From assembly GCA_015295835.1 (NCBI GenBank), contig DVEG01000003.1:124001-188000 (forward strand): DNA of 64,000 nucleotides, read 5' to 3'. Positions 1 to 64,000 of the stretch are shown here, piece by piece; positions within the stretch are counted from its first letter, which is position 1; the number at the start of each line of letters is the position of its first letter. The stretch comes from Oscillatoriaceae cyanobacterium M7585_C2015_266 (GTDB taxonomy: Bacteria; Cyanobacteriota; Cyanobacteriia; Cyanobacteriales; Oscillatoriaceae). The notes beneath the pieces are model-generated. The model made no database searches and was not told the DNA's origin. It saw only the letters and a program-made list of their open reading frames with translations. The position numbers were made by a program, and so were the translations under genes.

Positions 1-48
1 CTTGCATTTCAGAACATTTGTGCTAGTATGTATAGTTGTAGGTTAAAT

Positions 49-133
49 GGGTCGGTGCCCGAGTGGTTAATGGGGGCGGACTGTAAATCCGCTGGCTAAG
101 CCTACGCTAGTTCGAATCTAGCCCGGCCCACCA
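49..133 (+). tRNA. trnY-GUA: tRNA-Tyr (GUA anticodon)
   Basis: A full class II-type cloverleaf can be read. The acceptor GGGTCGG (49-55) pairs with CCGGCCC (123-129), the anticodon loop reads CTGTAAA (anticodon GTA), a long variable arm follows, and the T-arm contains TTCGAAT. The discriminator is A130 and CCA is encoded at 131-133. A perfect 8-bp hairpin (AGTATTGA/TCAATACT, about 189-213) lies downstream and may end or process the transcript. tRNA-Thr follows on the same strand. Confidence 0.97.
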
Positions 134-249
134 TTGGAGGAGCCAAATCAAAGTGTTGCAGAGGCAACCCTAGCAGCTTACTCTAATGAGTATTGAATCG
201 ATAGATCAATACTTTGAGCCTACAAAAAAATTAAGGTTATCCTATTTTT

Positions 250-436
250 AGTAGTTTCCTGATATAATCAGCTTACAACCAACAAGCGGTGAAAGACCCG
301 CACAGTGAGCCAAAAAATAGCATCGATGCTGACCAAGTGTTAGCGTTAACAAAAGAGGCATCTTGGCAGTGCCCTTACCGGTTTCGTTAGAAATCGCGTA
401 AAAATCCCCCTAGTTAAGCAGGAGGGAGTGCCAATA
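250..436 (+). mobile_element. Solo IS200/IS605-like right end with omega-RNA-like region, copy 1
   Basis: The core (286-436) begins with a hairpin (GCGG...CCGC, 286-301) and contains TCTTGGCAGTGCCC and GCGTAAAAATCCCCC. It ends in a C-run/G-run hairpin followed by GGGAGTGCCAATA. The same ordered blocks recur at 30521-30676. From memory, the terminal layout (GTAAGAATCCCC, hairpin, GGGAGTGTCAA) is that of cyanobacterial IS605-family right ends, which in TnpB systems also form the 3' part of the omega-RNA. No tnpB reading frame is attached. A TATAAT hexamer at 263-268 could serve as a -10 box. The end lies 20 bp before tRNA-Thr. It could instead be an unrelated repeated sRNA. Confidence 0.5.
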
Positions 437-456
437 AAAGTGAGAAAAGATAACAT

Positions 457-528
457 GCCCGTGTAGCTCAGTGGTAGAGCACACCCTTGGTAAGGGTGAG
501 GTCTCGAGTTCAATCCTCGTCACGGGCT
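457..528 (+). tRNA. trnT-GGU: tRNA-Thr (GGU anticodon)
   Basis: The acceptor GCCCGTG (457-463) pairs with CACGGGC (521-527) and the discriminator is T528. The D-arm reads AGCTCAGTGGTAGAGC, the anticodon loop has CTTGGTAA (anticodon GGT) and the T-arm has TTCAATC. CCA is not encoded. It lies co-directionally behind tRNA-Tyr with the right-end element between them. Confidence 0.97.
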
Positions 529-552
529 TTTGATTTTTTTTTTGAAGACTTA

Positions 553-591
553 GGAAAAACAAAAAGACGACACGGAGGATTACCCGTGTCG
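553..591 (-). terminator. Rho-independent terminator of tRNA-Arg
   Basis: Read on the minus strand, a perfect 8-bp stem (568-575 with 584-591, CGACACGG/CCGTGTCG) is followed by a T-rich run (plus-strand A-run at 555-565). It lies directly 3' of the minus-strand tRNA-Arg and also separates it from the convergent tRNA-Thr. Confidence 0.85.
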
Positions 592-614
592 GGGTTGGGT
601 TGAAGTTAGCTAAG

Positions 615-689
615 CCCCCCAGGTAGGACTCGAACCTACGACTCTCGGTTTAGAAAACCGATGCTCTAATCCGGCTGAGCTACTGGAGG
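615..689 (-). tRNA. trnR-UCU: tRNA-Arg (UCU anticodon)
   Basis: Read on the minus strand, acceptor CCTCCAG (683-689) pairs with CTGGGGG (616-622) and the discriminator is G (615). The D-arm starts TAGCTCAG, the anticodon loop reads TTTCTAA (anticodon TCT, for AGA codons), and the T-arm is GTAGGTTCGAGTCCTAC. A canonical terminator follows. Confidence 0.96.
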
Positions 690-690
690 A

Positions 691-1299
691 AAAGATAACG
701 CGTCAGCGACTGAATGAGCGCGGGTTGCGCTTGACCCACAGGACATCAGTTTTGATTCAGACTACTGATGTATTATAGCTAAATTTTAACATAAGTGCGC
801 AGACTGAAGCAAGAGATAAGGCCTAAATTTATTTTTTTTCTCCTGCGTGCAAGTGATTTCAGGATAAGGGTACACTAAAAATCAGATAATTGGGAATAAA
901 CTAAAAGAGGAAGCTGAGTTTTAGTTTCCGATTTACTTGACATTACTTGACTAAATTGTCGAGTTTTGCTGGGAGCAAGAGGCCAAAGTCAGGAGTTTTT
1001 ACCGGAAATCCGGATAAGGATAGCTTTGCCTTAAGAGTCGGATAAACTACGATATACGCTTCGGTTCTGGGGGTGAGAAGGGGTTAGTTACTTTCTAACC
1101 GACAAAAGTTGAATATAACAATTGCATAGAGATATGTATAACTCTTAAGGGAATATTATACCTCAAATATAGTCATATCTCTTAGAATATCCTCAGTGGT
1201 TCTTAGGAGGTAATAAAGAGTGGAGTAAAATTGAATTTCCTGAGTGGGTAAAGAAACTCCCCGGCCACCCAACCGCAGATGCGGGGGCGTATCCAGTGC
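691..1299. other. Intergenic stretch with no supported gene
   Basis: About 600 bp between tRNA-Arg and the tnpB remnant. I see only short palindromes (ACCGGAAATCCGGA near 1005 and a GTTAG/CTAAC hairpin near 1085) and no reading frame with recognisable protein similarity. It may contain further eroded transposon sequence. Confidence 0.5.
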
Positions 1300-1618
1300 T
1301 TGGTTAACGATATGCATAACAAGGTAGCCTGTTTCTTGGTGAAATAACCAAACGACGGTAGGCAGCGATCGCATATATTGATTATGGCGCAGCGCACCTA
1401 CAACCAACAAATGACGCAACGGCAAAATGTCTTGGTGGTAAGGTGTAATAAAGCCTATATTTCTAAAACTTGTCCAGTTTGTGGGCGGGTACACCAAAAC
1501 TTAGGAGGGGCTAAAGTTTGCAAATGCTCCTGCAGCACTCTGCGCACCCAGAGATTCTCACAGCGCTCGAAATATTTTGTTTCGAGCTAAAGCTGGCAAC
1601 AGCCAGGACCATCTGTGA
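1300..1618 (+). pseudogene. C-terminal remnant of a TnpB-family nuclease
   Basis: One frame reads LVNDMHNKVACFLVK, hits TAA at 1345-1347, and continues in the same frame through RCNKAYISKTCPVCGRVHQ and NLGGAKVCKC. That is the zinc-binding block typical of IS200/IS605 and IS607-type TnpB (CxxC followed by a second Cys pair). The expected ending then appears in another frame as RDSHSARNILFRA (about 1550-1591), which ends at TGA 1616-1618. The gene therefore carries a nonsense codon and at least one frameshift, and lacks its N-terminal two thirds including two of the three RuvC acidic motifs. It is clearly dead. No intact right-end hairpin follows it. Confidence 0.8.
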
Positions 1619-1679
1619 GGATGGTCTTGCTATACTTTCGTCAGATTTAGTCAGTAATGACTAGATTTGATGAGGTTAA

Positions 1680-2375
1680 ATGTTGCACATAAATGGCATT
1701 GTCATGTTTATTCTTAAACGGCAGGATGTTGAGATTTCAAGCATTCAACACCCCAAAACTGGCCAGCAAGTTCCAATTCTTAATTACCAGGGACAGACCT
1801 TTCGCTTAATCAGCGTATTCAGCGCCAAGCAAGAAGAAGAAGCAAAAGCCTTCTGGCGGGATCTGACTGACAACCGTGGAAAAGCTTGCGTGTTGCTAGA
1901 AGAGCCAGATCGATACAGTGTCTGGGGTAAAATCCGAATCGAGCAGATTAGTGAGGAACCCCAAGGGGGCGGTGTTGCAGCGGCTCCTTTTTATACCCAA
2001 GGCTGTCTGTTGCTGATGCAAGCCCTTTACTATGATATCGAAGATCTTTTGGGTCCTAGGCAAGCAGGCGCATTCCAAAAACAGATCGCCGAAATCTTCA
2101 AGCAGTGGAAATTTCCCCAGACTGATTCTGCTGATGCAGTCAAAAAACTACTATCCTTAGATCCTCTGGAAGCAACTTCTGTGCCTTCCTGGCAAGAACA
2201 TCACCTTAATACCTTATTGCAAGAACTCCACCGCCTGGGCAGAGAGTATTTTGGCAATACCAGCTTTACAGAGCGAACTATTGATGCTTTACAAGATATG
2301 CCCGATGCTGAGCGCAAACAGTTTATCGGTTGGATGAATCAATCCCGCCTTGGCCAACTCTGGGCGACAGCTTAA
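1680..2375 (+). CDS. Conserved cyanobacterial protein (Npun_F0813-like)
   Basis: 231 residues, soluble, without signal peptide or membrane segment. From memory, the stretch from residue 9 (MFILKRQDVEISSIQHP) matches a protein family confined to cyanobacteria, annotated as the Npun_F0813 family, of unknown function. An ATG at 1704 would give the usual family N-terminus. The ATG at 1680 is kept because GAGG lies about 6 bases upstream. The C-terminal half is helical and rich in Trp, Gln and Leu. The gene stands alone between the transposon remnant and an unrelated membrane protein gene. No catalytic motif is visible. Confidence 0.75.
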   Translation: MLHINGIVMFILKRQDVEISSIQHPKTGQQVPILNYQGQTFRLISVFSAKQEEEAKAFWRDLTDNRGKACVLLEEPDRYSVWGKIRIEQISEEPQGGGVAAAPFYTQGCLLLMQALYYDIEDLLGPRQAGAFQKQIAEIFKQWKFPQTDSADAVKKLLSLDPLEATSVPSWQEHHLNTLLQELHRLGREYFGNTSFTERTIDALQDMPDAERKQFIGWMNQSRLGQLWATA

Positions 2376-2500
2376 ATAATGTTTTCAATTTTACTGTATG
2401 GCTAAGGAATATGCGAGATTAGACATAGGTACTGAAACCCTGAGAATTACAGCAACTTTTTTGGAGCTTTGCTATTTTTTCAGCAAAAGAATAGTTATTT

Positions 2501-3538
2501 ATGCCTCTAAAAACTCCTATGAGTAGCACATCCGACAAGTCATCCACTCCTCAACCATTTCTATCAGCTCAGACGCTGGTGATAAGTGGTATAGCGTGGG
2601 GAGTGATGGCGCTATTGTATTTTCTGTTGTTTAGCGTGCCCGATGCCGCTACTGGGGAGAAACCCCTATGGTACGTTATAGGCACTTATATTTTTGAATG
2701 CGCAGCCTTTCTGGTAGCGTCGATTTTGTGTCTGAGAAATTGGCAAAGCCCTCAAATCGTCAGCGGGCGCAATGTCTGGCTGGGCATTGGTTTGGGAATG
2801 CTTTCTTTCTTTGTGGGAAATATACTGTTTGGCTGCTGGGAACTGGTGTGGGGCATCGATCCAGATGTGTCTCTGGGCGATTTGTTCTACATGATTACTT
2901 ACTTGTTACTCGGCTGGGGAATGTTTCTTGCTGTTTTTTCCAGAAGATTGAATCTAGAACTTTGGCAATGGGGAACTTTGGTAGCGATCGCTTCAGTGGC
3001 TATTGCTTTAGCTATCTGGGTAGCAACGCCGCCAGAGCCATCAACAGAAACAGTAATCTCCCCACCGGCAACCGAAAAAACAATCCCAGCAAAACCAACA
3101 GCTGTTAAACCTCCTGCCAAAGCTCCTGCTGTCAAGCATACTGGCCAACCTGCCGCTAAAGCACCAGAACAATCGCAAGAGTCAAAGGCTCCCGCTTGGG
3201 TTATTACCCTTACTGAACAACTCGAACCATTTGCCAGAATCGTCAATCTATTTTACATCATTGGCGACGTTTTATTACTGATTCTTGCAACTGCACTGCT
3301 GCTGGCTTTCTGGGGAGGAAAATTTTCTAACTCTTGGCGAATGATTGCCGCAGCTACCTTTTCCCTGTACATAGCAGACATGTGGTTTAAATACGCAACT
3401 AGGCTTCAAGGTGAATACCAAAGCGGTGGGCTACTTGACGTGTTTTACGTCTTCAGTGCTGTCCTATTTGGGATTGGTGCTGTATTAGAATATGATATAT
3501 CGACTCGTTCTCGCCGACCGGGGCGCAGACGTGGTTAA
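2501..3538 (+). CDS. Hypothetical multi-pass membrane protein with Pro/Ala/Lys linker
   Basis: 345 residues. About five hydrophobic segments (roughly residues 25-45, 60-78, 90-110, 128-146 and 155-173) are followed by a low-complexity Pro/Ala/Lys/Thr segment (about 174-232). Two or three more hydrophobic segments follow (about 248-268, 277-297 and 308-326), and the tail is basic (RSRRPGRRRG). The spacing suggests an integral membrane protein with a flexible linker between two bundles. I do not recognise the family, and no transporter or enzyme motif is evident. A second Met at residue 7 is an alternative start. The neighbours give no functional clue. Confidence 0.7.
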   Translation: MPLKTPMSSTSDKSSTPQPFLSAQTLVISGIAWGVMALLYFLLFSVPDAATGEKPLWYVIGTYIFECAAFLVASILCLRNWQSPQIVSGRNVWLGIGLGMLSFFVGNILFGCWELVWGIDPDVSLGDLFYMITYLLLGWGMFLAVFSRRLNLELWQWGTLVAIASVAIALAIWVATPPEPSTETVISPPATEKTIPAKPTAVKPPAKAPAVKHTGQPAAKAPEQSQESKAPAWVITLTEQLEPFARIVNLFYIIGDVLLLILATALLLAFWGGKFSNSWRMIAAATFSLYIADMWFKYATRLQGEYQSGGLLDVFYVFSAVLFGIGAVLEYDISTRSRRPGRRRG

Positions 3539-3661
3539 TTTGGATTTTATAAAAATTAAATCTGAAATTTGTGATTTAAAATCGAAGTTCTTGCCTGCAA
3601 AATATTTGCGGGCAAGTTTTCATTCTCTATAATTTTCCTCTTAGAAGAAAGCGGAGGCGGC

Positions 3662-4561
3662 ATGACTCCAAGAAAACTGACGGATTCTGATAAACAGGAA
3701 ATCCTTAAACTATACAGACAGCCGGGAGAAACAACCCTCACCTTGGCAAATCGCTACGGTGTAAGCAATTCTACAATTAGTCGCATTCTCAAGAGTAACT
3801 TGTCGGATGTAGAATACGAAGCCCTAGTCCAACAAAAAAGGACCGCTCGCTTTCCCAGCAGCGCTACAGAAACCGCATTTAAACCTATTACTAAATCAAG
3901 AATATCGGCGCGCCAAACGGGAGCAGAGCAGGCAACAAATCTGCTGACAAAAAAGCCGCGATTGCGTACCTCAAATGAGGAAATTTCTAAACCTGCAACG
4001 AAAAATTTACCTGGCGAACAATTAAAACTCTTGGAAATATCTCCTTCTGGCGAATACAAAAGTGTCAGTAGTCTGACAGATACAGCTTCTTCTGAAGCTA
4101 ATACTTTAAAAGAAATGTTCGGTGAAGACTTGCTCGAGCAAGAAGATTTCGAGGATCTAGAAGAGGATGAGGAAGATGAGGATATAGAAGATCTGGAAGA
4201 AGAAGAGAGCGATGATTACACGCCAGTACCGCAGGAAGTGCGAGCATCTGCAACAGTTCAAATTTTGCCTTTGTCTTACGCCTGTCTTCCTAAAACTTGC
4301 TATTTAGTAGTCGATCGCTCGGCGGAATTAATTACTAGACCCCTGAAAGATTTTGCCGAACTAGGTCAAATTCCTGCCCAAGAAATTCAGCAAAAAACTC
4401 TTCCGGTTTTTGACAATCACCGGGTGGCTCGTCGATTTTCTAATCGCAGTCAGCGGGTGGTGAAAGTGCCCGATGGACAAATGTTGCAAAAAACAAGTGC
4501 TTATTTACAGGCAAAAGGTATTACCAGACTGCTAATAGATGGCCAGGTCTATTCAATTTAG
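3662..4561 (+). CDS. HTH DNA-binding protein with acidic middle region
   Basis: 299 residues, preceded by GGAGG about 4 bases before the ATG. Residues 1-45 form a helix-turn-helix like that of transposase/Hin-type domains (KQEILKLYRQPGETTLTLANRYGVSNSTISRILK). A charged linker leads to a strongly acidic run at about 155-185 (Glu/Asp repeats), then a conserved C-terminal domain (about 190-299). No transposase catalytic domain is present, so this is more likely a chromosomal DNA-binding or nucleoid-type protein, conserved among cyanobacteria as I recall. The acidic run may be DNA-mimicking or a protein contact. Specific function unknown. Confidence 0.75.
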   Translation: MTPRKLTDSDKQEILKLYRQPGETTLTLANRYGVSNSTISRILKSNLSDVEYEALVQQKRTARFPSSATETAFKPITKSRISARQTGAEQATNLLTKKPRLRTSNEEISKPATKNLPGEQLKLLEISPSGEYKSVSSLTDTASSEANTLKEMFGEDLLEQEDFEDLEEDEEDEDIEDLEEEESDDYTPVPQEVRASATVQILPLSYACLPKTCYLVVDRSAELITRPLKDFAELGQIPAQEIQQKTLPVFDNHRVARRFSNRSQRVVKVPDGQMLQKTSAYLQAKGITRLLIDGQVYSI

Positions 4562-4592
4562 TAGTTAGGAATAGGTAATTATCAATACCCTG

Positions 4593-4817
4593 TTATTGAT
4601 GCCCGTTTCGGGGGTGAAAGCTATGCCAGAGTATCTGAGCGAGCGCACCACCAATCACCCCCACGCTAGCACTCATGCCCAAAACAACCCCGATTGGCAT
4701 CTGGATCGATTGCAATCCCAGAAACTGTAAAGATACTGATTCGGCGTTTTGCACCGAAAGAATGGCCATAGCAACAATCCACAGGGCTACAACAAGGCAG
4801 GTTAGTAGATTAGCCAT
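4593..4817 (-). CDS. LapA-domain small membrane protein (DUF1049-like)
   Basis: 74 residues with two hydrophobic segments (about 3-22 and 38-62). The motif VQNAESVSLQFLGLQSIQMP between them is typical of the lipopolysaccharide-assembly protein A (LapA/YciS) domain, in which a VQN turn precedes the second helix. It probably sits in the inner or thylakoid membrane. In proteobacteria LapA helps control LPS synthesis; the role in cyanobacteria is not established. A longer paralogue is at 43748-44566. Confidence 0.75.
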   Translation of the reverse strand: MANLLTCLVVALWIVAMAILSVQNAESVSLQFLGLQSIQMPIGVVLGMSASVGVIGGALAQILWHSFHPRNGHQ

Positions 4818-4871
4818 ACATGTATTTATTGGGGGGTTGGTGGGGCGAGCGCACTTTACCTAGAATAAGGC

Positions 4872-4893
4872 GGGAGTCTCAATTCAGACTCCC
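4872..4893. terminator. Perfect 8-bp hairpin 3' of the phosphohexomutase gene
   Basis: GGGAGTCT (4872-4879) and AGACTCCC (4886-4893) flank a 6-base loop, 10 bp beyond the stop codon at 4904. No strong T-run follows on either strand, so termination is likely but not certain. Confidence 0.5.
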
Positions 4894-4903
4894 CATTTCA
4901 CTC

Positions 4904-6349
4904 TTATACTAGACTGCCACTGGGCTGGAGTCTAGCAATTACCTCCTGCATGTACTCGGCGACACGGGCTTGCTTCTCAGGAGAATTCGTTTCCATATAA
5001 ACGCGCATCAGAGGCTCAGTACCAGAAGCTCGCAGTAGCACCCAGCCGCCATCTTCCAGGTAGAGCTTGATCCCGTCTTTACGTCCTATTTCTTTAACGC
5101 CAATGCCGACAATTTCTTTTGGTGGATTTTTTGTGAACGAGTCGAGAACGGCTGCTTTGTGAGCGTCGTTTAGGTGCAGATCTAGACGCAGGTTGTACAG
5201 AGGGCCACCAACTTCGTTTATCACCTCTTCCACAAGCTGAGACAATGGCTTACCTTCATAAGCGATCGCCTCTGCAACCAACAAGTCAGCTAAAATGCCA
5301 TCCTTCTCAGGAATGTGCCCAATTATGCTCAATCCTCCCGATTCTTCGCCGCCGATTAGAACCTGGGTTTCCCGCATTTTTTCGCCCACATATTTGAAAC
5401 CTACTGCCGTTTCGTAAATTTGTAGTCCGTATTTTGCTGCTAGGTTATCTAACAGGTGAGTCGTTGCTACCGTGCGTACGATCGCCCCTGTCTTGCCCTT
5501 ATTTTTAATCAGATGCCGTGCCAGCAACAGCAGTATGGTGTTCGGCGTCAAAACGTTTCCTAACTCGTCCACCACTCCAAAGCGATCGCTATCGCCATCC
5601 GTCGCCAGCCCCAAATCTGCTCCATCTTTCTTTACAGCCTCTATCAACTCTTGGAGCTGTTCCCTTTTTGGCTCCGGCATGCCGCCGCCAAAGAGAACGT
5701 CGCGCCAAGCGTGGAATGTTTCCACATCACATCCGCACTCCCGCAACGCTGTATCCAAGTAACCGCGAGAGGTGGAATAAAGGGCGTCGTATTTCACCTT
5801 CAACTTAGCGCTGCGAATTTGCTCTACGTCTATAAGTGTGTAGAGAAATTTCAGATAATCTGGCTTCGGATCAAAAGTAGAAATCTTTTCGGTATTTTTA
5901 CCTGTGGGCGGCGCGTCTGATGATCCTTCTATATTTGCCACAATTGTATCCGTAATTTCCTTTGTGGCTGGCCCAGCATAGTCGGGAATATATTTTATGC
6001 CACAGTAGGGCGCTGGATTGTGAGAAGCGGTAAACATCAGAGCACCTGCCGAGTTTAGGTGCTTAGCATTGTAGGCAATTACCGGCGTCGGGCAATCTCT
6101 ATCTACAATTTTTACATTCCAGCCTAAATCTGCTAATATCTCTGCCGCCGTGCGGGCAAATTCGTCTGCTAGAAAGCGTGTATCGTAGCTAACTAACACA
6201 GGGCGCTCTTTGCTATAGGCGGTTTCCAAATAAGTGGCGATCGCCCGCGTTACCTTACACACATTGGAGAAGGTAAAGTCTTTAGCAATCAAACCGCGCC
6301 ATCCATCGGTTCCGAAAACAATCTTTCCTGAATTGCTGACTGCACTCAT
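4904..6349 (-). CDS. Phosphoglucomutase/phosphomannomutase family protein
   Basis: 481 residues from the chosen ATG (6349). The reading frame stays open to 6445, but family similarity begins near the IVFGTDGWRG motif (residues 10-19), and GGAG precedes 6349 at good spacing. The phosphoserine loop TASHNP places the active Ser near residue 109, a metal loop DGDSDR follows in the middle third, and a C-terminal RASGTEPLMRVY phosphate-binding loop is present, so all four alpha-D-phosphohexomutase signatures are intact. It interconverts hexose 1- and 6-phosphates in the cytoplasm, feeding glycogen or nucleotide-sugar synthesis. Whether glucose or mannose is preferred cannot be read from sequence alone. 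Confidence 0.93.
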   Translation of the reverse strand: MSAVSNSGKIVFGTDGWRGLIAKDFTFSNVCKVTRAIATYLETAYSKERPVLVSYDTRFLADEFARTAAEILADLGWNVKIVDRDCPTPVIAYNAKHLNSAGALMFTASHNPAPYCGIKYIPDYAGPATKEITDTIVANIEGSSDAPPTGKNTEKISTFDPKPDYLKFLYTLIDVEQIRSAKLKVKYDALYSTSRGYLDTALRECGCDVETFHAWRDVLFGGGMPEPKREQLQELIEAVKKDGADLGLATDGDSDRFGVVDELGNVLTPNTILLLLARHLIKNKGKTGAIVRTVATTHLLDNLAAKYGLQIYETAVGFKYVGEKMRETQVLIGGEESGGLSIIGHIPEKDGILADLLVAEAIAYEGKPLSQLVEEVINEVGGPLYNLRLDLHLNDAHKAAVLDSFTKNPPKEIVGIGVKEIGRKDGIKLYLEDGGWVLLRASGTEPLMRVYMETNSPEKQARVAEYMQEVIARLQPSGSLV

Positions 6350-6901
6350 GTTTACCACTCCGTCCTTGTCCTGAATTATACAGGACAGGATATCTGAACG
6401 CATATTCCCGCAGTATAATAAAGTATCGAACAAAGGCAAGCCCACCGCAGCGTAATTTTACAGCTTGCTAGCCCATTCCCCTCTGTCCATCTGCCGGCAC
6501 TTCTTTTTTCCTACTTAACAAGCGATGGCAAACAGTTTGTTTTTACAATACTATAACAAAAGAAATTGCATTCCTTTTCTGTTTTTGGCCCTTTTTAAAA
6601 ACTGACAATTGTTTCCCGGAAAAGCGCAATTTTGCAAAGTTATACCTCATAACGCTTTTATTAAATTTTATACTTTCTTAATCTTTTCTCAGTAAAAACT
6701 TGGAATTTTATTATGTAATAAAAAATAAAAATTATGTAATTATACTGAGGACAGGTATGACGAAAATCATAATAAAATGTGATGAAGAACACAGAAAATA
6801 GTCAGGAAGTGAGGCAGAATAAGAAGAACTGAAAGATACTATTGAAAAAAATAGTAACTCAGCAATTATTACTTGAAAATGTATTGATAAGGAGAAAGAT
6901 T
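6350..6901. other. AT-rich divergent intergenic region
   Basis: About 550 bp between the divergent phosphohexomutase gene and the small secreted protein gene. The second half (about 6640-6800) is strongly AT-rich with TTATGTAAT-type repeats. It must hold the promoters for both directions, including that of the exoprotein/CHAT block, but I cannot pick a convincing -35/-10 pair. Confidence 0.45.
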
Positions 6902-7114
6902 ATGTGGCGTAAACATTCTTCGATAGTGATCGCGATGACGGTAGCAGTAGTTTCTATAGGAGCAGCTTCTTATCCAGCAGTAGCAAATGGATTACTAAAA
7001 GAAAGCATTACTCAAGTAAGAGACTTCATTACCAATCAGCAAAGCACTCAAACATTAAAACCAGAACAGAAGCAAAACTGCATTCCCGTTCCTTTTCCGC
7101 CTTTTTGCATTTAA
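6902..7114 (+). CDS. Small secreted protein with C-terminal Cys-bounded loop
   Basis: 70 residues from ATG 6902, chosen because AAGGAGA lies about 7 bases upstream. The frame continues upstream to a TTG at 6842 without a good ribosome site. MWRKHSS plus a hydrophobic stretch and AVANG make a classical Sec signal peptide with likely cleavage after residue 28. The mature part is about 42 residues, mostly polar and helical, ending in CIPVPFPPFCI: two cysteines bounding a Pro/Phe loop that could form a disulfide ring. I recognise no family. It precedes the exoprotein gene by about 150 bp, so it may be a secreted partner or peptide signal of that system. Confidence 0.65.
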   Translation: MWRKHSSIVIAMTVAVVSIGAASYPAVANGLLKESITQVRDFITNQQSTQTLKPEQKQNCIPVPFPPFCI

Positions 7115-7146
7115 TTGCTAAATAATAAAAATTTAATTATTGCCGG

Positions 7147-7174
7147 CAGCGAGGAGAGAATTTTCTTCTCGCTG
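7147..7174 (+). terminator. Hairpin between the small secreted protein and exoprotein genes
   Basis: CAGCGAG (7147-7153) pairs with CTCGCTG (7168-7174), with further partial pairing inside and a moderately T-rich sequence after it. It could terminate a short transcript of the small gene or act as an attenuator giving more small protein than exoprotein. Confidence 0.45.
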
Positions 7175-7263
7175 TATTGTATTAAAATATGAGGAAAATA
7201 CGGATAAAAAACGAAAAATTCAGAGATAAAATACTGTGATAGAAGCAAAAAATAACCTATGCT

Positions 7264-9546
7264 ATGAAATCATCTATAGGTAGAATCCTATACCTGACTG
7301 CTAATTTAGCCGTAGTATATGGGAGTACCAGCACTTTAGTGCGAGCGCAAATTACAGCAGATGGCACCTTACCCACCCAAGTAAATACAGCAGATAAAAT
7401 CAACTATACCATCGAAGGAGGCAGTCGAGTTGGAAACAATCTCTTCCACAGTTTTAGAGAATTTTCCGTGCCCACTGGAGGAAAAGCCTTTTTCAATAAC
7501 GCCCCAGACATACAAAATATCATCAGCCGCGTCACCGGAGGAAAAATCTCCAACATTAACGGCATCCTCAAAACCAACGACAGAGCCAATTTCTTCCTGC
7601 TCAACCCCAATGGAATAATATTTGGCACCAATGCCAGCCTAGAGATTGGCGGTTCATTCCTAGCATCAACAGCAAATAGCCTAAAATTTGCCGACGGCAC
7701 AGAATTTAGCGCCACCAACACCTCCACCAAGCCCCTACTTACCATCAGCATTCCAGTAGGGCTACAATTCGGAACAAATCCAGGCACAATAGTCAATCGC
7801 TCTCAAGCCAATCCATCGACAATTCCTAGCGCCAGCCCCCTCGGATTAGAAGTGCAGTCAGGAAAAACTTTCGCCTTAGTAGGAGGTGAAATACGTTTAG
7901 AAAGTGGCAATATCACCGCCCCAGGCGGAAGAATTGAATTAGGAAGTGTAGGAGCAAATAGTATAGTCAACCTAAGCCCTACAAACGAAGGTTTTGCCCT
8001 CAACTATGAAAAAGTACAAAATTTTCAAGACATTCACCTATCTGGAGGAGCTAACGTTGACGTCACTAGCTTCAACCCCTTAGTAGCTAGTGGCAATATC
8101 CGAGTGCAAGGAAGGCGCGTGACACTAACCGAAGGATCACAAATTTCATCTTTTACCACTTCAGCAATATCCTCTGGAAGTATAATCGTCACCGCGTCGG
8201 AATCAGTAGAATTACTCGGTACTGGTACAAAAGGAAATTTTCCCGTTCGCACCAGCCTAGCAACTACGACAATCGCTGATGGCAATGCAGGAGACTTAAT
8301 AATCTCTACTAAACGATTAATAGTGCGAGAAGGTGCGGGATTATTTACTAGCTCAGTTAACTTTCCTATGCAGAATCCTCAAGGTGGGGCTGGCAACTTG
8401 AGAGTAATAGCTTCGGAATTGGTAGAAATCAGCGGCGCTTCCCCAAAGCTGGGAACCAGTACATTAAGTGTAGAAACGAGAACTAAGGGAGATGCAGGAA
8501 CTTTAGAAATTATAACAGGACAACTGATCCTCAAAAATGGAGCCGAGGTGACAGCAGCAACTTCTGGTTTCGGTAGAGGGGGAACTATGGAGATAGTGGC
8601 TACCAAAGGAATAGAATTATCGGGTAGTGGAATTAGTACTAAAGGTGAAGTGATACCTAGTACTTTGAGAGCAACAAGTACAGGGGCGGGGGATGCTGGT
8701 AATTTATTGATTACTACTAATTTTCTTAATATTCGCGATCGCGCTGAAATCACTGCCAGCGGCACAGGTACGGGAGGAGCAGGTAACTTAAAAATTCGAG
8801 CTTCTCAACTTTTCCTCGACAATGGCAGTCGGATTAGAGCCGAAACTGCCGCAGGCAACCAAGGTAGCATCAAACTCAATTCCCGTAATATTATTTTGCG
8901 TCGCAATAGCTCCATTACCACGGAAGCAATCGAAACTGCCTCTGGTGGCAACATCACTGTCACCACAGACACAATAACAACTCTAGAAAATAGTAAAATT
9001 GTCGCTAACGCTATTCAGGGTGTAGGCGGCAATATTCAGATTACTACTCAGGGTTTTTTTCTCTCTGCCGATAGTTCAATTACAGCAAGTTCTAAATTTG
9101 GCATTTCCGGCACCGTCACCATTAATAACCCAGATGTAAATCTCAGCCCTGGATTGATTGACTTGCCAGACAATTTTACAGATCCTAGCAAAAAAATTTA
9201 TGTCGGATGTGCTGTCGATGATGGCAATTCCTTCACGGTTACCAGACGCGGCGGCTTGCCAGAAGATGTGACGACTATGAGCAGTCAAAATGTTTGGCGA
9301 GATTGGCAAGATTTTTCACAAGGTTTTGAAAATAATATTTTATCTTTATCGCCCCCCTATCAAGACGCTGCCCAGCCGCAGCCGCAAATGCAGGAAGCAA
9401 ATGCTTGGATGCTTGACGAAAAGGGAAATTTAAAATTGGTGGTTTCTTTGGCTACTGAATCGATACAAGGGAGGTGGCAGCAAATGCTTAATTGTAATAA
9501 AATAGAGCGAAGAAAAAGTGATAACAGCAAGCTGCCAAAGACATAA
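7264..9546 (+). CDS. Filamentous haemagglutinin N-terminal (TPS-domain) exoprotein
   Basis: 760 residues. A signal peptide (about 1-28, ending LVRA) leads into a two-partner-secretion domain (about 30-145) with the expected NPNGIIFG motif at 114-121 and GGSFLAST just after. The rest is Gly/Asn/Ser/Thr-rich, regularly repeating sequence typical of a right-handed beta-helix. Near the C-terminus is CAVDDGNSFTVTRRGGLPED, a signature common at the end of cyanobacterial TPS exoproteins. Such proteins cross the outer membrane through a TpsB/FhaC beta-barrel, which is not encoded nearby. Likely a secreted or surface-bound adhesin-like protein. It heads a close co-directional series with the CHAT, DUF928 and CHASE2 genes. 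Confidence 0.9.
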   Translation: MKSSIGRILYLTANLAVVYGSTSTLVRAQITADGTLPTQVNTADKINYTIEGGSRVGNNLFHSFREFSVPTGGKAFFNNAPDIQNIISRVTGGKISNINGILKTNDRANFFLLNPNGIIFGTNASLEIGGSFLASTANSLKFADGTEFSATNTSTKPLLTISIPVGLQFGTNPGTIVNRSQANPSTIPSASPLGLEVQSGKTFALVGGEIRLESGNITAPGGRIELGSVGANSIVNLSPTNEGFALNYEKVQNFQDIHLSGGANVDVTSFNPLVASGNIRVQGRRVTLTEGSQISSFTTSAISSGSIIVTASESVELLGTGTKGNFPVRTSLATTTIADGNAGDLIISTKRLIVREGAGLFTSSVNFPMQNPQGGAGNLRVIASELVEISGASPKLGTSTLSVETRTKGDAGTLEIITGQLILKNGAEVTAATSGFGRGGTMEIVATKGIELSGSGISTKGEVIPSTLRATSTGAGDAGNLLITTNFLNIRDRAEITASGTGTGGAGNLKIRASQLFLDNGSRIRAETAAGNQGSIKLNSRNIILRRNSSITTEAIETASGGNITVTTDTITTLENSKIVANAIQGVGGNIQITTQGFFLSADSSITASSKFGISGTVTINNPDVNLSPGLIDLPDNFTDPSKKIYVGCAVDDGNSFTVTRRGGLPEDVTTMSSQNVWRDWQDFSQGFENNILSLSPPYQDAAQPQPQMQEANAWMLDEKGNLKLVVSLATESIQGRWQQMLNCNKIERRKSDNSKLPKT

Positions 9547-9594
9547 AATAAAAATTTCTTTCGCAGCATTGGCAAAAAACAGGAGGGAGAGAAA

Positions 9595-12192
9595 ATGAGA
9601 AATGAAAAAATGAAGAAAAGCTATTTATTAGGCTGGTTGCTGTCTATAGTAAAACCTCCAGGTAAGCGGTTCAAAAAATATTTTCTTGGATTAGGATTGA
9701 CAACTATATTTGCCGTCACGGTAGGGGGGCTTACGATTGGGCGCACTCAATCGATTCTTTCTCATGGCTTACAACTGCTGCAACAGGGTAAGCAATTATA
9801 CGAAGCTGGGAGTTTTTTTGAAGCGGCAGCCCTCTGGGAAAAAGCAGCTAAAGAATATGAAACACAAGGGGATTTTATTAATCTAGCTCTGAGTTTAAAT
9901 TATTTGGCGTCAGCTTATCAAGAATTGGGGGAATGGGAGCGATCGCGTATAGCCATAGAGAAAAGCATCAAGTTATTAGAAAAGCAAAAAAATGATAGCA
10001 AAGGGCTGGGAATATTAGCACAATCTTTAAATAATATGGGCAGCTTACAACTAGCGATCGGACATACAGAAGCAGCCCTAGAAACATGGAGAAAAGCTGA
10101 AATAACCTATGCACAGGCGTTAAACGAAATAGGTAAATTAGGCAGTCAGATTAATCAAGCCCAAGCCTTGCAAGCACTAGGGCAGTATCGGAGGGCAAAA
10201 AATCTTTTAGAATCTCTTGTAGAAAAGATAAAAACTCAACCCGATACGCCACTAAAAGCAATGGGATTGCGGAGTTTGGGTGAGGTGCTACACAAAATAG
10301 GTGAGTTAATACAAGCGAAAGAAATTTTAGAGCAAAGTTGGGAAATCAGTGCTAGAATAGGTAACAGTGCCGAAACCAGCGCTACTCTTCTAAGCATCGG
10401 TAATATTGCCAGAGATTTACAACAATATGAGGTAGCTAGAGCATACTATCAACAGGCGGCGAAAATGGCGCAAAATGATTTTGCCCGTTTGCCTGCACAA
10501 CTAAATCAACTGAGCTTATTGGTAGAAAATGAAAAAAGGGAAGAAGCCCTTGCCCTTGGCAGGCAAATCAAAACAACTTTATCTAAATTACCTTCTTCTC
10601 GCGCTGCTATTTTTGCCAAAGTCAATTTTGTAGAAAGTTTGACAAAAATAAAAGGTTACGAAAGTGAGATAGGAGGAGAAGAAATTGCTAAAATAATAGC
10701 GGGGGCAGTACAGGAATCCCGGCAACTAAAAGACGCACGAGCGGAGGCATTGGCAGTCAATAAACTGGGAAATATTTACGAAAGAAACCAGCAGTGGGAG
10801 GAGGCAAAAACCCTGACGAACCAGGCACTGCAAATAGCTCAAAAAATAGACGCACCGGATTTGATTGCGCGCTCAGCTTGGCAGCTGGGAAGAATTAGAA
10901 AACAGCAGGGGGATATACAAGCTGCGATCGCAGCTTATACGGAAGCATTTGAAGCATTCCAATCCCTGCGCAGCGATCTCGCAGCCATTAGTTCTGACAT
11001 TCAATTTAATTTTAAAGAAAGTGTCGAACCATTTCACCGCGAAATGGTAAGCATATTACTGCAACCAAATGCCTCTCAAGCTAATATTATCAAAGCTCGC
11101 GAGGTAATTGAAGCATTACAATTAGCAGAATTAGACAATTTTTTTAGAGACGCCTGTTTACAAACCCATCCGGTACAAATCGATCAGATCGATCCGCAAG
11201 CAGCAGTTATTTATCCAATTATATTAAGCGATCGCCTAGAAGTAATCATTTCTGCTCCCAATCGACCCCTGCGCCACTACGCCACAGCCCTTCCCAGTTG
11301 GGAAATAGAAAATATTCTTCAAAAATTGTACTCTTCCCTATATTTGGGATATTCCGGTACTGAGAGACTGCGTCTTTCTCAACAAGTTTACAACTGGCTG
11401 ATCCAACCCGCAGAAGCAGAACTAGCAGCCAGCAACATAAAAACATTAGTCTTCGTGCTAGATGGGTTTTTACGTTCCTTACCAATGGCTGCCCTCTACG
11501 ACGGAGAGAAATATCTCATCGAGAAATATAATATCGCCCTTAGTCCTGGATTGCAACTTTTTCCAGAAGGGCTACAACGCAGTAAACTCGAAGTTCTTGC
11601 AGCTGGATTAACCGAAGCAAGAGCTGGATTTTCCGCTTTACCAGGAGTTGAGACAGAGATAAAGCAAATTAGTTCTAAATTTAAAGCAAAAGTGCTGCTG
11701 AATGAGAATTTTACCCGCGCCTCCTTTAAAAGCCAAATAGAGAAAGGCTCACCGCAAGTGGTTCACCTAGCCACTCATGGGCAATTCAGCTCCAATCCGG
11801 AAGAAACATTTTTACTAACGTGGGATGGGCAATTTGGAGTTAAGGATTTTGAACGGGTGCTAGAAACGCGGCAGCGGTTTCATCGTAACCCGATTGAGTT
11901 GTTAGTTTTGAGTGCCTGTGAAACCGCAGCGGGCGATCGCAGAGCAGCATTAGGCTTAGCAGGATTTGCCCTTCGCTCAGGAGCGCGTAGTACAATAGCA
12001 ACATTATGGTCAGTTAACGACGAGTCTACCGCTGCACTAATGGCGGAATTTTATCAAAGATTAACCCAGTCCAATGTTAGCATGACCAAAGCGCAAGCCC
12101 TGCGAGAAGCTCAATTGACCCTTTTGAAAAATCCTGATTACAACCATCCCTATTTTTGGGCTCCTTTTGTATTAGTAGGAAACTGGTTATAA
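9595..12192 (+). CDS. TPR-CHAT domain protein (caspase-like protease)
   Basis: 865 residues. The start follows a strong AGGAGGGAG site. One hydrophobic anchor (about 29-49) precedes many tetratricopeptide repeats (about 55-460), then a CHAT domain (about 560-865). The catalytic dyad is visible: His728 in HLATHG and Cys775 in LSACETA, followed by RSGARSTIATLWSVND. CHAT peptidases are relatives of caspases and separase that cut specific partners, and TPRs usually recognise the partner. The anchor suggests it faces the periplasm or is tethered at the membrane. It lies 48 bp behind the exoprotein gene and 24 bp ahead of the DUF928 gene, so processing of the exoprotein or a related partner is a reasonable but unproven guess. 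Confidence 0.92.
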   Translation: MRNEKMKKSYLLGWLLSIVKPPGKRFKKYFLGLGLTTIFAVTVGGLTIGRTQSILSHGLQLLQQGKQLYEAGSFFEAAALWEKAAKEYETQGDFINLALSLNYLASAYQELGEWERSRIAIEKSIKLLEKQKNDSKGLGILAQSLNNMGSLQLAIGHTEAALETWRKAEITYAQALNEIGKLGSQINQAQALQALGQYRRAKNLLESLVEKIKTQPDTPLKAMGLRSLGEVLHKIGELIQAKEILEQSWEISARIGNSAETSATLLSIGNIARDLQQYEVARAYYQQAAKMAQNDFARLPAQLNQLSLLVENEKREEALALGRQIKTTLSKLPSSRAAIFAKVNFVESLTKIKGYESEIGGEEIAKIIAGAVQESRQLKDARAEALAVNKLGNIYERNQQWEEAKTLTNQALQIAQKIDAPDLIARSAWQLGRIRKQQGDIQAAIAAYTEAFEAFQSLRSDLAAISSDIQFNFKESVEPFHREMVSILLQPNASQANIIKAREVIEALQLAELDNFFRDACLQTHPVQIDQIDPQAAVIYPIILSDRLEVIISAPNRPLRHYATALPSWEIENILQKLYSSLYLGYSGTERLRLSQQVYNWLIQPAEAELAASNIKTLVFVLDGFLRSLPMAALYDGEKYLIEKYNIALSPGLQLFPEGLQRSKLEVLAAGLTEARAGFSALPGVETEIKQISSKFKAKVLLNENFTRASFKSQIEKGSPQVVHLATHGQFSSNPEETFLLTWDGQFGVKDFERVLETRQRFHRNPIELLVLSACETAAGDRRAALGLAGFALRSGARSTIATLWSVNDESTAALMAEFYQRLTQSNVSMTKAQALREAQLTLLKNPDYNHPYFWAPFVLVGNWL

Positions 12193-12216
12193 ATAGCAAA
12201 AATTTTACAGCGAGGT

Positions 12217-13170
12217 ATGAGTATGACAAAAAAACATCTCTCAATTTCTCAAACTGTATTTTCCCTTGGATTAACCGGAGCGCTTGTAGTTGGGACATTT
12301 CCAAACTCACAAGTACAAGCACAGCAGAAAACCGGTTTAGAAACCCGCTTTGATCAAACTCTCATCAGCGTGCAATTTCAACCCCCAGGGGATATCGCAC
12401 CCCGGAACACAAAAGGCGGAGGCACCCGTGGCAGCATCCGATTTGCACCCCCAGGGGATGCAGCACCTCGCAGCACGAGGAGCGGGGGCACCCGTGGCAG
12501 CATTCAATTTGCACCCCCAGGAGATGCGGCACCTCTCAACACTGCTAACGGGGGAACTCGTGGTAGTGTTCAATTTGCACCCCCTGGGGATGCGGCACCA
12601 GTCAACACTGCTAACGGGGGAACTCGTGAAGAAGCTGTTTCAAAGTTAGTGGCATTGATTCCGCAGACACAAATAGGTCGAACGGTAGCGGCTCGTCCAA
12701 CTTTCTTGGTATATGTTCCGGCAACGGCTTCAAAAGAAGTATTTTTCAGTCTGCAAGATGAAAACAGAAATCACCTCTATCAGACAACTTTGAAAATCTC
12801 AGGTGGAGGCGGAATTGTACAAGTGACGGTGCCAAAAGATGCGCCGGAATTGGAAATCGGAAAAAATTATGCTTGGTTTTTCGCACTCATCGAGCCGGGA
12901 GATATTTTGCGCCCCGATAGTCATGGAGTCAGCGGCTGGGTTAAACGCGTTGAAGCGCCGAAAAATATCACTCAAATTTCATCTCTGAAACCTATAGAGT
13001 TGGCAGCATTGTATGCTTCCTCTGGAATTTGGTACGATACGCTCACGCTATTAAGTGCAGCCAAATCGGCTGAACCAGAAAATGTTACATTAGCAAATGA
13101 GTGGAAAAAACTGTTGCAACAAGTTGGACTGGAGGCGATCGCCACACAGCCCATCGTCGAACAGTTATAA
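12217..13170 (+). CDS. DUF928 protein with four tandem signature repeats
   Basis: 317 residues. A Sec signal peptide (about 1-36) is followed by four consecutive 22-residue repeats (residues 51-138) built on FAPPGDAAP..T..GGTRG, then the DUF928 body (about 139-250) and a helical C-terminus. In other DUF928 proteins, as I recall, a single PP...GGTRG segment opens the domain; here that opening segment is multiplied. Predicted to be periplasmic. DUF928 genes commonly accompany CHAT and haemagglutinin-type genes in cyanobacteria, and here the gene lies between CHAT and CHASE2 genes with 24-26 bp gaps, indicating one operon. Biochemical function unknown. Confidence 0.88.
   Translation: MSMTKKHLSISQTVFSLGLTGALVVGTFPNSQVQAQQKTGLETRFDQTLISVQFQPPGDIAPRNTKGGGTRGSIRFAPPGDAAPRSTRSGGTRGSIQFAPPGDAAPLNTANGGTRGSVQFAPPGDAAPVNTANGGTREEAVSKLVALIPQTQIGRTVAARPTFLVYVPATASKEVFFSLQDENRNHLYQTTLKISGGGGIVQVTVPKDAPELEIGKNYAWFFALIEPGDILRPDSHGVSGWVKRVEAPKNITQISSLKPIELAALYASSGIWYDTLTLLSAAKSAEPENVTLANEWKKLLQQVGLEAIATQPIVEQL
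12367..12630 (+). repeat. Four 66-bp in-frame tandem repeats
   Basis: Four direct copies of a 66-bp unit encode 22 residues each (PPGD...GGTRG). Copies 3 and 4 are most alike at DNA level, sharing AACACTGCTAACGGGGGAAC, which suggests recent duplication. The reading frame is preserved throughout. Confidence 0.9.
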
Positions 13171-13196
13171 ACGATCAAAAGTTAGCCATAGAAAAA

Positions 13197-15434
13197 ATGT
13201 GGCAAAAGCTGAAAAAATATATCAGGGAATGGCAAGGGGTTTTTATAATTGCTCCCAGCGTGGCAGGATTCGTCATTGCTGGGAGTCTTACCGGCTTTTT
13301 TCAATTATTGGAATGGGCAACTGTCGATCAATTTTTTCGTCTCCGCCCAACTGAACCGGTTGATGAACGGATCGTGATTGTCACGATTGATGAGTCAGAT
13401 ATTACTAATGTCGGGAAATGGCCATTACCTGATCGCGTCATCGCCCAGTTGTTAAAAAAAATTAAAGCTCAACAACCACGAGTAATCGGCTTGGATAATT
13501 ATCGCGATTTGCCGGTAGAACCAGGGCATCAAGAATTGGTTCAAGTGTTCGAGTCTACCCCCAATTTGATCGGCATTGAAAAAGTGGGCGGAAATCAAAT
13601 CGCTCCTCCGCCAACGCTAAATAAATTAGGGCAAGTTGCCGCTTCTGATTTGGTAGTCGATGCCGACGGCAAGGTGCGTCGGGCTTTAATGTTGATCGGA
13701 AGTCCCGATGGTCGTTTTAGAGAAGGGCTGGGGACAAAATTAGCACTGATGTATCTGGCAGCAGAAAATATATCACTACAAACTATTGATGAAAATAAGA
13801 AAATATACCAGTTAGGACAAGCGGTTTTTGTACCTTTAACGGGAAATGAAGGAGGATATATTGCCTCGGATACGGGCGGCTATCAGATTTTGTTGAATTT
13901 TCGAGGAGGGATAGATCGGTTTCCAACTGTATCAATAACAGATGTGTTGGAAAATCGCATTCCTCCTGATTTAATGCGCGATCGCATAGTTTTAATTGGC
14001 ACAACGGCAGAAAGTCTTAAAGATATGTTCCCCACTCCTTATTCTAATACTCTGTTTGTTATGGGGAAGCTGACGCCAGGAGTAGCAATTCATGCTAATG
14101 TCGCCAGTCAAATTTTGAGCGCCGCTAAAGAAGGACGCCTTATGTTGCGAGCTTGGACAAAAACTGAAGGCGCCCTTTATATTTTGGTTTGGTCTTTTGC
14201 CGGCGCGCTCGCATGTCTGCAATCTCTCCAAAACCAATTATTTAAAAAATCTATTTATTTTACTGGAACAATTTATACTATTATAGGGGGAGGAATACTG
14301 GTGATTGTCGGCAGTTATGCTGCTTTTCTGTCCGGCTGGATAATACCAGTATTTTCGCCCCTGTTATCATTGACATTTTCAGCAATTTTGCTGGCTAATT
14401 ATCAAAGCCAATTACAGTTAAAAATAGCTAATGAGCGCCTGGAACATGCTAACCATCAACTAGCAGAGTATTCTCATATCTTGGAAACTAAGGTAGACGA
14501 AAAAACGCGAGATTTGAAAAAAGCTCTAGAAAATCTAAAAGCTACTCAAGCCCAACTAATTCATTCAGAGAAAATGGCAGCTTTAGGGCAAATGGTAGCC
14601 GGAATAGCTCATGAAATAAACAATCCAACAAATTTTATTTTTGGCAATATAAATTATGCAGAAAAATATGCATATGATTTAATGAGATTGATACAAATTT
14701 ATCAAAATAATAAACAAGAAGATCCAGTTACTAAAAAGTTAATAGAAGAAGTAGACTTTGAGTTTTTGCAAGAAGATTTTCCCAAAGTGCTGAATTCTAT
14801 AAAAACAGGAGCTAACCGGATTCGGGAAATAGTAAAATCTTTGAGAATATTTTCCAGACTCGACGAAGCAGAACTAAAAAGTGTCGATCTTCATGAGGGA
14901 ATTGAAAGCGCTCTCATGCTTCTAGAAAATCGCCTGAAGAGTAACCGAATAGATATTCCATCAATTCAAGTGATTAAAGAATACGGAAATTTACCAGAAG
15001 TTACTTGTTATGCTGGGCAGCTCAATCAGGTGTTTATGAATCTGCTCATCAATGCAATCGATGCTCTAGAAGAAAGACAAAAACAACTCAGCCCAGAAGA
15101 ATTGAGAAAAAATCCTAGTGTTATTAAAATAATAACTTCGCTCAAGGAAAATTCGCAAGTCTTTATCTCAATCTCAGACAACGGTTTAGGAATACCAGAA
15201 GCTATCCAACAGCGAGTATTTGATCCGTTTTTCACAACAAAACCTGTGGGCAAAGGAACAGGATTGGGATTGTCGGTTTCTTACTCTATTGTCGTAGAAA
15301 AACACGGCGGGCAATTGCGTCTTTACTCGAAACCTGGAGAAGGAACTGAATTTCAGATTGAAATTCCCCTACGATTATCAACAGAGAAAAGTAAGCCTAT
15401 GTCTGATTTTACCGCTAATCGTATTCTAGCTTAA
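13197..15434 (+). CDS. CHASE2-domain sensor histidine kinase
   Basis: 745 residues from ATG 13197. The open frame begins earlier at 13101 but overlaps the DUF928 gene, and the CHASE2 pattern starts after residue 15. Order: transmembrane helix (about 17-38), extracytoplasmic CHASE2 domain (about 40-320), three membrane helices (about 325-420), coiled coil (about 425-460), HisKA with phospho-acceptor His472 (MVAGIAHEINNP), and an ATPase domain with N, G1 (SDNGLGIPE), F (DPFFTTKP) and G2 (GKGTGLGLSVSY) boxes. It senses an unknown envelope signal. No response regulator gene lies beside it. It is the last gene of the exoprotein-CHAT-DUF928 series, 26 bp after DUF928. Confidence 0.92.
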   Translation: MWQKLKKYIREWQGVFIIAPSVAGFVIAGSLTGFFQLLEWATVDQFFRLRPTEPVDERIVIVTIDESDITNVGKWPLPDRVIAQLLKKIKAQQPRVIGLDNYRDLPVEPGHQELVQVFESTPNLIGIEKVGGNQIAPPPTLNKLGQVAASDLVVDADGKVRRALMLIGSPDGRFREGLGTKLALMYLAAENISLQTIDENKKIYQLGQAVFVPLTGNEGGYIASDTGGYQILLNFRGGIDRFPTVSITDVLENRIPPDLMRDRIVLIGTTAESLKDMFPTPYSNTLFVMGKLTPGVAIHANVASQILSAAKEGRLMLRAWTKTEGALYILVWSFAGALACLQSLQNQLFKKSIYFTGTIYTIIGGGILVIVGSYAAFLSGWIIPVFSPLLSLTFSAILLANYQSQLQLKIANERLEHANHQLAEYSHILETKVDEKTRDLKKALENLKATQAQLIHSEKMAALGQMVAGIAHEINNPTNFIFGNINYAEKYAYDLMRLIQIYQNNKQEDPVTKKLIEEVDFEFLQEDFPKVLNSIKTGANRIREIVKSLRIFSRLDEAELKSVDLHEGIESALMLLENRLKSNRIDIPSIQVIKEYGNLPEVTCYAGQLNQVFMNLLINAIDALEERQKQLSPEELRKNPSVIKIITSLKENSQVFISISDNGLGIPEAIQQRVFDPFFTTKPVGKGTGLGLSVSYSIVVEKHGGQLRLYSKPGEGTEFQIEIPLRLSTEKSKPMSDFTANRILA

Positions 15435-16555
15435 CTAGCCTAACTCTATTGACACAGGCATTGCTTGGCAAAAAATTACAAATTTAAAAGTCAAACTCAC
15501 TCTGTACCCAGTTAGGTCACCAGAAAGACTATATAATGTGCGAGGGGAGAGGTCAAATTAGTCAAGATATATTCATACCATAGATAGAGGTAGGGAAAAA
15601 TCTAGAAATTTAACATAAAGAGTAGGGGAAACTGGACATCTGGGAAAGATATTAAGAAAATCTGTGAAATATCAAAGCGACTTAGATTTCCAGTTTAAAT
15701 AATGCACAAGCCTGAACTAATAGCGAGCGCAAGGGAGGACTTATATAAGTCCATCAAATAGGCGCAAGTCCATATGGAAAGCGGCAGAACCGTCTAAGTA
15801 ATAACACTGTCTAGTTATTACTACCAATGACGACTGCTGCGGTTCGGTGATCGCGATCCATAGTGCCTACTCAGTTTCGGAGGACTAGATCATTATAGTA
15901 AATGAGAAAGTACAAAAGTACAGCAGTACCTAGAAATAGGCTCTAACAGGAGTTTCTCGTAGGCTCTTAGAAAATCAGTTTCTAAGAGAAACCGGATTTA
16001 TGAGATTGCCGTGAGAAGCTCTCCGACAGTAGCTGCTTTCACCTTACCAGTTCACCTTTAGCAATCTCATCCAAATCAATAAGCGCAATTTTACCAAAAA
16101 ATGGCCTTTATCTCGCAAAGGTTCCGCTCAAAAGCTCCCTCTTCTGGGGTGCGCCCCAAAAGACGGTAGTGGAAAGCCAATCTTAATGTTAGCTGTTTCT
16201 GTAGTTTGGGGAAAGCTTAAGAATAGAAGGGTAAAAAATGAACTTTTGGATCTTTACCGATGTCTAAATTAGCAATACTCTAGAAAAAGGAACTCATACC
16301 GACTTCGACTTTAACAAACCAGTCAGTATCAAAAATGTTTGCCGGTAGGGAGAAATCGGGTTCCCCGCCGGAGAAAACGCTCATAGAAAAAGTGAGTAAA
16401 GAGAAACCCGGTTTCTCAGCAGTGTTTATGTAAGGGGTATTTCGCTGTTTCTAGATAAGAAACCAGGTTTCTGTGATAAACCCCGTTCGTTTTCCTGCCC
16501 TTAAAAAAAGGCAGGCGAAAGCTATTTCTTATGTTTAGGGAGTAACGAGTCACCC
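15435..16555. other. Long gene-free region rich in palindromes and hairpins
   Basis: No convincing protein gene in about 1.1 kb. Visible structures are a TATAAT hexamer (15532-15537), a perfect 16-bp palindrome (15737-15752), TCCATATGGA (15769-15778), and a 9-bp stem AGTAATAAC/GTTATTACT (about 15796-15822) nested in GAACCG/CGGTTC. There is also a CTTAGAAA/TTTCTAAG hairpin (about 15965-15985), a 10-bp stem ATGAGATTGC/GCAATCTCAT closing about 16000-16070, and several AGAAACC-type palindromes. This could be a structured RNA gene, a decayed MITE, or the regulatory region of the sigma factor gene. Confidence 0.5.
16401..16472. repeat. Dispersed AGAAACC(C/G)GGTTTCT palindromes
   Basis: GAGAAACCCGGTTTCTC is a perfect 17-nt palindrome at 16401-16417, and AGAAACCAGGTTTCT lies at 16458-16472. 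Degenerate half copies occur near 15986 and 16349. The same unit builds hairpins at 20380-20408 and 62905-62936. It behaves as a short dispersed intergenic repeat. Confidence 0.7.
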
Positions 16556-17560
16556 ATGCCCACTGCAAAAAACCGTACCATGACAGCCAACCCAACATAT
16601 ATGGGCGCACAGCCATCCGCACCGGCTGATATCGTGCGGACTTATCTGCACGAGATCGGGCGGGTGCCTTTGCTGACGCACGAGCAAGAAATTGTCTTGG
16701 GCAAGCAGGTACAGCAGATGATGCTTTTGTTAGAAGCTAAAGAAAAGCTAGAAGAAGAGCTAAAACGCGAGGTAACTCTGGAAGAATGGGCGCAGCATGT
16801 AAAGCTTTCTGAAGCAGATCTAAAAAGGATTATGCAGCAGGGGCAGCGTGCTAAGCAAAAGATGATCGAAGCAAACTTGCGCTTGGTGGTAGCGATCGCC
16901 AAAAAATACCAAAAACGTAATCTGGAACTGTTGGACCTGATCCAAGAAGGAACTCTCGGGTTAGAGCGGGGCGTGGAAAAATTCGATCCCACGCGGGGAT
17001 ATAAATTTTCCACCTATGCATATTGGTGGATTCGGCAAGCAATTACTAGAGCGATCGCCCAACAAGCGCGCACCATTCGCTTGCCTATCCATATCACCGA
17101 AAAACTTAATAAAATCAAAAAAGTTCAGCGGGAGTTGACCCAACAACTAGGGCGCAGTGCCACCCCTGCCGAAATAGCTCGAGAACTCGAACTCGAACCA
17201 GCGCAGATTCGAGAATATCTGACAATGGCTCGCCACCCGATTTCCTTAGATATCCGCGTTGGAGACAACCACGACACCGAATTACAAGATCTACTAGAAG
17301 ACGAAACCGCTTCCCCAGAAAACTACACAACTCAGGAATTGTTGCGCCAAGACTTGGACAACATGCTGGCAGAACTAACCCCTCAGCAACGGGAAGTCAT
17401 CACCCTGCGCTTTGGACTTAAAGATGGTCGCGAACTGTCCCTGGCAAAAGTTGGAGAACAACTTAATCTCAGCCGTGAACGAGTGCGTCAGCTAGAGCAT
17501 CAAGCCCTGGCTCAACTGCGCCGCCGCCAAGCCAACGTGCGGGAATATCTTGCCAGCTAG
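16556..17560 (+). CDS. Group 2 RNA polymerase sigma factor (RpoD/SigA family)
   Basis: 334 residues, cytoplasmic. Region 1.2 ([21 protein letters not shown]) lies near 23-45, region 2 with [20 protein letters not shown] and [12 protein letters not shown] at about 105-175, region 3 at 180-250, and region 4 with the HTH ([28 protein letters not shown]) at about 295-325. The absence of a long region 1.1 and the overall length fit the non-essential SigB/SigC/SigD/SigE-type sigma factors of cyanobacteria. It probably redirects transcription under stress or nutrient change. I cannot assign the exact subgroup, so no symbol is given. Met9 is an alternative start. Confidence 0.93.
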
Positions 17561-17745
17561 CCTCTGCAAGTGAAAAGTGAAACCTTTAGTACGGCTTTGA
17601 TACCTCTCCCCTTCTAGGGGGAGGAGTATCAAAAACTTAAATCTATAAGAAATAAAGCTAGGCATATCAAGTTATAAGCATATTAGGTATCTGTAAACAC
17701 ATCTATCAAAATCGGATTTGGGGAAAGTAAATCGCGATCGCCCCC

Positions 17746-18423
17746 TCAATACTCAATCCCCGCTTGTGCCTTCACACCTTGTTCGCGGAAAGGATGCTTA
17801 ATTAAAGTCATTTCCGTAACCAAATCCGCCCTTTCAATTAATTGTGGCGGCGCCCCCCTACCAGTAAGGATAACGTGGGAATCCATCGGCTTTTGCTCTA
17901 ACCCCGCAAGCACCTCTTCAACCTGCAAGTAACCCAGCTTTAAAGCAACGTTGATTTCATCCAAAACTACAAGCTTGTAATCAGGATTACGTATAAACGC
18001 CAAACCCATTTGCCATGCCTGTCGGGCTTTTTCAGTATCCCGCTGACGATCTTGAGTTTCCCAAGTAAAGCCTTCCCCAAGGGCATGAAACTCTATCTGA
18101 TCCCCCCAACGGCTAAAAGCCATTTTTTCCCCCGGTTCCCAGGCTCCTTTAATAAACTGAACGATCGCCACACGGTAGCCATGCCCTAGGCAGCGCAACA
18201 CCATACCCAAAGCCGCTGTGGTTTTGCCCTTGCCATTGCCTGTGTGAACTATGATTAACCCTTTTTCCTTGCAGGCTTTTGCAAGGCGCTGCTCCTGCAC
18301 CTGTTTACGCCGCTGCATCCTCTTCCGATATTGCTCCGAAGTCTCTGAGGTAAAAGCTTCTTCCAAAGCTTCCTCTAAGGCGTTCCCATCTTCCTCTAAT
18401 ACGCCATCTACATTTGCTTGCAT
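17746..18423 (-). CDS. cobO: Cob(I)yrinic acid a,c-diamide adenosyltransferase
   Basis: 225 residues. A charged N-terminal extension (about 1-52) precedes the CobO/BtuR fold. The P-loop GNGKGKTT is at 62-69, then IVQFIKGAW, the Walker-B-like LVVLDEINVALKLGYL, and TGRGAP near the end. It transfers the adenosyl group of ATP to reduced corrinoid in the cytoplasm to make the coenzyme B12 form. The gene is monocistronic here. A cobalamin-binding protein gene occurs at 39282-40211 but is not linked. Confidence 0.93.
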   Translation of the reverse strand: MQANVDGVLEEDGNALEEALEEAFTSETSEQYRKRMQRRKQVQEQRLAKACKEKGLIIVHTGNGKGKTTAALGMVLRCLGHGYRVAIVQFIKGAWEPGEKMAFSRWGDQIEFHALGEGFTWETQDRQRDTEKARQAWQMGLAFIRNPDYKLVVLDEINVALKLGYLQVEEVLAGLEQKPMDSHVILTGRGAPPQLIERADLVTEMTLIKHPFREQGVKAQAGIEY

Positions 18424-18644
18424 AATTTGTTCCCGCTCTAACTCTCTTTTATTAAAGCTAATACAAAGTGTATACTTTGCATATATATATTAAGTTATTT
18501 AGACAGCCCTATCAACCGCAAAGGCGTTAAACTACATAGCTGGTTAAAGTTGGATTAAAAATAAGTTAAATCAAAAACGGCAGTACCTGCATTACTGAGA
18601 AAGAGATGTGATTTTTGTAACAAGTTTGTAACAAGGAGACAGCT

Positions 18645-18899
18645 ATGGCAGACTACTCAGATTTTTTATCTCCTCGGAGTCGTTACTACGGTAAGTTCAC
18701 ACCGGAAAATTTAGCGTTTAATGCGAACTTACAAGAATTTGCTCACAAAGTGTCTTTTATCTGCGCTTTAGAAACTAATGGCAAGATTTCTCCAGAACAA
18801 GCTTACGAAGATATAAAAGCACTTTGGGAGCAACTCAAAAGCTCGAAAGAATATCTCAGAATTGGGCTACCGCCTAATAGTTCTGATGAGGAAAGTTAA
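18645..18899 (+). CDS. DUF7219-like small cyanobacterial protein
   Basis: 84 residues, preceded by AAGGAG about 7 bases before ATG. The opening DFLSPRSRYYGKFTPENLAFNANLQEFAHKV matches, from memory, a short cyanobacterial family named DUF7219. It is all-helical and soluble, with a conserved C-terminal helix (ALWEQLKSSKEYLRIG). No catalytic residues are evident and its function is unknown. It stands alone between cobO and moeA. Confidence 0.75.
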   Translation: MADYSDFLSPRSRYYGKFTPENLAFNANLQEFAHKVSFICALETNGKISPEQAYEDIKALWEQLKSSKEYLRIGLPPNSSDEES

Positions 18900-19114
18900 T
18901 CTTTCAATAATAATGGGTAAGCGGTAATGCTGGCTCTGTCGTCAGATACCGATTTCCCATTCCCCAAAAGCAGCGGTAAAACTTAAAAATCGATTTTTTT
19001 GGCAAACCTACTAGGTTAAAAATAGGAAATTTATCTATGAAAGTAGATTATAGTATTTTTTTGAATTGTGAAAAAAGTTTGTGGCTTTTACAGCTAATTT
19101 AGGGAGAAAGGGCT

Positions 19115-20362
19115 ATGTTGCCCGTCAAACAAGCGGAGTCAATTATTTTAGAGTGGGTACAGCCCCTGGATAGACAGCAAGATGTGGAGAAAATAGATTT
19201 GCTGGTGGCAAGCGATCGCATTCTTGCAGAGCCAGTGACAAGTAATCTCGACTTTCCCCATTGGCACAATTCCGCAATGGACGGGTACGCGGTGCGATAT
19301 GAAGACGTAAAAGATGCAAGCACAGAAAAACCAGCTATTTTGCAAATAGTTGAAGAAATTCCAGCAGGATATGCACCGCAAATAACAATTCAGTCTGGTA
19401 AAACTGCTCGCATCTTCACAGGTGCGATGATGCCCCCAGGCGCTGATACTGTTGTCATCCAGGAGGTAACAAAGCGGGAAGGTTCACGTGTCGCTATTTT
19501 CGCAGCCCCGAAAGCAGCAGGGGCGTTTGTACGGGAACGGGGTTGTTTCTACAAAGCTGGAAGCACTCTGCTAAATGCGGGAATTGCTCTAGGAGCGCCA
19601 GAAATTGCTGTTTTGGCAGCAGCGCAGTGTACCTGCCTGCGGGTGTACCGTCGTCCCCAAGTGGTGATTTTCTCGACAGGCAACGAGTTGGTTGATCTCG
19701 CTTCCCCTTTGGAACCGGGCCAGATTGTGGACTCGAATCAGTATGCTTTGGCTACAGCGGTGGCTAAAGCTGGGGGAAAACCGGTGCTATTAGGGATTGT
19801 GAAAGATGAGCCAGAAGCTCTGAAAAAGGCGATCGCGCGCTCGGTAGAAATAGCCGACATGGTTATTTCTACTGGCGGCGTCTCTGTGGGGGATTATGAT
19901 TATGTTGATGAAATTCTGGCTAGTTTAGGTGCTAAAATTCACATTCGCTCTGTAGGGATTAAACCGGGGAAACCTTTAACTTTTGCAACATTTGTTTCTT
20001 ATCCTAGTAATAACCGAGTTTTGTATTTCGGCTTGCCGGGAAATCCAGTTTCGACGCTAGTTACTTTTTGGCGGTTCGTGCAACCGGCGCTAAAGAAGCT
20101 GTCGGGATTGAATCAGGGGTGGGAGCCTGTGTTTGTGCAGGCGCGCTCGCTACAAGATTTGCATTCTGACGGCGAGCGAGAAAGCTATCTCTGGGGGCAG
20201 TTGCATTTAGTTGATGGGCAATACGAGTTTCATCTTGCCAGTGGCAGTCACAGTTCGGGGAATTTGATTAATTTAGTGCAAACAAACGGTTTGGCGCTCG
20301 TTCCCGTTGGCAAAACTTTAATTCCCGCCGGCGAAAAGGTGCAGGTGTTACTTGTTAGTTAG
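19115..20362 (+). CDS. moeA: Molybdopterin molybdenumtransferase
   Basis: 415 residues. The start is preceded by AGGGAG. N-terminal MoeA domain with SAMDGYAVR at about 50-58 and the TGAMMPPGAD motif at about 104-113, a central MoCF/MogA-like fold with STGNEL, DSNQY and STGGVSVGDYDY, then the KPGKPLTF and GLPGNPVS loops and a C-terminal beta domain. It inserts molybdate into adenylylated molybdopterin to finish the cofactor used, for example, by nitrate reductase. Length and motifs are complete. It ends at a perfect hairpin (20380-20408). Confidence 0.95.
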   Translation: MLPVKQAESIILEWVQPLDRQQDVEKIDLLVASDRILAEPVTSNLDFPHWHNSAMDGYAVRYEDVKDASTEKPAILQIVEEIPAGYAPQITIQSGKTARIFTGAMMPPGADTVVIQEVTKREGSRVAIFAAPKAAGAFVRERGCFYKAGSTLLNAGIALGAPEIAVLAAAQCTCLRVYRRPQVVIFSTGNELVDLASPLEPGQIVDSNQYALATAVAKAGGKPVLLGIVKDEPEALKKAIARSVEIADMVISTGGVSVGDYDYVDEILASLGAKIHIRSVGIKPGKPLTFATFVSYPSNNRVLYFGLPGNPVSTLVTFWRFVQPALKKLSGLNQGWEPVFVQARSLQDLHSDGERESYLWGQLHLVDGQYEFHLASGSHSSGNLINLVQTNGLALVPVGKTLIPAGEKVQVLLVS

Positions 20363-20379
20363 TTAGCTTTTATAATTAT

Positions 20380-20408
20380 AAACCCGGTTTTTTCAAGAAA
20401 CCGGGTTT
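20380..20408 (+). terminator. Perfect 11-bp hairpin after moeA
   Basis: AAACCCGGTTT (20380-20390) and AAACCGGGTTT (20398-20408) flank a 7-base loop, 18 bp after the moeA stop, followed by a T-rich GTTTAGTTTC. It doubles as a member of the dispersed AGAAACCGGGTTTCT repeat family. Confidence 0.7.
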
Positions 20409-20480
20409 GTTTAGTTTCTGCTCACCAATTAAGCTAATAAAATAAAATATAATTGCGCTCGCCGGAGCTTTTATTATTTT

Positions 20481-20654
20481 TTAATTCCTTGCTGCCTCAC
20501 CTATGTATATTTCCTGCGCTTCCTTTTCGCTTATTCCCAAACGCCAGGCAAGCGCATGAAAATCTAAATGTTCCTTGTCCCGCCTTTTACGTACGTACTC
20601 CCTCAGCCGTTGCTGAATTTCCTGAGAAATCTCTGACTCCTCGATTCTTTGCAT
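20481..20654 (-). CDS. Small hypothetical protein, 57 residues
   Basis: An open frame from ATG 20654 to TAA 20481 has AAGGAAG about 6 bases before the start. The product begins MQRIEESEISQEIQQRLREY and is strongly charged and helical. Its second half (HALAWRLGISEKEAQEIYIG) looks like a compact helix-turn-helix or short antitoxin-like domain. It lies on the minus strand between moeA and the Ser/Thr kinase gene. Codon use and ribosome site look genuine. The family is not recognised, and no toxin gene is adjacent. Confidence 0.55.
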   Translation of the reverse strand: MQRIEESEISQEIQQRLREYVRKRRDKEHLDFHALAWRLGISEKEAQEIYIGEAARN

Positions 20655-20864
20655 CTTGCACTTCCTTTGAATATAAATGTTCCGTCTTTCTTTTCTAAAT
20701 GCTCATCCTTTCTTCAGGATATTATTTACAGTTTTATTATATCATCTCTTGCCTTGATTACGAGTAAATCTTTTCCGCCATTTTTTTCTAATTTAGTTCC
20801 TAATACAGTATTTTAACATTTACTAAAACGATTTTTTTAGCCTTTAGCGGTAAATTAACAAACT

Positions 20865-22463
20865 TTAAAATAAACCCCGCTTGCCATTAGGGCGTACAGT
20901 CATCCAATTCGTCTTAGCTAGAGCCAATTGTTCATCTGTAACGCGGGCCCCGGTGAGATTGGCTCCGCACAGATTTGCTCCGCGCAGGTTAGCATAGCTT
21001 AGATAAGCCTCAGTCAAATCTGCTCCTCTAAGATCAGCCCCTTCCAAATTAGCGTAACTCATATAAGCCTTACTTAAATTCGCGTCTCGCAGACTTGCCT
21101 GGATTAAACTCGCCCTCCCAAAATTAGCGCTAGCAAGATTTGCTCCTTGCAGGTTAGTTTTAGTCAGCTTCGACTGGTGAAAAATCGCTTCTGCTAAGTT
21201 AGCTTTTTGCAAGTCCAGTTGGCTGAGATCGCAGGCAGCAAAATCCCGTCGTCCCTTTATATAAGCAGTTTTCACCCCTTCAGCATCCCATTGGGTGGGT
21301 GTTTTTTTCATTTTAGCGCCAGAATTTCCTTTATTATCTATCATCGTCACCACATTTGACTTGCTGGCGCGAGTTTGATTCAATCTAGTAGCCGGCAGCC
21401 TAGTTGCGGAGGCTCTTGCTTTACGAGCTCGAATTGCTTCAGCAAGCTTGGAAATCTGTGGATCGGCTCCTGACGAGCCGCCAGACTCGAGCGCCGTGCG
21501 TTCTTCCGCTTGAATCACTGTTCTTGGTTGAATGATCATGCCTTGGGAGAGAACGTCGCGGTGAAACTCGACTGCCATTGCTCTGAGTACTTCGTTTGCT
21601 GACTGGAAGCGACGGCGTACGGAAACCTCTAGCATTTTTTCCAGTATGCGAACCATACCGCTACTGACGTCGATATGTTCGCGCCAATTAATTTCTCCGG
21701 TAGTCGGATCGTAACCGAGGTGATTGGGTGATTTGCCTGTGAGCAGGAAAAGGCAAGTTACGCCTAAGGCGTAAATATCGCTGGCGTATACGGGGCGCAA
21801 GGCCATTTGTTCTGGGGGTGCAAATCCGGGGGTACCGATCGCGAAAGAGGTTAGTTGTGTTTGACCGGTGCCGCCCATGATTGCTGTTTGGCTTACTTGG
21901 TCTTTAACGGCTCCGAAGTCAATCAATACCAGCTTTTTATCGATATTGCGGCGAATGATATTAGCTGGTTTGATATCTCGGTGAATAACGCGATGGTCGT
22001 GGATGTATTGTATAATAGGTAATATTTCCGTTAGAAAATTTCTCACCCCTAGTTCTGTGAAAGGGCCAGTGCGTTTTACTTCTTGTTTGAGGGTTGAGCC
22101 ACTAATGTATTCTTGAACTAGATAAAATTGTTCCTGGGCTTCAAAGTAATCTAATAGTCGGGGGAGTTGGGGATGATCGCCGATTTTTCCTAGGGTTTTT
22201 GCTTCTCTCTCGAAGAGTTCGCGCGCCATTTCAAAGATGCGTGCAGAAGTTGCCATCGGGCGTAATTGCTTGAGCACGCAAATTGGTTCACCGGGCAAGG
22301 AGATGTCTTTGGCGATAAAGGTAGCGCCAAAGCCGCCTTGTGCCAGGGCTTGCGTGATTTTATAGCGATCGCGCAATATTAGCTTCGAGCCACAGCTCTG
22401 ACATCTATGAGCATGCTCTGGATTTTCAGGATTTGTACAGATTGGATTTACACAGTAGCTCAT
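20865..22463 (-). CDS. Ser/Thr protein kinase with C-terminal pentapeptide repeats (SpkB-like)
   Basis: 532 residues. The N-terminus carries a Cys motif (CVNPICTNP...CQSCG, residues 4-25) resembling a zinc ribbon. The Hanks-type kinase follows (about 34-300): Gly-rich loop AQGGFGATF (41-49), Lys65, HRDIKPANI (161-169), DFG (182-184) and an APPEQ activation segment end. A basic linker (about 300-410) leads to A(D/N)Lxx pentapeptide repeats (about 420-515). The same order is found in cyanobacterial SpkB-type kinases. Catalytic residues are intact, so activity is expected. The substrate is unknown and the pentapeptide helix probably docks partners. Confidence 0.93.
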   Translation of the reverse strand: MSYCVNPICTNPENPEHAHRCQSCGSKLILRDRYKITQALAQGGFGATFIAKDISLPGEPICVLKQLRPMATSARIFEMARELFEREAKTLGKIGDHPQLPRLLDYFEAQEQFYLVQEYISGSTLKQEVKRTGPFTELGVRNFLTEILPIIQYIHDHRVIHRDIKPANIIRRNIDKKLVLIDFGAVKDQVSQTAIMGGTGQTQLTSFAIGTPGFAPPEQMALRPVYASDIYALGVTCLFLLTGKSPNHLGYDPTTGEINWREHIDVSSGMVRILEKMLEVSVRRRFQSANEVLRAMAVEFHRDVLSQGMIIQPRTVIQAEERTALESGGSSGADPQISKLAEAIRARKARASATRLPATRLNQTRASKSNVVTMIDNKGNSGAKMKKTPTQWDAEGVKTAYIKGRRDFAACDLSQLDLQKANLAEAIFHQSKLTKTNLQGANLASANFGRASLIQASLRDANLSKAYMSYANLEGADLRGADLTEAYLSYANLRGANLCGANLTGARVTDEQLALAKTNWMTVRPNGKRGLF

Positions 22464-22940
22464 TCAATTTCACCCGGATATTGCTCAGCTTTTCTGATTT
22501 ACTCACTTAAAGCCATCGTAGATGCGATCATCCCATCGACGCGCTTGCTCGATGGTCTTTAGTACCGCTCAGCTATACCCTACCTTAATTTAATAATAAC
22601 AAGGCTAGTGACGGCTTTTGATGCTGCAGATGCCAAGGGAACTAATGCCACCGCCACTCGACTGGTGTTACATTTGTCTGGACTATCTGGCGGCATCGAT
22701 AGCCCTCTTATTACTATGATTACTTATATTTGACTTATTGATACTCTTAAAGTGCCACCAAACCCTCTCTAGATAATGATTTTTTGCTATCTTTGCCATA
22801 TTTTTACATAATTATGTTGATTTGATGAAGTCCGGCGACCCAATATTGATTTTCCTTCTCTTTTTACAACTTCAGAGCGGTAAAATAATCTGGCACGGCG
22901 GAACCATTAGCCATAATTAGCAATTGATAACTATCCATCC
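22464..22940. other. Divergent intergenic region upstream of pheT
   Basis: 477 bp between the kinase and pheT starts. No reading frame, tRNA or T-box-like specifier structure is visible. The segment directly before pheT lacks a Shine-Dalgarno sequence. Confidence 0.4.
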
Positions 22941-25373
22941 ATGCGTATTTCTCTCAACTGGCTGCGGGAACTGGTAGATATTCACGTCACTCCAGAGGAG
23001 TTGGCTCAAACTCTAACATTAGCTGGATTTGAAGTAGAAGATATTGAAGATCGCCGCACTTGGGCTGAAGGGGTTATCCTCGGAAAAATCCTCTCATGTC
23101 AGCCCCATCCCAATGCTGATAAGCTGAGGGTTTGTAAAGTTGATATCGGGGCGGGTGGCGAACCCCTAAATATCGTCTGCGGCGCTCCTAATGCCCGCGC
23201 TGATATTTTCGTGCCGGTGGCAACTGTGGGTACCTATTTGCCGAAGATTAATTTAAAGATTAAACCGGCTAAACTGCGGGGCGTTTCCTCTGAAGGGATG
23301 ATCTGTTCGCTAGCAGAATTAGGGCTAGCAAAAGAATCGGAGGGTATTCATATTTTCGAGCTGGAAAATCCCCAGTTGGGCAGCGATGTTCGTCCCCTTT
23401 TGGGTTTGGATGATGTGATTTTAGACTTGACAGCAACAGCAAATCGTGCTGATGCTCTTAGCATGGTAGGTGTGGCGCGAGAGGTGGCGGCACTAACGGG
23501 TGCGAGTCTGCGCATTCCGGAAGCAGGGGAGGTAAAAATTTCTAAGGGCGAGATGAAATTGGCGGTGAAAATTTCTGAGCCTAACGCTTGCCCAATTTAC
23601 ATCGGTACGGCGCTCGCTGGTGTAAAAATTGGCCCTTCTCCGGAATGGTTACAGCGTCGTCTCTCTGCTGCTGGGGTGCGTCCAATTAATAATGTTGTCG
23701 ATGTTACTAACTATATTTTATTGGAATGGGGACAGCCCTTACACGCTTTTGATCGCGATCGCCTTTCTGCTCTTACTGGTAGCGAAAGCTTGACAATCGG
23801 CATCAGATATGCTAAAGAAGGTGAAACCCTAAAAACCTTGGATGGGCAAGAGCGTACCCTGCAAGGGCAAAACTTATTAATCACAGCTAATGATAAGCCA
23901 GTAGCTCTCGCCGGGATAATGGGTGGGGAAGAAACTGAAGTCCACGAGGGCACGCAAAATATTATCTTAGAAGCGGCTGTCTTCGAGCGGGCAGCAATTC
24001 GCCGTTCGGCTCGCGCCCTAGGAATTCGTACGGAAGCGTCTACGCGATATGAGCGCGGTGTTAACCAAGCCTCGTTAGAAATAGCTTGCCTTCGCGCTCT
24101 GAATATGATAAAGGAACTGGCAGGTGGAGAAGCGCTTGCTCAAGAAATTGCAAGCGTAAGCACCGCTACCTTTATCCGCAAAATAGAACTACGACTGCAG
24201 CGAATTCGTCACGTTTTAGGCTCAGTTAAACGGGGAGATACTACCGGAGAAATACAACCCGAAGATGTAGAGCGCATCCTGACTGCCCTTGGATGTAAGT
24301 TAGAGGCAGGAGAAAAACCGGGAGTTTGGAAAGTGACAGTGCCTCCCTATCGTTACCGGGATTTAGAAAGGGAAATTGACTTGATTGAAGAAGTTGCCCG
24401 CCTCTACGGTTACGAAAATTTCTGTGAAACACTACCCAGTAAGGCGGCTGTCGGTTATATTCCAAAAGAACAGCTGTTAACTCGAAAGCTGCGGGCGAGT
24501 TTCCGCGCTGCCGGATTGACGGAGTTGATGCACTATTCTCTCGTCAAGCCGCAAGCAGAAAATCAGGTGGTTCTCACTAATCCTTTGTTTGTGGAATATT
24601 CGGCACTGCGAATGGATTTAATTACGGGATTGATAGATGCTTTCGAGTATAATTTGCAGCAAGGAAATGGAGCTCTGAATGGGTTTGAAATAGGACGCAT
24701 TTTCTGGAAAGAGGGTGAGATTTTAAAGGAAGCAGAAGTGATAGGGGGAATTTTAGGAGGCGATCGCTCTTCGGGGCGATGGATTCGCAGTGGGCGCGAA
24801 CAGCCAATGTCTTGGTTTGAAGCAAAAGGTGTTTTAGAAAGTGTTTTCGCACGCTTAAATCTGACACTTGAATACAAACCCGATAAGAGTGATTCTCGTC
24901 TGCATCCTGGGCGAACTGCTTCTTTATGGGTTGGTGAAAAACAATTGGGTATTTTCGGACAATTGCACCCGCAATTACGGCAAGAACGGGGATTACCAGA
25001 TGAAGTTTATGTCTTCCAAATGGATTTGAATGGGCTGTTGGCTGTGCTAAGTCAAAAGACAAGTGCACGCCAGTTTCGCCCTTATTCTGCTTTTCCAGCA
25101 AGCCCTCGTGATATTGCTTTTTTTGCCCCGCTTGGTATATCTGTAGCAGAGCTAAAACAGGTAATGGTGAAGGCAGGGGGAACGCTGCTCGAATCTGTGG
25201 AATTGTTCGATGAATATCGCGGTGAAAATGTACCTGCTGGTGAGCGAAGTTTGGCATTTCGGTTAGTTTATCGGGGTAGCGATCGCACTCTTACCGATGC
25301 TGATGTTGAGTCTGTGCACCAAAAAGTTCGCGAAGCTCTTGTTAAAAATTTTAGCGTCAATCTAAGAAGTTAA
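22941..25373 (+). CDS. pheT: Phenylalanine-tRNA ligase beta subunit
   Basis: 810 residues, the usual bacterial length. The N-terminus [14 protein letters not shown] is characteristic. A tRNA-binding OB-fold (about 40-155, with [15 protein letters not shown]) is followed by the B3/B4 editing domain (about 210-390), the B5 domain (about 410-485), the catalytic-like core (about 490-700) and the C-terminal anticodon-binding FDX-ACB domain (about 715-810, ending [15 protein letters not shown]). It forms the alpha2-beta2 enzyme that charges tRNA-Phe. pheS is not adjacent, as in many cyanobacteria where the two genes are separate. No Shine-Dalgarno precedes the start. Confidence 0.97.
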
Positions 25374-25516
25374 AATATCAGTCCCGCTGGCAGTGTTCAA
25401 TATTCAATATTGAGCCTCGCCTATTTTTTGAAAACTAAAAAAATAAAAATGAAGCGGCTATTTATCCCAGCCGCTCCTGTCATTCCCGTCTTTTAGGTAC
25501 TTGCTTTTCCCTATAA

Positions 25517-25996
25517 TTACGCTGTCGAATCAGCGGTTGTAATAGTAATAGTGCCTGTCATTCCTGCTTCTGTATGACCTGGTATTGGGCATCGTAGTGA
25601 ATATGTCCCTGCTTTTGCTGGCACGAATACCCATTCAGCGAGCGCTCCCGGTTTCAGTTCTAATTCATGAATATTTCCTTTAATTTCTACTTTCCCGGCT
25701 TCTACTTTTTGTGTCCAACTTGCATCTGCAAAGTCTTTGGCTGTAAAATAATGTTTTTGTGGGCTGGGATTATCGAGAATTAGTTTATAACGTTTCCCGG
25801 CGATAAATTCCAGGTGATTTGGATAATATTTCAACTCATTAGTGGGGCTGCCCAAACTAATTTTTACTTCGGTTAAAGGTTGACGGGCAAGATCGTATCC
25901 TACTGCCATCACATTTGGCGCGCCCCAAAATCCGAGACCGAGTAAAATTAACAGCACTGCTGTTAATAATTTTTTATAATATGATAACAACTGCAT
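25517..25996 (-). CDS. Plastocyanin/azurin-like cupredoxin
   Basis: 159 residues. A signal peptide (about 1-31, ending NVMA) is followed by one cupredoxin domain. The type 1 copper ligands are visible: His82 (KHYF) and the loop CPIPGHTEAGM giving Cys136, His141 and Met146. It is longer in the N-terminal strands than photosynthetic plastocyanin and lacks its usual HNVVFD and CEPHRGAGM motifs, so it is probably not PetE but a related periplasmic or lumenal copper protein. It could carry electrons to a terminal oxidase; this is inference. Confidence 0.85.
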   Translation of the reverse strand: MQLLSYYKKLLTAVLLILLGLGFWGAPNVMAVGYDLARQPLTEVKISLGSPTNELKYYPNHLEFIAGKRYKLILDNPSPQKHYFTAKDFADASWTQKVEAGKVEIKGNIHELELKPGALAEWVFVPAKAGTYSLRCPIPGHTEAGMTGTITITTADSTA

Positions 25997-26022
25997 GATT
26001 TTGTAATTCGGTATTTGTTGGT

Positions 26023-26463
26023 CTATTTTGTTTTCAGAACTCGAATAAATTCTAGGGGCAAGTTATCGGTATCGGCAATAAATACGACTTCGTAGACGCG
26101 ATTGCCGATGATTTGTTGTGTAGGTTCTAGCAGTACTTTCAGGGGTTGAAATTGTTCTGGTTTTTCGGCGGCGGCTTTGGCGAAGCAAGCGCGCATTTCA
26201 GACAGCCAATTGGGCAAATCCACCACACGTTCACTTAAATCAAACGACAAATGATAGTAACCGGTATAGTGTTCGTCTGCAAATGCATCTGGTGCTGGTT
26301 GCGGCTGGGGGATTTGAATCAGCTCTAAGCGCCCGCCCAACCCTTCCATCCAGCAAGCAAGGGTAGTGCCGGTTGTAAATCGTTCGCTGACGGTAAAGCC
26401 GAGCTGTTCGTAAAAAGCGATCGCCCGGTGGATATTTGCAGTCCGTATCGAAGCGTGATGCAT
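26023..26463 (-). CDS. VOC-family (glyoxalase/dioxygenase fold) protein
   Basis: 146 residues starting MHHASIRTANIHRAIAFYEQLGFTVSERF, the classical first beta-alpha-beta module of the vicinal oxygen chelate fold. The partner module (TGYYHLSFDLSERV...VYEVVFIADTDNLPLEFIRVL) ends the protein. A candidate metal set is His3, Glu52 (LELIQ), His74 and the late Glu (PLEFI). Such proteins include lactoylglutathione lyase and dioxygenases; the substrate cannot be told here. It lies 26 bp upstream of the cupredoxin gene in the same direction. Confidence 0.85.
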   Translation of the reverse strand: MHHASIRTANIHRAIAFYEQLGFTVSERFTTGTTLACWMEGLGGRLELIQIPQPQPAPDAFADEHYTGYYHLSFDLSERVVDLPNWLSEMRACFAKAAAEKPEQFQPLKVLLEPTQQIIGNRVYEVVFIADTDNLPLEFIRVLKTK

Positions 26464-26548
26464 ATTTTTGCTATTTTGTCAAGCCATCTTTGCCCTTTAG
26501 CAAGCAAGCGATCGCCCACAAATGAAGGAGTACATTTTCCATTTTACG

Positions 26549-27067
26549 CTAATCAAACAGACGGAAATATGGATATCTTATTGGCACGCCTGGTTCTTTT
26601 TCCAACTGGAAATTAATTACCTCCCAACAGGGGTCTTCAGAGGGATCGGGGCTAAACTCTACGGGTAAACCATAAAGACGAGGTTTTGCGGATTCTGACT
26701 GAGCTTTCCAAGGGCTACTGCGCTCCAAATAAGCGCTGAGCAAATCCATATAGCGGCGGGCGATAATTACTCGCGTAGCTCGGAAACCTTGGGTATAGAG
26801 CCGATCCAAAGCCTCGTGGATTTCAAAGCGAATACCGTCGGGATGAGTGTGCTGCCGATACCACTCATTATTCCACCTGCGCCAGTGACGCCCCGACTGG
26901 AGATGGATCAGTTCTCCCGTTTTGGGATTCGCCTCAAACGCACCATGTCGCTGACACAAATAGGTATCAGTCAGCGTCAGTGCCGGGATTGTTTGGCGAC
27001 AGTGGGGACACTGAATCTCCGAGCCGAAAATTGGGTATTGCAAGCTTGTCTCAATCATTGAGTGCAT
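26549..27067 (-). CDS. TIGR02652-like conserved cyanobacterial protein
   Basis: 172 residues. It carries a zinc-ribbon-like CPHCRQ (about 20-25) followed by CQRHG, then the strongly conserved ELIHLQSGRHWRRW and WYRQHTHPDGIRFEIHEALDRLYTQG. From memory this matches the cyanobacteria-only family TIGR02652, of unknown function. Met4 (MIETSLQYPIFG) is an alternative start and is closer to the family N-terminus. Soluble; no enzyme motif beyond the zinc site. Confidence 0.8.
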   Translation of the reverse strand: MHSMIETSLQYPIFGSEIQCPHCRQTIPALTLTDTYLCQRHGAFEANPKTGELIHLQSGRHWRRWNNEWYRQHTHPDGIRFEIHEALDRLYTQGFRATRVIIARRYMDLLSAYLERSSPWKAQSESAKPRLYGLPVEFSPDPSEDPCWEVINFQLEKEPGVPIRYPYFRLFD

Positions 27068-27288
27068 ACCAGCATATTGATTATGCGCTAGTTTAGTTTA
27101 ATGATGCTTTTATTATATTTCAGCCTCTGAGAGGGATAAGTTGTTTTGTATTGGCTAAGCGACATTAATTATATACTCTTGCCCTAGCCCTTGACTGTGT
27201 ATCTTCCTAATTTCAAGCTTTCTAAGTTCTGCTAATCAACCTCTGGCAGAATTTTTTAATATAATCTTCCACTTTTGATATTTAAATT

Positions 27289-27834
27289 ATGACAAATTCG
27301 ACCTTTTTTTGGCCTCCTCCCGACCTTTCACTTGCGGCTTTCGTCGCTGCTAATGCCACGGTAATAGGTCGAGTCAAGGTAGGGGTAGGCGCAAGCATTT
27401 GGTACAATGCAGTTTTGCGAGGCGATGTAGAACGCATTGAAATAGGCGCGAGTACGAATATTCAAGATGGGGCCATTTTGCACTGCGATCCAGGTCAGCC
27501 GACAATTTTAGAAGAATTTGTGACAGTAGGACATCGCGCCGTCGTTCATTCAGCTTATATCGAGAGGGGCTGTTTAGTGGGAATTGGTGCGGTGGTGATG
27601 AATGGAGTGCGCTTAGGTACGGGTAGCATTATTGGCGCGGGTGCTGTGGTGACAAAAGATGTACCGCCATTGTCTTTGGTGGTTGGGGTGCCAGCGAAAC
27701 GGTTGCGGGAGGTATCGGAAGAGGAGGCAGGAGAACTAATTGAACATGCCCGCCGCTACGAACAATTGGCACTGGTGCACGCCGGTAAGGGCACGAATTT
27801 GGGTTTCGAGGTAGCCCCCAGTTCTTTGCCGTAA
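27289..27834 (+). CDS. Gamma carbonic anhydrase-like left-handed beta-helix protein
   Basis: 181 residues of hexapeptide-repeat sequence: VIGRVKVGVGASIWYNAVLRGD, ILHCDPGQP, VTVGHRAVVHSAYIERGCLVGIGAVVMNG. The histidines expected for the trimer-interface zinc (ILHCD, VGHRAVVHS) are present, as in gamma-carbonic anhydrases and the YrdA/PaaY group. It probably forms a cytoplasmic homotrimer. True CO2 hydration activity varies in this family. It lacks the long CcmM extensions, so it is not the carboxysome scaffold. Confidence 0.9.
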   Translation: MTNSTFFWPPPDLSLAAFVAANATVIGRVKVGVGASIWYNAVLRGDVERIEIGASTNIQDGAILHCDPGQPTILEEFVTVGHRAVVHSAYIERGCLVGIGAVVMNGVRLGTGSIIGAGAVVTKDVPPLSLVVGVPAKRLREVSEEEAGELIEHARRYEQLALVHAGKGTNLGFEVAPSSLP

Positions 27835-27930
27835 GTGTTTCAAAAAAAACAGATCTGGAAAATTTACCCCCTTCCCCTGAAAATATAAAAAATGAAAATG
27901 ATGTAACAATCTTTTAAGGGGAATTAGAGT

Positions 27931-28050
27931 ATGGATTTTGATTGGCGTCTTCTAGTTGTTTTAGTACCAGTAGCGATCGCTGCTGGTTGGGCAATATTTA
28001 ACATTGCTCCCGCTGCCTTGCGGCAAATTCAAGCCTTTCTCAACCGATAA
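27931..28050 (+). CDS. psbY: Photosystem II protein Y
   Basis: 39 residues, [20 protein letters not shown] followed by [19 protein letters not shown]. This is the single-helix PsbY pattern: short acidic start, DWR, one membrane span, then an amphipathic tail with N-I-x-P. AAGGGGAATTAG lies before the start as a ribosome site. PsbY sits at the edge of photosystem II beside cytochrome b559 in the thylakoid membrane. The gene is monocistronic here, downstream of the carbonic anhydrase-like gene by about 95 bp. Confidence 0.93.
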
Positions 28051-28155
28051 AAAATTTAACTTAGATTGGTAAAGTGAGAATAAACTTCACTTTATCCTTC
28101 TATATGTGAGCAAGGACATTTATTTTGTGTAGGGGCTTGTGCACAAGTCCCTACC

Positions 28156-29157
28156 TTAACGCATAGCCTCAGTAAGGCGGACAGAAACGACTTCGCCGGG
28201 GTCGAGAACGAGCAGGTGGCGCAAACGTTCCGAGCGAGCGGAGATAGGAAGATTACGACCGTCGAGAGTAATAGCCTTAACAACAAAGCGACTGCCCTTG
28301 CTATTGGTTTCAAAATATCCGATGAAAGGGGTATCTGCAGGAATAATCACATTACCTGTGGGATCGCGAACCGCTTCATTCAACAGCAAAACCTCATAGC
28401 GATCAACACCCCGTTCCAAAGTAACAATCTCATTTCCCGAATAGCGCAAGTTCAGTACCGTGCCCTTCGGCAGCAAGACACCAGGCTTAGAGTTGTGGCG
28501 AGGAGCAAGCGGCGGCACAACCACAGAGGGAGAAACCGTGCGACTGGGAATACCAGACATATCTACAGGCAGCCCTGGCAAAGTACTACTGGGAAAATTG
28601 CCCTGAGAAGGGGTGTTAACAGCAGGAGGCGGTACCGAAATGACAACACTGTTACTAGGGGAAGGCATGGGAAAAGCAGTAGTGCCTTCAACAAAAGCGG
28701 GACGCACTACCCAGCGATCGCGAAAAGCGCCGATATCTACCTGAGATGCCAACTTTTGCATTTGTACCCGCGCCGGATCTAAAACCATATTTGGCTGGAA
28801 TTCCAAAACAATACGACTACCCCCCGCAGGAAACTGCTCGATTTGAATTCGCCGCACATCACCTTCGTAATACTCGTTAATCGGCTTAACAGCGAGTTTC
28901 GTATTGGGCAAATCGATTACAATGCGCGGCGGCTGGTTAAACACCGAAAGACGCGGTTGAGTTGCCTGCTCTATGAGAAGTTCGAGTCGATTCGTATGCG
29001 GCTCGAGTCCCCAATCTGCTAAGACAGCAGCCAAAATAGGAACGGGCAGGATTATTGGCACTACTAAAAAAGAAGCTCCAAGCCAACTGGCGGCAAGGGC
29101 TTGGGGCAACAGCCGTGTTTTGAGAGAGAGAGTTTGCTTAAATTTTTCTGTAGTCAT
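28156..29157 (-). CDS. AMIN-domain periplasmic protein
   Basis: 333 residues. A long basic N-terminus plus hydrophobic segment (about 15-45) acts as signal or anchor. The AMIN domain (about 55-135) shows RIVIDLPNTKLAVKP and VRRIQIEQFPAGGSRIVLEF. A Pro/Ser-rich linker (about 165-225) leads to a beta-rich C-terminal domain (about 228-333; PKGTVLNLRYSG, VIIPADTPFIGYFE). AMIN domains bind peptidoglycan and target cell-wall hydrolases or secretins in the periplasm. There is no amidase or secretin domain here, so a structural or targeting role is likely. Confidence 0.85.
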   Translation of the reverse strand: MTTEKFKQTLSLKTRLLPQALAASWLGASFLVVPIILPVPILAAVLADWGLEPHTNRLELLIEQATQPRLSVFNQPPRIVIDLPNTKLAVKPINEYYEGDVRRIQIEQFPAGGSRIVLEFQPNMVLDPARVQMQKLASQVDIGAFRDRWVVRPAFVEGTTAFPMPSPSNSVVISVPPPAVNTPSQGNFPSSTLPGLPVDMSGIPSRTVSPSVVVPPLAPRHNSKPGVLLPKGTVLNLRYSGNEIVTLERGVDRYEVLLLNEAVRDPTGNVIIPADTPFIGYFETNSKGSRFVVKAITLDGRNLPISARSERLRHLLVLDPGEVVSVRLTEAMR

Positions 29158-29232
29158 GGCTTTTAGTGAAGGCGCCGGCGTTTACAAAAAAATTTTGAGA
29201 AAAAAGTTCAATGCGCCCCTTCTCCCACAGAG

Positions 29233-29763
29233 CTATTGTCTAAGAGTTCTGAGATTGAAAATTTTGCCGTTGGGCATCGTCGCTCCAGTCAAAACGACAC
29301 TGGTTAAATCTACCCCATCGATAAAAGCCTTTCGAAGATTAGCATTAATTAGATATGCTCCTCTTAAGTCCGCTTGACGTAAATCTGCCTCGATGAGTGT
29401 GGCAAAATTCATTGTCGTTTGCCGGAGATCAGCATTTCTCAAGTTAGCATTGTTTAAAGATGCAGCCTGGAGATCGGCTGCTTGTAGTTTGGCTTCGCTC
29501 AATATCGCATTAGTCAAATCAGCCCTCGTCAGCTTTGCTCCCGAAAGGTTGGCTTTTTGCAAGTTTGCGCCTGCCAGGTAAGCCCCTCGCAGATCAGCAT
29601 TGCTAAGCTCGGCACCTGTGAGATCGGCTTTGCTGAGGTTACATTTGCGGCATTCTTTGTAGTTGAGTAATCGTCTGAGGTGTTCCGGATTTGCCGCTGA
29701 TGCAGACATGTCCAACCATAAGGCAGCTAATAGCGCACAGGTGACAAGAATAGTGAGTTTCAT
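29233..29763 (-). CDS. Secreted pentapeptide-repeat protein
   Basis: 176 residues. A signal peptide (about 1-23, MKLTILVTCALLAALWLDMSASA) is followed by RRLLNYKECRKCNLSKADLTGA and about 23 consecutive A(D/N)LxxA pentapeptides up to about residue 165. The coil forms a right-handed quadrilateral beta-helix. The KECRKCNL cap is common in cyanobacterial lumenal pentapeptide proteins. Probably thylakoid-lumenal or periplasmic; no catalytic function expected. Confidence 0.9.
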   Translation of the reverse strand: MKLTILVTCALLAALWLDMSASAANPEHLRRLLNYKECRKCNLSKADLTGAELSNADLRGAYLAGANLQKANLSGAKLTRADLTNAILSEAKLQAADLQAASLNNANLRNADLRQTTMNFATLIEADLRQADLRGAYLINANLRKAFIDGVDLTSVVLTGATMPNGKIFNLRTLRQ

Positions 29764-30702
29764 ATTTCTTAATTTTTATCGGTAGATTGGTTGGTTGACG
29801 GGTTAACTTGTCACAGGCGCTCGCTGATTTCGTCAGGTGCCAGACTTGGTTTTGGGATTGAGCAACCAAAACCTATCTTTTGTTTTCTAGTCTGAGTATT
29901 GCCCCTCCGGTTGTTGGCAGATGTAGATGGTTTGAGATCAATTTTCAGCCGTAGGCTCATGTCAGTAGGGGCTTTTTTGACAATTTGAGAAAGCGAGGCG
30001 CCTGCTTGATATTTTTCTTATTTATATCCCAAGTTTTGGACGTTACACTCTGTATTGTCAAATCTTAAAGATTACTGATGGCGGGGCTACATGACTATTT
30101 ATCACAGACTATACAGCTCTCCTTTGCCTCGTGAAGTGCGCTCACCTGATTTTTCTCATTCCTTGCATGCCTAACTTGACGGTCAGTGCTGAAATTCGTT
30201 ATACTAGGAGATGGTTGCAACTTATTTACAAACTTTTATTTTACTGTAGGTAGAGAGAAAAGCTTTGCCCCGGGGAAAGCCTAAATCTACATGAAAGTAA
30301 AATGACAACAAGATCGCAATTCTTTAGGGCTGATTAAAATAACAGGTACAAGCGATCGCCAGATCGCCGAAGCCAGTGCCAGCTAATGGGGCGCTGTCCA
30401 CCATCAATCAGCCCTTTCTTCCTAGACCAAGAATTAGCTTTAAAGAAGCTACATATTAATACGGGGAGGGCCCGGTGGCAACTTTAGTTGCTTCAAAGTA
30501 GAATGTAATCATATCCAAAAGCGGTGAAAAAACCGCCTAGTCGATGAGTAATAAATATTCTGGATGCTGAGGGTTTACCTTAGCTTTCAGAGGAGGGGCG
30601 TCTTGGCAGCGCCTTTACGGGTTTGCTTGCAGACTGCGTAAGAATCCCCCGACTTTAGTCGATGGGAGTGTCAATACAATACCAACTGTTAACTTTAACA
30701 AA
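29764..30702 (+). promoter_or_regulatory. Long infC upstream/leader region with promoter and hairpins
   Basis: TTGACG (30176-30181), an 18-bp spacer and TATACT (30200-30205) form a near-consensus vegetative promoter, predicting a leader of about 490 nt before infC. Inside it are a GC-rich hairpin (about 30262-30280), a perfect 9-bp stem GGGCTGATT/AATCAGCCC (30327-30335 with 30406-30414) followed by TTTCTT, and the right-end element (30521-30676). The 9-bp stem could be an sRNA end or an attenuator. The part before 30176 shows nothing I can name. Confidence 0.55.
30488..30676 (+). mobile_element. Solo IS200/IS605-like right end with omega-RNA-like region, copy 2
   Basis: The core (30521-30676) shares ordered blocks with 286-436: the GCGGTGAAA...CCGC hairpin, GGATGCTGA, TCTTGGCAG.GCC.TTAC, GCGTAAGAATCCCCC, a terminal hairpin (TCCC/GGGA plus GACT/AGTC) and GGGAGTGTCAATA. 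The ending is very close to cyanobacterial IS605-family right ends as I remember them. No transposase or tnpB accompanies it. It ends 26 bp before the first possible infC start and therefore sits inside the infC leader. Confidence 0.55.
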
Positions 30703-31254
30703 TTGCCAGCATTACCTAAAACGCCTGTGATTGAAAAAAAACGCAATCGCGACTTACCCCAAATTAACGAAAGAATTCGCTTCCCCAAGATCCGAGTCAT
30801 TGATACAGACGGAACACAGCTCGGTATCCTGACACCCCAGGAAGCTTTGCGGCTAGCAGAGCAAAAAGAGCTTGATCTCGTCCTCGTCAGTGATAAGGCA
30901 GACCCGCCAGTGTGCCGCATCATGGACTACGGCAAATTTAAATTTGAACAAGAGAAAAAAGCCCGTGAAGTCAAGAAGAAACAGCACACGGCTGAAGTAA
31001 AAGAAGTGAAGATGCGTTACAAGATTGAAGAACACGACTATCAGGTGCGTATCAATCAGGCGCAGCGCTTTCTTAAGGAAGGCGATAAGGTTAAAGCTAC
31101 GATTATGTTCCGAGGTCGGGAGATTCAGCATACTGATCTGGCAGAAGAGTTATTGAAAAGAATGGCCACAGATCTGCAAGAAGTAGCAGAAGTTCAGCAA
31201 GCCCCTAAAAAAGAAGGCCGCAGTATGATGATGTTGCTTTCCCCAAAAAAATAA
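30703..31254 (+). CDS. infC: Translation initiation factor IF-3
   Basis: About 174-183 residues depending on start. IF3 N-domain ([55 protein letters not shown]) and C-domain ([53 protein letters not shown]) are complete. There is no ATG near the family N-terminus. Candidate starts are TTG 30703, GTG 30727 and ATT 30730, with no Shine-Dalgarno before any of them. A rare start codon is expected because IF3 proofreads start codons and represses its own unusual start in E. coli. It binds the 30S subunit. It is monocistronic, without rpmI/rplT beside it. Confidence 0.95.
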
Positions 31255-31820
31255 AGACATTGACATTAGCGGCTCCTCTGACCCGTGCTGAGAAAATTTC
31301 CTCACGGAAAGGCTATTAGCATGCATTCTTTGACTATACGGCGTGAGGAGTACGGGATTGAATAATAAGAGAGCGTAGGATTTAAGCAGATAGAAAAGCA
31401 CGCTCTCTGTATATCTTTTTCTTTTTCATTTTACTATTTTTTATTTTTTATTATTTTGTTTTTTTATTTTTATTTTTTATTTTTGTCGGCATTTTTGGCG
31501 GCGCGTTGCCTGGCTAATTTCTACTTTCTGAACGCAAAATTTTATGGAATGAGTTTTTTTAGTCTTGAAATGCAAAATTTAGCTGTTTAAGAAAATGGTA
31601 GAGTAAAACTGAAACTCCGCTGCCCTAAAAGGTGAAAAACCTGAATTATCGCAGGCCAAAAATGAAAGGGGCAGAGCTTTTGCATCAAGCAGCCGCAGCA
31701 GCTCAGTGGCGCGACAGCATAGGCGGGGCAGAGAAAAACCTCTCTAAAAGTCAAATCAGTAAAATAAAACGAGTTTGAAAACAAGCGAGAACAACATAGA
31801 ACAAGGGAAATTAAGGCGGC
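31255..31820. other. Intergenic region with terminator and T-rich tract
   Basis: The infC terminator is followed by a low-complexity T/A tract (about 31410-31484). The rest (to 31820) contains no supported gene. Short frames here lack ribosome sites and similarity. Confidence 0.5.
31368..31430 (+). terminator. infC transcription terminator
   Basis: A perfect 9-bp stem AGAGAGCGT (31368-31376) with ACGCTCTCT (31400-31408) is followed by TATATCTTTTTCTTTTTC. It lies 113 bp beyond the infC stop. Confidence 0.7.
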
Positions 31821-34800
31821 ATGGAACTAAGAGATCGGCAGTTTGGAGGGAGATGGTTACAGACACTGCTGCAGTGGGTGAACCTGCGTCCGGAGGAAGC
31901 AGAGCGAACCTTTCTGATGTTTGCATTTTACACAGCTACATCTGTAGGGGTACTCTGGCTGGAAGCCAGTACCGTAGGTTTATTTTTAGACGAATACGGA
32001 GCTAATCAGTTACCCTGGATTTATATTTCTGGAGCGGCGATTGGCTCAGCATTAGGGGTAATGTATTCCTGGTTGCAAAGGATGCTGCCCCTGCGCCAGG
32101 TTTTGGTACTAATTGCCTTAATCATGGCGGCGCCGCTGCTATTATTTCGCATTGGGTTAGGGTTGAAGTCAGCCTGGATAGCTGGGGGAACAGTATTTCT
32201 GATGCGGCTGTGGCTCGATGGCATCTACACCCTCAATGATCTCAACACTTCGATCGCGGCGAACCAACTCTTTAACATCCGCGAAATCAAGCGCGCTTAT
32301 CCGATTGTCAGCAGCGGCATTTTGGTAGCAGATGTTATTAGCGGCTTTTCCCTGCCCATAGTCCTGAAGTTGATCGGTTTAAAGAACACGATCATAATGT
32401 CTTCCTTGATGATGGTAGTGGGAGCAGGGATTCTTTACTATCTCTGCGAAGCTTATAGACAAGCATTTCCCGATTCGCCTCTGCAAGAAGATAACGAACA
32501 AGCAGATTTTACCAATCGGCGGATGCGGGGGCCGATTCAGGGCTATGTCTGGCCACTGATAGCCTTTTTTGTACTGGCGGAACTGCTAAATATCTTAGTT
32601 GACTTCCAATTCCTGAGCGAGTTAGAACAACAGGATTTGGGAGAGCCTAGTCTGGGGATTGCCGCTTTTATTGGTATATTCAACGGATTTCTGGGCATTT
32701 TTGAACTGATGACCCAGTGGTTTGTTTCCAATCGCATCGTTGAATGGCTAGGGGTGTTTGTATCAGCAATGATTTTGCCCGCGGGGCTGGTGGCGATCGG
32801 CGTTGCTTCCTTGTTTGGATCTTTTACCGGGTTGTTTCCGTTCTTTTACGGGGTGGTATTCCTAAAGTTTTTAGAAGAATTATTGCACTACACCCTATTT
32901 GAGGGGGTAAGTCCGGTATTGTTTCAACCGATTCCGGAAGCAAATCGAGATCAAGTACAGGCGTGGGTGAATGGGATTGCTGAGCCGCTCTCGGATGGGG
33001 TGATTGGGTTGGTGATTTTAGGGACGATTTGGCTGTGTTCTTTGTCGCCTTTTTCGGAAGATCACAGTTACTTGCAGCAGGTGGAAGGCTGGATTTTTGT
33101 CGGGCAAATCGTGCTGCTAGCAGCAATTTGGCTGGTGAATGTCTGGATGCTGCGATCGCGCTATGTGGGGCTATTAGTCTCCAGTGCGGAACGGGGACGG
33201 TTGGGGGTTTCTGACGTAGACATGCGGGGACTAAAAAAAGCAGTAATAGAAACTTTGGAAAAACCCGGAACAGAAGCCGATAAACGCTCCTGTATCGAAC
33301 TGCTAATCCAAATTGACCCAAATAATGTCGGCGAGGTACTAGCGCCGCTACTGCCTAATCTGCCCCCGTCTTTGCAACGTCAGAGTCTGGAGGCAATGCT
33401 TGCCCATCCCAATCCGGCGTATCTGGAATCAGTGCGGGGGATTTTAGAGCAACCTCTACCTCCCGATGTTTTAGCCTTAGCACTACGCTACGTTTGGTTG
33501 ACGGAAAAATCTGCGAATATTGAAGCCCTCAGACCTTATTTGCGACCAGAAGTTGATCCAGTGGTGCGGGGAACAGCTGCCGCCCTGATCATGCGTCGGG
33601 GCAACCGGGAGCAAAAAGCGGAAGCCACTAATACTTTGCGGCGGATGCTCACCCATAAACAGGAACGAGAACGGGTAATGGGCTGTAGAGCCCTAGGAGA
33701 AGCGGATTACTTACAAGGGCTGCGGCTGTACATTCCCAATCTTTTGCAAGATGAATCGCTGCGGGTGCGCTGCGCTTTGCTGGATGTGATTGCTTCTACA
33801 CATTTAGAAGAATATTATCCGTCTTTGTTGCGGGGACTTTACTACAAGTCGACACGAGAAGCGGCTCTGCGTGCTTTGGTACGTTTGAATAATGAAGTGA
33901 TCGACAAGCTCGTAGAGCTGGCAGAAGATATTCATAAGCCGGATTTGGTGCGCATGTATGCCTGGAGCGCTCTAGGTCAGATCGGCACCTTGGAAGCTAA
34001 ACAGGTGTTGGTGAATCACTTGATGTCAGCTTGGGGCACGACGCGCCGGAATATCTTGCGCGTTCTGCTGAAAATGCCGCAAGAGGCGGGGATTGAAGCA
34101 GTACTCGATCTCTATGGGCGTAGCGGCGTGGAAATATTAATTGACCAAGAACTTATGTTTATGGGCCAAATCTACGGGGCTTTACTGGATTTGAGCCCTT
34201 CTCGGGTAGATAGCCGAGAAGCGGATATGCTGCGCTCGGCTTTGCGTGATTTGCAGACGGATGCCGTGGAGCGGCTGTTTTTGCTGTTTAAGTTACTTTA
34301 CCCGCACACGAGTATTCAGGCGGCGGCGTTTAATTTGAAATCCGGTTCCCGAGCAAATATGGCGCGGGGATTGGAAATTTTGGACAATACTCTGGATATT
34401 CCCAGTAAACGCGCTCTGCTTACTATTCTCGATCGCCGTTCGGAACAGGAAAAACTACAAAGTCTTTCGGAACTGGTGGCTTATCAGCCGATGTCGCCAA
34501 GTGAACGGGTGCGGCGGTTGCTGGAGCTGCGCCATTTCCTTGCTGACTGGCCATTGGCTTGCTGTTTTCACTTGGCCCGCACCAGTCGCTGGAGTTTGAC
34601 GCCGGAACAAACTCTTGCTTGTCTGCGCCATCCCAGAGGCTTTGTGCGGGAAGCTGTGCTAGCTTACCTAAAAGTGGCATCGCCGCGCGCCTTGGTAGAA
34701 TTACTACCAATGCTGCGAAATGATCCGGATCGCCTAGTTGCTGCTCAGGTCAAGCAAATGATGGCTGAATTTGGCCTCAGTGATGGCACTCCCGCTCCCC

Positions 34801-34874
34801 ATTCAACTGGAAGCGGCAACTCTGCTCCCAGTTATTCGGGGATGGCCGGATTTGAGCCTACTTATGAAGGGTGA
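31821..34874 (+). CDS. ATP/ADP-translocase-like (Npt1/MFS) membrane protein fused to HEAT repeats
   Basis: 1017 residues. The N-terminal 450 residues contain about 11-12 membrane spans (from AERTFLMFAFYTATSVGVLW onward) resembling the nucleotide-transporter/MFS fold. After residue 450 the protein becomes soluble and consists of HEAT-like helical repeats (about 460-960; for example VVRGTAAALIMRRGNREQKA, LRVRCALLDVIASTHLEEYY). A Ser/Pro-rich tail ends it. ATG follows AAGGCGGC. The next gene, 110 bp downstream, encodes a lone cNMP-binding domain; in other bacteria, as I recall, these three parts may occur in one chain. Transport of nucleotides is not demonstrated and a signalling role is possible. 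Confidence 0.85.
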   Translation: MELRDRQFGGRWLQTLLQWVNLRPEEAERTFLMFAFYTATSVGVLWLEASTVGLFLDEYGANQLPWIYISGAAIGSALGVMYSWLQRMLPLRQVLVLIALIMAAPLLLFRIGLGLKSAWIAGGTVFLMRLWLDGIYTLNDLNTSIAANQLFNIREIKRAYPIVSSGILVADVISGFSLPIVLKLIGLKNTIIMSSLMMVVGAGILYYLCEAYRQAFPDSPLQEDNEQADFTNRRMRGPIQGYVWPLIAFFVLAELLNILVDFQFLSELEQQDLGEPSLGIAAFIGIFNGFLGIFELMTQWFVSNRIVEWLGVFVSAMILPAGLVAIGVASLFGSFTGLFPFFYGVVFLKFLEELLHYTLFEGVSPVLFQPIPEANRDQVQAWVNGIAEPLSDGVIGLVILGTIWLCSLSPFSEDHSYLQQVEGWIFVGQIVLLAAIWLVNVWMLRSRYVGLLVSSAERGRLGVSDVDMRGLKKAVIETLEKPGTEADKRSCIELLIQIDPNNVGEVLAPLLPNLPPSLQRQSLEAMLAHPNPAYLESVRGILEQPLPPDVLALALRYVWLTEKSANIEALRPYLRPEVDPVVRGTAAALIMRRGNREQKAEATNTLRRMLTHKQERERVMGCRALGEADYLQGLRLYIPNLLQDESLRVRCALLDVIASTHLEEYYPSLLRGLYYKSTREAALRALVRLNNEVIDKLVELAEDIHKPDLVRMYAWSALGQIGTLEAKQVLVNHLMSAWGTTRRNILRVLLKMPQEAGIEAVLDLYGRSGVEILIDQELMFMGQIYGALLDLSPSRVDSREADMLRSALRDLQTDAVERLFLLFKLLYPHTSIQAAAFNLKSGSRANMARGLEILDNTLDIPSKRALLTILDRRSEQEKLQSLSELVAYQPMSPSERVRRLLELRHFLADWPLACCFHLARTSRWSLTPEQTLACLRHPRGFVREAVLAYLKVASPRALVELLPMLRNDPDRLVAAQVKQMMAEFGLSDGTPAPHSTGSGNSAPSYSGMAGFEPTYEG

Positions 34875-34984
34875 GGGATGAAGGGTAAACGGTGAAAAGT
34901 AAAGAATCATTACTCACTTCACTATGAATTGAAAGTTATGACTTCATACTTCACTTTTTACACCTCAGATAAAGAATAACTCAA

Positions 34985-35464
34985 ATGCTAACTTCTGTTG
35001 ACCGTTTACTTTTTGTCAGGGGTGTACCCATTTTCAAGGAGCTACGAGATGATTTTCTCGTCCGCCTAGCTTCTGTGATGGATGAACTGTCATTTCCAAT
35101 GCATCACACGATTTTTACCCAAGGGCAAGAGGGGCGATCGCTATATATCGTCGTCTCTGGCAGGGTGCGGGTTCATATCGGTGATCAGGAGCTGGCACAA
35201 CTGGAGCAAGGAGCCTGTTTTGGCGAAATGTCTCTTTTCGACGCTGAACCGCGCTCGGCTTCTGTCACTACCCTCGAACCCTGTGAGTGTTTGATGCTCA
35301 CGCAGCAGCAACTCTATGACGCGATCGAAGAAACCCCCGGTATTGCGGTGAATATTATCCGCTTGCTCTCCCGCCGTATCCGGGAATTCAACCGCAGATT
35401 AAATGCTAAGGAGTCAGAAACTCCTCCCCAAGCTTTGCAAGGGGCTGGGCGCCTGGGAGGATAG
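34985..35464 (+). CDS. Cyclic nucleotide-binding domain protein
   Basis: 159 residues consisting of one cNMP-binding domain: LFVRGVPIFKELRDDFLVRLASV, FTQGQEGRSLYIVVSGRVRVH, and the phosphate-binding cassette FGEMSLFDAEPRSASVTT (about 80-97), which has the Arg and Glu expected for cyclic nucleotide binding. No DNA-binding HTH follows, so it is not a CRP-type regulator. It lies 110 bp after the HEAT/transporter gene and probably acts with it. A receiver-cyclase gene at 61328-62383 could supply the ligand. Confidence 0.9.
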   Translation: MLTSVDRLLFVRGVPIFKELRDDFLVRLASVMDELSFPMHHTIFTQGQEGRSLYIVVSGRVRVHIGDQELAQLEQGACFGEMSLFDAEPRSASVTTLEPCECLMLTQQQLYDAIEETPGIAVNIIRLLSRRIREFNRRLNAKESETPPQALQGAGRLGG

Positions 35465-35490
35465 GCAGCAGATATTTCTGTATTTGAAGT

Positions 35491-36264
35491 TTACTGCCTA
35501 CCTGATATCAAGGCGCGAAACCTTCTGTCTTTACGAATTCTATTGAAGTCTGAGTCGGTTCTGGCCATTGGTCGGTATCTTTCTGGATTCAATTCGATCG
35601 CTTTTTTGAGACTGTCGATCGCTAAAGACGTATGACCCTGTAGAGCGTGACAACAGGCTTTATTATACCAAGTGATGGCACTAGCAGGATCTAGTTCCAA
35701 TGCTTCCCTATAACTGTTAATTGCATTTTCATAGCGACCTAGTTTGGCAAGGGCATTGCCGCGATTGGTCCAAGCTTCGCAGTTGTTTGGTTGGATGGCA
35801 AGAGATTTCTCGTAGCTGATTAGGGCTTCTTGATAGCGCCCCATCTCGTACAGGGCAATACCCCGATTATTCCATACTTCCCTATCGTTGGGTTTTAGTA
35901 GCAAGGCTTTATCGTAGCTGGAAACGGCTGCTTGATAGCGCCCTAGTTTTCGCAGGGAAATGCCGCGATTGTTCCATGCTTGGCTCATGTTGGGCTTAAT
36001 GGCTAAAGCTATATCGCAGCAGCGGATTGCTTCTTGGTAGCGTCCGAGTTTTTCTAAGGCTATACCCCGGTTGCTCCAAGTTTCCGGTAAGTCGCTGTTG
36101 ATTTGGAGAGCACGATCATAACTAGCGATCGCTTCTTGATAGCGTCCCAATTTTTCCAATGCCACCCCCCGGTTATTCCAGGCGGCGTAGTCTTCGGGAT
36201 GCAGTTGCAGGTGCCGATCATATTCTGCGATCGCCTCTTCCAGGCTTTGACGTAAATTTTTCAT
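35491..36264 (-). CDS. Tetratricopeptide repeat protein
   Basis: 257 residues with six consecutive 34-residue TPRs of very regular form (WNNRGVALEKLGRYQEAIASYDRALQI and variants), then a less regular helix pair and a C-terminal tail with RTDSDFNRIRKDRRFRALI. No signal peptide or enzyme domain. It converges on the cNMP-domain gene, with only 26 bp between the stops. Probably a protein-protein scaffold. Confidence 0.9.
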   Translation of the reverse strand: MKNLRQSLEEAIAEYDRHLQLHPEDYAAWNNRGVALEKLGRYQEAIASYDRALQINSDLPETWSNRGIALEKLGRYQEAIRCCDIALAIKPNMSQAWNNRGISLRKLGRYQAAVSSYDKALLLKPNDREVWNNRGIALYEMGRYQEALISYEKSLAIQPNNCEAWTNRGNALAKLGRYENAINSYREALELDPASAITWYNKACCHALQGHTSLAIDSLKKAIELNPERYRPMARTDSDFNRIRKDRRFRALISGRQ

Positions 36265-36786
36265 TTCTATAGTTATCTTTTTTTGCTTTTATTCAATTTT
36301 TACGAATCTACTTTCTTGTTTACCACTCTCTCTTCACTATCTACTGCTTTAGTTGGCGCAACTTTTTATTTCTCCCATTTGGCCATCTTCCCCCCCTCCA
36401 CGTAAACACGCGGGTTTCTTGGCAACCAACCCTTGCTGTCATTGGCTCTCAAGCTTTTTATTGCGAGCGCATCAAATTTCCTTTTCCTCTTCATAGATAA
36501 TCATCTACGTTTTAATAGCAATTTATTTTTTCCCTTTTATAAAATCCTGAATGATAAACTTGCTATAAAAATATTCTCTTTACCTGCTTAAATTTAATAT
36601 TATTTTCCCTCAATTCTGACCATAATATGGGGAACGGCGCGTGAAAGCCTTGCGCAGAAAAAATTGTCTGGAACAATCCGCGCTCGCCCCCTTACTTTTT
36701 TGCCAAAACTAAACTATAGTCTTGCCTTCTATCTAGTCTACTTGCCTACCAGAGTACCCAGGCTTGACTGCAACCGGCTCTGGATT
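36265..36786. other. AT-rich intergenic region without a supported gene
   Basis: About 520 bp upstream of the TPR gene. Only AT-rich sequence and scattered short palindromes are visible, with no convincing frame on either strand. Confidence 0.4.
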
Positions 36787-37005
36787 CTAGATATCGAGCT
36801 TTTTCCCTTTCGAGATAGCTTTGAGAGTCTGTTTCCAGCTTGCTGCCTCCTCGGCAGTGGGGTAAATACCAATAAGATTTTTCAGCTCAAGACGAGATTT
36901 AGTCCCCAGTTCGTTTTTCGTGCGGTTACCCAGCAAACAGATAGCACGTTCCAATTCTCGCGGGTTATCTGGGATTTTGGGTGGAAAGGATGGTGGCTTG
37001 TACAT
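36787..37005 (-). CDS. Small hypothetical protein, 72 residues
   Basis: ATG 37005 is preceded by GAGGTG at good spacing (about 7 bases). The product starts MYKPPSFPPKIPDNPRELER and continues with charged helical sequence (SRLELKNLIGIYPTAEEAASWKQTLKAISKGKK). Pro-rich N-terminus, no signal peptide, no recognised family. The regular amphipathic pattern and ribosome site support a real gene. It sits in an otherwise gene-poor stretch beside the frameshifted DUF167 gene. Confidence 0.5.
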   Translation of the reverse strand: MYKPPSFPPKIPDNPRELERAICLLGNRTKNELGTKSRLELKNLIGIYPTAEEAASWKQTLKAISKGKKLDI

Positions 37006-37174
37006 ATTGACACCTCTGCTACTCAGATGTCTGAGGATTGTTTATAATTGATTGTATTCGCCAGCGCGCGCTCGCATTTATCTCACCTTCATTCAGAAGT
37101 TCCGACGTGGGCATTATTGATGCTGTTTTTTATTTGCTCATGGGTAAATAGTAATTTAGTTAAATAGTGTCTGT

Positions 37175-37401
37175 CTATTCTGGAAGTGGCACTTCAACCA
37201 ATTTGTTGCGGGAAGATAAACCAGATTTAATAGCGATCGCGGCTTTTGGTACATCATATTTTTTAGCCAAAAGTTTAATTAACTCTTCATTTGCCTTGCC
37301 ATCTACTGGGGGAGATTTCAAATAGACGGTAAAACTACCGTCTGCTTCTTTTGGATATTTTGTTGTTTTGAATTAGGTTTAACTTTGATTTTTAAAAGCA
37401 C
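37175..37401 (-). pseudogene. DUF167 (YggU-like) gene with a one-base frameshift
   Basis: From GTG 37401 one frame reads [17 protein letters not shown], the usual DUF167 opening. The family's core then continues in another frame: [55 protein letters not shown], stop at 37175. The switch falls at a short A-run (plus-strand TTTT near 37355); one extra A would restore a continuous protein of about 75 residues. The total span, 227 bp, is not a multiple of three. It is either a recent inactivating deletion or a sequencing error in the homopolymer. It lies 16 bp behind the cupin gene. Confidence 0.8.
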
Positions 37402-37417
37402 TGAGGGGAGTTATGGT

Positions 37418-37861
37418 TTAGACTCTAACTAGAGAAGCTTGCAGCCTTTCCATTGCTGCGAGCGCAGCATTTATATCATAAGGAATTGGCGGTTTAATTG
37501 GACGGTAGTCCCGTTCGTCAACTGGGCCATGTCGCCAAACAGCATTCACCACTAGACAAGGTTCATTGCTAAAATTAATTGAACCATGAGGAACTCCAGG
37601 GGGAATTTTGACGACTGCTGGATAGCGATCGCTTAAAGGAATATACTGATATTGACGATTTTGTAATATTACTAACACAAAACTGCCCCGCACAACCAAC
37701 AGTTGGTCAGTTTGGAAATGGTGACAAAATAGATCGTCGCGAGCCCCTGCCGCCACCTGTACCAACATCGTTTCGTGACTTGATTGCGGCGTGTAAAACT
37801 TCGCCATCCCTGATTCAATCGACTTTAAAGCTTGGATTTCTACCTGTTTGCTCAAAGCCAT
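37418..37861 (-). CDS. Cupin-fold protein
   Basis: 147 residues. A single cupin barrel is visible: FCHHFQTDQLLVVRGSFVLVIL (motif 1, with the HH and Q/D positions) and VKIPPGVPHGSINFSNEPCLVVNAVW (motif 2). It resembles sugar-epimerase/isomerase-type small cupins such as dTDP-4-keto-6-deoxyhexose epimerases, but the substrate cannot be named. It is followed closely by the frameshifted DUF167 gene in the same direction. Confidence 0.8.
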   Translation of the reverse strand: MALSKQVEIQALKSIESGMAKFYTPQSSHETMLVQVAAGARDDLFCHHFQTDQLLVVRGSFVLVILQNRQYQYIPLSDRYPAVVKIPPGVPHGSINFSNEPCLVVNAVWRHGPVDERDYRPIKPPIPYDINAALAAMERLQASLVRV

Positions 37862-38058
37862 AGTGACTTTTCCTCGCGCAGACTTATTCCTTTACATTTC
37901 TTAATATAACGCAAAATTTTTAAATTTATGTTACATAAATAACTACTGTAAAAATATAGTATGTGACGTTCGCTACAGTTTAATACGTTATATTTAAAAC
38001 TCAGTACTGAGTACTCAGCACTGAGGTTCTTAAAAAGCGATCGCCACAATACCAAAAG

Positions 38059-38658
38059 CTAAACTACAGCCATCTCCCCGTGTTCAATTTTAGTACCGAG
38101 GAGATTCAAAAATTCTGCTAACCAGCGAGGATGAGCGGGCCATGCCGGAGCCGTCACCAAATTGCCGTCCACCACTGCCGCATCCACAGAAACCTCAGTA
38201 TATTTACCACCGGCGCGCAGTACATCAGGGCCGCAAGCTGGATAAGCGGTGCAGCGTTTACCTTCGAGGACGCCAGCAGCTGCGAGCAATTGCAACCCGT
38301 GGCAAATAGCAGCGATCGGTTTTTTCGTCTCAGCGAAGTGACGGGTGATTTCCAACACCTGCTCGTTAAGGCGGATATATTCCGGCGCGCGACCTCCCGG
38401 TATTACGAGGGCGTCGTAGTCGGCTGGGTTAACTTCATCAAAACTGGCATTGAGAGAAAAGTTGTGCCCTGGCTTCTCGCTGTAGGTTTGATCACCTTCA
38501 AAATCGTGGACTGCTGTGCGCACTTTTTCGCCAGCTTGTTTGTTGGGGCAGATAGCGTGGACAGTATGTCCGACCATTTGCAGGGCTTGGAATGGCACCA
38601 TTACCTCATAATCTTCTACAAAATCACCGACGAGCATTAAGATTTTCTTTCCAGACAT
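38059..38658 (-). CDS. DJ-1/PfpI family protein
   Basis: 199 residues. Rossmann-like start ([23 protein letters not shown]) with Glu near position 18, then [16 protein letters not shown] and the nucleophile elbow AAICHG (Cys119, His120). The family includes glyoxalase III/deglycase-type and general stress proteins such as YhbO/PfpI. Catalytic Cys-His are intact. The exact reaction cannot be told from sequence. Monocistronic. Confidence 0.92.
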
Positions 38659-38854
38659 ATTTTGCTTCCTAATTGTGTTTTGACTACCTTTGCTTCTATG
38701 AATAGCACTATTGTTTTGTCAATTTTGTAAATTATTGTGAATAATTGGGAGAATTAAAAAGATAAAAAATATAATTTTTTAAAGCTGAAGAGTAGTGTAA
38801 TTTAATCAAACAATTTGATAAAAACACTATCTTATCTTTGAGATATATTATCGT

Positions 38855-38886
38855 AAAAAAAAAAGAGGCGGAAAGCCCGCCCCAAA
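38855..38886 (-). terminator. Rho-independent terminator of petN
   Basis: On the minus strand GGCGG (38877-38881 side) pairs with CCGCC (38867-38871 side), followed by TCTTTTTTTTTT (plus-strand A-run 38855-38864). It lies 39 bp 3' of the petN stop. Confidence 0.85.
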
Positions 38887-38924
38887 AAGATTTAGGGGAA
38901 TACACCTGCCGATATTGCAAGCAG

Positions 38925-39014
38925 CTACATACCGTTGCGCCCCCAAACTACCATTGCGATCGAAAAAGTGAAAACAGCTATCAAACTAGCCCAACCAAGC
39001 GTGATAATATCCAT
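38925..39014 (-). CDS. petN: Cytochrome b6f complex subunit PetN
   Basis: 29 residues: [20 protein letters not shown] then MVVWGRNGM. The pattern MDI.TLGW...[13 protein letters not shown] is diagnostic of PetN, a single-helix subunit of the thylakoid cytochrome b6f complex. ATG 39014 to TAG 38925. A strong terminator follows, so it is expressed as its own short transcript. Confidence 0.95.
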
Positions 39015-39281
39015 AGTCGTGTCTTTTGAAAAAAGTTATAGTCTACACTCAAGGGTACTCTTAGTGCCAGGATTTGGAGTATTACTGCCTCCTAAGAGTG
39101 TGAATTCCGCTGTATTCCAGCGCAATCGAGCTGATTCTAACATAAGAAGTCGCTCTTTTGGGAGAGGATTTTAGATCTAGTCAGTCGGATTGGCTCTCTG
39201 TAAGACAAAGTTGAGAAAGTTGCATGTTTAAACTCTGTGCCTACCCTTGCAGTGTAGCCTAATCTATAAAGATATACTGAA

Positions 39282-40211
39282 TTATTGCCAAGTTTCTAAG
39301 GGTTCCCAGGCAGTGCCTTGATAGCCAAATTGAAACTTTTCTGGGTGCAGAATCTCTGCTAATATTTCTAGAGAATCAACTAATCTTGGTCCTGGGCGGT
39401 TAAAATAGGAATTGCCATCGGTGACGTAAACTTTACCGTTGCGAAATGCTTGCAATTTTTGCCATTCTGTATTATTAGTCACCTGCATTGTATCTTGACG
39501 AGTACGCTCTAAATCGAAACCACAGGGCATAAAAATAATTACTTGAGGCTCGGCGGCGACTAAATCATCCCATTTCAGCCAGGGGGAGTGTTTGCCAGTA
39601 ATGCCGAATAGAGGTTCGCCTCCTGCCAATGTCACTAATTCGGGAACCCAATTTCCGGCTGCCATGAGGGGATCTAGCCATTCGATGCAAGCGACAGTGG
39701 GGCGAGTAGTGTAGGTTTGGTTGGCGCAAAAATCAACGCGGGATTGTAAAGAGGCGAGCGCTTGCTTACCATCGACTCCTAGAGCTGTAGCCACCCGTTC
39801 GATATCCTGCCAGATTTCTGCTAATAAGTTAGGCTGTAGAGAAATAATTTGCGGCTCTGAACCCAATAAATTATGAACTGCTTTTTCTACATCTGTAAGG
39901 GAACAAGCACAGACATTGCACTGAGCTTGGGTAATAATATGGCTTGGCTGCAATTGCTGAATAATATCGATTTTGACTTGATAGACACTGAGGGCTTTTT
40001 GTAGCAAATCGGTAACGCGATCGTGAATTTCTCGACTGCTGCCAACAGGGTTAAATTTAGGTTGAGTGCAGGCGGGAAGTAGTTTGACTTCAGGGGGATA
40101 ATCGCATTCGTGAGATCTGCCAACAATTACATTAGCCAGCCCCAAACACGCTACAATTTCAGTTGCAGAAGGAAGCAGCGAAACAATTCTCAATTTTTCT
40201 CTTTTCTCCAT
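39282..40211 (-). CDS. Cobalamin-binding (BtuF-like) protein without signal peptide
   Basis: 309 residues with the helical-backbone metal/cobalamin receptor fold: RIVSLLPSATEIVACLGLANVIVGRSHECDYPP at the start, AQCNVCACS in the middle, and FMPCGFDLERTRQD. Family members normally bind vitamin B12 in the periplasm for an ABC importer, but no signal peptide is visible here (MEKREKLRIVSLLPSA). Cyanobacterial homologues of this shape are usually annotated as cobalamin-binding proteins. No BtuCD genes are adjacent. Confidence 0.85.
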   Translation of the reverse strand: MEKREKLRIVSLLPSATEIVACLGLANVIVGRSHECDYPPEVKLLPACTQPKFNPVGSSREIHDRVTDLLQKALSVYQVKIDIIQQLQPSHIITQAQCNVCACSLTDVEKAVHNLLGSEPQIISLQPNLLAEIWQDIERVATALGVDGKQALASLQSRVDFCANQTYTTRPTVACIEWLDPLMAAGNWVPELVTLAGGEPLFGITGKHSPWLKWDDLVAAEPQVIIFMPCGFDLERTRQDTMQVTNNTEWQKLQAFRNGKVYVTDGNSYFNRPGPRLVDSLEILAEILHPEKFQFGYQGTAWEPLETWQ

Positions 40212-40242
40212 ACTTTTTGTAGACTGCTATTTCCAAAATATC

Positions 40243-41475
40243 CTATTGTTGAAAAAACAGAATAATAGTCTGTATTAATCCGACAATTAACCCCAAAATG
40301 CCACCTAAATTAACTATTGCTTGCAATTCGCTTTTGACAATGCCTTGAATTGCCAGCTCTAAGTCAGCAGGAGAAGTAGCTTTAACACGATTGATAATTA
40401 CTTGATCAATATTTAGAATAGGAATTGCTAGAGCGACAATTTTTTCTAAATCGCGCTCTAGATAGCGTTCTAGAATTAAAGCCAATTCTATGCTAACGAG
40501 TTCTAAAGAAGTACTCACAACTGCTGAAGAGCGTAAACGAGAAAGAATCAACTTAGCGATATTTTCCCAATCCAGAGAGGCACTCAAACCCTGTAATAAA
40601 TCAGCGCCTTGATTTTGAATGTATTGGCGGATACTATCTCGAAGAGTTTTACGCAATTGACGCACGGTTGAAACCGGAAGATTTTGCAAAGAGAGATTTT
40701 GCAACCATTCCTTAATACGCGATCGCACCCCCAAAGATTGAATAAAATCAGCAATACGAGCGTTAGCTTCCTCCTTTTCATCCAGACAAAAAGTCCGTAA
40801 ACGAGTCAAAGGATTACGCAAGTTAAACAAATTCACCACCACCCAATAAGTGCCGCTGGTTTTTTCGCGAAACCACTCATCAATCACTTGAATATTGCGA
40901 TCGGTCAAAAAGTCTATCAGAGCTTGACGCAGCACATCAGGAGAGAGTACCACTTGCAGGAGCCAATCTGAAAGCTGAGTAGCCTGAGTTTCAGTAAGCT
41001 GAAATTCCAACAGTACTTGATCAAAAATTTGATTTATCTGGGCTTCGAGGAAATCTTCACGCCGAGCCAATATTTTCAAAATGCGGGGAAAAGCTTGCCC
41101 CAGCAAATCACGTAAAATTCCTGCCATAATTTTAGCAGTTTTCTGCTCGGTATCCGATTTTACTTGTTCAAGTGCCAACTGTAACAGCCAGAGAATTACT
41201 CCTTGAACGCGCTCAGTTTGCAGTAAACGACGAGCCAAATTTTGTAATTCTTCTGGCGTCAACAGAGAACCCATAATCGTATCGGAAATCCGCTTAGCAA
41301 GGCGTTCTTGATTAGCAGGAATTAAACCGGGAGTAAAGGGTATTTTTCGTCCGAACAGGTAATAAGCTCGATAGGGGCGGAATAACATTTTGATAGCTAT
41401 ATCGTTGGTGAAATAGCCGATAATTCCACCCGCAATCGGCGGAGCTAAGTAAAGCCAAAGATTAGACAGATTCAA
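40243..41475 (-). CDS. DUF445 membrane protein
   Basis: 410 residues. An N-terminal membrane segment with the signature [23 protein letters not shown] (about 13-35) precedes [22 protein letters not shown] long helical middle (about 60-380) and a C-terminal hydrophobic anchor ([19 protein letters not shown], about 388-408) follow. The two terminal anchors bracket a large soluble helical domain. DUF445/YheB-type proteins are conserved in bacteria but uncharacterised. It lies 69 bp downstream of menG on the same strand. Confidence 0.9.
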
Positions 41476-41544
41476 GGGAGCAAATCAATAGAGCGATACG
41501 CAACAAAAATTCAGCTATTCTCAGGCTTAGCCCTGAGAGCCGAA

Positions 41545-42237
41545 TTATTTTGTAACTACCAATACTCCCATCATACCGCCGGCTATGGGATAATGTGTAG
41601 CGGCAAAACCGACATCGCGGGCGAGTTTTACTTGCAAGGAAGCATTGGGAAATTTCTCTAGGCTAGGGCTGATGTAAGCATATTCATCCCTGAAGCCGTA
41701 GTAGGAAGCTATCGGCACTACGAGATTGTCGAGATACCATTGCTGAAAGCCACGCATTACTGGATTGCTGGGGCGGTGAAAGTCGAGAATTGCTGCCTTA
41801 GCTCCGGGTTTGAGAACCCGATATAATTCAGCTAGACAACGAGGGATATCTGTGATATTGCGTAAGCCGTAGCCTATGGTGCAGGCGTCGAAATAATTGT
41901 CATCGAATGGTAAGTCGAGAGCGTCTGCTTCTACCCAGTAAATGGGAGCTAAGGGAGTAAGCCAAGGGAGCGCTCGCTGTCGGGCGCGCTCTAGTAGTTG
42001 CGGCGAAAAATCCACTCCGTACACCGTCCCAGTTGGCCCTGCTGCCTGCGCCATCAGTATGGCCAAGTCACCGCTACCGCAGCACAAGTCCAAGCAGAAA
42101 GCTCCTGAATTGGCATTGCTCCATTTGACAGTCATTTGCTTCCAGATCCGGTGCTGACCAAAACTTAACCAATCGTTTAACTGATCGTAAACTGGAGCAA
42201 TCCGGTTAAAGATAGTTTTAATGGAGCTATCAGTCAT
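41545..42237 (-). CDS. menG: Demethylphylloquinone/2-phytyl-1,4-naphthoquinone methyltransferase
   Basis: 230 residues, UbiE/MenG family. It starts IFNRIAPVYDQLNDWLSFGQHRIWK, has the SAM-binding motif LDLCCGSGDLAILMAQ (about 47-62), and carries the UbiE signatures YGLRNITDIPRCLAELYRVLKPG and LDFHRPS. It methylates the naphthoquinone ring in the last steps of phylloquinone synthesis, giving the photosystem I cofactor. It starts 4 bp after the stop of a response-regulator gene, so the two are probably translated from one message. Confidence 0.93.
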   Translation of the reverse strand: MTDSSIKTIFNRIAPVYDQLNDWLSFGQHRIWKQMTVKWSNANSGAFCLDLCCGSGDLAILMAQAAGPTGTVYGVDFSPQLLERARQRALPWLTPLAPIYWVEADALDLPFDDNYFDACTIGYGLRNITDIPRCLAELYRVLKPGAKAAILDFHRPSNPVMRGFQQWYLDNLVVPIASYYGFRDEYAYISPSLEKFPNASLQVKLARDVGFAATHYPIAGGMMGVLVVTK

Positions 42238-42241
42238 GATA

Positions 42242-43189
42242 TCACGTCAATGTACAGGCGCTGTTGATGGCGAGCGCTACCTGTTGGGCTGATAAGTAAA
42301 CTAGGTTGATTTCGTCTTCGCGCAGAGGGCACGGTTGCCGCCATTGTAGCGACAATATTGCTAAAACGCGGTTTCGGTAAGCGATAGGGAGAACGATGTG
42401 GCTTTGGATACTGGAAGATTTGTAGTGTTCGATATCTGCTACGGAAGGTTCTGTTGGGATATTGAGTACGCCTTGTATTTTTTGGGTAGCGATCGCTTCT
42501 TTTACTAATGGATCTTTTTCCAACCAGTTATCTACCGCCGCCTCATTGCCGTAGGCACCGATTTCAGAAGCCAGTACTCCCCCCGACACCATTTGCAAAA
42601 TGCATACATTTGCCGCAAAATTTTTGCCAAATGCTGTAGCGATTTGCTGCAGACAATCTAACAAACTCTCAGCTTTTTGTGCCGCTTGTACTATTGCCTC
42701 AATTAGGTTAGTTTGTATTTGAGCTATGCGCAATTCTTCCATGCGCTGAATTAATAAGTTGTAATTTTCCGCTGCTTTTTCTACTACGGCTTTCAGTTCA
42801 TTGGGGTCCCATGGTTTTGTGATATACTTATAAACTTGTCCCGAATTTATCGCTTCTACTAAGTCTTCTATATCTGTGAAGCCGGTTAATATAATCCGTA
42901 CTGTATTCGGAAACTGCGGCAAAGTTTTCTTGAGGAACTCGGTTCCTTTCATTTCCGGCATCCGTTGATCGGAGATGATCACGGCCACTTCTCCTTCTTT
43001 GGCCAATATTTCTAAAGCGCGGACACCGCTTTCCGCTTTTAGTACCTGAAATTCACGTCGGAAAGTGCGGTAGAGTAAATCCAGATTATCTGGTTCATCA
43101 TCTACCACCAGCATTTTGGGTTTTTTCGGTCGCATTAGGCTCATTAACTGCCGTTTTATATTTTCAAGTTCTGGATTGGCAATATCCAT
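42242..43189 (-). CDS. Response regulator with GAF-like output domain
   Basis: 315 residues. Receiver domain (about 24-145): acidic pair DD (30-31), phospho-acceptor Asp74 in IISDQRMPEMKG, Thr in ILTGFTD, and Lys in YKYITKPWDP. A helical linker leads to a GAF-like domain (about 160-310) with SHIVLPIAYRNRVLAILSLQW. No DNA-binding or enzyme domain is seen. The arrangement suggests a signal adaptor. Coupled upstream of menG with a 4-bp gap. The leader upstream holds alternative hairpins. Confidence 0.88.
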   Translation of the reverse strand: MDIANPELENIKRQLMSLMRPKKPKMLVVDDEPDNLDLLYRTFRREFQVLKAESGVRALEILAKEGEVAVIISDQRMPEMKGTEFLKKTLPQFPNTVRIILTGFTDIEDLVEAINSGQVYKYITKPWDPNELKAVVEKAAENYNLLIQRMEELRIAQIQTNLIEAIVQAAQKAESLLDCLQQIATAFGKNFAANVCILQMVSGGVLASEIGAYGNEAAVDNWLEKDPLVKEAIATQKIQGVLNIPTEPSVADIEHYKSSSIQSHIVLPIAYRNRVLAILSLQWRQPCPLREDEINLVYLSAQQVALAINSACTLT

Positions 43190-43747
43190 ATGTTACAATA
43201 AACTCCTTTTACTGTCTCTGAATGGGCAACCGAATCGCCCTCGCGGTAGTTGGAGCTTTGATGAGCTACCTGCTGGCGGAAGTACTTGGGTAATACTGGT
43301 GGATGCAGCCTTATCCCAAGTCGGGAAGCAGTGCTTTCCTGATATTACCCAATTTTCAGCAATTACTCGATGCTTCGATTTTCGCACTTATAGGTATTTT
43401 CTGACAGAGCGAATGGCTGGGCGAGCGCATAATTACTTACGTTTTTCCCAGCTCTTAGTTTACCTGCAACAATAGCTTGTTCATACACTGTTTTTTTTGT
43501 CAATAGATAGAAAGCTGCTTTCGTGCTAAATTTGATGGAAAACAAGAAAGCATCCTCTTTTTATCAAAAAACCTGTTTTTTCAATTTCTTCATTAATAAA
43601 ATTTAAAAATATAAAAATTTTTATACTTTGTATTAATCTCTCACTAAAAAGCAAAAATGATATTTAAATTTTATTTATTTTATGCATTTGTGCAGATCTA
43701 GCCCAAATCTGGAGTAATTGAAAAGGCTTTTAAATAGTGCTAAAGTG
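43190..43747 (-). promoter_or_regulatory. Region upstream of the response regulator with alternative stems
   Basis: 558 bp. On the minus strand TTGGGTAAT (43344-43352), ACTTGGG (43315-43321) and ATTACCCAAGT (43284-43294) occur in that order. The last can pair with either of the first two, so two mutually exclusive hairpins are possible about 95-165 nt before the start codon. The remainder (about 43390-43747) is AT-rich with no supported gene. Confidence 0.4.
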
Positions 43748-44566
43748 CTAATCCCAGTCTGTTTTCTTTTTCTTCTTATTGAGCCAATCATCTTCTGGTG
43801 GTTGTTCTGGTGTAATATCTTGAATCGGCTGCTCTGATACTAAATCTCGCACGGGCGGTTCAATCACCCGATATTCTGCATCTGCAACTGATTTATTTGT
43901 TTCGGGGGTTGTTTCTGATTCTGACTCATCGACAGAGCGGTAGGTATATGAATATATTGTACCAGACCAAGAAATAGATTTGGGTTCTTGTTTAATTTCG
44001 TAAATGGGGGCTTCATCTGAGACCTGGTTTTTTTCTTTTTCTTCCGACAAAAACTGGGGTTCTTTAGCCGTGCGCTCGCGTTCTTCTTGTTCCCATTCTT
44101 CATAAAATGAGTCATCATCTTCTTCTGGTTCTGAATATTTGTTTGCATAGTTAGTAGTTGCTTTTGAGCGTAGCGTTTCGTCAGCATCGTGGCTATACTC
44201 AGCACTCATTTCAGCTTGGGGAGGCTGTGAAATAGCTACAGAGTGAAAGCTCTGGCTTCTTAAATCCGCGTTTTTTGCTGCTTTCCATTGCGGGGTTGAT
44301 TCCGAAGGGATTTGGCGCGGCATTGTGCGACGGCGCGCGGTTAATTCTTGTTCGAGCTGATAATTTGAGAGTTTGAACAAAGCAGAAATCAAAAAAGAAG
44401 TGAATACGCCAGAGACGAGAGCTAGGATCACCCATGCCGACAAAGGCAATGCCACTGATTGCATTCCTAAAAAAACCAAAGACAGGGAGGGCGATGCATT
44501 TTGGGCGGCAAAAATAGCCAGAAAAACAGCGATCGCAAACAGCAGCCAATTACGAATTTCAGACAC
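43748..44566 (-). CDS. LapA-domain membrane protein with long acidic tail
   Basis: 272 residues. Two membrane helices (about 6-22 and 42-65) bracket AAQNASPSLSLVFLGMQSVALPLS, the LapA domain signature. A long cytoplasmic tail (about 75-272) is rich in Glu/Asp/Ser and ends with a Lys-rich KKKKKTDWD. The N-terminal domain is homologous to the 74-residue protein at 4593-4817. The disordered acidic tail is typical of cyanobacterial versions. It lies 60 bp downstream of ubiX and is probably cotranscribed. Confidence 0.85.
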   Translation of the reverse strand: MSEIRNWLLFAIAVFLAIFAAQNASPSLSLVFLGMQSVALPLSAWVILALVSGVFTSFLISALFKLSNYQLEQELTARRRTMPRQIPSESTPQWKAAKNADLRSQSFHSVAISQPPQAEMSAEYSHDADETLRSKATTNYANKYSEPEEDDDSFYEEWEQEERERTAKEPQFLSEEKEKNQVSDEAPIYEIKQEPKSISWSGTIYSYTYRSVDESESETTPETNKSVADAEYRVIEPPVRDLVSEQPIQDITPEQPPEDDWLNKKKKKTDWD

Positions 44567-44626
44567 TGCGATTCCTCCAGAGTAGGAGTTATATAAGAGA
44601 AAATTGAATTGAAAAAAAATAAAAAA

Positions 44627-45235
44627 TTAATGACCTTGCCACCGACTGATAGGAACACAATCGATATCCAGCTGATCTAGGGCGCGAGCCACCACAAAGT
44701 CCACCAAATCTTCTATGGTTTGAGGGTTGTGATACCAAGCGGGAATTGCCGGCACGATTCTAGCTCCTGCTTCTGCCAGCGCCGTCAAGTTGCGCAGGTG
44801 AATCAAACTAAAAGGAGTTTCGCGGGGCACCAATACCAGTTTACGTCCTTCTTTTAGTTGAACATCTGCAGCGCGTTCCAGCAAGTCGGAACTGAAACCA
44901 GAAGCCAATTTAGCCACAGTTGACATACTGCATGGTATAATGAGCATTCCCAAAGTGCGGAAGGAGCCGCTGGCAATATTGGCTCCGACATCCTGCCAAG
45001 GGTGGCACCGCAACTTACCTGTAGTAATGCCGCCGGCTTGTTGGCGCCAGAATTTTTCTTGCAGCGTCGGCTCAGCGGGCATACGGATATTTTGCTCGGC
45101 TTGCCAAACCATATAAGTAGATTTAGAAGCGACGAGTTCAATGCTGTAGTCTGCTTCTAGCAAGAATTTAATGGCGCGCGAGGCTAAGATGAGGCCGGAT
45201 GCCCCTGAGACGCCTAAGATCAGGGGACGTGTCAT
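44627..45235 (-). CDS. ubiX: Flavin prenyltransferase UbiX
   Basis: 202 residues. It starts RPLILGVSGASGLILASRAIKFL, the FMN-binding GVSGASG loop. It continues with ASGSFRTLGMLIIPCSMSTVAKLASG and RKLVLVPRETPFSLIHLRNLTALAEAGARIVPAIPAWY, all diagnostic of UbiX/Pad1. It makes prenylated FMN for UbiD-type decarboxylases, here likely in plastoquinone synthesis. It sits between the RNB exoribonuclease and LapA genes, all on the minus strand. Confidence 0.95.
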   Translation of the reverse strand: MTRPLILGVSGASGLILASRAIKFLLEADYSIELVASKSTYMVWQAEQNIRMPAEPTLQEKFWRQQAGGITTGKLRCHPWQDVGANIASGSFRTLGMLIIPCSMSTVAKLASGFSSDLLERAADVQLKEGRKLVLVPRETPFSLIHLRNLTALAEAGARIVPAIPAWYHNPQTIEDLVDFVVARALDQLDIDCVPISRWQGH

Positions 45236-45320
45236 GTGCTAAAAGTCCTTTTTGTGTCTTATATGCAGCAGTAAGCCACCAAAAGTGACTTACTCCCATT
45301 AGATTGCTATCTCATTTGCT

Positions 45321-47663
45321 TCAATCTTCTAGATAAGGGCTGAAGGAAGAAGAAGGAGACAAAAGAGGAGGGAGAACATCATCATCGCCATTAGTAGCTT
45401 CGCTGCCGCCACCGACAGCAACGAGATCAATTTGTTGACGGTAGTAATCGACACTTTTGACTTGGACTTCTACCCTGTCGCCGAGGCGATATTGCTTACG
45501 GTTTTTGCGCCCGACTAAAGTTTGCTGACGGGAGCGGTACTCGTACCAGTCATCTTTGAGGGAAGAAACGTGGACAAGCCCTTCGACGAGTAGTTCTTCG
45601 ATTTCTACGAAGAAGCCGTAGGATTGGACGCCGGTAATCAGTCCAGAAAAAGTTTCTCCGGTGCGTTCTTTCATGGCGCCGGCTTTTTTCAGCCCTTCGA
45701 GATCATCTTCTGCTTCTTGGGCGACTCGTTCCCGCTCGCTTAAATGACTGACTATTGCAGTTAGTTGTTCTTCGAGTTCGTGCTGCACTTCTGGCGGCAG
45801 AACATTCCAGTTAATTTGCCCGTGTGAGCTGCTGTGACGTAGGTTAACGCTTTCTTTGGCACGGCTGGTGCGGCGCTCGCGCCCGTATTCAAATATTGCG
45901 TGCAAGACGCGTTGAATTAGCAAATCTGCATAGCGCTGTACAGGGGAGGTGCAGTGGGTATAGCCCGTCTCCAAAGCCAGACCAAAATGCGGTCCAGGGG
46001 TAGTACTGTAAGTTGCTGGTTTTAAAGTTTCTTGCATCAGATAAGTGAGAACGCGCTCTGAAGGGGTGCCAGCGAATTGTTGGGTAAAGCGCTGGTAATC
46101 TTGGGGGCGGACTTCTTCTGGGTTTTCTAACTCCAAGTTTACTCCCAGATTAGCGGCTAGTTTGAGGAATTCTTCCACGTCATCCATATCTGGTTTCGGC
46201 TGAATCCGATAGATGGCTGGTACGGAAAGTGCTCGCAAGTGAGCGGCGACGAGTTGATTAGCGAGGATGATGCATTCTGTAAGCATAGCGTGAGCGCGAT
46301 TGGGGGGGGTTGCCACTGTCATTCCTAAATCCCCTTCGTCGTCGAATGGGCACAGAGGAATGCCATAATGGCTTTTTGGCAGGTTTAGTTGCGGCGCTCC
46401 TCGTTCCAGGCGTTTGGCTTTTAAGGTTTCAGCGAGCGCTGCCATTTGTTCAAGTAGGGGACTAAGTGCAGAATCTTCTGCTCGCTCTAGAATTGCTTCA
46501 GCTTCTTCGACACTAAGCTGGTGGTCAACTTTGATCACAGACGGTTGTATTTCGTATTCCAATATTTGCCCAGAGGCGTTTAGAGTTACGAGTACCGAAA
46601 TTGCCAATCTTTCTTCACCTGGAAGCAGGGAACAGCGATTTGCACTCAGGGCTTCTGGTAGCATTGGGATTGTTGTTTCTCCCAGAAATATTGCATTGCC
46701 GCGCTTGCGGGCTTCTCTATCGAAGACTTCGTCAGCTGTGACGTAAGCGGTGACGTCGGAAATGTGAATTCCTAAGCGCCATTTTGAGCCGCGTTGTTTT
46801 TCCAGGGTTAGGGCGTGTTCGATACAGGGTTCTAGACTTATATCTGCGTCGATATCTTCTTTAGAAGAAAGGGTTTTGAAACTTGACTGGGTAGCGATCG
46901 CAATTGTCAATAGTTTGCGCAGATCCAGTCTTGTTTTCATGTCTGTTTTGCGCAACTGTTTAGACAAGTTTTTGAGGGCTTTTTGTACTGATTCCGGGAA
47001 GTTGCGAGGCAAGTCGTGCTTGCAGCAAACGATATCCAGGTCGTTTGCTTGTTCAGCATCGCTGCCCAATATCTGGACTACTCGCCCCAGGGGTGGATTT
47101 GATCCCAATGGGTAGCGCAATATTTCCACATGCACTAGCGAATCTACTGCCTCTTCTAGCTTGCTCCCATTTGGCAGCACGTCTATTTCAAATAATAGTC
47201 TGTCATCTAGTGGTAATGCTTTATATCCTGATGGACTTTCTTTTAAACGAGCTAAAACACTAGGATTAGCTCGCTCTAGAATCAGTTTCACCTCTCCTTC
47301 TGGGGAGCGGCGGCGGCTGCCTTCTTTGGTGATTTTGACTAAGACGCGATCGCCATTCCAAGCCGAACTGAGATTGCATTCTCGGATGTAAATATCCTCT
47401 GCTCCTTCCTTTTCTTGAATCGCAAAACAAAATCCTTTGCTTGAGCAGCGGAGTTTAGCTTCAACCAATCCTTCTTCAAACACCCGGCGATATTTACCGC
47501 GTTCTTTAACTAAAATGCCAATTCTCTCCAAAGCGTCTAAGACAATTTGCAATTTGCGCTGGCTGGCATTGTCATTACAACCCAGTTTCTTCTCCAAGAC
47601 TTTTGGCGCAACCAATTTGTCTTCTGTGAAGTTGGCAAGCAGTGTAGCGATTGAAAATTCCAT
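45321..47663 (-). CDS. RNase R/RNase II family exoribonuclease
   Basis: 780 residues from ATG 47663. The frame is open to 47711, but MEFSIATLLANF is the more natural start. N-terminal winged helix/cold-shock region (about 1-200), RNB catalytic domain (about 265-610) with RLGIHISDVTAYV, LSANRCSLLPGEERLA and YTHCTSPVQRYADLLIQR, and a C-terminal S1 domain (about 690-760; ETFSGLITGVQSYGFFVEIEELLVEGLVHVSSL). It degrades RNA 3' to 5'. It may correspond to the gene called zam in Synechocystis, but I am not certain enough to use the symbol. Followed by ubiX. Confidence 0.92.
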   Translation of the reverse strand: MEFSIATLLANFTEDKLVAPKVLEKKLGCNDNASQRKLQIVLDALERIGILVKERGKYRRVFEEGLVEAKLRCSSKGFCFAIQEKEGAEDIYIRECNLSSAWNGDRVLVKITKEGSRRRSPEGEVKLILERANPSVLARLKESPSGYKALPLDDRLLFEIDVLPNGSKLEEAVDSLVHVEILRYPLGSNPPLGRVVQILGSDAEQANDLDIVCCKHDLPRNFPESVQKALKNLSKQLRKTDMKTRLDLRKLLTIAIATQSSFKTLSSKEDIDADISLEPCIEHALTLEKQRGSKWRLGIHISDVTAYVTADEVFDREARKRGNAIFLGETTIPMLPEALSANRCSLLPGEERLAISVLVTLNASGQILEYEIQPSVIKVDHQLSVEEAEAILERAEDSALSPLLEQMAALAETLKAKRLERGAPQLNLPKSHYGIPLCPFDDEGDLGMTVATPPNRAHAMLTECIILANQLVAAHLRALSVPAIYRIQPKPDMDDVEEFLKLAANLGVNLELENPEEVRPQDYQRFTQQFAGTPSERVLTYLMQETLKPATYSTTPGPHFGLALETGYTHCTSPVQRYADLLIQRVLHAIFEYGRERRTSRAKESVNLRHSSSHGQINWNVLPPEVQHELEEQLTAIVSHLSERERVAQEAEDDLEGLKKAGAMKERTGETFSGLITGVQSYGFFVEIEELLVEGLVHVSSLKDDWYEYRSRQQTLVGRKNRKQYRLGDRVEVQVKSVDYYRQQIDLVAVGGGSEATNGDDDVLPPLLSPSSSFSPYLED

Positions 47664-48221
47664 GTAGCGCTTAATCCTTATTATTTCACTTTGATTCTTT
47701 TCCCGACGCAATCATTAAGTGCCTAAGCTGTCAGTTTGGTGCGACAATCGATGTTGCTAGAAAGTAGAACGTATATTTTTTACCTCTCTACTTTCACTTC
47801 TCGAACAGCGCGCCAGTCTGACTGCCGGCTGGCGCTGCGGTGCGTTTCTGCGCTCTGAGGAGCTTAGTTGTAGCGCCTGCGCTTTGCGCGCAACCTTGCA
47901 GTCTTGCGTGGGGTACATGGCAGCGGGTGGAGCGGCTCCATGCCGCGCCAGTGTAATCTTTTATTTTATTTATTTTAGTTTCAGTGCGCTCTCCTCGTCA
48001 CATCATTTTTTTAGTAAAATATACATTAATCTAGAAGAAAAGTACCCAGTGATAGTATTAAGCGCTCTTTCTCTGGAAAAGGATTTCTCCTACTCCAGCC
48101 CCTACCTTAAGAGGGCAACAGCAACAGGTAAAGGAGAAAATCTCTGCAAGCAAATAGTTTTTAAACACAAGCGCGCCCTGATCATATTCATCTATCCTAT
48201 AAACTTAATTTTGGAAATGCC
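47664..48221. other. Divergent intergenic region with a GC-rich structured island
   Basis: 558 bp. Positions 47807-47952 are conspicuously GC-rich against AT-rich flanks and contain a 7-bp stem GCGCCAG/CTGGCGC (47810-47816 with 47829-47835), a GCGC/GCGC hairpin near 47880-47890 and a GGAG/CTCC hairpin near 47929-47939. No reading frame in it is convincing. It may be a repeat element or RNA. Confidence 0.45.
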
Positions 48222-49118
48222 ATGTTTTCTCAATTTCGCAACCGTTATCCCACAGGCAGCTTAACTGCCGAACTAGTTACCATTTATGAAGGCAAATATA
48301 TCGTTCGCGCCTTGGTTGAAATTGAGGGAACTGTTAAGGCTTCAGCTCTGGCGGCAGCAGAAACTGTAGAAAAAGCTGAAGATCTCGCCCGCAGCCGAGT
48401 ACTGGCTCTGTTGGAACTCTCCTCTGCACCAGAGGAGGCTTCCCCTCCTCGGACTAATTTTCAGCAAGTGGGTTCGTCGGCAGCAAAAACTTTTGTCTCT
48501 TCTTACCCTAGCACTTTGTCTGCAGAAACACCCTCCACTTGCGGGCAAATTTCCACAACTCCTACTAACTCGCCAACTTACTCTACTCCATCTTACCTAA
48601 CCTCTCACGAGGATTGGTTATCCTCTGGCGAAAATTCCTCTATCTGGGAAAACTATTCCCAGCCAAATACTGACTGGGAAACTCCGCCTTTTACGCAGGA
48701 ATCGCCTACAAGCGATCACCTCAAAACTCACCTCCTCCCTGACTACAGTGCACCACTGCCCTTTGAAGAAGAACCCCCTGTCGCCAATGGTCCACTAGAT
48801 TTGTCGGACGCGTTAATTAAAATCGACGATTTGCTAAAACGCCTAAACTGGAATGATGAAAAAGAACGCGAATACCTTAAGCGTACTTTCAACAAACCCG
48901 GACGCTCTTTCCTCGATCCGCCAGAGGTTGAGCAATTCTTGGAATATCTCAACCTGTTTGTGAATATGCTTGCTGAAGTTAAGCGTTTGGGTTGGAGTCC
49001 AGAGCAGGGAAAAAGTTACCTCCAGGACAATTATAAAAAATCTTCAAGCCGAGATTTAACATTAGAAGAGTTGCGGGATTTTGTTCAATACCTGAAATCT
49101 CAACAGTCACCAAAATAA
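48222..49118 (+). CDS. Conserved cyanobacterial hypothetical protein
   Basis: 298 residues. A globular N-terminus (about 1-70; MFSQFRNRYPTGSLTAELVTI) leads to a Ser/Thr/Pro-rich disordered linker (about 70-190). A helical C-terminal part (about 195-298) contains two related segments, LLKRLNWNDEKEREYLKRTF and EVKRLGWSPEQGKSYLQDNY. These look like a duplicated short helical motif resembling SHOCT-like or tRNA-ligase-adjacent helical repeats; I do not assign it. Soluble, no signal peptide. Function unknown. Confidence 0.7.
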   Translation: MFSQFRNRYPTGSLTAELVTIYEGKYIVRALVEIEGTVKASALAAAETVEKAEDLARSRVLALLELSSAPEEASPPRTNFQQVGSSAAKTFVSSYPSTLSAETPSTCGQISTTPTNSPTYSTPSYLTSHEDWLSSGENSSIWENYSQPNTDWETPPFTQESPTSDHLKTHLLPDYSAPLPFEEEPPVANGPLDLSDALIKIDDLLKRLNWNDEKEREYLKRTFNKPGRSFLDPPEVEQFLEYLNLFVNMLAEVKRLGWSPEQGKSYLQDNYKKSSSRDLTLEELRDFVQYLKSQQSPK

Positions 49119-49242
49119 GCTCAGGAAAAAATAAAAAAAAAGGTAGAGACTTGCTTAATTATGTCTCTACCAGTGCAAAATACAGCAGCTATTGACGCGA
49201 TTTTTCACCGCCACTGACTGCTGACTGCAAATAGCGGCAGTA

Positions 49243-49848
49243 TTAAGCTACGGCAACAGGACGCTTTGCGGAAGCTCGCCGATCAATTACCTGATCAATG
49301 AGTCCGTAGTTTTTCGCTTCCTCTGCCGACATGAAGAAATCGCGTTCTGTATCTTCAGCAATTTTCTCTAAAGGCTGACCAGTATGGGCTGCTAAGTATT
49401 CGTTCAGACGTCGTTTGTGATACAATATCTCTTTGGCCTGAATTTCAATATCCGTCGCCTGCCCTTGTGCTCCGCCTAGGGGTTGGTGAATCATAATTCG
49501 AGAATGCGGCAAACTCATGCGCTTGCCTTTTGCCCCGGCGCTTAGTAGGAAAGCACCCATACTGGCAGCTAGCCCGACGCAAATTGTCGATACATCCGGG
49601 CGAATGTGGTTCATGGTGTCGAAAATTCCCATCCCTGCTGTCACAGAGCCACCAGGAGAGTTGATGTATAGGTAAATGTCTTTTTCTGGATCCTCAGCTT
49701 CGAGAAATAGTAATTGAGCGACTATCAAATTGGCCACATCGGAATCAATGGCTTGTCCCAGAAAAATTATGCGCTCGCGCAGGAGACGAGAGTATATGTC
49801 GAAAGCGCGTTCACCGCGACCGGATTGTTCGATAACTATAGGAATCAT
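49243..49848 (-). CDS. clpP: ATP-dependent Clp protease proteolytic subunit
   Basis: 201 residues from ATG 49848 ([20 protein letters not shown]), the usual cyanobacterial start. An in-frame GTG at 49869 would add seven residues without a better ribosome site. Catalytic Ser96 (GLAASMGAF), His121 (MIHQPLGG) and the late Asp ([15 protein letters not shown]) form the triad. The protein forms the tetradecameric chamber working with ClpC/ClpX. Cyanobacteria usually have three ClpP and one ClpR; this copy has all active-site residues, so it is a ClpP. Confidence 0.95.
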
Positions 49849-50006
49849 GCTTGGGCTGCCTATTGACACGATTTTTTATTTATTATCACTGATGCACAGG
49901 GCGAGCGGGCAGGGAATTTTTCTTTCTCGCTAAAAACAATGGCGATCGCATCTGTAGTTGCGCTAGCAAGTAGGCTCAGCCGAGAAAAAAACCCTCCTCA
50001 ACTTTC

Positions 50007-51110
50007 CTATATTACTTTTTTGTCTGTTACGCAATTAATTTTTGTTGCATCAGGCTGACGAGCGATCGCCCACAGACGCTCAAACTCATCTAAATATCTT
50101 GCTGCTATATCATAATTATCAATAATTAACGCATTTTCATTATTATTTTTATCAGCATTACTTGAAAAATTATACGAGCCCGTGATAACAATACGTTTGT
50201 CAATTACAAACACTTTGTGATGCAAATTTGCTGGATTGCTATCTTGCCGCACTGGCACACCCGCACAAAACAGCATTGGCAATTCGCTATACTGATTATC
50301 ACTCCCCCTTTTTTCAAAAATTCCCTTTACATCTACTCCTGCTTTAGCACGACTGGCAACCGCGGTGCCAAGGTTGTCGTCGGTAAAAGAAAAAGTCATA
50401 AATCGAATATTGCTTTTAGCGCTTTCTATGACGGGTAGCAAATGACTGGCTACATTATCTTCTGGCGAAAATAAAACTTGTATAGGAGTTCCTCTAACTG
50501 TTACTTTTTGAGATTCTACAGTTGACGGTGTAGAAGTATCGAACTTTCCATCCCACCTTTCTTGAAATTGTTTTTCAAAAATCCTGGCAAGTTCTGGAGA
50601 TTTGATTATAATGACATTATTATTGTTTTTTAATATATCATTTAAAGTGAGATTAGTAGAACCAGTCCAAACAATCTGACTGTCAAAAATAAGATACTTA
50701 TCGTGCATCAAAGCAGCTCTGTTGTCGGCTTTGATGGGTATGCCAGCTTGCTCCAATTCGGCAAGCTGCCCTCTATCCTTTTGTTTATCTGCTAACAGCC
50801 CGTGTTCGTCATCCGTTATCCATTTTACATCGACTCCCTGTTTTTTTGCGGCAATTAGGGCGTCGGCTACTGGTGAGAGATTGAATTCAAAGGCAGCAAT
50901 GTGAATACTGCGTTTGCTATTTTTAATATAAGAAATTAAAGATTGCACGATGGTGTTTTTATTTTGCCCTGGTTCGGTAAAGTAAACTTGCCACCATGGT
51001 TTTTCCAATAAACCACAGCTGCTCAAACCCCAGAGAAGTGTTACTGTTAGCAAAGCGAGCGCTACTATTTTACTGAAATTGTTTATTTTTTCTGTTTTTT
51101 TCAAAAACAT
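50007..51110 (-). CDS. PLD-like (HKD) lipoprotein
   Basis: 367 residues. A hydrophobic leader with lipobox LSSC (Cys32) predicts a lipoprotein. Two phospholipase D-type motifs are present: HDKYLIFDSQ...GSTNLT (near 140) and HHKVFVIDKR...GSYNFS (near 295), followed by NNNENALI. Paired HxK motifs of this sort occur in bacterial endonucleases (Nuc/BfiI-like) and phospholipases. Size and spacing suit a Nuc-type dimer fused in one chain. Location outside the cytoplasmic membrane suggests degradation of extracellular DNA or lipid. Substrate uncertain. Confidence 0.88.
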   Translation of the reverse strand: MFLKKTEKINNFSKIVALALLTVTLLWGLSSCGLLEKPWWQVYFTEPGQNKNTIVQSLISYIKNSKRSIHIAAFEFNLSPVADALIAAKKQGVDVKWITDDEHGLLADKQKDRGQLAELEQAGIPIKADNRAALMHDKYLIFDSQIVWTGSTNLTLNDILKNNNNVIIIKSPELARIFEKQFQERWDGKFDTSTPSTVESQKVTVRGTPIQVLFSPEDNVASHLLPVIESAKSNIRFMTFSFTDDNLGTAVASRAKAGVDVKGIFEKRGSDNQYSELPMLFCAGVPVRQDSNPANLHHKVFVIDKRIVITGSYNFSSNADKNNNENALIIDNYDIAARYLDEFERLWAIARQPDATKINCVTDKKVI

Positions 51111-51155
51111 AATAAATCTGAAAATATAAATATTATTAAACTCTGGACGCTTATT

Positions 51156-51605
51156 TTAACAGTAGGTTTTTCCGTAAGTACCTTCCACAAGCGAGCGCAG
51201 CTTAATAATCCACTCAGAAGGATTATTAGAGAATGATTCTCGCAAAAAAGCTTGCTGCTGTTCTCGGCTGGGGGGTTGAAAATTAGGGTAAATTAATTCT
51301 GCTAGATAGAGAATTTCCTCTAGAGCAGATGCTTTGTCTGGAGAGTTAATTTTTCCCTCTAAATTGCTTATCCAGTGGTTGACTTGGCGCATCAACCGAC
51401 GGGCATTACCCAGTCTGAGGAGAGTGAAACTATCAGCAGTGGGCTCATCCATGCTGCTAGTTTGCGACACAATTAGTTCGGCGAGCGCGCTGCCCCACTT
51501 TATCAAAGTGTCGGCAGCAGCGTCATCAAGTTCTGATGTCAAGGTTTCATCATCTAGGAGGCTTTCAACCGCCTGATTTATCCGTACTGTGAGGGCGTCT
51601 GTCAT
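51156..51605 (-). CDS. Conserved hypothetical protein
   Basis: 149 residues, acidic and helical, starting MTDALTVRINQAVESLLDDE. No signal peptide, membrane span or catalytic motif. Sequence such as LGNARRLMRQVNHWISNLEG suggests a helical-bundle protein, probably cyanobacteria-specific. It lies upstream of the PLD-like lipoprotein gene in the same direction (45 bp gap), so they may share a promoter, which must lie before 51605. Confidence 0.7.
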   Translation of the reverse strand: MTDALTVRINQAVESLLDDETLTSELDDAAADTLIKWGSALAELIVSQTSSMDEPTADSFTLLRLGNARRLMRQVNHWISNLEGKINSPDKASALEEILYLAELIYPNFQPPSREQQQAFLRESFSNNPSEWIIKLRSLVEGTYGKTYC

Positions 51606-51950
51606 GAAAATGTGGCCAAAATTTGACAGTTATTTGTCGCTAACCTCTAAGAGGCTGTGGTAAAATTTTAAAATATAGATTTGATATTTTAAACAGGAGG
51701 TAAACGCGGACACTCTTTTTTTAGAGGCGAGTGCAGAAATTACCAGGAGCAAAAATTTCATGCAATTTTAAATAAAAATAAAATTGGCACGGGAAGAAAA
51801 ACACATCCATTCTGAGTGGCAAAAAGTAGAGCGCAGATTTTGTCAAGTCCCAAAAACAAGAAAAATTCCAGTGCGGTAGACTATAATATGTTCCATTAAA
51901 TTTCGCTGCCGTAAAACGCTACCATTATTTAAGTCATATTTGATTAGAGT
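51606..51950. other. Divergent promoter region before the M16 peptidase pair
   Basis: 345 bp between divergent genes, AT-rich, no supported gene or clear hairpin. Confidence 0.35.
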
Positions 51951-53231
51951 TTGAAAAACCAAACCTTGCCTAAAGTGCAGACTGGATCAGGGTTTCCAGC
52001 GAAAATTATTAAGTTGGAAAACGGACTAACAGTTATCCACCAACAAATAGTGGCCACACCAGTTGCCGTCGTAGATGTGTGGGTGAGAGCTGGCGCGTCG
52101 CGAGAGCCAGATATTTGGTCTGGCATGGCGCACTTTTTAGAACACATGATTTTCAAAGGTACGGAAAAGCAAGCTCCGGGCATGTTTGACCAAATTATTG
52201 AAAATCTCGGTGGAATGACTAATGCTGCTACCAGCCACGATTACGCTCATTTTTTCATCACGACGGCAGCGCAATACTTAGAACAGAGTTTGCCCCCGTT
52301 AGCAGACTTGCTATTGCATCCGATTATTCCAGAAGATGAATTCTTGCGGGAGCGAGACGTTGTAATCGAAGAAATCCGCCAAGCGGCAGACAATCCAGAC
52401 TGGGTAGCTTTTCAAGCTCTGATAGAAATTGTATATCAGCAACACCCCTACGGACGCCCCGTACTGGGAACAGAGAAGTCTCTAATGCGGCGAGCGCCTA
52501 AAGAAATGCGACGCTTTCACGCCTGCTACTACCAGCCGGAAAATATGACAGTAGTGATTGTGGGAAATATAGAGCGGGAGAAAGCAATTTCGCTGGTAAG
52601 CGAAGCTTTTGACAGCTTTCCAGTTCCCGATTTTTGTCCCGAGTTGAAAATAGAAGCAGAACCGCCGATGATCGAGGTGCGTCGGCGAGAACTCTGTCTA
52701 CCCAGGTTAGAATTGGCACGGCTGATGATGGCATGGGTGGGACCTGGCGTGGAGCAGTTGTCAGACGCCTATGGGTTAGATTTGCTGTCGGTGTTGTTGG
52801 CAGAGGGGCGCTCTTCCCGATTGGTGAGGGAATTGCGAGAAGAGCGCAAATGGGTGCAAAACATTAGTTGTAATTTTTCACTACAGCAGGAATCGAGTTT
52901 GTTTACAATTAGTGCCTGGTTGGAACCGCAATACCTGAAAGCGGTTGAGGAGCTGATTTGCGATCGCCTTTTGGCGCTGCAAGTTACTCCTGTCAGTGAG
53001 GCGGAAATCTCTCGCTGTAAGCGTTTGCTTTGCAATGACTATGCTTTTTCTACGGAAACACCGAGTCAACTTGCGGGTTTATACGGATACTATCATACGA
53101 TTGCTTCTGCTGAAATGGCTGTCATCTACCCGGAAAAAATAATGTCTTTTCAGTCTGAAGACTTGCAAAGGATTGCTTCTCAATACCTTTCTCCTCACTA
53201 TTATGCTGTTGTAAGCCTTAAGCCGATATAG
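51951..53231 (+). CDS. M16-family zinc metallopeptidase, catalytic member
   Basis: 426 residues if the TTG at 51951 is used. No ATG lies near the family N-terminus and no strong ribosome site is present, so the exact start is uncertain. The inverted zinc motif HFLEH is at 61-65, with the third ligand expected in REDRVVIEE-like RERDVVIEEIRQ (about 135-146). The second half is the non-catalytic M16 C domain with SRLVRELREERKWVQNI. It degrades peptides, working with the inactive partner encoded next. Confidence 0.92.
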   Translation: MKNQTLPKVQTGSGFPAKIIKLENGLTVIHQQIVATPVAVVDVWVRAGASREPDIWSGMAHFLEHMIFKGTEKQAPGMFDQIIENLGGMTNAATSHDYAHFFITTAAQYLEQSLPPLADLLLHPIIPEDEFLRERDVVIEEIRQAADNPDWVAFQALIEIVYQQHPYGRPVLGTEKSLMRRAPKEMRRFHACYYQPENMTVVIVGNIEREKAISLVSEAFDSFPVPDFCPELKIEAEPPMIEVRRRELCLPRLELARLMMAWVGPGVEQLSDAYGLDLLSVLLAEGRSSRLVRELREERKWVQNISCNFSLQQESSLFTISAWLEPQYLKAVEELICDRLLALQVTPVSEAEISRCKRLLCNDYAFSTETPSQLAGLYGYYHTIASAEMAVIYPEKIMSFQSEDLQRIASQYLSPHYYAVVSLKPI

Positions 53232-53396
53232 TCTTTTTGAGTAAAGCGCAGGCGTATAGATTAATTTTAGAGGTGCCTATAGGTACTCTAAAAGTTATGT
53301 TTGAGCAAGGCTTTTTACCTCTGCAAAGGAATGCACTCCCGTAGAGGTAATTTTCCCAAGCCGATTGTATGAGGAGAAACAAAAGGAAAAAATATT

Positions 53397-54716
53397 GTGG
53401 TAAATCGAAAGTTAACACAATCCCTGCCAAATCGGACTGTCCACCGCACTGTACTGGAAAATGGTATAGTTGCGATCGCTGTAGAAAATCCAGCCGCTGA
53501 CATTATTGCTGCTCGTATTTTCGTGCGAGCCGGAAGCATTTGGGAACCTTCCCATCAGGCAGGTTTGGCTCACTTGCTAGCAGCAGTGATAACGAAGGGA
53601 ACCGAAAATCTTTCTTCCCTAGAAATTGCTGAGCGGGTGGAGTCGGTAGGTGCTTCTCTAGGAGCAGATGCCGCCGCTGATTATTTCTTATTGAGCTTAA
53701 AAACTGTGTCGGCTGACTTTGCTAATTTGCTAAAACTCTGCGGCGAATTGCTGCGCAATCCTACTTTTCCGGAATCTGAGGTAGAATTAGAACGCCGCCT
53801 CACCCTACAAGCGATTCGTTCCCAGCAGGAACAGCCTTTTGCGATCGCTTTTGAGCAACTGCGGTTAAGCATGTATAAACATCACCCCTATCGCAATTCT
53901 AGTCTGGGAACGGAAGAATCTGTCTATAAACTGTGTGGCGATGATTTGCGCCAATTCCACCGCACCTATTTCCGCCCCGACAATATTGTTATCAGTCTCG
54001 CTGGGCGGATTGCCCCAGACGAGGCTTTCGAACTAGTGAACCTAGTTTTTGGCGACTGGCAAAAGCCGCCGACTCCTATTCCTGCTCTCAAGCTGCCGGA
54101 ATGTGTTCCTACTCCCGGCATAACATGTGTGCCCCAAGATTCGCAGCAGTCTATTATTATGCTTGGTTATCTTGCTGCTAAGGTGACAGGCAATTTTCCT
54201 TCTCACCAACCAAGCGATTATGCTGTTCTTAAACTCCTTAATTCTTATCTTGGCAATGGGCTCTCCAGCCGTCTGTTTGTAGAATTGCGGGAAAAACGCG
54301 GCTTGGCTTATGAAGTTTCTGCGCTTTATCCTACTCGTCAAGATACGTCACATTTTGTCGTATATATGGGTACGGCTCCAGAAAATACGGCGATTGCTCT
54401 TGAGGGGCTGAGAACAGAGGTAGAGCGTCTTTGTAATACTTATCTCAGTGGAGACGAATTGCAAGCTGCTAAGAATAAACTGCTTGGGCAGTACGCTCTT
54501 GGCAAACAAACTAATGCTCAACTTGCACAAATCTATGGCTGGTATGAAATTTTAGGACTTGGAATTGAATTTGATGAAATTTTTACTACAGAAGTTTCCG
54601 CTGTGACTGCTGCGCTCGCTCAAGAAACCGCCTGTCGATATTTTATCGAACCTTATATCTCTTTGGTGGGACCTGAAAAAGCTATCAGTCAGTTTTCTGT
54701 TGCTACTACTTATTAG
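53397..54716 (+). CDS. M16-family peptidase-like, inactive partner
   Basis: 439 residues from GTG 53397, with AAGGAAA about 8 bases upstream. The zinc motif expected as HxxEH is replaced by HLLAA (59-63), so the catalytic Glu and second His are missing. The C-terminal domain keeps SSRLFVELREKRGLAYEVSA. Such pairs (one active, one inactive) form heterodimers like mitochondrial processing peptidase or bacterial two-subunit M16 enzymes. It follows the catalytic gene by 165 bp. Confidence 0.92.
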   Translation: MVNRKLTQSLPNRTVHRTVLENGIVAIAVENPAADIIAARIFVRAGSIWEPSHQAGLAHLLAAVITKGTENLSSLEIAERVESVGASLGADAAADYFLLSLKTVSADFANLLKLCGELLRNPTFPESEVELERRLTLQAIRSQQEQPFAIAFEQLRLSMYKHHPYRNSSLGTEESVYKLCGDDLRQFHRTYFRPDNIVISLAGRIAPDEAFELVNLVFGDWQKPPTPIPALKLPECVPTPGITCVPQDSQQSIIMLGYLAAKVTGNFPSHQPSDYAVLKLLNSYLGNGLSSRLFVELREKRGLAYEVSALYPTRQDTSHFVVYMGTAPENTAIALEGLRTEVERLCNTYLSGDELQAAKNKLLGQYALGKQTNAQLAQIYGWYEILGLGIEFDEIFTTEVSAVTAALAQETACRYFIEPYISLVGPEKAISQFSVATTY

Positions 54717-54814
54717 TTTATCTGAATAGTTTTTTGTTTATTTGGATGCAGTTAGTAACTGAGTTGCTTTTAACAATTCAGTTTCCACTGCACCACTCCA
54801 CTTTTTACTTTTTA

Positions 54815-55840
54815 TTACTCTCCGTAGGTTTCCCCTACTACAATTTTGCCGCGAAACACGACATAATTGTAGATATTATAAAACAACAGAATCGGGATTA
54901 AAAAGCCGACAAATGTCAGCATGAATACTAGGGAACTCGGAGAAGCCGCTGCTTCGTAAATAGTGACGCTAGGTGGTATAATATTAGGAAAAATTACGAA
55001 TCCCAATCCTATAAACGATAGGGCAAAAATCAGAAATGTCCAAATAATAGGGGTATTTTCTTCCCGACGTCTTAGACTGCGCAGCAATAAAGCTACTAGC
55101 AAGACGCCCAATATGGGAATGAGGGCGAAAATGTATACCAGCGGTGCTGTAAAAAGTTTGTTTCTTGCCAGTTCGGAAAACAACGGTGTGGTGATTGTGA
55201 TGAAAACCGCTCCGGCAAAAGTTGTCCAAGTAGCTATAGTTGCTGTTTTATAGTAGGTGTTTTGTAAATCGCCAGTGGTTTTCAGAATCAAATAGGTAGA
55301 GCCTATTAAAACATAGCCTTGAATCAGCGTCAGAGAGACTAAAAATGATCGCCAAGTCAGCCAATCCCAAATTCCACCAGCAAAATGTCCGGCTGCATCG
55401 ACTTTAATTCCTTCAAACACAGTGCCCAGAGCAAACCCCTGCCCCAAAGCGGCTAAAAAACTGCCAACGCCAAAGGCAAGATTCCAGACGAACTTACGTT
55501 GGGAATTTTCCCGAAACTCAAATGAAACGGCGCGCAGAATTAAGCCGACTACCATTATTACTGCTGGCAGATACAGGGCATTTAAAATGGTAGCATATGC
55601 CAAAGGAAATGCACCAAATAGGGAACCTCCCATTAACACTAACCAAGTTTCGTTAGCGTCCCAAACATTTCCTAAACTGGTCATTAAAATGGTGCGCCGT
55701 TCTTCACTGGATGCTGTAAGGGATAAGATGCCAACACCCAAGTCAAATCCATCTAATAAAACATAGAGAAAAAGAAATAAACCCAGAATGAAAAACCAGA
55801 CTTGGGGGAGGAATTGTTGTAATGGTTCTAATGGTTCCAT
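54815..55840 (-). CDS. cydB: Cytochrome bd quinol oxidase subunit II
   Basis: 341 residues, about 8-9 membrane helices. It starts FLPQVWFFILGLFLFLYVLLDGFDLGVGIL, the CydB hallmark, and contains VWDANETWLVLMGGSLFGAFP. It pairs with CydA, encoded just upstream (stop and start 9 bp apart). It reduces oxygen with electrons from plastoquinol without pumping protons, in the cytoplasmic or thylakoid membrane. Confidence 0.96.
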   Translation of the reverse strand: MEPLEPLQQFLPQVWFFILGLFLFLYVLLDGFDLGVGILSLTASSEERRTILMTSLGNVWDANETWLVLMGGSLFGAFPLAYATILNALYLPAVIMVVGLILRAVSFEFRENSQRKFVWNLAFGVGSFLAALGQGFALGTVFEGIKVDAAGHFAGGIWDWLTWRSFLVSLTLIQGYVLIGSTYLILKTTGDLQNTYYKTATIATWTTFAGAVFITITTPLFSELARNKLFTAPLVYIFALIPILGVLLVALLLRSLRRREENTPIIWTFLIFALSFIGLGFVIFPNIIPPSVTIYEAAASPSSLVFMLTFVGFLIPILLFYNIYNYVVFRGKIVVGETYGE

Positions 55841-55849
55841 CGCAGCCTC

Positions 55850-57289
55850 CTATTGTTGAGCTTCTACGGGTCGGCGATCGCGTTCATGTTGCGCTGGTTC
55901 AATTTTTAAGCTCGGCTTAGTTTGAGGTGCGGGCAGTTCTAAATTCGGCCCTTTGCGGATAATCCGGCTACCAAAATATAGAGCGGCGACAAAAAAGACT
56001 GCGTACATACTGGTTAAACCTACCAGAGAAAATAAGACTTCTCCTGCGGGTAAGTTAGAGACAGATTCAACTGTGCGCAATTCGCCGTAAACAATCCATG
56101 GTTGTCGTCCGACACAGCGTACAATCCAGCCAGTTTCTACAGCAATGTAACCTAAAGGTGCGGCAAAAACCCAGGCAAGCATTAGCCATTTTTGTTTGCC
56201 GATCGCTTCTGGGGATAGTTTTCCTCGCAGCCATTGTACGGCGCTTACTAACATCAACCCTGCTAAAAATAAACCAATCCCTACCATGATGCGGAAAGAG
56301 TAGTAAATCAGTCCTATCATATGAGGGCGGTTAGCTGGTTGCCATTCTTTTAATCCTTTAATTGGGGTATCGAGGGCTGGTTTTAATTCTAATAAGTAAC
56401 TCAAAGCGCCGGGTATTTTTATTTCCCATTCATTACGTTCGGCGCGGTCATTTGGTAATGCTAACACACTCCATCCTGCAGGTTCTCCGGCTGGTATAGT
56501 TTCCCATTGTGCTTCCATGGCGGCGAGTTTAGCTGGTTGGTAGTGGTAAACTTGTTCTGCGCTTAAGTGACCGATGAAAATTTGTAGGGGGGCTACGGCG
56601 ATCGCTAGGGCTAAAACTACTTTTAGGGAGCGGGAAAAAAACTCTGTATGACGTTGATTGAGTATGTACCAGGCACTAATGCCTCCAATTACAAATAGCG
56701 AAGTCTCCAAAGTTGCAAAGAACATGTGGAGAAAGCTATTTACCATGAAAGGGTTAGCGATCGCCTGAAAGTAATCTTGTACTACAAACTTACCATTTAT
56801 AAAAGTCCCTCCTGCGGGAGTTTGTAGCCAGGAGTTAGCCGTTAAAATCCAAAAAGTCGAAAGATTTGCCCCAAATGCAACTAGAATAGTAGAAAGCCAG
56901 TGAATAATTGGCGGCACTCGTTCCCAGCCGAACATCATAATGCCGAGGAAACTTGCCTCCAGCATAAAAGCCATTGTACCTTCAAAGCCAAGAATTGTGC
57001 CGAAAAAGTCACCGACAGCTTCTGAAAAAGGTGCCCAGTTTAAGCCAAATTGAAACGCCATCGGCAATCCCGATGCCACGCCAATTCCAAAATTGAGGAT
57101 ATATATTTTTGACCAAAAACGGGCGTGTCGATAGTAATCCAGGTTACGGGTTTTCAACCACAACCCTTCAATAATAACCAGATAAATTGCCATGCCTGTT
57201 GTTAAAACAGGCCAAAGCATGTGAAAAATAGCCGTTAGCGCGAACTGAAGCCGCGAAAGGGCTACGGTATCTGAAAGTAATTCTGTCAT
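55850..57289 (-). CDS. cydA: Cytochrome bd quinol oxidase subunit I
   Basis: 479 residues with about nine membrane helices. SRLQFALTAIFHMLWPVLTTGMAIY contains a heme-ligand His (His23), and further signatures include FGIGVASGLPMAFQFGLNW, HMFFATLE and GWIVRCVGRQPWIVYGELRT. The length and short loop after helix 6 fit the short Q-loop (cyanide-insensitive oxidase-like) class rather than the long-loop E. coli type. First gene of the cydAB operon. Confidence 0.96.
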   Translation of the reverse strand: MTELLSDTVALSRLQFALTAIFHMLWPVLTTGMAIYLVIIEGLWLKTRNLDYYRHARFWSKIYILNFGIGVASGLPMAFQFGLNWAPFSEAVGDFFGTILGFEGTMAFMLEASFLGIMMFGWERVPPIIHWLSTILVAFGANLSTFWILTANSWLQTPAGGTFINGKFVVQDYFQAIANPFMVNSFLHMFFATLETSLFVIGGISAWYILNQRHTEFFSRSLKVVLALAIAVAPLQIFIGHLSAEQVYHYQPAKLAAMEAQWETIPAGEPAGWSVLALPNDRAERNEWEIKIPGALSYLLELKPALDTPIKGLKEWQPANRPHMIGLIYYSFRIMVGIGLFLAGLMLVSAVQWLRGKLSPEAIGKQKWLMLAWVFAAPLGYIAVETGWIVRCVGRQPWIVYGELRTVESVSNLPAGEVLFSLVGLTSMYAVFFVAALYFGSRIIRKGPNLELPAPQTKPSLKIEPAQHERDRRPVEAQQ

Positions 57290-57401
57290 ATTGATTTGCT
57301 ACCTTATTTTAAATTTAGGTAAAAGTAACCTGCTGAGGTGTTTTACAACTCTTGTGACTGTAACAAATCAAAAGACAGAACGTCAAATAGCAAGCATAGA
57401 G

Positions 57402-58646
57402 TCAAGTGGATTCTTTAGCGACAAGAGTAGGGAGGGGTTGGTATCTGATCCCGGCTGCTTGTAAGCGACGCAGGGCTTCAGAAAGGCGATCGCAATCTGC
57501 AATCAAACTTACCCGCACATATCCTTCTCCCCCAGGACCAAAAGCATTTCCTGGAGTCACGACAATGCCAGTTTTTTGCAAAACATCCAAGGCAAAATCC
57601 GTCGAACTTTGACCCGGAGGGCAAGGCAGCCAAAGATACATAGCTGCTTTTGGTTTAGGGATATTCCAGCCCAATTTAGCCAACCCTTCTACCAAAAAAT
57701 TCCGCCGTTGGCGGTAACGTTCCTGCACAGAGTGTAAGTAATCGTCTGGCAATTGCAAAGCCGTCTGTGCTGCTGACTGCACGGCTGCAAATATACCATA
57801 ATCCAGATTAGTTTTTAAAGTCCGCAATCCTTGAATAACTTGGGGATTGCCAACCACAAAACCAACCCGCCATCCTGCCATATTGTAAGTTTTAGACATA
57901 GTGTGAAACTCGACGCCTATTTCCTTAGCACCGTCAATTTCCAGCAAACTTGTAGGCTGATAGCCGTCGAAAGCCAATTCTGCATAACAGAGATCGTGGA
58001 CGAGCAGGATTTGATAACGGCGGGCAAATGCAACTATTTCTTGAAAAAATTCGCGGGGTGCTGTTGCACCTGTAGGATTGCTAGGGTAGTTGAAATAGAG
58101 AATCTTAGCCGCTTCTGCTACGGCATCGGGGATAGAAGAGAGCTCGATAAGCCAGTTATTTTCAGGTTTGAGAATCAGAAAGTGGACTTTAGCGCCAGCA
58201 ATTAGTGGTCCCCGAAAATGGGGGGGATAAGCGGGAGAGGGTACCAAAACCAAGTCGCCGGGATTGATATAGGCAAGAGCTAGATGGGTTAAACCTTCTT
58301 TAGATCCCAAAAGGGGCAAAACTTCTCTGTCAGAGTCTAGCTCGACACCATAGCGACGTTTGTACCAAGAGGTGATAGCGCGGCGGAAACTAGCGGTGCC
58401 TTCAAAGGGGGGATAGCCGTGATTAGCGGGATTTTGCAAGGCTGCGATCGCTGCTGAGATTACGGGCTGAGGTGCTGAGCCATCTGGATTCCCCATTCCC
58501 AAATCAATCAAATCTATTCCCTGAAGGCGGGCGCGGGCTTTTAGTTCGTCTAGACGAGCAAACACATAGGGTGGTAATGCTTTTAACCGCTCAGCAGGGC
58601 TTATCCAATCCGATGTCATTGCTTTTGCCGCATTCTCCTGATACAA
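57402..58646 (-). CDS. Class I/II aminotransferase (LL-DAP/aspartate aminotransferase-like)
   Basis: 414 residues. Fold type I PLP enzyme with IDLGMGNPDGSAP, GYPPFEGTASFRRAI, YFNYPSNPTGA (Asn/Pro motif), LLVHDLCYAEL and the Schiff-base Lys252 in MSKTYNMAGWRVGF. The pattern follows the group annotated as aspartate aminotransferase or LL-diaminopimelate aminotransferase in cyanobacteria. The substrate is not certain. Met10 (MTSDWISPAERL) is an alternative start. Confidence 0.92.
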   Translation of the reverse strand: MYQENAAKAMTSDWISPAERLKALPPYVFARLDELKARARLQGIDLIDLGMGNPDGSAPQPVISAAIAALQNPANHGYPPFEGTASFRRAITSWYKRRYGVELDSDREVLPLLGSKEGLTHLALAYINPGDLVLVPSPAYPPHFRGPLIAGAKVHFLILKPENNWLIELSSIPDAVAEAAKILYFNYPSNPTGATAPREFFQEIVAFARRYQILLVHDLCYAELAFDGYQPTSLLEIDGAKEIGVEFHTMSKTYNMAGWRVGFVVGNPQVIQGLRTLKTNLDYGIFAAVQSAAQTALQLPDDYLHSVQERYRQRRNFLVEGLAKLGWNIPKPKAAMYLWLPCPPGQSSTDFALDVLQKTGIVVTPGNAFGPGGEGYVRVSLIADCDRLSEALRRLQAAGIRYQPLPTLVAKEST

Positions 58647-58831
58647 GAAACTTACTTACAATTTGTAGGGGTGGGTATTGAGAATGGACTTACCTGCCGG
58701 CATCAAAAGGGGTTATCTAGCCAACCTGCTCTCCCCCCAGCTATTTTTTGCCCCCTTTTAATTGGCATAGCTTCTAGGCTGAACCGAAAGAGTATTTTCC
58801 ATCCTATTTTCCGCACCGGACTATTAGCATA

Positions 58832-60049
58832 TCATGGGGATTTTTTTTTGAAGCCGGATTCTTCGTTTGCTCCTACCAATTCTCCTGTTTGACGATAAGC
58901 TTCTACCGGCACCGTTGTTGAAACCATTGCTGCCATCAATTGTTCCGGCACTACTTTAAAAGGCAGACGGTGGATATCCGATGTGTTGGAGCAAGCAAAT
59001 TCAGCTGCTTGTCGTAATTCTCCCAGGGTTATATTTCCCAGCCCCAAGTGCGCCAGAGTTGAGGGCAGTTCGATTTCGGAATAGAATTTCAAAAGTTGTT
59101 GTCGTGCGGCTGCTGCGAGCTGATTTCCCTGTATCATTTCTTCCAAGCGCAATTGCACGAGTATTCCATATGCGACTTTTTCTCCGTGCAGAGTATTGCG
59201 ACTGTTGTGAAGTTGCGTCAAGCCATTGTGAACGGCATGGGCTGCTACTGTGCGGCATTGTGCCCCGCCTAAGCCGCCTATCACGCCTGCCAGCAATACT
59301 GTAGCGTCTACTACTTCGCGCCAGACTGGGCTGCCGGGTTGTTTGAGTGCGGCTACTGATTTTTGCAATAGAATGTCTCGCAGCACTCTTGCTTGTTGTA
59401 CTGCTGCGATTAATAATGTTTGCTCGCTATGCCCACTACTTACTGATGCTTCGTACCATTTGGCAAGGGCATCGCCGATTCCTGCTCTAATGGTGCGCAA
59501 GGGTGCGGTGGCGATTATGTCGTAATCGAGGAGGAGTAAATCGGGGCAGCGTCTGAGGGGCACGTCGTAAACGAAGGCGCCTGCATCTGTGTAGACATTC
59601 GATAGAGCTGTGCAGGCGGCACATGTTGCGCCAGATGTGGGTATTGTGACTACTGGCAGCCTGCACCAGTGGGCGAGGAGTTTAGCTGCGTCTAGGGCTT
59701 TGCCTCCGCCGATGCCGATAATTAAGTCGGCTCGATGGGCGAGCGCAGCTTGGCGCATGGCTTCTAGTCTAGCTTCGCTGCAGTCGGGGCTATAAGAAAT
59801 TGTGGCTATTTCGAGCTTTTGTTGTTGCAGTGGTGGCAGTAGTGCTTCCTGAGCTATGGTTAGGGTGCGCTCGCCTCCTACGATTAAGGGGCGCTGCCCT
59901 AAACGGGCGATTTCCTCTGATGCTACTGTTAAAATTTGTGTACCGCGGATAATTTTTGTCGGCGCAACTGTCATTGTTGCCAGCGTGGCGATTCCTGTGC
60001 TGGCTTCTGTGGAGTTAGGAAGGTTAGGCAAAAATCGATTGGTAGTCAT
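58832..60049 (-). CDS. Iron-containing alcohol dehydrogenase family protein
   Basis: 405 residues, glycerol dehydrogenase-like. NAD-binding GIGGGKALDAAKLLAHW and TIPTSGATCAACTALSNVY are visible, and the metal site is indicated by AGIGDALAKWYEA and AHAVHNGLTQLHNSRNTLHGEKVAYG. Met26 (MTVAPTKIIRG) would give a more usual family start; the first 25 residues look like an extension. Cytoplasmic NAD-dependent oxidoreductase of unknown substrate. Confidence 0.9.
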   Translation of the reverse strand: MTTNRFLPNLPNSTEASTGIATLATMTVAPTKIIRGTQILTVASEEIARLGQRPLIVGGERTLTIAQEALLPPLQQQKLEIATISYSPDCSEARLEAMRQAALAHRADLIIGIGGGKALDAAKLLAHWCRLPVVTIPTSGATCAACTALSNVYTDAGAFVYDVPLRRCPDLLLLDYDIIATAPLRTIRAGIGDALAKWYEASVSSGHSEQTLLIAAVQQARVLRDILLQKSVAALKQPGSPVWREVVDATVLLAGVIGGLGGAQCRTVAAHAVHNGLTQLHNSRNTLHGEKVAYGILVQLRLEEMIQGNQLAAAARQQLLKFYSEIELPSTLAHLGLGNITLGELRQAAEFACSNTSDIHRLPFKVVPEQLMAAMVSTTVPVEAYRQTGELVGANEESGFKKKSP

Positions 60050-60077
60050 TCGTGAATTAAGTGACGACAGTAGCAGT

Positions 60078-60596
60078 TTAGGCTGATGGTTTTGGTAGTT
60101 GAGCCAACTGTTCGGGGAATATTTCGATTACCATTTGCTCATCTTGGCGTTTTCGGAGCGAGCGCTGCACTTGCCCCAAGTATAGCAATTTAGAAACACC
60201 CGGTTGTGGATGGATAATTGTGCGGGCGCGGATAGTTAGTTTATCATCTCGCCTCCCCAGTCGCCCTAGGGAAAATAGATTGCTGGCGGCTTGGCGTAAG
60301 GTGGCTTCTAGTTCTGTCTCTGTAATTGTTGGCGCAACGGCAATTACTGCCTGGGTGGAGCCGGTATCGTATACGGTTGTGTAGCGAACTGCTCCAGGTA
60401 TAACTGTGCGGGTGAAGGGAACTAATCCGAGGGCGAATAAGCCGCCGGTGAGTACTGCCATGAAGCCGGTTATTCCCACCAGGCGAAACCGAATGCCCCA
60501 TTGTAGGATAAATCCCAGTACTGCTATAAGGGCACTGGCGACGGTGATCATGCCTGCCCATTTGGCGGCGGTCATAAAATTAGCTGTTGTTAGCAT
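60078..60596 (-). CDS. ycf51: Ycf51 family protein
   Basis: 172 residues. Two membrane helices near the N-terminus (about 10-30 and 38-60) precede a soluble domain with VRYTTVYDTGSTQAVIAVAP and SKLLYLGQVQRSLRKRQDEQ. This matches Ycf51, a protein of unknown function conserved in cyanobacteria and red-lineage plastids. It lies 28 bp upstream of the dehydrogenase gene on the same strand. Confidence 0.88.
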   Translation of the reverse strand: MLTTANFMTAAKWAGMITVASALIAVLGFILQWGIRFRLVGITGFMAVLTGGLFALGLVPFTRTVIPGAVRYTTVYDTGSTQAVIAVAPTITETELEATLRQAASNLFSLGRLGRRDDKLTIRARTIIHPQPGVSKLLYLGQVQRSLRKRQDEQMVIEIFPEQLAQLPKPSA

Positions 60597-60627
60597 ATTT
60601 TATTGTGCTTAATTTAGATTAAATTTG

Positions 60628-61107
60628 CTAAGACTCGTTTTCGTTACTAACAAAGCCGTCAGTATTACTGCCGGGAACGGATTCAAGGGCGGCTTTGAGG
60701 GTGTGCCAGGTGAGGGTAGCGCATTTGATACGAACGGGAAATTGGGAGACTCCTCGCATGACGTTCAATTTCCGTTGTTCTTTAGGAAACTCTGCCTCGC
60801 CTTTCATCATTTTTTGGAAGTGTTGCACCATTTTTAGGGCTTCGTCTATGCTGCGCCCTATAAGGGCTTCTGCCATTAAGTCTGCTGATGCCATTGCGAT
60901 CGCACAGCCTGAGCCTTCGAATTTTACGTCTTCTATGCGCTCGCCTGTTTCATTCAGCTTTACTGTCAGTTCAATTGTATCCCCGCAACTTGGATTGTGA
61001 CCCCGTTGCTGTCGGTGTACCGGGTTAGTTCTGCCCCGATGCCGGGGTTTTTTATAATGTTCTAAGATGACTTGCTGGTAGAGATCCCGCAGGTTGTCGA
61101 GAGACAT
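60628..61107 (-). CDS. sufU: SufU/IscU-like Fe-S cluster assembly protein
   Basis: 159 residues. MSLDNLRDLYQQVILEHYKKPRHRG is the SufU start. Cluster or zinc ligands are visible as Cys41 (NPSCGD, with Asp43), Cys68 (GSGCAIAMASADLM) and Cys129 (RIKCATLTWHTL). The insertion around 100-120 is characteristic of SufU rather than IscU. It delivers or receives sulfur together with SufS. No other suf genes are in the window. Confidence 0.93.
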   Translation of the reverse strand: MSLDNLRDLYQQVILEHYKKPRHRGRTNPVHRQQRGHNPSCGDTIELTVKLNETGERIEDVKFEGSGCAIAMASADLMAEALIGRSIDEALKMVQHFQKMMKGEAEFPKEQRKLNVMRGVSQFPVRIKCATLTWHTLKAALESVPGSNTDGFVSNENES

Positions 61108-61327
61108 GATGCAATAAAAACGATATTAAAATGATTCTTTACTTTTATTCTATCAGTATATTTATGAATCTCTCACTTTTGCTGGCAAGTAAACTTCTGC
61201 GCTTGCACGCTGACTTTAATGGTGGTGGCAAGCATTTGTGCTATTATAGCGGCTCTGCTACTATACAAATTTTTACTACGTTTACCAAAAAGGCGTTTAT
61301 ATCTTCAGGGTTGTCAGCTTGATTATT

Positions 61328-62383
61328 CTATTTTTTGCCAAGCAGCAGATAGGTTGTCATCATTCCTTTTCCTTTAACATCGATTTCGCCCCGCTCTTTG
61401 AAAAGATAGCGATCGCGTAATTTTAGGTAAGTTGCTGTTGTCACTTGAATGCTGCCGACTATTCCTTGGGATTCCATGCGAGAAGCAATATTAACGGTGT
61501 CTCCCCAAAGATCGTAAGTAAATTTATGGGTGCCAATCACGCCAGCTACAACGGGACCTGTGTTAATTCCAATACGGATACTAAAGGGTTCTTCGCGCCC
61601 TATATTGATTTCGGCAATGGTTGCTTGCATATCAAGAGCCATATTAGCGATCGCTTCTGCATGATCCGTGCGTGGTGTTGGCAATCCCCCCACTACCATA
61701 TAAGCATCTCCAATTGTCTTAATTTTTTCCAATCCGTGATGCAGCGCTAGTTTATCAAATGCTGAAAAAATTTGATTTAGTAAATTTACCAATTCAACAG
61801 GAGAAATATTTGCAGATAATCTTGTAAAATCAACGATATCAGCAAACAAAACCGTGACTTCTGCAAAGCTGTCAGCAATTATATTTTTCCCCTGTTTCAG
61901 TTGTTCTGCAATTGGTTTTGGTAGGATATTCAGCAGCAGCCTTTCGGATTTTTCTTGTTCTGCTTGCAATTTTTTTAAATACGCTTGTTCCTGGTCTCGT
62001 AGTCGTTTTTTCTCCAAACAAGCCCCTATACGAGCTTTGAGTAAAACTGGATTGAATGGCTTTGTTAAATAATCTTCTGCTCCCAATTCAATACACTTGA
62101 CTACACTGTCTAGATCGTCTACTGCCGAAATCATGATCACTGGAATGTGGCGCAAGGCTGGGTCGGCTTTCAGTTGTTCGAGCAACTGATAGCCATTCAT
62201 TTTCGGCATCATAATGTCGAGGAGTACCAAGTCGAATGGCCGCGCTCGCAGTAGTTCGAGGGCTTGATATCCGTCTGCTGCGACTTCAACGCTATAACCT
62301 TGTCGTTTCAGGCGACGGGCGAGTAAGTCACGATTGGCTTCAATATCATCAACTACCAGCACGCAGGCTTGGTCGATGTTCAT
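61328..62383 (-). CDS. Receiver-domain adenylate/guanylate cyclase
   Basis: 351 residues. Receiver (about 6-122) with phospho-acceptor Asp56 (VLLDIMMPKMNG) and the late Lys in YLTKPF. A coiled coil (about 125-150) joins to a class III cyclase domain (about 165-351): VTVLFADIVDFTRLSANISP with metal Asp residues, KIKTIGDAYMVVGG with the substrate-specifying Lys (favouring ATP), and YDLWGDTVNIASRME. It makes cAMP in response to phosphorelay input. No kinase is directly adjacent. It could supply the cNMP-binding protein at 34985-35464; that link is inference. Confidence 0.93.
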   Translation of the reverse strand: MNIDQACVLVVDDIEANRDLLARRLKRQGYSVEVAADGYQALELLRARPFDLVLLDIMMPKMNGYQLLEQLKADPALRHIPVIMISAVDDLDSVVKCIELGAEDYLTKPFNPVLLKARIGACLEKKRLRDQEQAYLKKLQAEQEKSERLLLNILPKPIAEQLKQGKNIIADSFAEVTVLFADIVDFTRLSANISPVELVNLLNQIFSAFDKLALHHGLEKIKTIGDAYMVVGGLPTPRTDHAEAIANMALDMQATIAEINIGREEPFSIRIGINTGPVVAGVIGTHKFTYDLWGDTVNIASRMESQGIVGSIQVTTATYLKLRDRYLFKERGEIDVKGKGMMTTYLLLGKK

Positions 62384-62973
62384 GGTACAGTCTCTTTTCT
62401 AGAATCGCCTGAATGTTCGCATTGATTTTAAGATAGTGCTTTTTGGCTTCGGCTGAGTGCTGAGTTGAGGAGTAGGCTCCTCGTAAAATTTTCGTTCATC
62501 TAGTGGCGCTCGCTTTTTTTCTATCTCTCAACCTGGGGCTTTTCTATGATATTACGTCTTTTTTTTTTCAACTTTTCTGGGAATTTGCTTTTTTTGGCTT
62601 GACATTATTGACAACAAACATACTTTTTAAGAGTAACAAAAAAATTATCAACTTGTCTTACCTGTCTCTCACAAAGCAAACCGCGAAAATTTCCGGCTTA
62701 TTAATTTTGATTAAGCTTTCTGTTAAGCGATCGCACAACAGATATGAATCGCAAGTCTTAGTTTTTACAATACTCTTGTGAGATAGTCTGTTTTCCGGCT
62801 GCAAATAGATTTTATATTATAACATTTTACCATCTTTGTTAGCAAAGACGCAAGCGCGATTTGGATTACTAACCTGCAGCTTCTACTCCTGACTTGAAAT
62901 TTTTAGAAACCCAGTTTCTCGAAGAAACCGGGTTTTTTAACATTTTGAATTTAACTACTAGCTACTAAAATTT
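62384..62973. other. Intergenic region between cyclase and response regulator genes
   Basis: 590 bp. A GAGGAG/CTCCTC hairpin (62467-62482) lies about 85 bp upstream of the cyclase start, and a repeat hairpin closes the other end. A frame at 62503-62781 reads as hydrophobic low-complexity sequence without a ribosome site and is not accepted as a gene. Confidence 0.4.
62905..62936. repeat. AGAAACC-type hairpin 3' of the response regulator gene
   Basis: AGAAACCCAGTTTCT and AGAAACCGGGTTT face each other across CGA, forming a long stem with one mismatch, followed on the plus strand by TTTTT. It belongs to the same dispersed family as 16401-16472 and 20380-20408, and may terminate the minus-strand gene that stops at 62974. 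Confidence 0.6.
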
Positions 62974-63351
62974 TTACGGCGTGGCCGTTTTTTGCAACAG
63001 TGCTTCAATTTTTCCCAGCAGTCTAGTAAATTCTACGGGTTTTGTGTCGTAGTCGTCGCAGCCAGCTTCTAAACATTTCTCACGATCCCCAGTGATCGCA
63101 TGGGCAGTGAGGGCGATAACCGGAATGTGGCGGGTGAGCGCCATGGCTTTAATTTGCTGGGTTGCTTGCCATCCATCCAACACCGGCAGCCCCATATCCA
63201 TTAAAATCAAGTCTGGTGACTCGGATTTGGCCATATCCACCCCTTGAGCGCCATCGGTAGCGATTACCACATCGTACCCCTTTCGCTTCAGACGCCGCGA
63301 AAGCATATCTCTATTCATCTCATTATCTTCGACAAGTAGAATTTTAGTCAT
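62974..63351 (-). CDS. Single-domain response regulator
   Basis: 125 residues consisting only of a receiver domain: KILLVEDNEMNRDMLSRRL, phospho-acceptor Asp52 (ILMDMGLPVLDG), Thr in ALTAHA and Lys in DYDTKPVEF. DivK/CheY-like in size, with no output domain. It lies about 300 bp downstream of a histidine kinase gene on the same strand, a likely cognate pair. Confidence 0.93.
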   Translation of the reverse strand: MTKILLVEDNEMNRDMLSRRLKRKGYDVVIATDGAQGVDMAKSESPDLILMDMGLPVLDGWQATQQIKAMALTRHIPVIALTAHAITGDREKCLEAGCDDYDTKPVEFTRLLGKIEALLQKTATP

Positions 63352-63649
63352 TGCTCTTATCCCCTATTTCCAGTCAGCCATCAGCCTTAAAAGCCCGCTT
63401 TTGGGATCATTATTGTTTCTAAAATCTGAAATTTCATCTATAAAACTCGCAATGGCAAAAGAGCTGATGCTGAGATGCCAAATCCTGGCAGCCGGGCGCT
63501 CTTTTCTGCCTTTTGTCTGAGAAAGCAGCCCAGGAATCCCTCACGAGCTATTACTAAGGTAACACAGTTTGTTTATTTATATCTTTTAAATATCAGGAAG
63601 TGTTGGTTAAGTAGTAGGCGATTTGCCAACGCAAATGCTTTTTGTGCTG

Positions 63650-64000
63650 TTAAAGATTGTTTGTGTTGTTTTTTGAGTTGGTGTTGGTTTCGTTGACGAA
63701 TGCTGGCAATTGCATGATAAAAGTGGAACCTTTGCCCAGTTCGCTTTCGACGCGAATACAACCGCCCATTATTTCACAGAATTTATAAGCGATCGCTAAA
63801 CCCAAGCCAGTACCGCCGTATCGGCGCGTCGTAGAAGCATCCCCCTGAGTAAATGCCTCAAAAATATGTTTTTGCTGCTCCGGTGTCATACCGATTCCCG
63901 TGTCGGTGACAGTAAAGATAATGAAAGATTGAGCAGCAGATGTGTCTGATTTCTCCTCTTCATATCGGCTGACTTCTAAGCGAATAATACCCTTTTCCGT
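63650..64000 (-). CDS. Histidine kinase, C-terminal part (cut by window edge)
   Basis: The frame enters from beyond position 64000 and ends at 63650, giving 116 residues of the ATPase domain: [14 protein letters not shown], the G1 box VTDTGIGM, the F box [19 protein letters not shown], the G2 box [18 protein letters not shown] and [14 protein letters not shown]. This is the layout of hybrid-type sensor kinases. The N-terminal sensor and HisKA parts lie outside the window. It precedes the single-domain regulator. Confidence 0.93.

Follow-up and report, generated by a model that had tools for sequence, protein, structure and literature searches.

A co-conserved TpsA, TPR-CHAT, DUF928 and CHASE2 gene quartet in an Oscillatoriaceae cyanobacterium and a possible periplasmic relay

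The DNA analysed here (the window) is a 64,000-nucleotide stretch from Oscillatoriaceae cyanobacterium M7585_C2015_266. Five open reading frames follow one another on its + strand with gaps of 149, 48, 24 and 26 bp, in that order, as in a preliminary description made from the sequence alone. The last four genes (7264 to 15434) very probably form one functional unit, a quartet in the order TpsA, TPR-CHAT, DUF928, CHASE2. The features, in window positions, are as follows.

6902-7114, + strand: 70-aa secreted-type peptide with the C-terminal sequence CIPVPFPPFCI, judged not to be part of the system
7146-7175, + strand: terminator-like hairpin of 13 pairs between the peptide gene and tpsA
7264-9546, + strand: TpsA exoprotein, 760 aa, with a TPS secretion domain at aa 28-281 (PF05860, 3.5e-66; TIGR01901)
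9157-9543, + strand: C-terminal GGLP module of TpsA, with Cys649 and Cys744 around TRRGGLP (RRGGLP at 9244-9261), from an alignment of 32
9595-12192, + strand: TPR-CHAT protein, 865 aa, with a hydrophobic N-terminal helix, a TPR array (about aa 57-462) and a CHAT domain at aa 593-863 (PF12770, 2e-66; TPRs)
11776-11778 and 11917-11919, + strand: TPR-CHAT catalytic pair His728 (in HLATHG) and Cys775 (in SACET)
12217-13170, + strand: DUF928 protein, 317 aa, with a beta sandwich and three helices (about aa 145-302) in the predicted model (PF06051, 3.1e-55)
12366-12628, + strand: tandem repeats of 66 bp (22 aa) in the DUF928 tail (TRF, 3.1-3.5 copies)
13197-15434, + strand: CHASE2 receptor histidine kinase, 745 aa, with CHASE2 at aa 24-338 and HATPase_c at aa 608-726 (Pfam)
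14610-14612, + strand: HisKA His472 of the CHASE2 kinase, in AGIAHEINNP

The TPS domain scored 224.1 bits against PF05860 (cut-off 33.5) and the CHAT domain 224.8 bits against PF12770 (cut-off 24). The His728/Cys775 pair had been called intact, and both residues are indeed present; of 61 aligned CHAT stretches, 60 conserve both columns and the other is too short to reach the site. Judged by its sequence, the CHAT domain is quite likely an active peptidase. It had also been described as membrane-anchored. The hydrophobic N-terminal stretch bears out half of that picture, while a signal anchor and a cleaved signal peptide look alike here. An exported location was judged by a hydrophobicity-window test, passed by 46 of 47 TPR-CHAT, 93 of 119 DUF928 and 22 of 36 TPS proteins. 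All features of a CHASE2 receptor histidine kinase are present: CHASE2 (1.8e-72), HisKA with its histidine (2.5e-07) and HATPase_c (2.4e-23). Pfam found neither a TpsB nor a receiver domain in the five proteins, in agreement with the earlier statement that the locus encodes no TpsB pore or response regulator, and an Rfam scan of the window gave three tRNAs and nothing else. The suggested genome search for an orphan TpsB returned two ShlB-type proteins, on contigs C3 and C25, neither adjoining this tpsA; by sequence they are candidate partners, and such a TpsB could act in trans on TpsA. In some relatives a TpsB gene lies between TpsA and CHAT.

Gene neighbourhoods were labelled not with Pfam but with profiles that started from the proteins of this genome and went through one iteration. 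A locus counted as a quartet when all four labels followed each other in the order given above on a single strand, whatever unlabelled frames lay between (one in L071). So defined, the order occurs at 36 loci (35 distinct), and this genome holds three quartets. The neighbourhood comparison proposed earlier for CHAT, DUF928 and CHASE2 found the three recurring together with TpsA in relatives. Around TPR-CHAT genes, 56 loci were compared (the best 80 of 554, nearest to the query, minus 24 that had less than 4 kb of flanking sequence on a side): a partner lay within 5 kb in 55, namely TPS in 43, DUF928 in 38 and CHASE2 in 39, with the full quartet order in 19. The best-scoring 100 DUF928 regions (29 genomes; top of a score-ranked list, adjacent matches merged) held CHASE2 within 4 kb in 63, CHAT in 51, TPS in 37, TpsB in 13 and any of these in 85, and 13 full quartets. 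In these same regions CHASE2 density was 73.7 per Mb near DUF928 versus 4.4 in the outer parts, and CHAT density 50.3 versus 16.3; TPS (22.3 versus 53.3) and TpsB (11.2 versus 8.9) were unenriched within 4 kb. A search of open-access PubMed Central found no literature on the quartet among the matches listed; a paper that mentions DUF928 records, for one species, a cluster of CHASE2, DUF928 and WD40 genes.

The CHASE2 outputs of the quartets are interchangeable, comprising kinases, cyclases, phosphatases and GGDEF proteins. Among 34 quartets (leaving out L201, identical to L125, and the cut quartet L176) there were 15 hybrid kinases, six cyclases, five SpoIIE, three GGDEF, three kinase-plus-cyclase and two kinase outputs, with 12 changes on the CHAT tree by parsimony. 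The CHASE2 tail domains scanned, a set that leaves out 14 proteins matched to their end and one 65-aa tail, are regulatory types.

At the other end of the quartet, the C-terminus of TpsA carries a module whose residues C18, G32, G33, P35, A81 and L94 are invariant in the 32 aligned proteins, C113 being at least 90% conserved. The profile built from these 32 ends, which belong to the sample then counted, detected the module in 39 of the 40 unfused TpsA whose 3' end was intact and in none of nine TPS-CHAT fusions; module-less TpsA are often CHAT-fused, with CHAT at the TpsA end. Among the matches listed, the module and the TPR-CHAT class occur in the identical 31 of 117 phylum genomes, scored from limited candidates per genome (39 and 8 in two scans). 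The class was set at a best E of 1.4e-159 or below, the next genome reaching 2.5e-86; in G152 the best TPR-CHAT stretch spans positions 382-863 only. In the 37 genomes with TPS the module and the class divide 31/0/0/6 (Fisher 4e-7, kinship ignored; among the matches listed), and families f33, f8 and f14 each contain both states. A point against the relay reading given below is that, for at least 81 TPR-CHAT genes listed, a module lay up to 3 kb upstream in at least 41 cases (up to 600 bp in at least 31). The exoprotein, named earlier as an obvious CHAT partner, is the candidate best backed by data, through the shared 31 of 117 genomes (among the matches listed) and the TPS-CHAT fusions. Arg-specific cutting at the GRGGLP motif was considered as a general mechanism and dropped, since the Arg is substituted (K, S, G, Y, T or P) in 7 of 39 TpsA, mostly in CHAT-containing loci.

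Distance correlations were computed for 33 quartets and for 23 of them, one quartet lacking a module match having been removed beforehand. They were 0.94 and 0.78 for CHAT-CHASE2, 0.91 and 0.82 for DUF928-CHASE2, 0.90 and 0.70 for CHAT-DUF928, 0.84 and 0.69 for the GGLP module and the TPR part, and 0.46 and 0.16 for the TpsA N-domain and CHAT. The module, TPR-CHAT, DUF928 and CHASE2 co-vary, and the TpsA N-domain hardly takes part. A reading in terms of two contact faces is weak: among the 23 quartets the module tracks DUF928 (0.61) and CHASE2 (0.57) as well, both of them more closely than the CHAT domain (0.47), the TPR part is tied to DUF928 (0.66) almost as closely as to the module (0.69), and the module exceeds the N-domain in its tie to CHAT by 0.30 with a 95% range of 0.00 to 0.57. 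Plain co-inheritance with reshuffled tandem tpsA genes yields similar correlations.

The predicted TPR-CHAT model (mean pLDDT 84.9) has fold matches that include Csx29, separase and DdvA; by sequence, the CHAT part matched no PDB chain. Eight Csx29/TPR-CHAT chains match at Z 27-30. Csx29, of the type III-E CRISPR Craspase, likewise has a TPR array followed by a CHAT domain with a His-Cys pair, and its peptidase is switched by a bound trigger (PMC10028731); however, it is an RNA-triggered CRISPR component, and the window protein falls short of the NCBIfam Csx29 model NF041237 (26.4 bits, cut-off 300). DdvA (PDB 8rw5, 8rot), by its PDB title a membrane signalling protein, matches residues 12-862 at Z 23.0 (508 residues, rmsd 7.2), a value that is not specific because unrelated TPR-only chains reach Z 22-25. 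Its title names a transmembrane anti-sigma factor, whereas the window has a separate CHASE2 receptor. HetF of Anabaena is also a cyanobacterial CHAT and TPR protein with one predicted transmembrane segment, but its CHAT domain is N-terminal (aa 1-555) and it has a divisome role (PMC8406250), in contrast to the C-terminal CHAT of the window protein (aa 593-863 of 865).

Of 60 genomes of the order, 55 encode DUF928 proteins, at 1-20 copies each. The model of the window protein (mean pLDDT 73.3) has 152 residues at 90 or above and falls below 50 over most of aa 33-137; four copies of FxPPGDxAPxxTxxGGTR can be counted in the translated tail. A related motif occurs in all 35 quartet DUF928 proteins. 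In a comparison by locus type it was present in 16 of 16 quartets, 38 of 48 other CHAT loci and 50 of 55 loci without CHAT, which weakens the tail as a CHAT-specific site, loci without CHAT carrying it as often. The best VIA-align match of the model was the C-terminal domain of MtxA (Z 9.7, 148 aligned, rmsd 4.1, 11% identity; next row 7.5); MtxA was missing from the first 50 Foldseek matches. MtxA of Magnetospirillum (PDB 4z29) is a signal-peptide protein with an Ig-like and TPR-like C-terminal fold, with a CHASE2 adenylate cyclase encoded after it (PMC4439547). In the window, the DUF928 gene stands directly before the CHASE2 receptor gene (26-bp gap); the best-scoring 100 DUF928 regions contain 27 same-strand pairs in this order and 27 in the reverse order. 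MtxA seems to share the tie seen between DUF928 and CHASE2; it differs in being magnetotactic-specific according to its paper, the available text of which names no TPS protein or CHAT (PMC4439547). The preliminary description had overlooked this MtxA-like tie, as well as the tandem repeats of the DUF928 tail and the swapping of CHASE2 outputs.

With a probability that we place barely above even, the quartet is a periplasmic relay. Gene order, co-conservation, the joint occurrence of module and TPR-CHAT class, output swapping and, as models, the folds were observed, and we infer the location, the contacts, the direction of signalling, and any proteolysis and its target. It would monitor the cell's own exported TpsA. 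TpsA would exit through a TpsB pore encoded elsewhere, the C-terminus with its two-Cys GGLP module coming last, and the exported-looking TPR-CHAT peptidase would grip this module, probably in the TPR superhelix. The state of the module (TpsA export, engagement or tension) would switch the CHAT domain, which would then act on the DUF928 protein. This protein, with its beta sandwich, helices and disordered repeated tail, would pair with the CHASE2 receptor in the periplasm, and the receptor would drive its own output, here a histidine kinase without an adjoining receiver gene. It is probable that the TpsA C-terminus contacts TPR-CHAT, and there is an equally good case that DUF928 contacts CHASE2; the standing of the relay and of these contacts was lowered slightly because the co-variation shows no single contact face and MtxA ranks low in Foldseek. 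Since DUF928-CHASE2 pairs are also seen in regions without CHAT or TPS, the relay would be combinatorial. Cleavage of TpsA near the module by CHAT is conceivable, somewhat short of an even prospect, and cleavage of DUF928 within its tail is doubtful. A Craspase-like version, in which docking of the GGLP module in the TPR superhelix would arm CHAT to cut the repeated GGxSR-G sites of the disordered tail and so free DUF928 or lock it on CHASE2, is decidedly speculative; here DUF928 repeat number (one to seven copies) would set the threshold or the gain, and the same input cassette would serve kinases, cyclases, phosphatases and c-di-GMP enzymes alike.

CHAT peptidases studied to date are mostly cytoplasmic or nuclear executors. 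The one described here looks exported, goes from genome to genome with the C-terminal end of an exoprotein of the cell surface and is encoded together with a receptor of the CHASE2 family, whose periplasmic partners are, to our knowledge, poorly known. A relay of this kind may tell these cyanobacteria what condition their surface proteins are in; it would give the DUF928 family of unknown function a testable role and MtxA a parallel. As quartets keep their input and vary their output, one with an easily measured cyclase can be chosen for testing it.

The strongest alternative, though an unlikely one, is that TPR-CHAT is dedicated to maturing or releasing TpsA, whose C-terminal module it would cut in the periplasm, and that DUF928-CHASE2 is a separate sensor sharing the operon and setting expression. 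This fits the 37 TPS genomes, in which module and TPR-CHAT class are both present in 31 and both absent in 6 (among the matches listed), the CHAT fused onto the end of module-less TpsA, and the existence of DUF928-CHASE2 pairs alone, and there is a precedent in Bordetella FhaB, the C-terminal prodomain of which is trimmed in the periplasm by DegP and CtpA (PMC8263021). FhaB resembles the present case as a TpsA whose C-terminal region is a target of proteases in the periplasm; DUF928 and CHASE2 go unnamed in the available text of that paper (PMC8263021). Against a maturation protease, the four-gene order stays while the output swaps, no basic residue of the module motif is strictly conserved, and among the 23 quartets the CHAT domain follows CHASE2 and DUF928 (0.78, 0.70) more closely than the module (0.47), although the TPR part and the module reach 0.69. 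The proteases that trim FhaB belong to families other than CHAT.

Co-inheritance with no common mechanism, useful envelope genes clustering around a CHAT whose target is unrelated, is improbable. The partners do occur in other combinations and common descent can produce correlated distances, but this reading sits poorly with the identical four-gene order at 36 loci (35 distinct), the presence and absence of module and TPR-CHAT class shifting in step within families f33 and f8, the different behaviour of the two ends of TpsA, and the TPS-CHAT fusions. A device for anti-phage defence or contact-dependent killing, with a surface-triggered CHAT that would execute its partner much as Csx29 cuts Csx30 upon target RNA binding (PMC10028731), is very improbable: the defence role raised earlier found no support in PADLOC, which gave a generic TPR model, a partial BovA match (23.7 bits), an 'oxidoreductase' model (18.1 bits), nothing else and no named defence protein matched over most of its length, Pfam assigned none of the five proteins to a toxin or pore-former family, and the scanned outputs are regulatory domains.

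The preliminary description had counted five genes; four of them recur as a quartet, and the fifth, the 70-aa peptide, probably lies outside the system because it has no relatives in 59 other genomes (seven from its own family; the single hit among 60 was its own genome) and a hairpin separates its gene from tpsA. It is also absent from 111 other loci compared and belongs to no family in Pfam, PADLOC or NCBIfam. The hairpin has the highest pair count (13) of the 16 terminator-like sites in the region (10.5 expected from shuffles), and the intergene at 7115-7263 has a folding energy of -29.3 kcal/mol (z -3.61), equalled by none of 200 shuffles. That this small Cys-loop peptide is a CHAT substrate or signal is therefore scarcely credible, exported-looking, on the same strand and 149 bp upstream as it is, given its absence from those 59 genomes although quartets are widespread. 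For the quartet genes themselves, a single transcript is likely from the sequence, with two weak promoter-like matches (9 of 12) touching the 48-bp gap before CHAT.

The window (G000:C29:124001-188000) lies in a genome of 3.98 Mb that is 98.5% complete. Re-reading returned the same five reading frames, strand and gaps as the preliminary description, and among the five proteins Pfam cut-offs were exceeded by the TPS secretion domain of TpsA, TPR-CHAT, DUF928 and CHASE2-HisKA-HATPase_c, with HisKA having the narrowest margin (31.1 vs. a cut-off of 26.9 bits). The 70-aa peptide had zero Pfam matches and was absent from the other 111 loci sampled. It probably lies outside the system: its restriction to its own genome (1 of 60 searched, 7 others being from the same family) and the hairpin behind it argue against the five-gene unit first proposed. 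This hairpin has the most pairs of the 16 terminator-like sites found (10.5 expected in shuffles), and the 149-bp gap that holds it, 3′ of the peptide, folds better than 200 of 200 shuffles. No listed terminator-like site falls in the 48-, 24- or 26-bp gaps; two weak promoter-like matches (9/12) touch the 48-bp gap.

Features of the locus
7146-7175: hairpin of 13 pairs
7264-15434, one strand: the unit as taken here, TpsA > TPR-CHAT > DUF928 > CHASE2 (the quartet)
9244-9261: divergent TpsA motif, TRRGGLPED vs. the consensus TGRGGLPPxP
15435-16555: about 1.1 kb from the CHASE2 kinase to a sigma-factor-like gene; the sole frame, at its end, is 68 aa on the minus strand; no Rfam match

The quartet recurs. 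The same genome carries two further TPS > TPR-CHAT > DUF928 > CHASE2 clusters (contigs C21 and C32), a DUF928 > TpsB pair (C3), one more TpsB (C25) and an 801-aa TPS-CHAT fusion (C18; L027:6636-9041). In the best-scoring 100 DUF928 regions among the matches listed, from 29 related genomes, at least one partner lay within 4 kb in 85 (CHASE2 in 63, CHAT in 51, TPS in 37, TpsB in 13), and 13 held the quartet in order. Compared with the periphery of these regions, density within 4 kb was 17-fold higher for CHASE2 and 3-fold for CHAT, almost even for TpsB (11.2 vs. 8.9 per Mb), and lower for TPS (22.3 vs. 53.3 per Mb), which in the quartet lies beyond CHAT. Among the best 80 of 554 TPR-CHAT loci in named genomes, whose hosts we take to be cyanobacteria as far as recognised, 56 had enough context to be counted; 55 of these had a partner within 5 kb (TPS 43, GGLP module 42, CHASE2 39, DUF928 38, TpsB 6), and 19 held the quartet. 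The absence of a TpsB pore from the locus, remarked on earlier, stands, and is answered in kind by three relatives (L220, L221 and L236) with TpsB between TpsA and CHAT. DUF928 may also be linked to the pore, since it directly precedes TpsB without adjoining CHASE2 or CHAT, e.g., in L025, L034, L058, L073, L093 and L117.

The input cassette is conserved and the output is not. Outputs differ among the three quartets of the genome (a kinase, a PAS-cyclase and a kinase-receiver-cyclase), and 34 distinct quartets end in a hybrid kinase (15), cyclase (6), SpoIIE-type phosphatase (5), GGDEF (3), kinase plus cyclase (3) or kinase (2); a scan of 58 CHASE2 tails found cyclase (25), HisKA (14), GGDEF (12), EAL (8) and SpoIIE (3). 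Parsimony gave 12 output changes on the CHAT tree and 11 on the CHASE2 sensor tree, where five is the least possible, the shuffled mean is 17.8, and the starred inner branches (11 of 31) alone force fewer changes. None of 200 shuffles was as low; outputs are therefore clustered on the tree as well as changing.

The C-terminus of stand-alone TpsA carries the GGLP module, whose two conserved Cys flank a (T)GRGGLPP motif and which also has a VEAQGW...L segment. A profile built from 32 of the TpsA ends later counted detected the module in 39 of the 40 stand-alone TpsA whose 3′ end was intact; the one without it is presumably a 191-aa fragment from L081. The nine TPS-CHAT fusions of the first sample all lacked the module, and eight of them also lack a TPR match. 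Among the matches listed for 117 phylum genomes, TPS exceeded its cut-off in 37, DUF928 occurred in 37 (36 of them TPS genomes), and the module occurred in 31, the same 31 that hold the TPR-CHAT class (best E ≤1.4e-159; remaining genomes 2.5e-86 or weaker), although tests of this co-occurrence ignore kinship. The six module-less TPS genomes hold nine TPS genes, none with the module: six TPS-CHAT fusions, one with a separate CHAT frame after it, one beside TpsB and one with its end cut. Families f33 and f8 show both presence states, changing in step, and f14 does so for the module and TPR-CHAT. Judged by sequence, the TpsA C-terminus follows CHAT across genomes.

Distance matrices were correlated for 33 quartets, and for 23 after removal of one clade and one near-copy.

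Table. Correlations between parts of the quartet (33 / 23 quartets)
CHAT domain and CHASE2 sensor: 0.94 / 0.78
DUF928 and CHASE2: 0.91 / 0.82
CHAT and DUF928: 0.90 / 0.70
GGLP module and TPR part: 0.84 / 0.69
GGLP module and DUF928: 0.82 / 0.61
GGLP module and CHASE2: 0.78 / 0.57
GGLP module and CHAT domain: 0.77 / 0.47

In the 23 quartets the TPR part correlated with DUF928 at 0.66 and with CHASE2 at 0.59; between the TPR and CHAT halves of the protein the value was 0.45. The TpsA N-terminal domain was weakly tied to everything (0.09-0.24; 23 quartets), including its own C-terminal module (0.11). By this pattern, the evolution of TpsA is coupled to that of the sensor unit at the C-terminus but not at the N-terminus; module and N-domain differed in their tie to CHAT by 0.30 (95% range 0.00 to 0.57) in the 23 quartets, and with a range of 0.11 to 0.45 in all 33. 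Reshuffling of tandem tpsA genes could have loosened the N-domain. From the ranking one might guess at contacts between the module and the TPR part, and between CHAT and DUF928/CHASE2.

The TPR-CHAT model (mean pLDDT 84.9) resembled Csx29 (Z up to 29.6), separase (Z about 22-25) and, over almost the whole chain, the transmembrane anti-sigma factor DdvA (Z 23.0, 508 aligned). TPR-only proteins likewise reach Z 22-25, so kinship is backed by full-length spans alone. A hydrophobic stretch near the N-terminus (46 of 47 proteins; 2 of the 47 have another strong stretch) fits an exported or N-terminally anchored protein. DUF928 was modelled as a beta sandwich, three helices and a disordered tail (mean pLDDT 73.3; 152 residues ≥90). 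Its top VIA-align match was the MtxA C-terminal domain (Z 9.7 over 148 residues; next row 7.5); Foldseek placed a carbohydrate-binding module first, and MtxA was not among its first 50 matches. In magnetotactic strains a CHASE2 adenylate cyclase gene follows mtxA (excerpt of PMC4439547), and modelled fold and gene context agree despite 11% identity. A GGxSRG-type core occurs at least once in all 35 quartet DUF928 proteins and in two to seven copies in 16; the pattern used for counting was strict and gives too few for the window protein (two, vs. four in translation and 3.1-3.5 by TRF). The motif is not limited to CHAT loci, so the tail is only a possible CHAT site.

A relay from the TpsA C-terminus through TPR-CHAT, DUF928 and CHASE2 to the output would best account for these data. 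The TpsA C-terminus would halt in the periplasm, which is plausible given FhaB, a TpsA whose C-terminal prodomain is trimmed by periplasmic proteases (excerpt of PMC8263021). The CHAT step might be a cut of TpsA, a cut of DUF928, or a shape change alone. The strongest alternative to such a relay is that TPR-CHAT is a plain maturation protease. Every family of the quartet is already known; no description of the quartet was found in the open-access literature searched, in which DUF928 appeared in PMC5587647 only, whose excerpt reports CHASE2, DUF928 and WD40 genes clustered in one species out of seven cyanobacteria surveyed. We rate the quartet, from sequence, as a probable case of CHAT-peptidase signalling shifted to the periplasm and coupled to two-partner secretion.

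A single peptidase may act for an entire row of surface proteins. In G082:C86:224-20496, six consecutive TPS matches, each followed by a GGLP match, end at a single TPR-CHAT gene, and several tpsA genes likewise stand in a row in G139:C3, G128:C47, G004:C38 and G099:C1. Exoprotein and pore are fused in L127:1097-5422, where one 1441-aa frame adjoining a CHAT gene holds TPS and TpsB domains and the GGLP module. In L144:585-4481, a TPS frame ends in Pro-Glu, then Asn-Arg repeats, with a separate CHAT frame next; a frameshift within the repeat may have broken up a fused gene.
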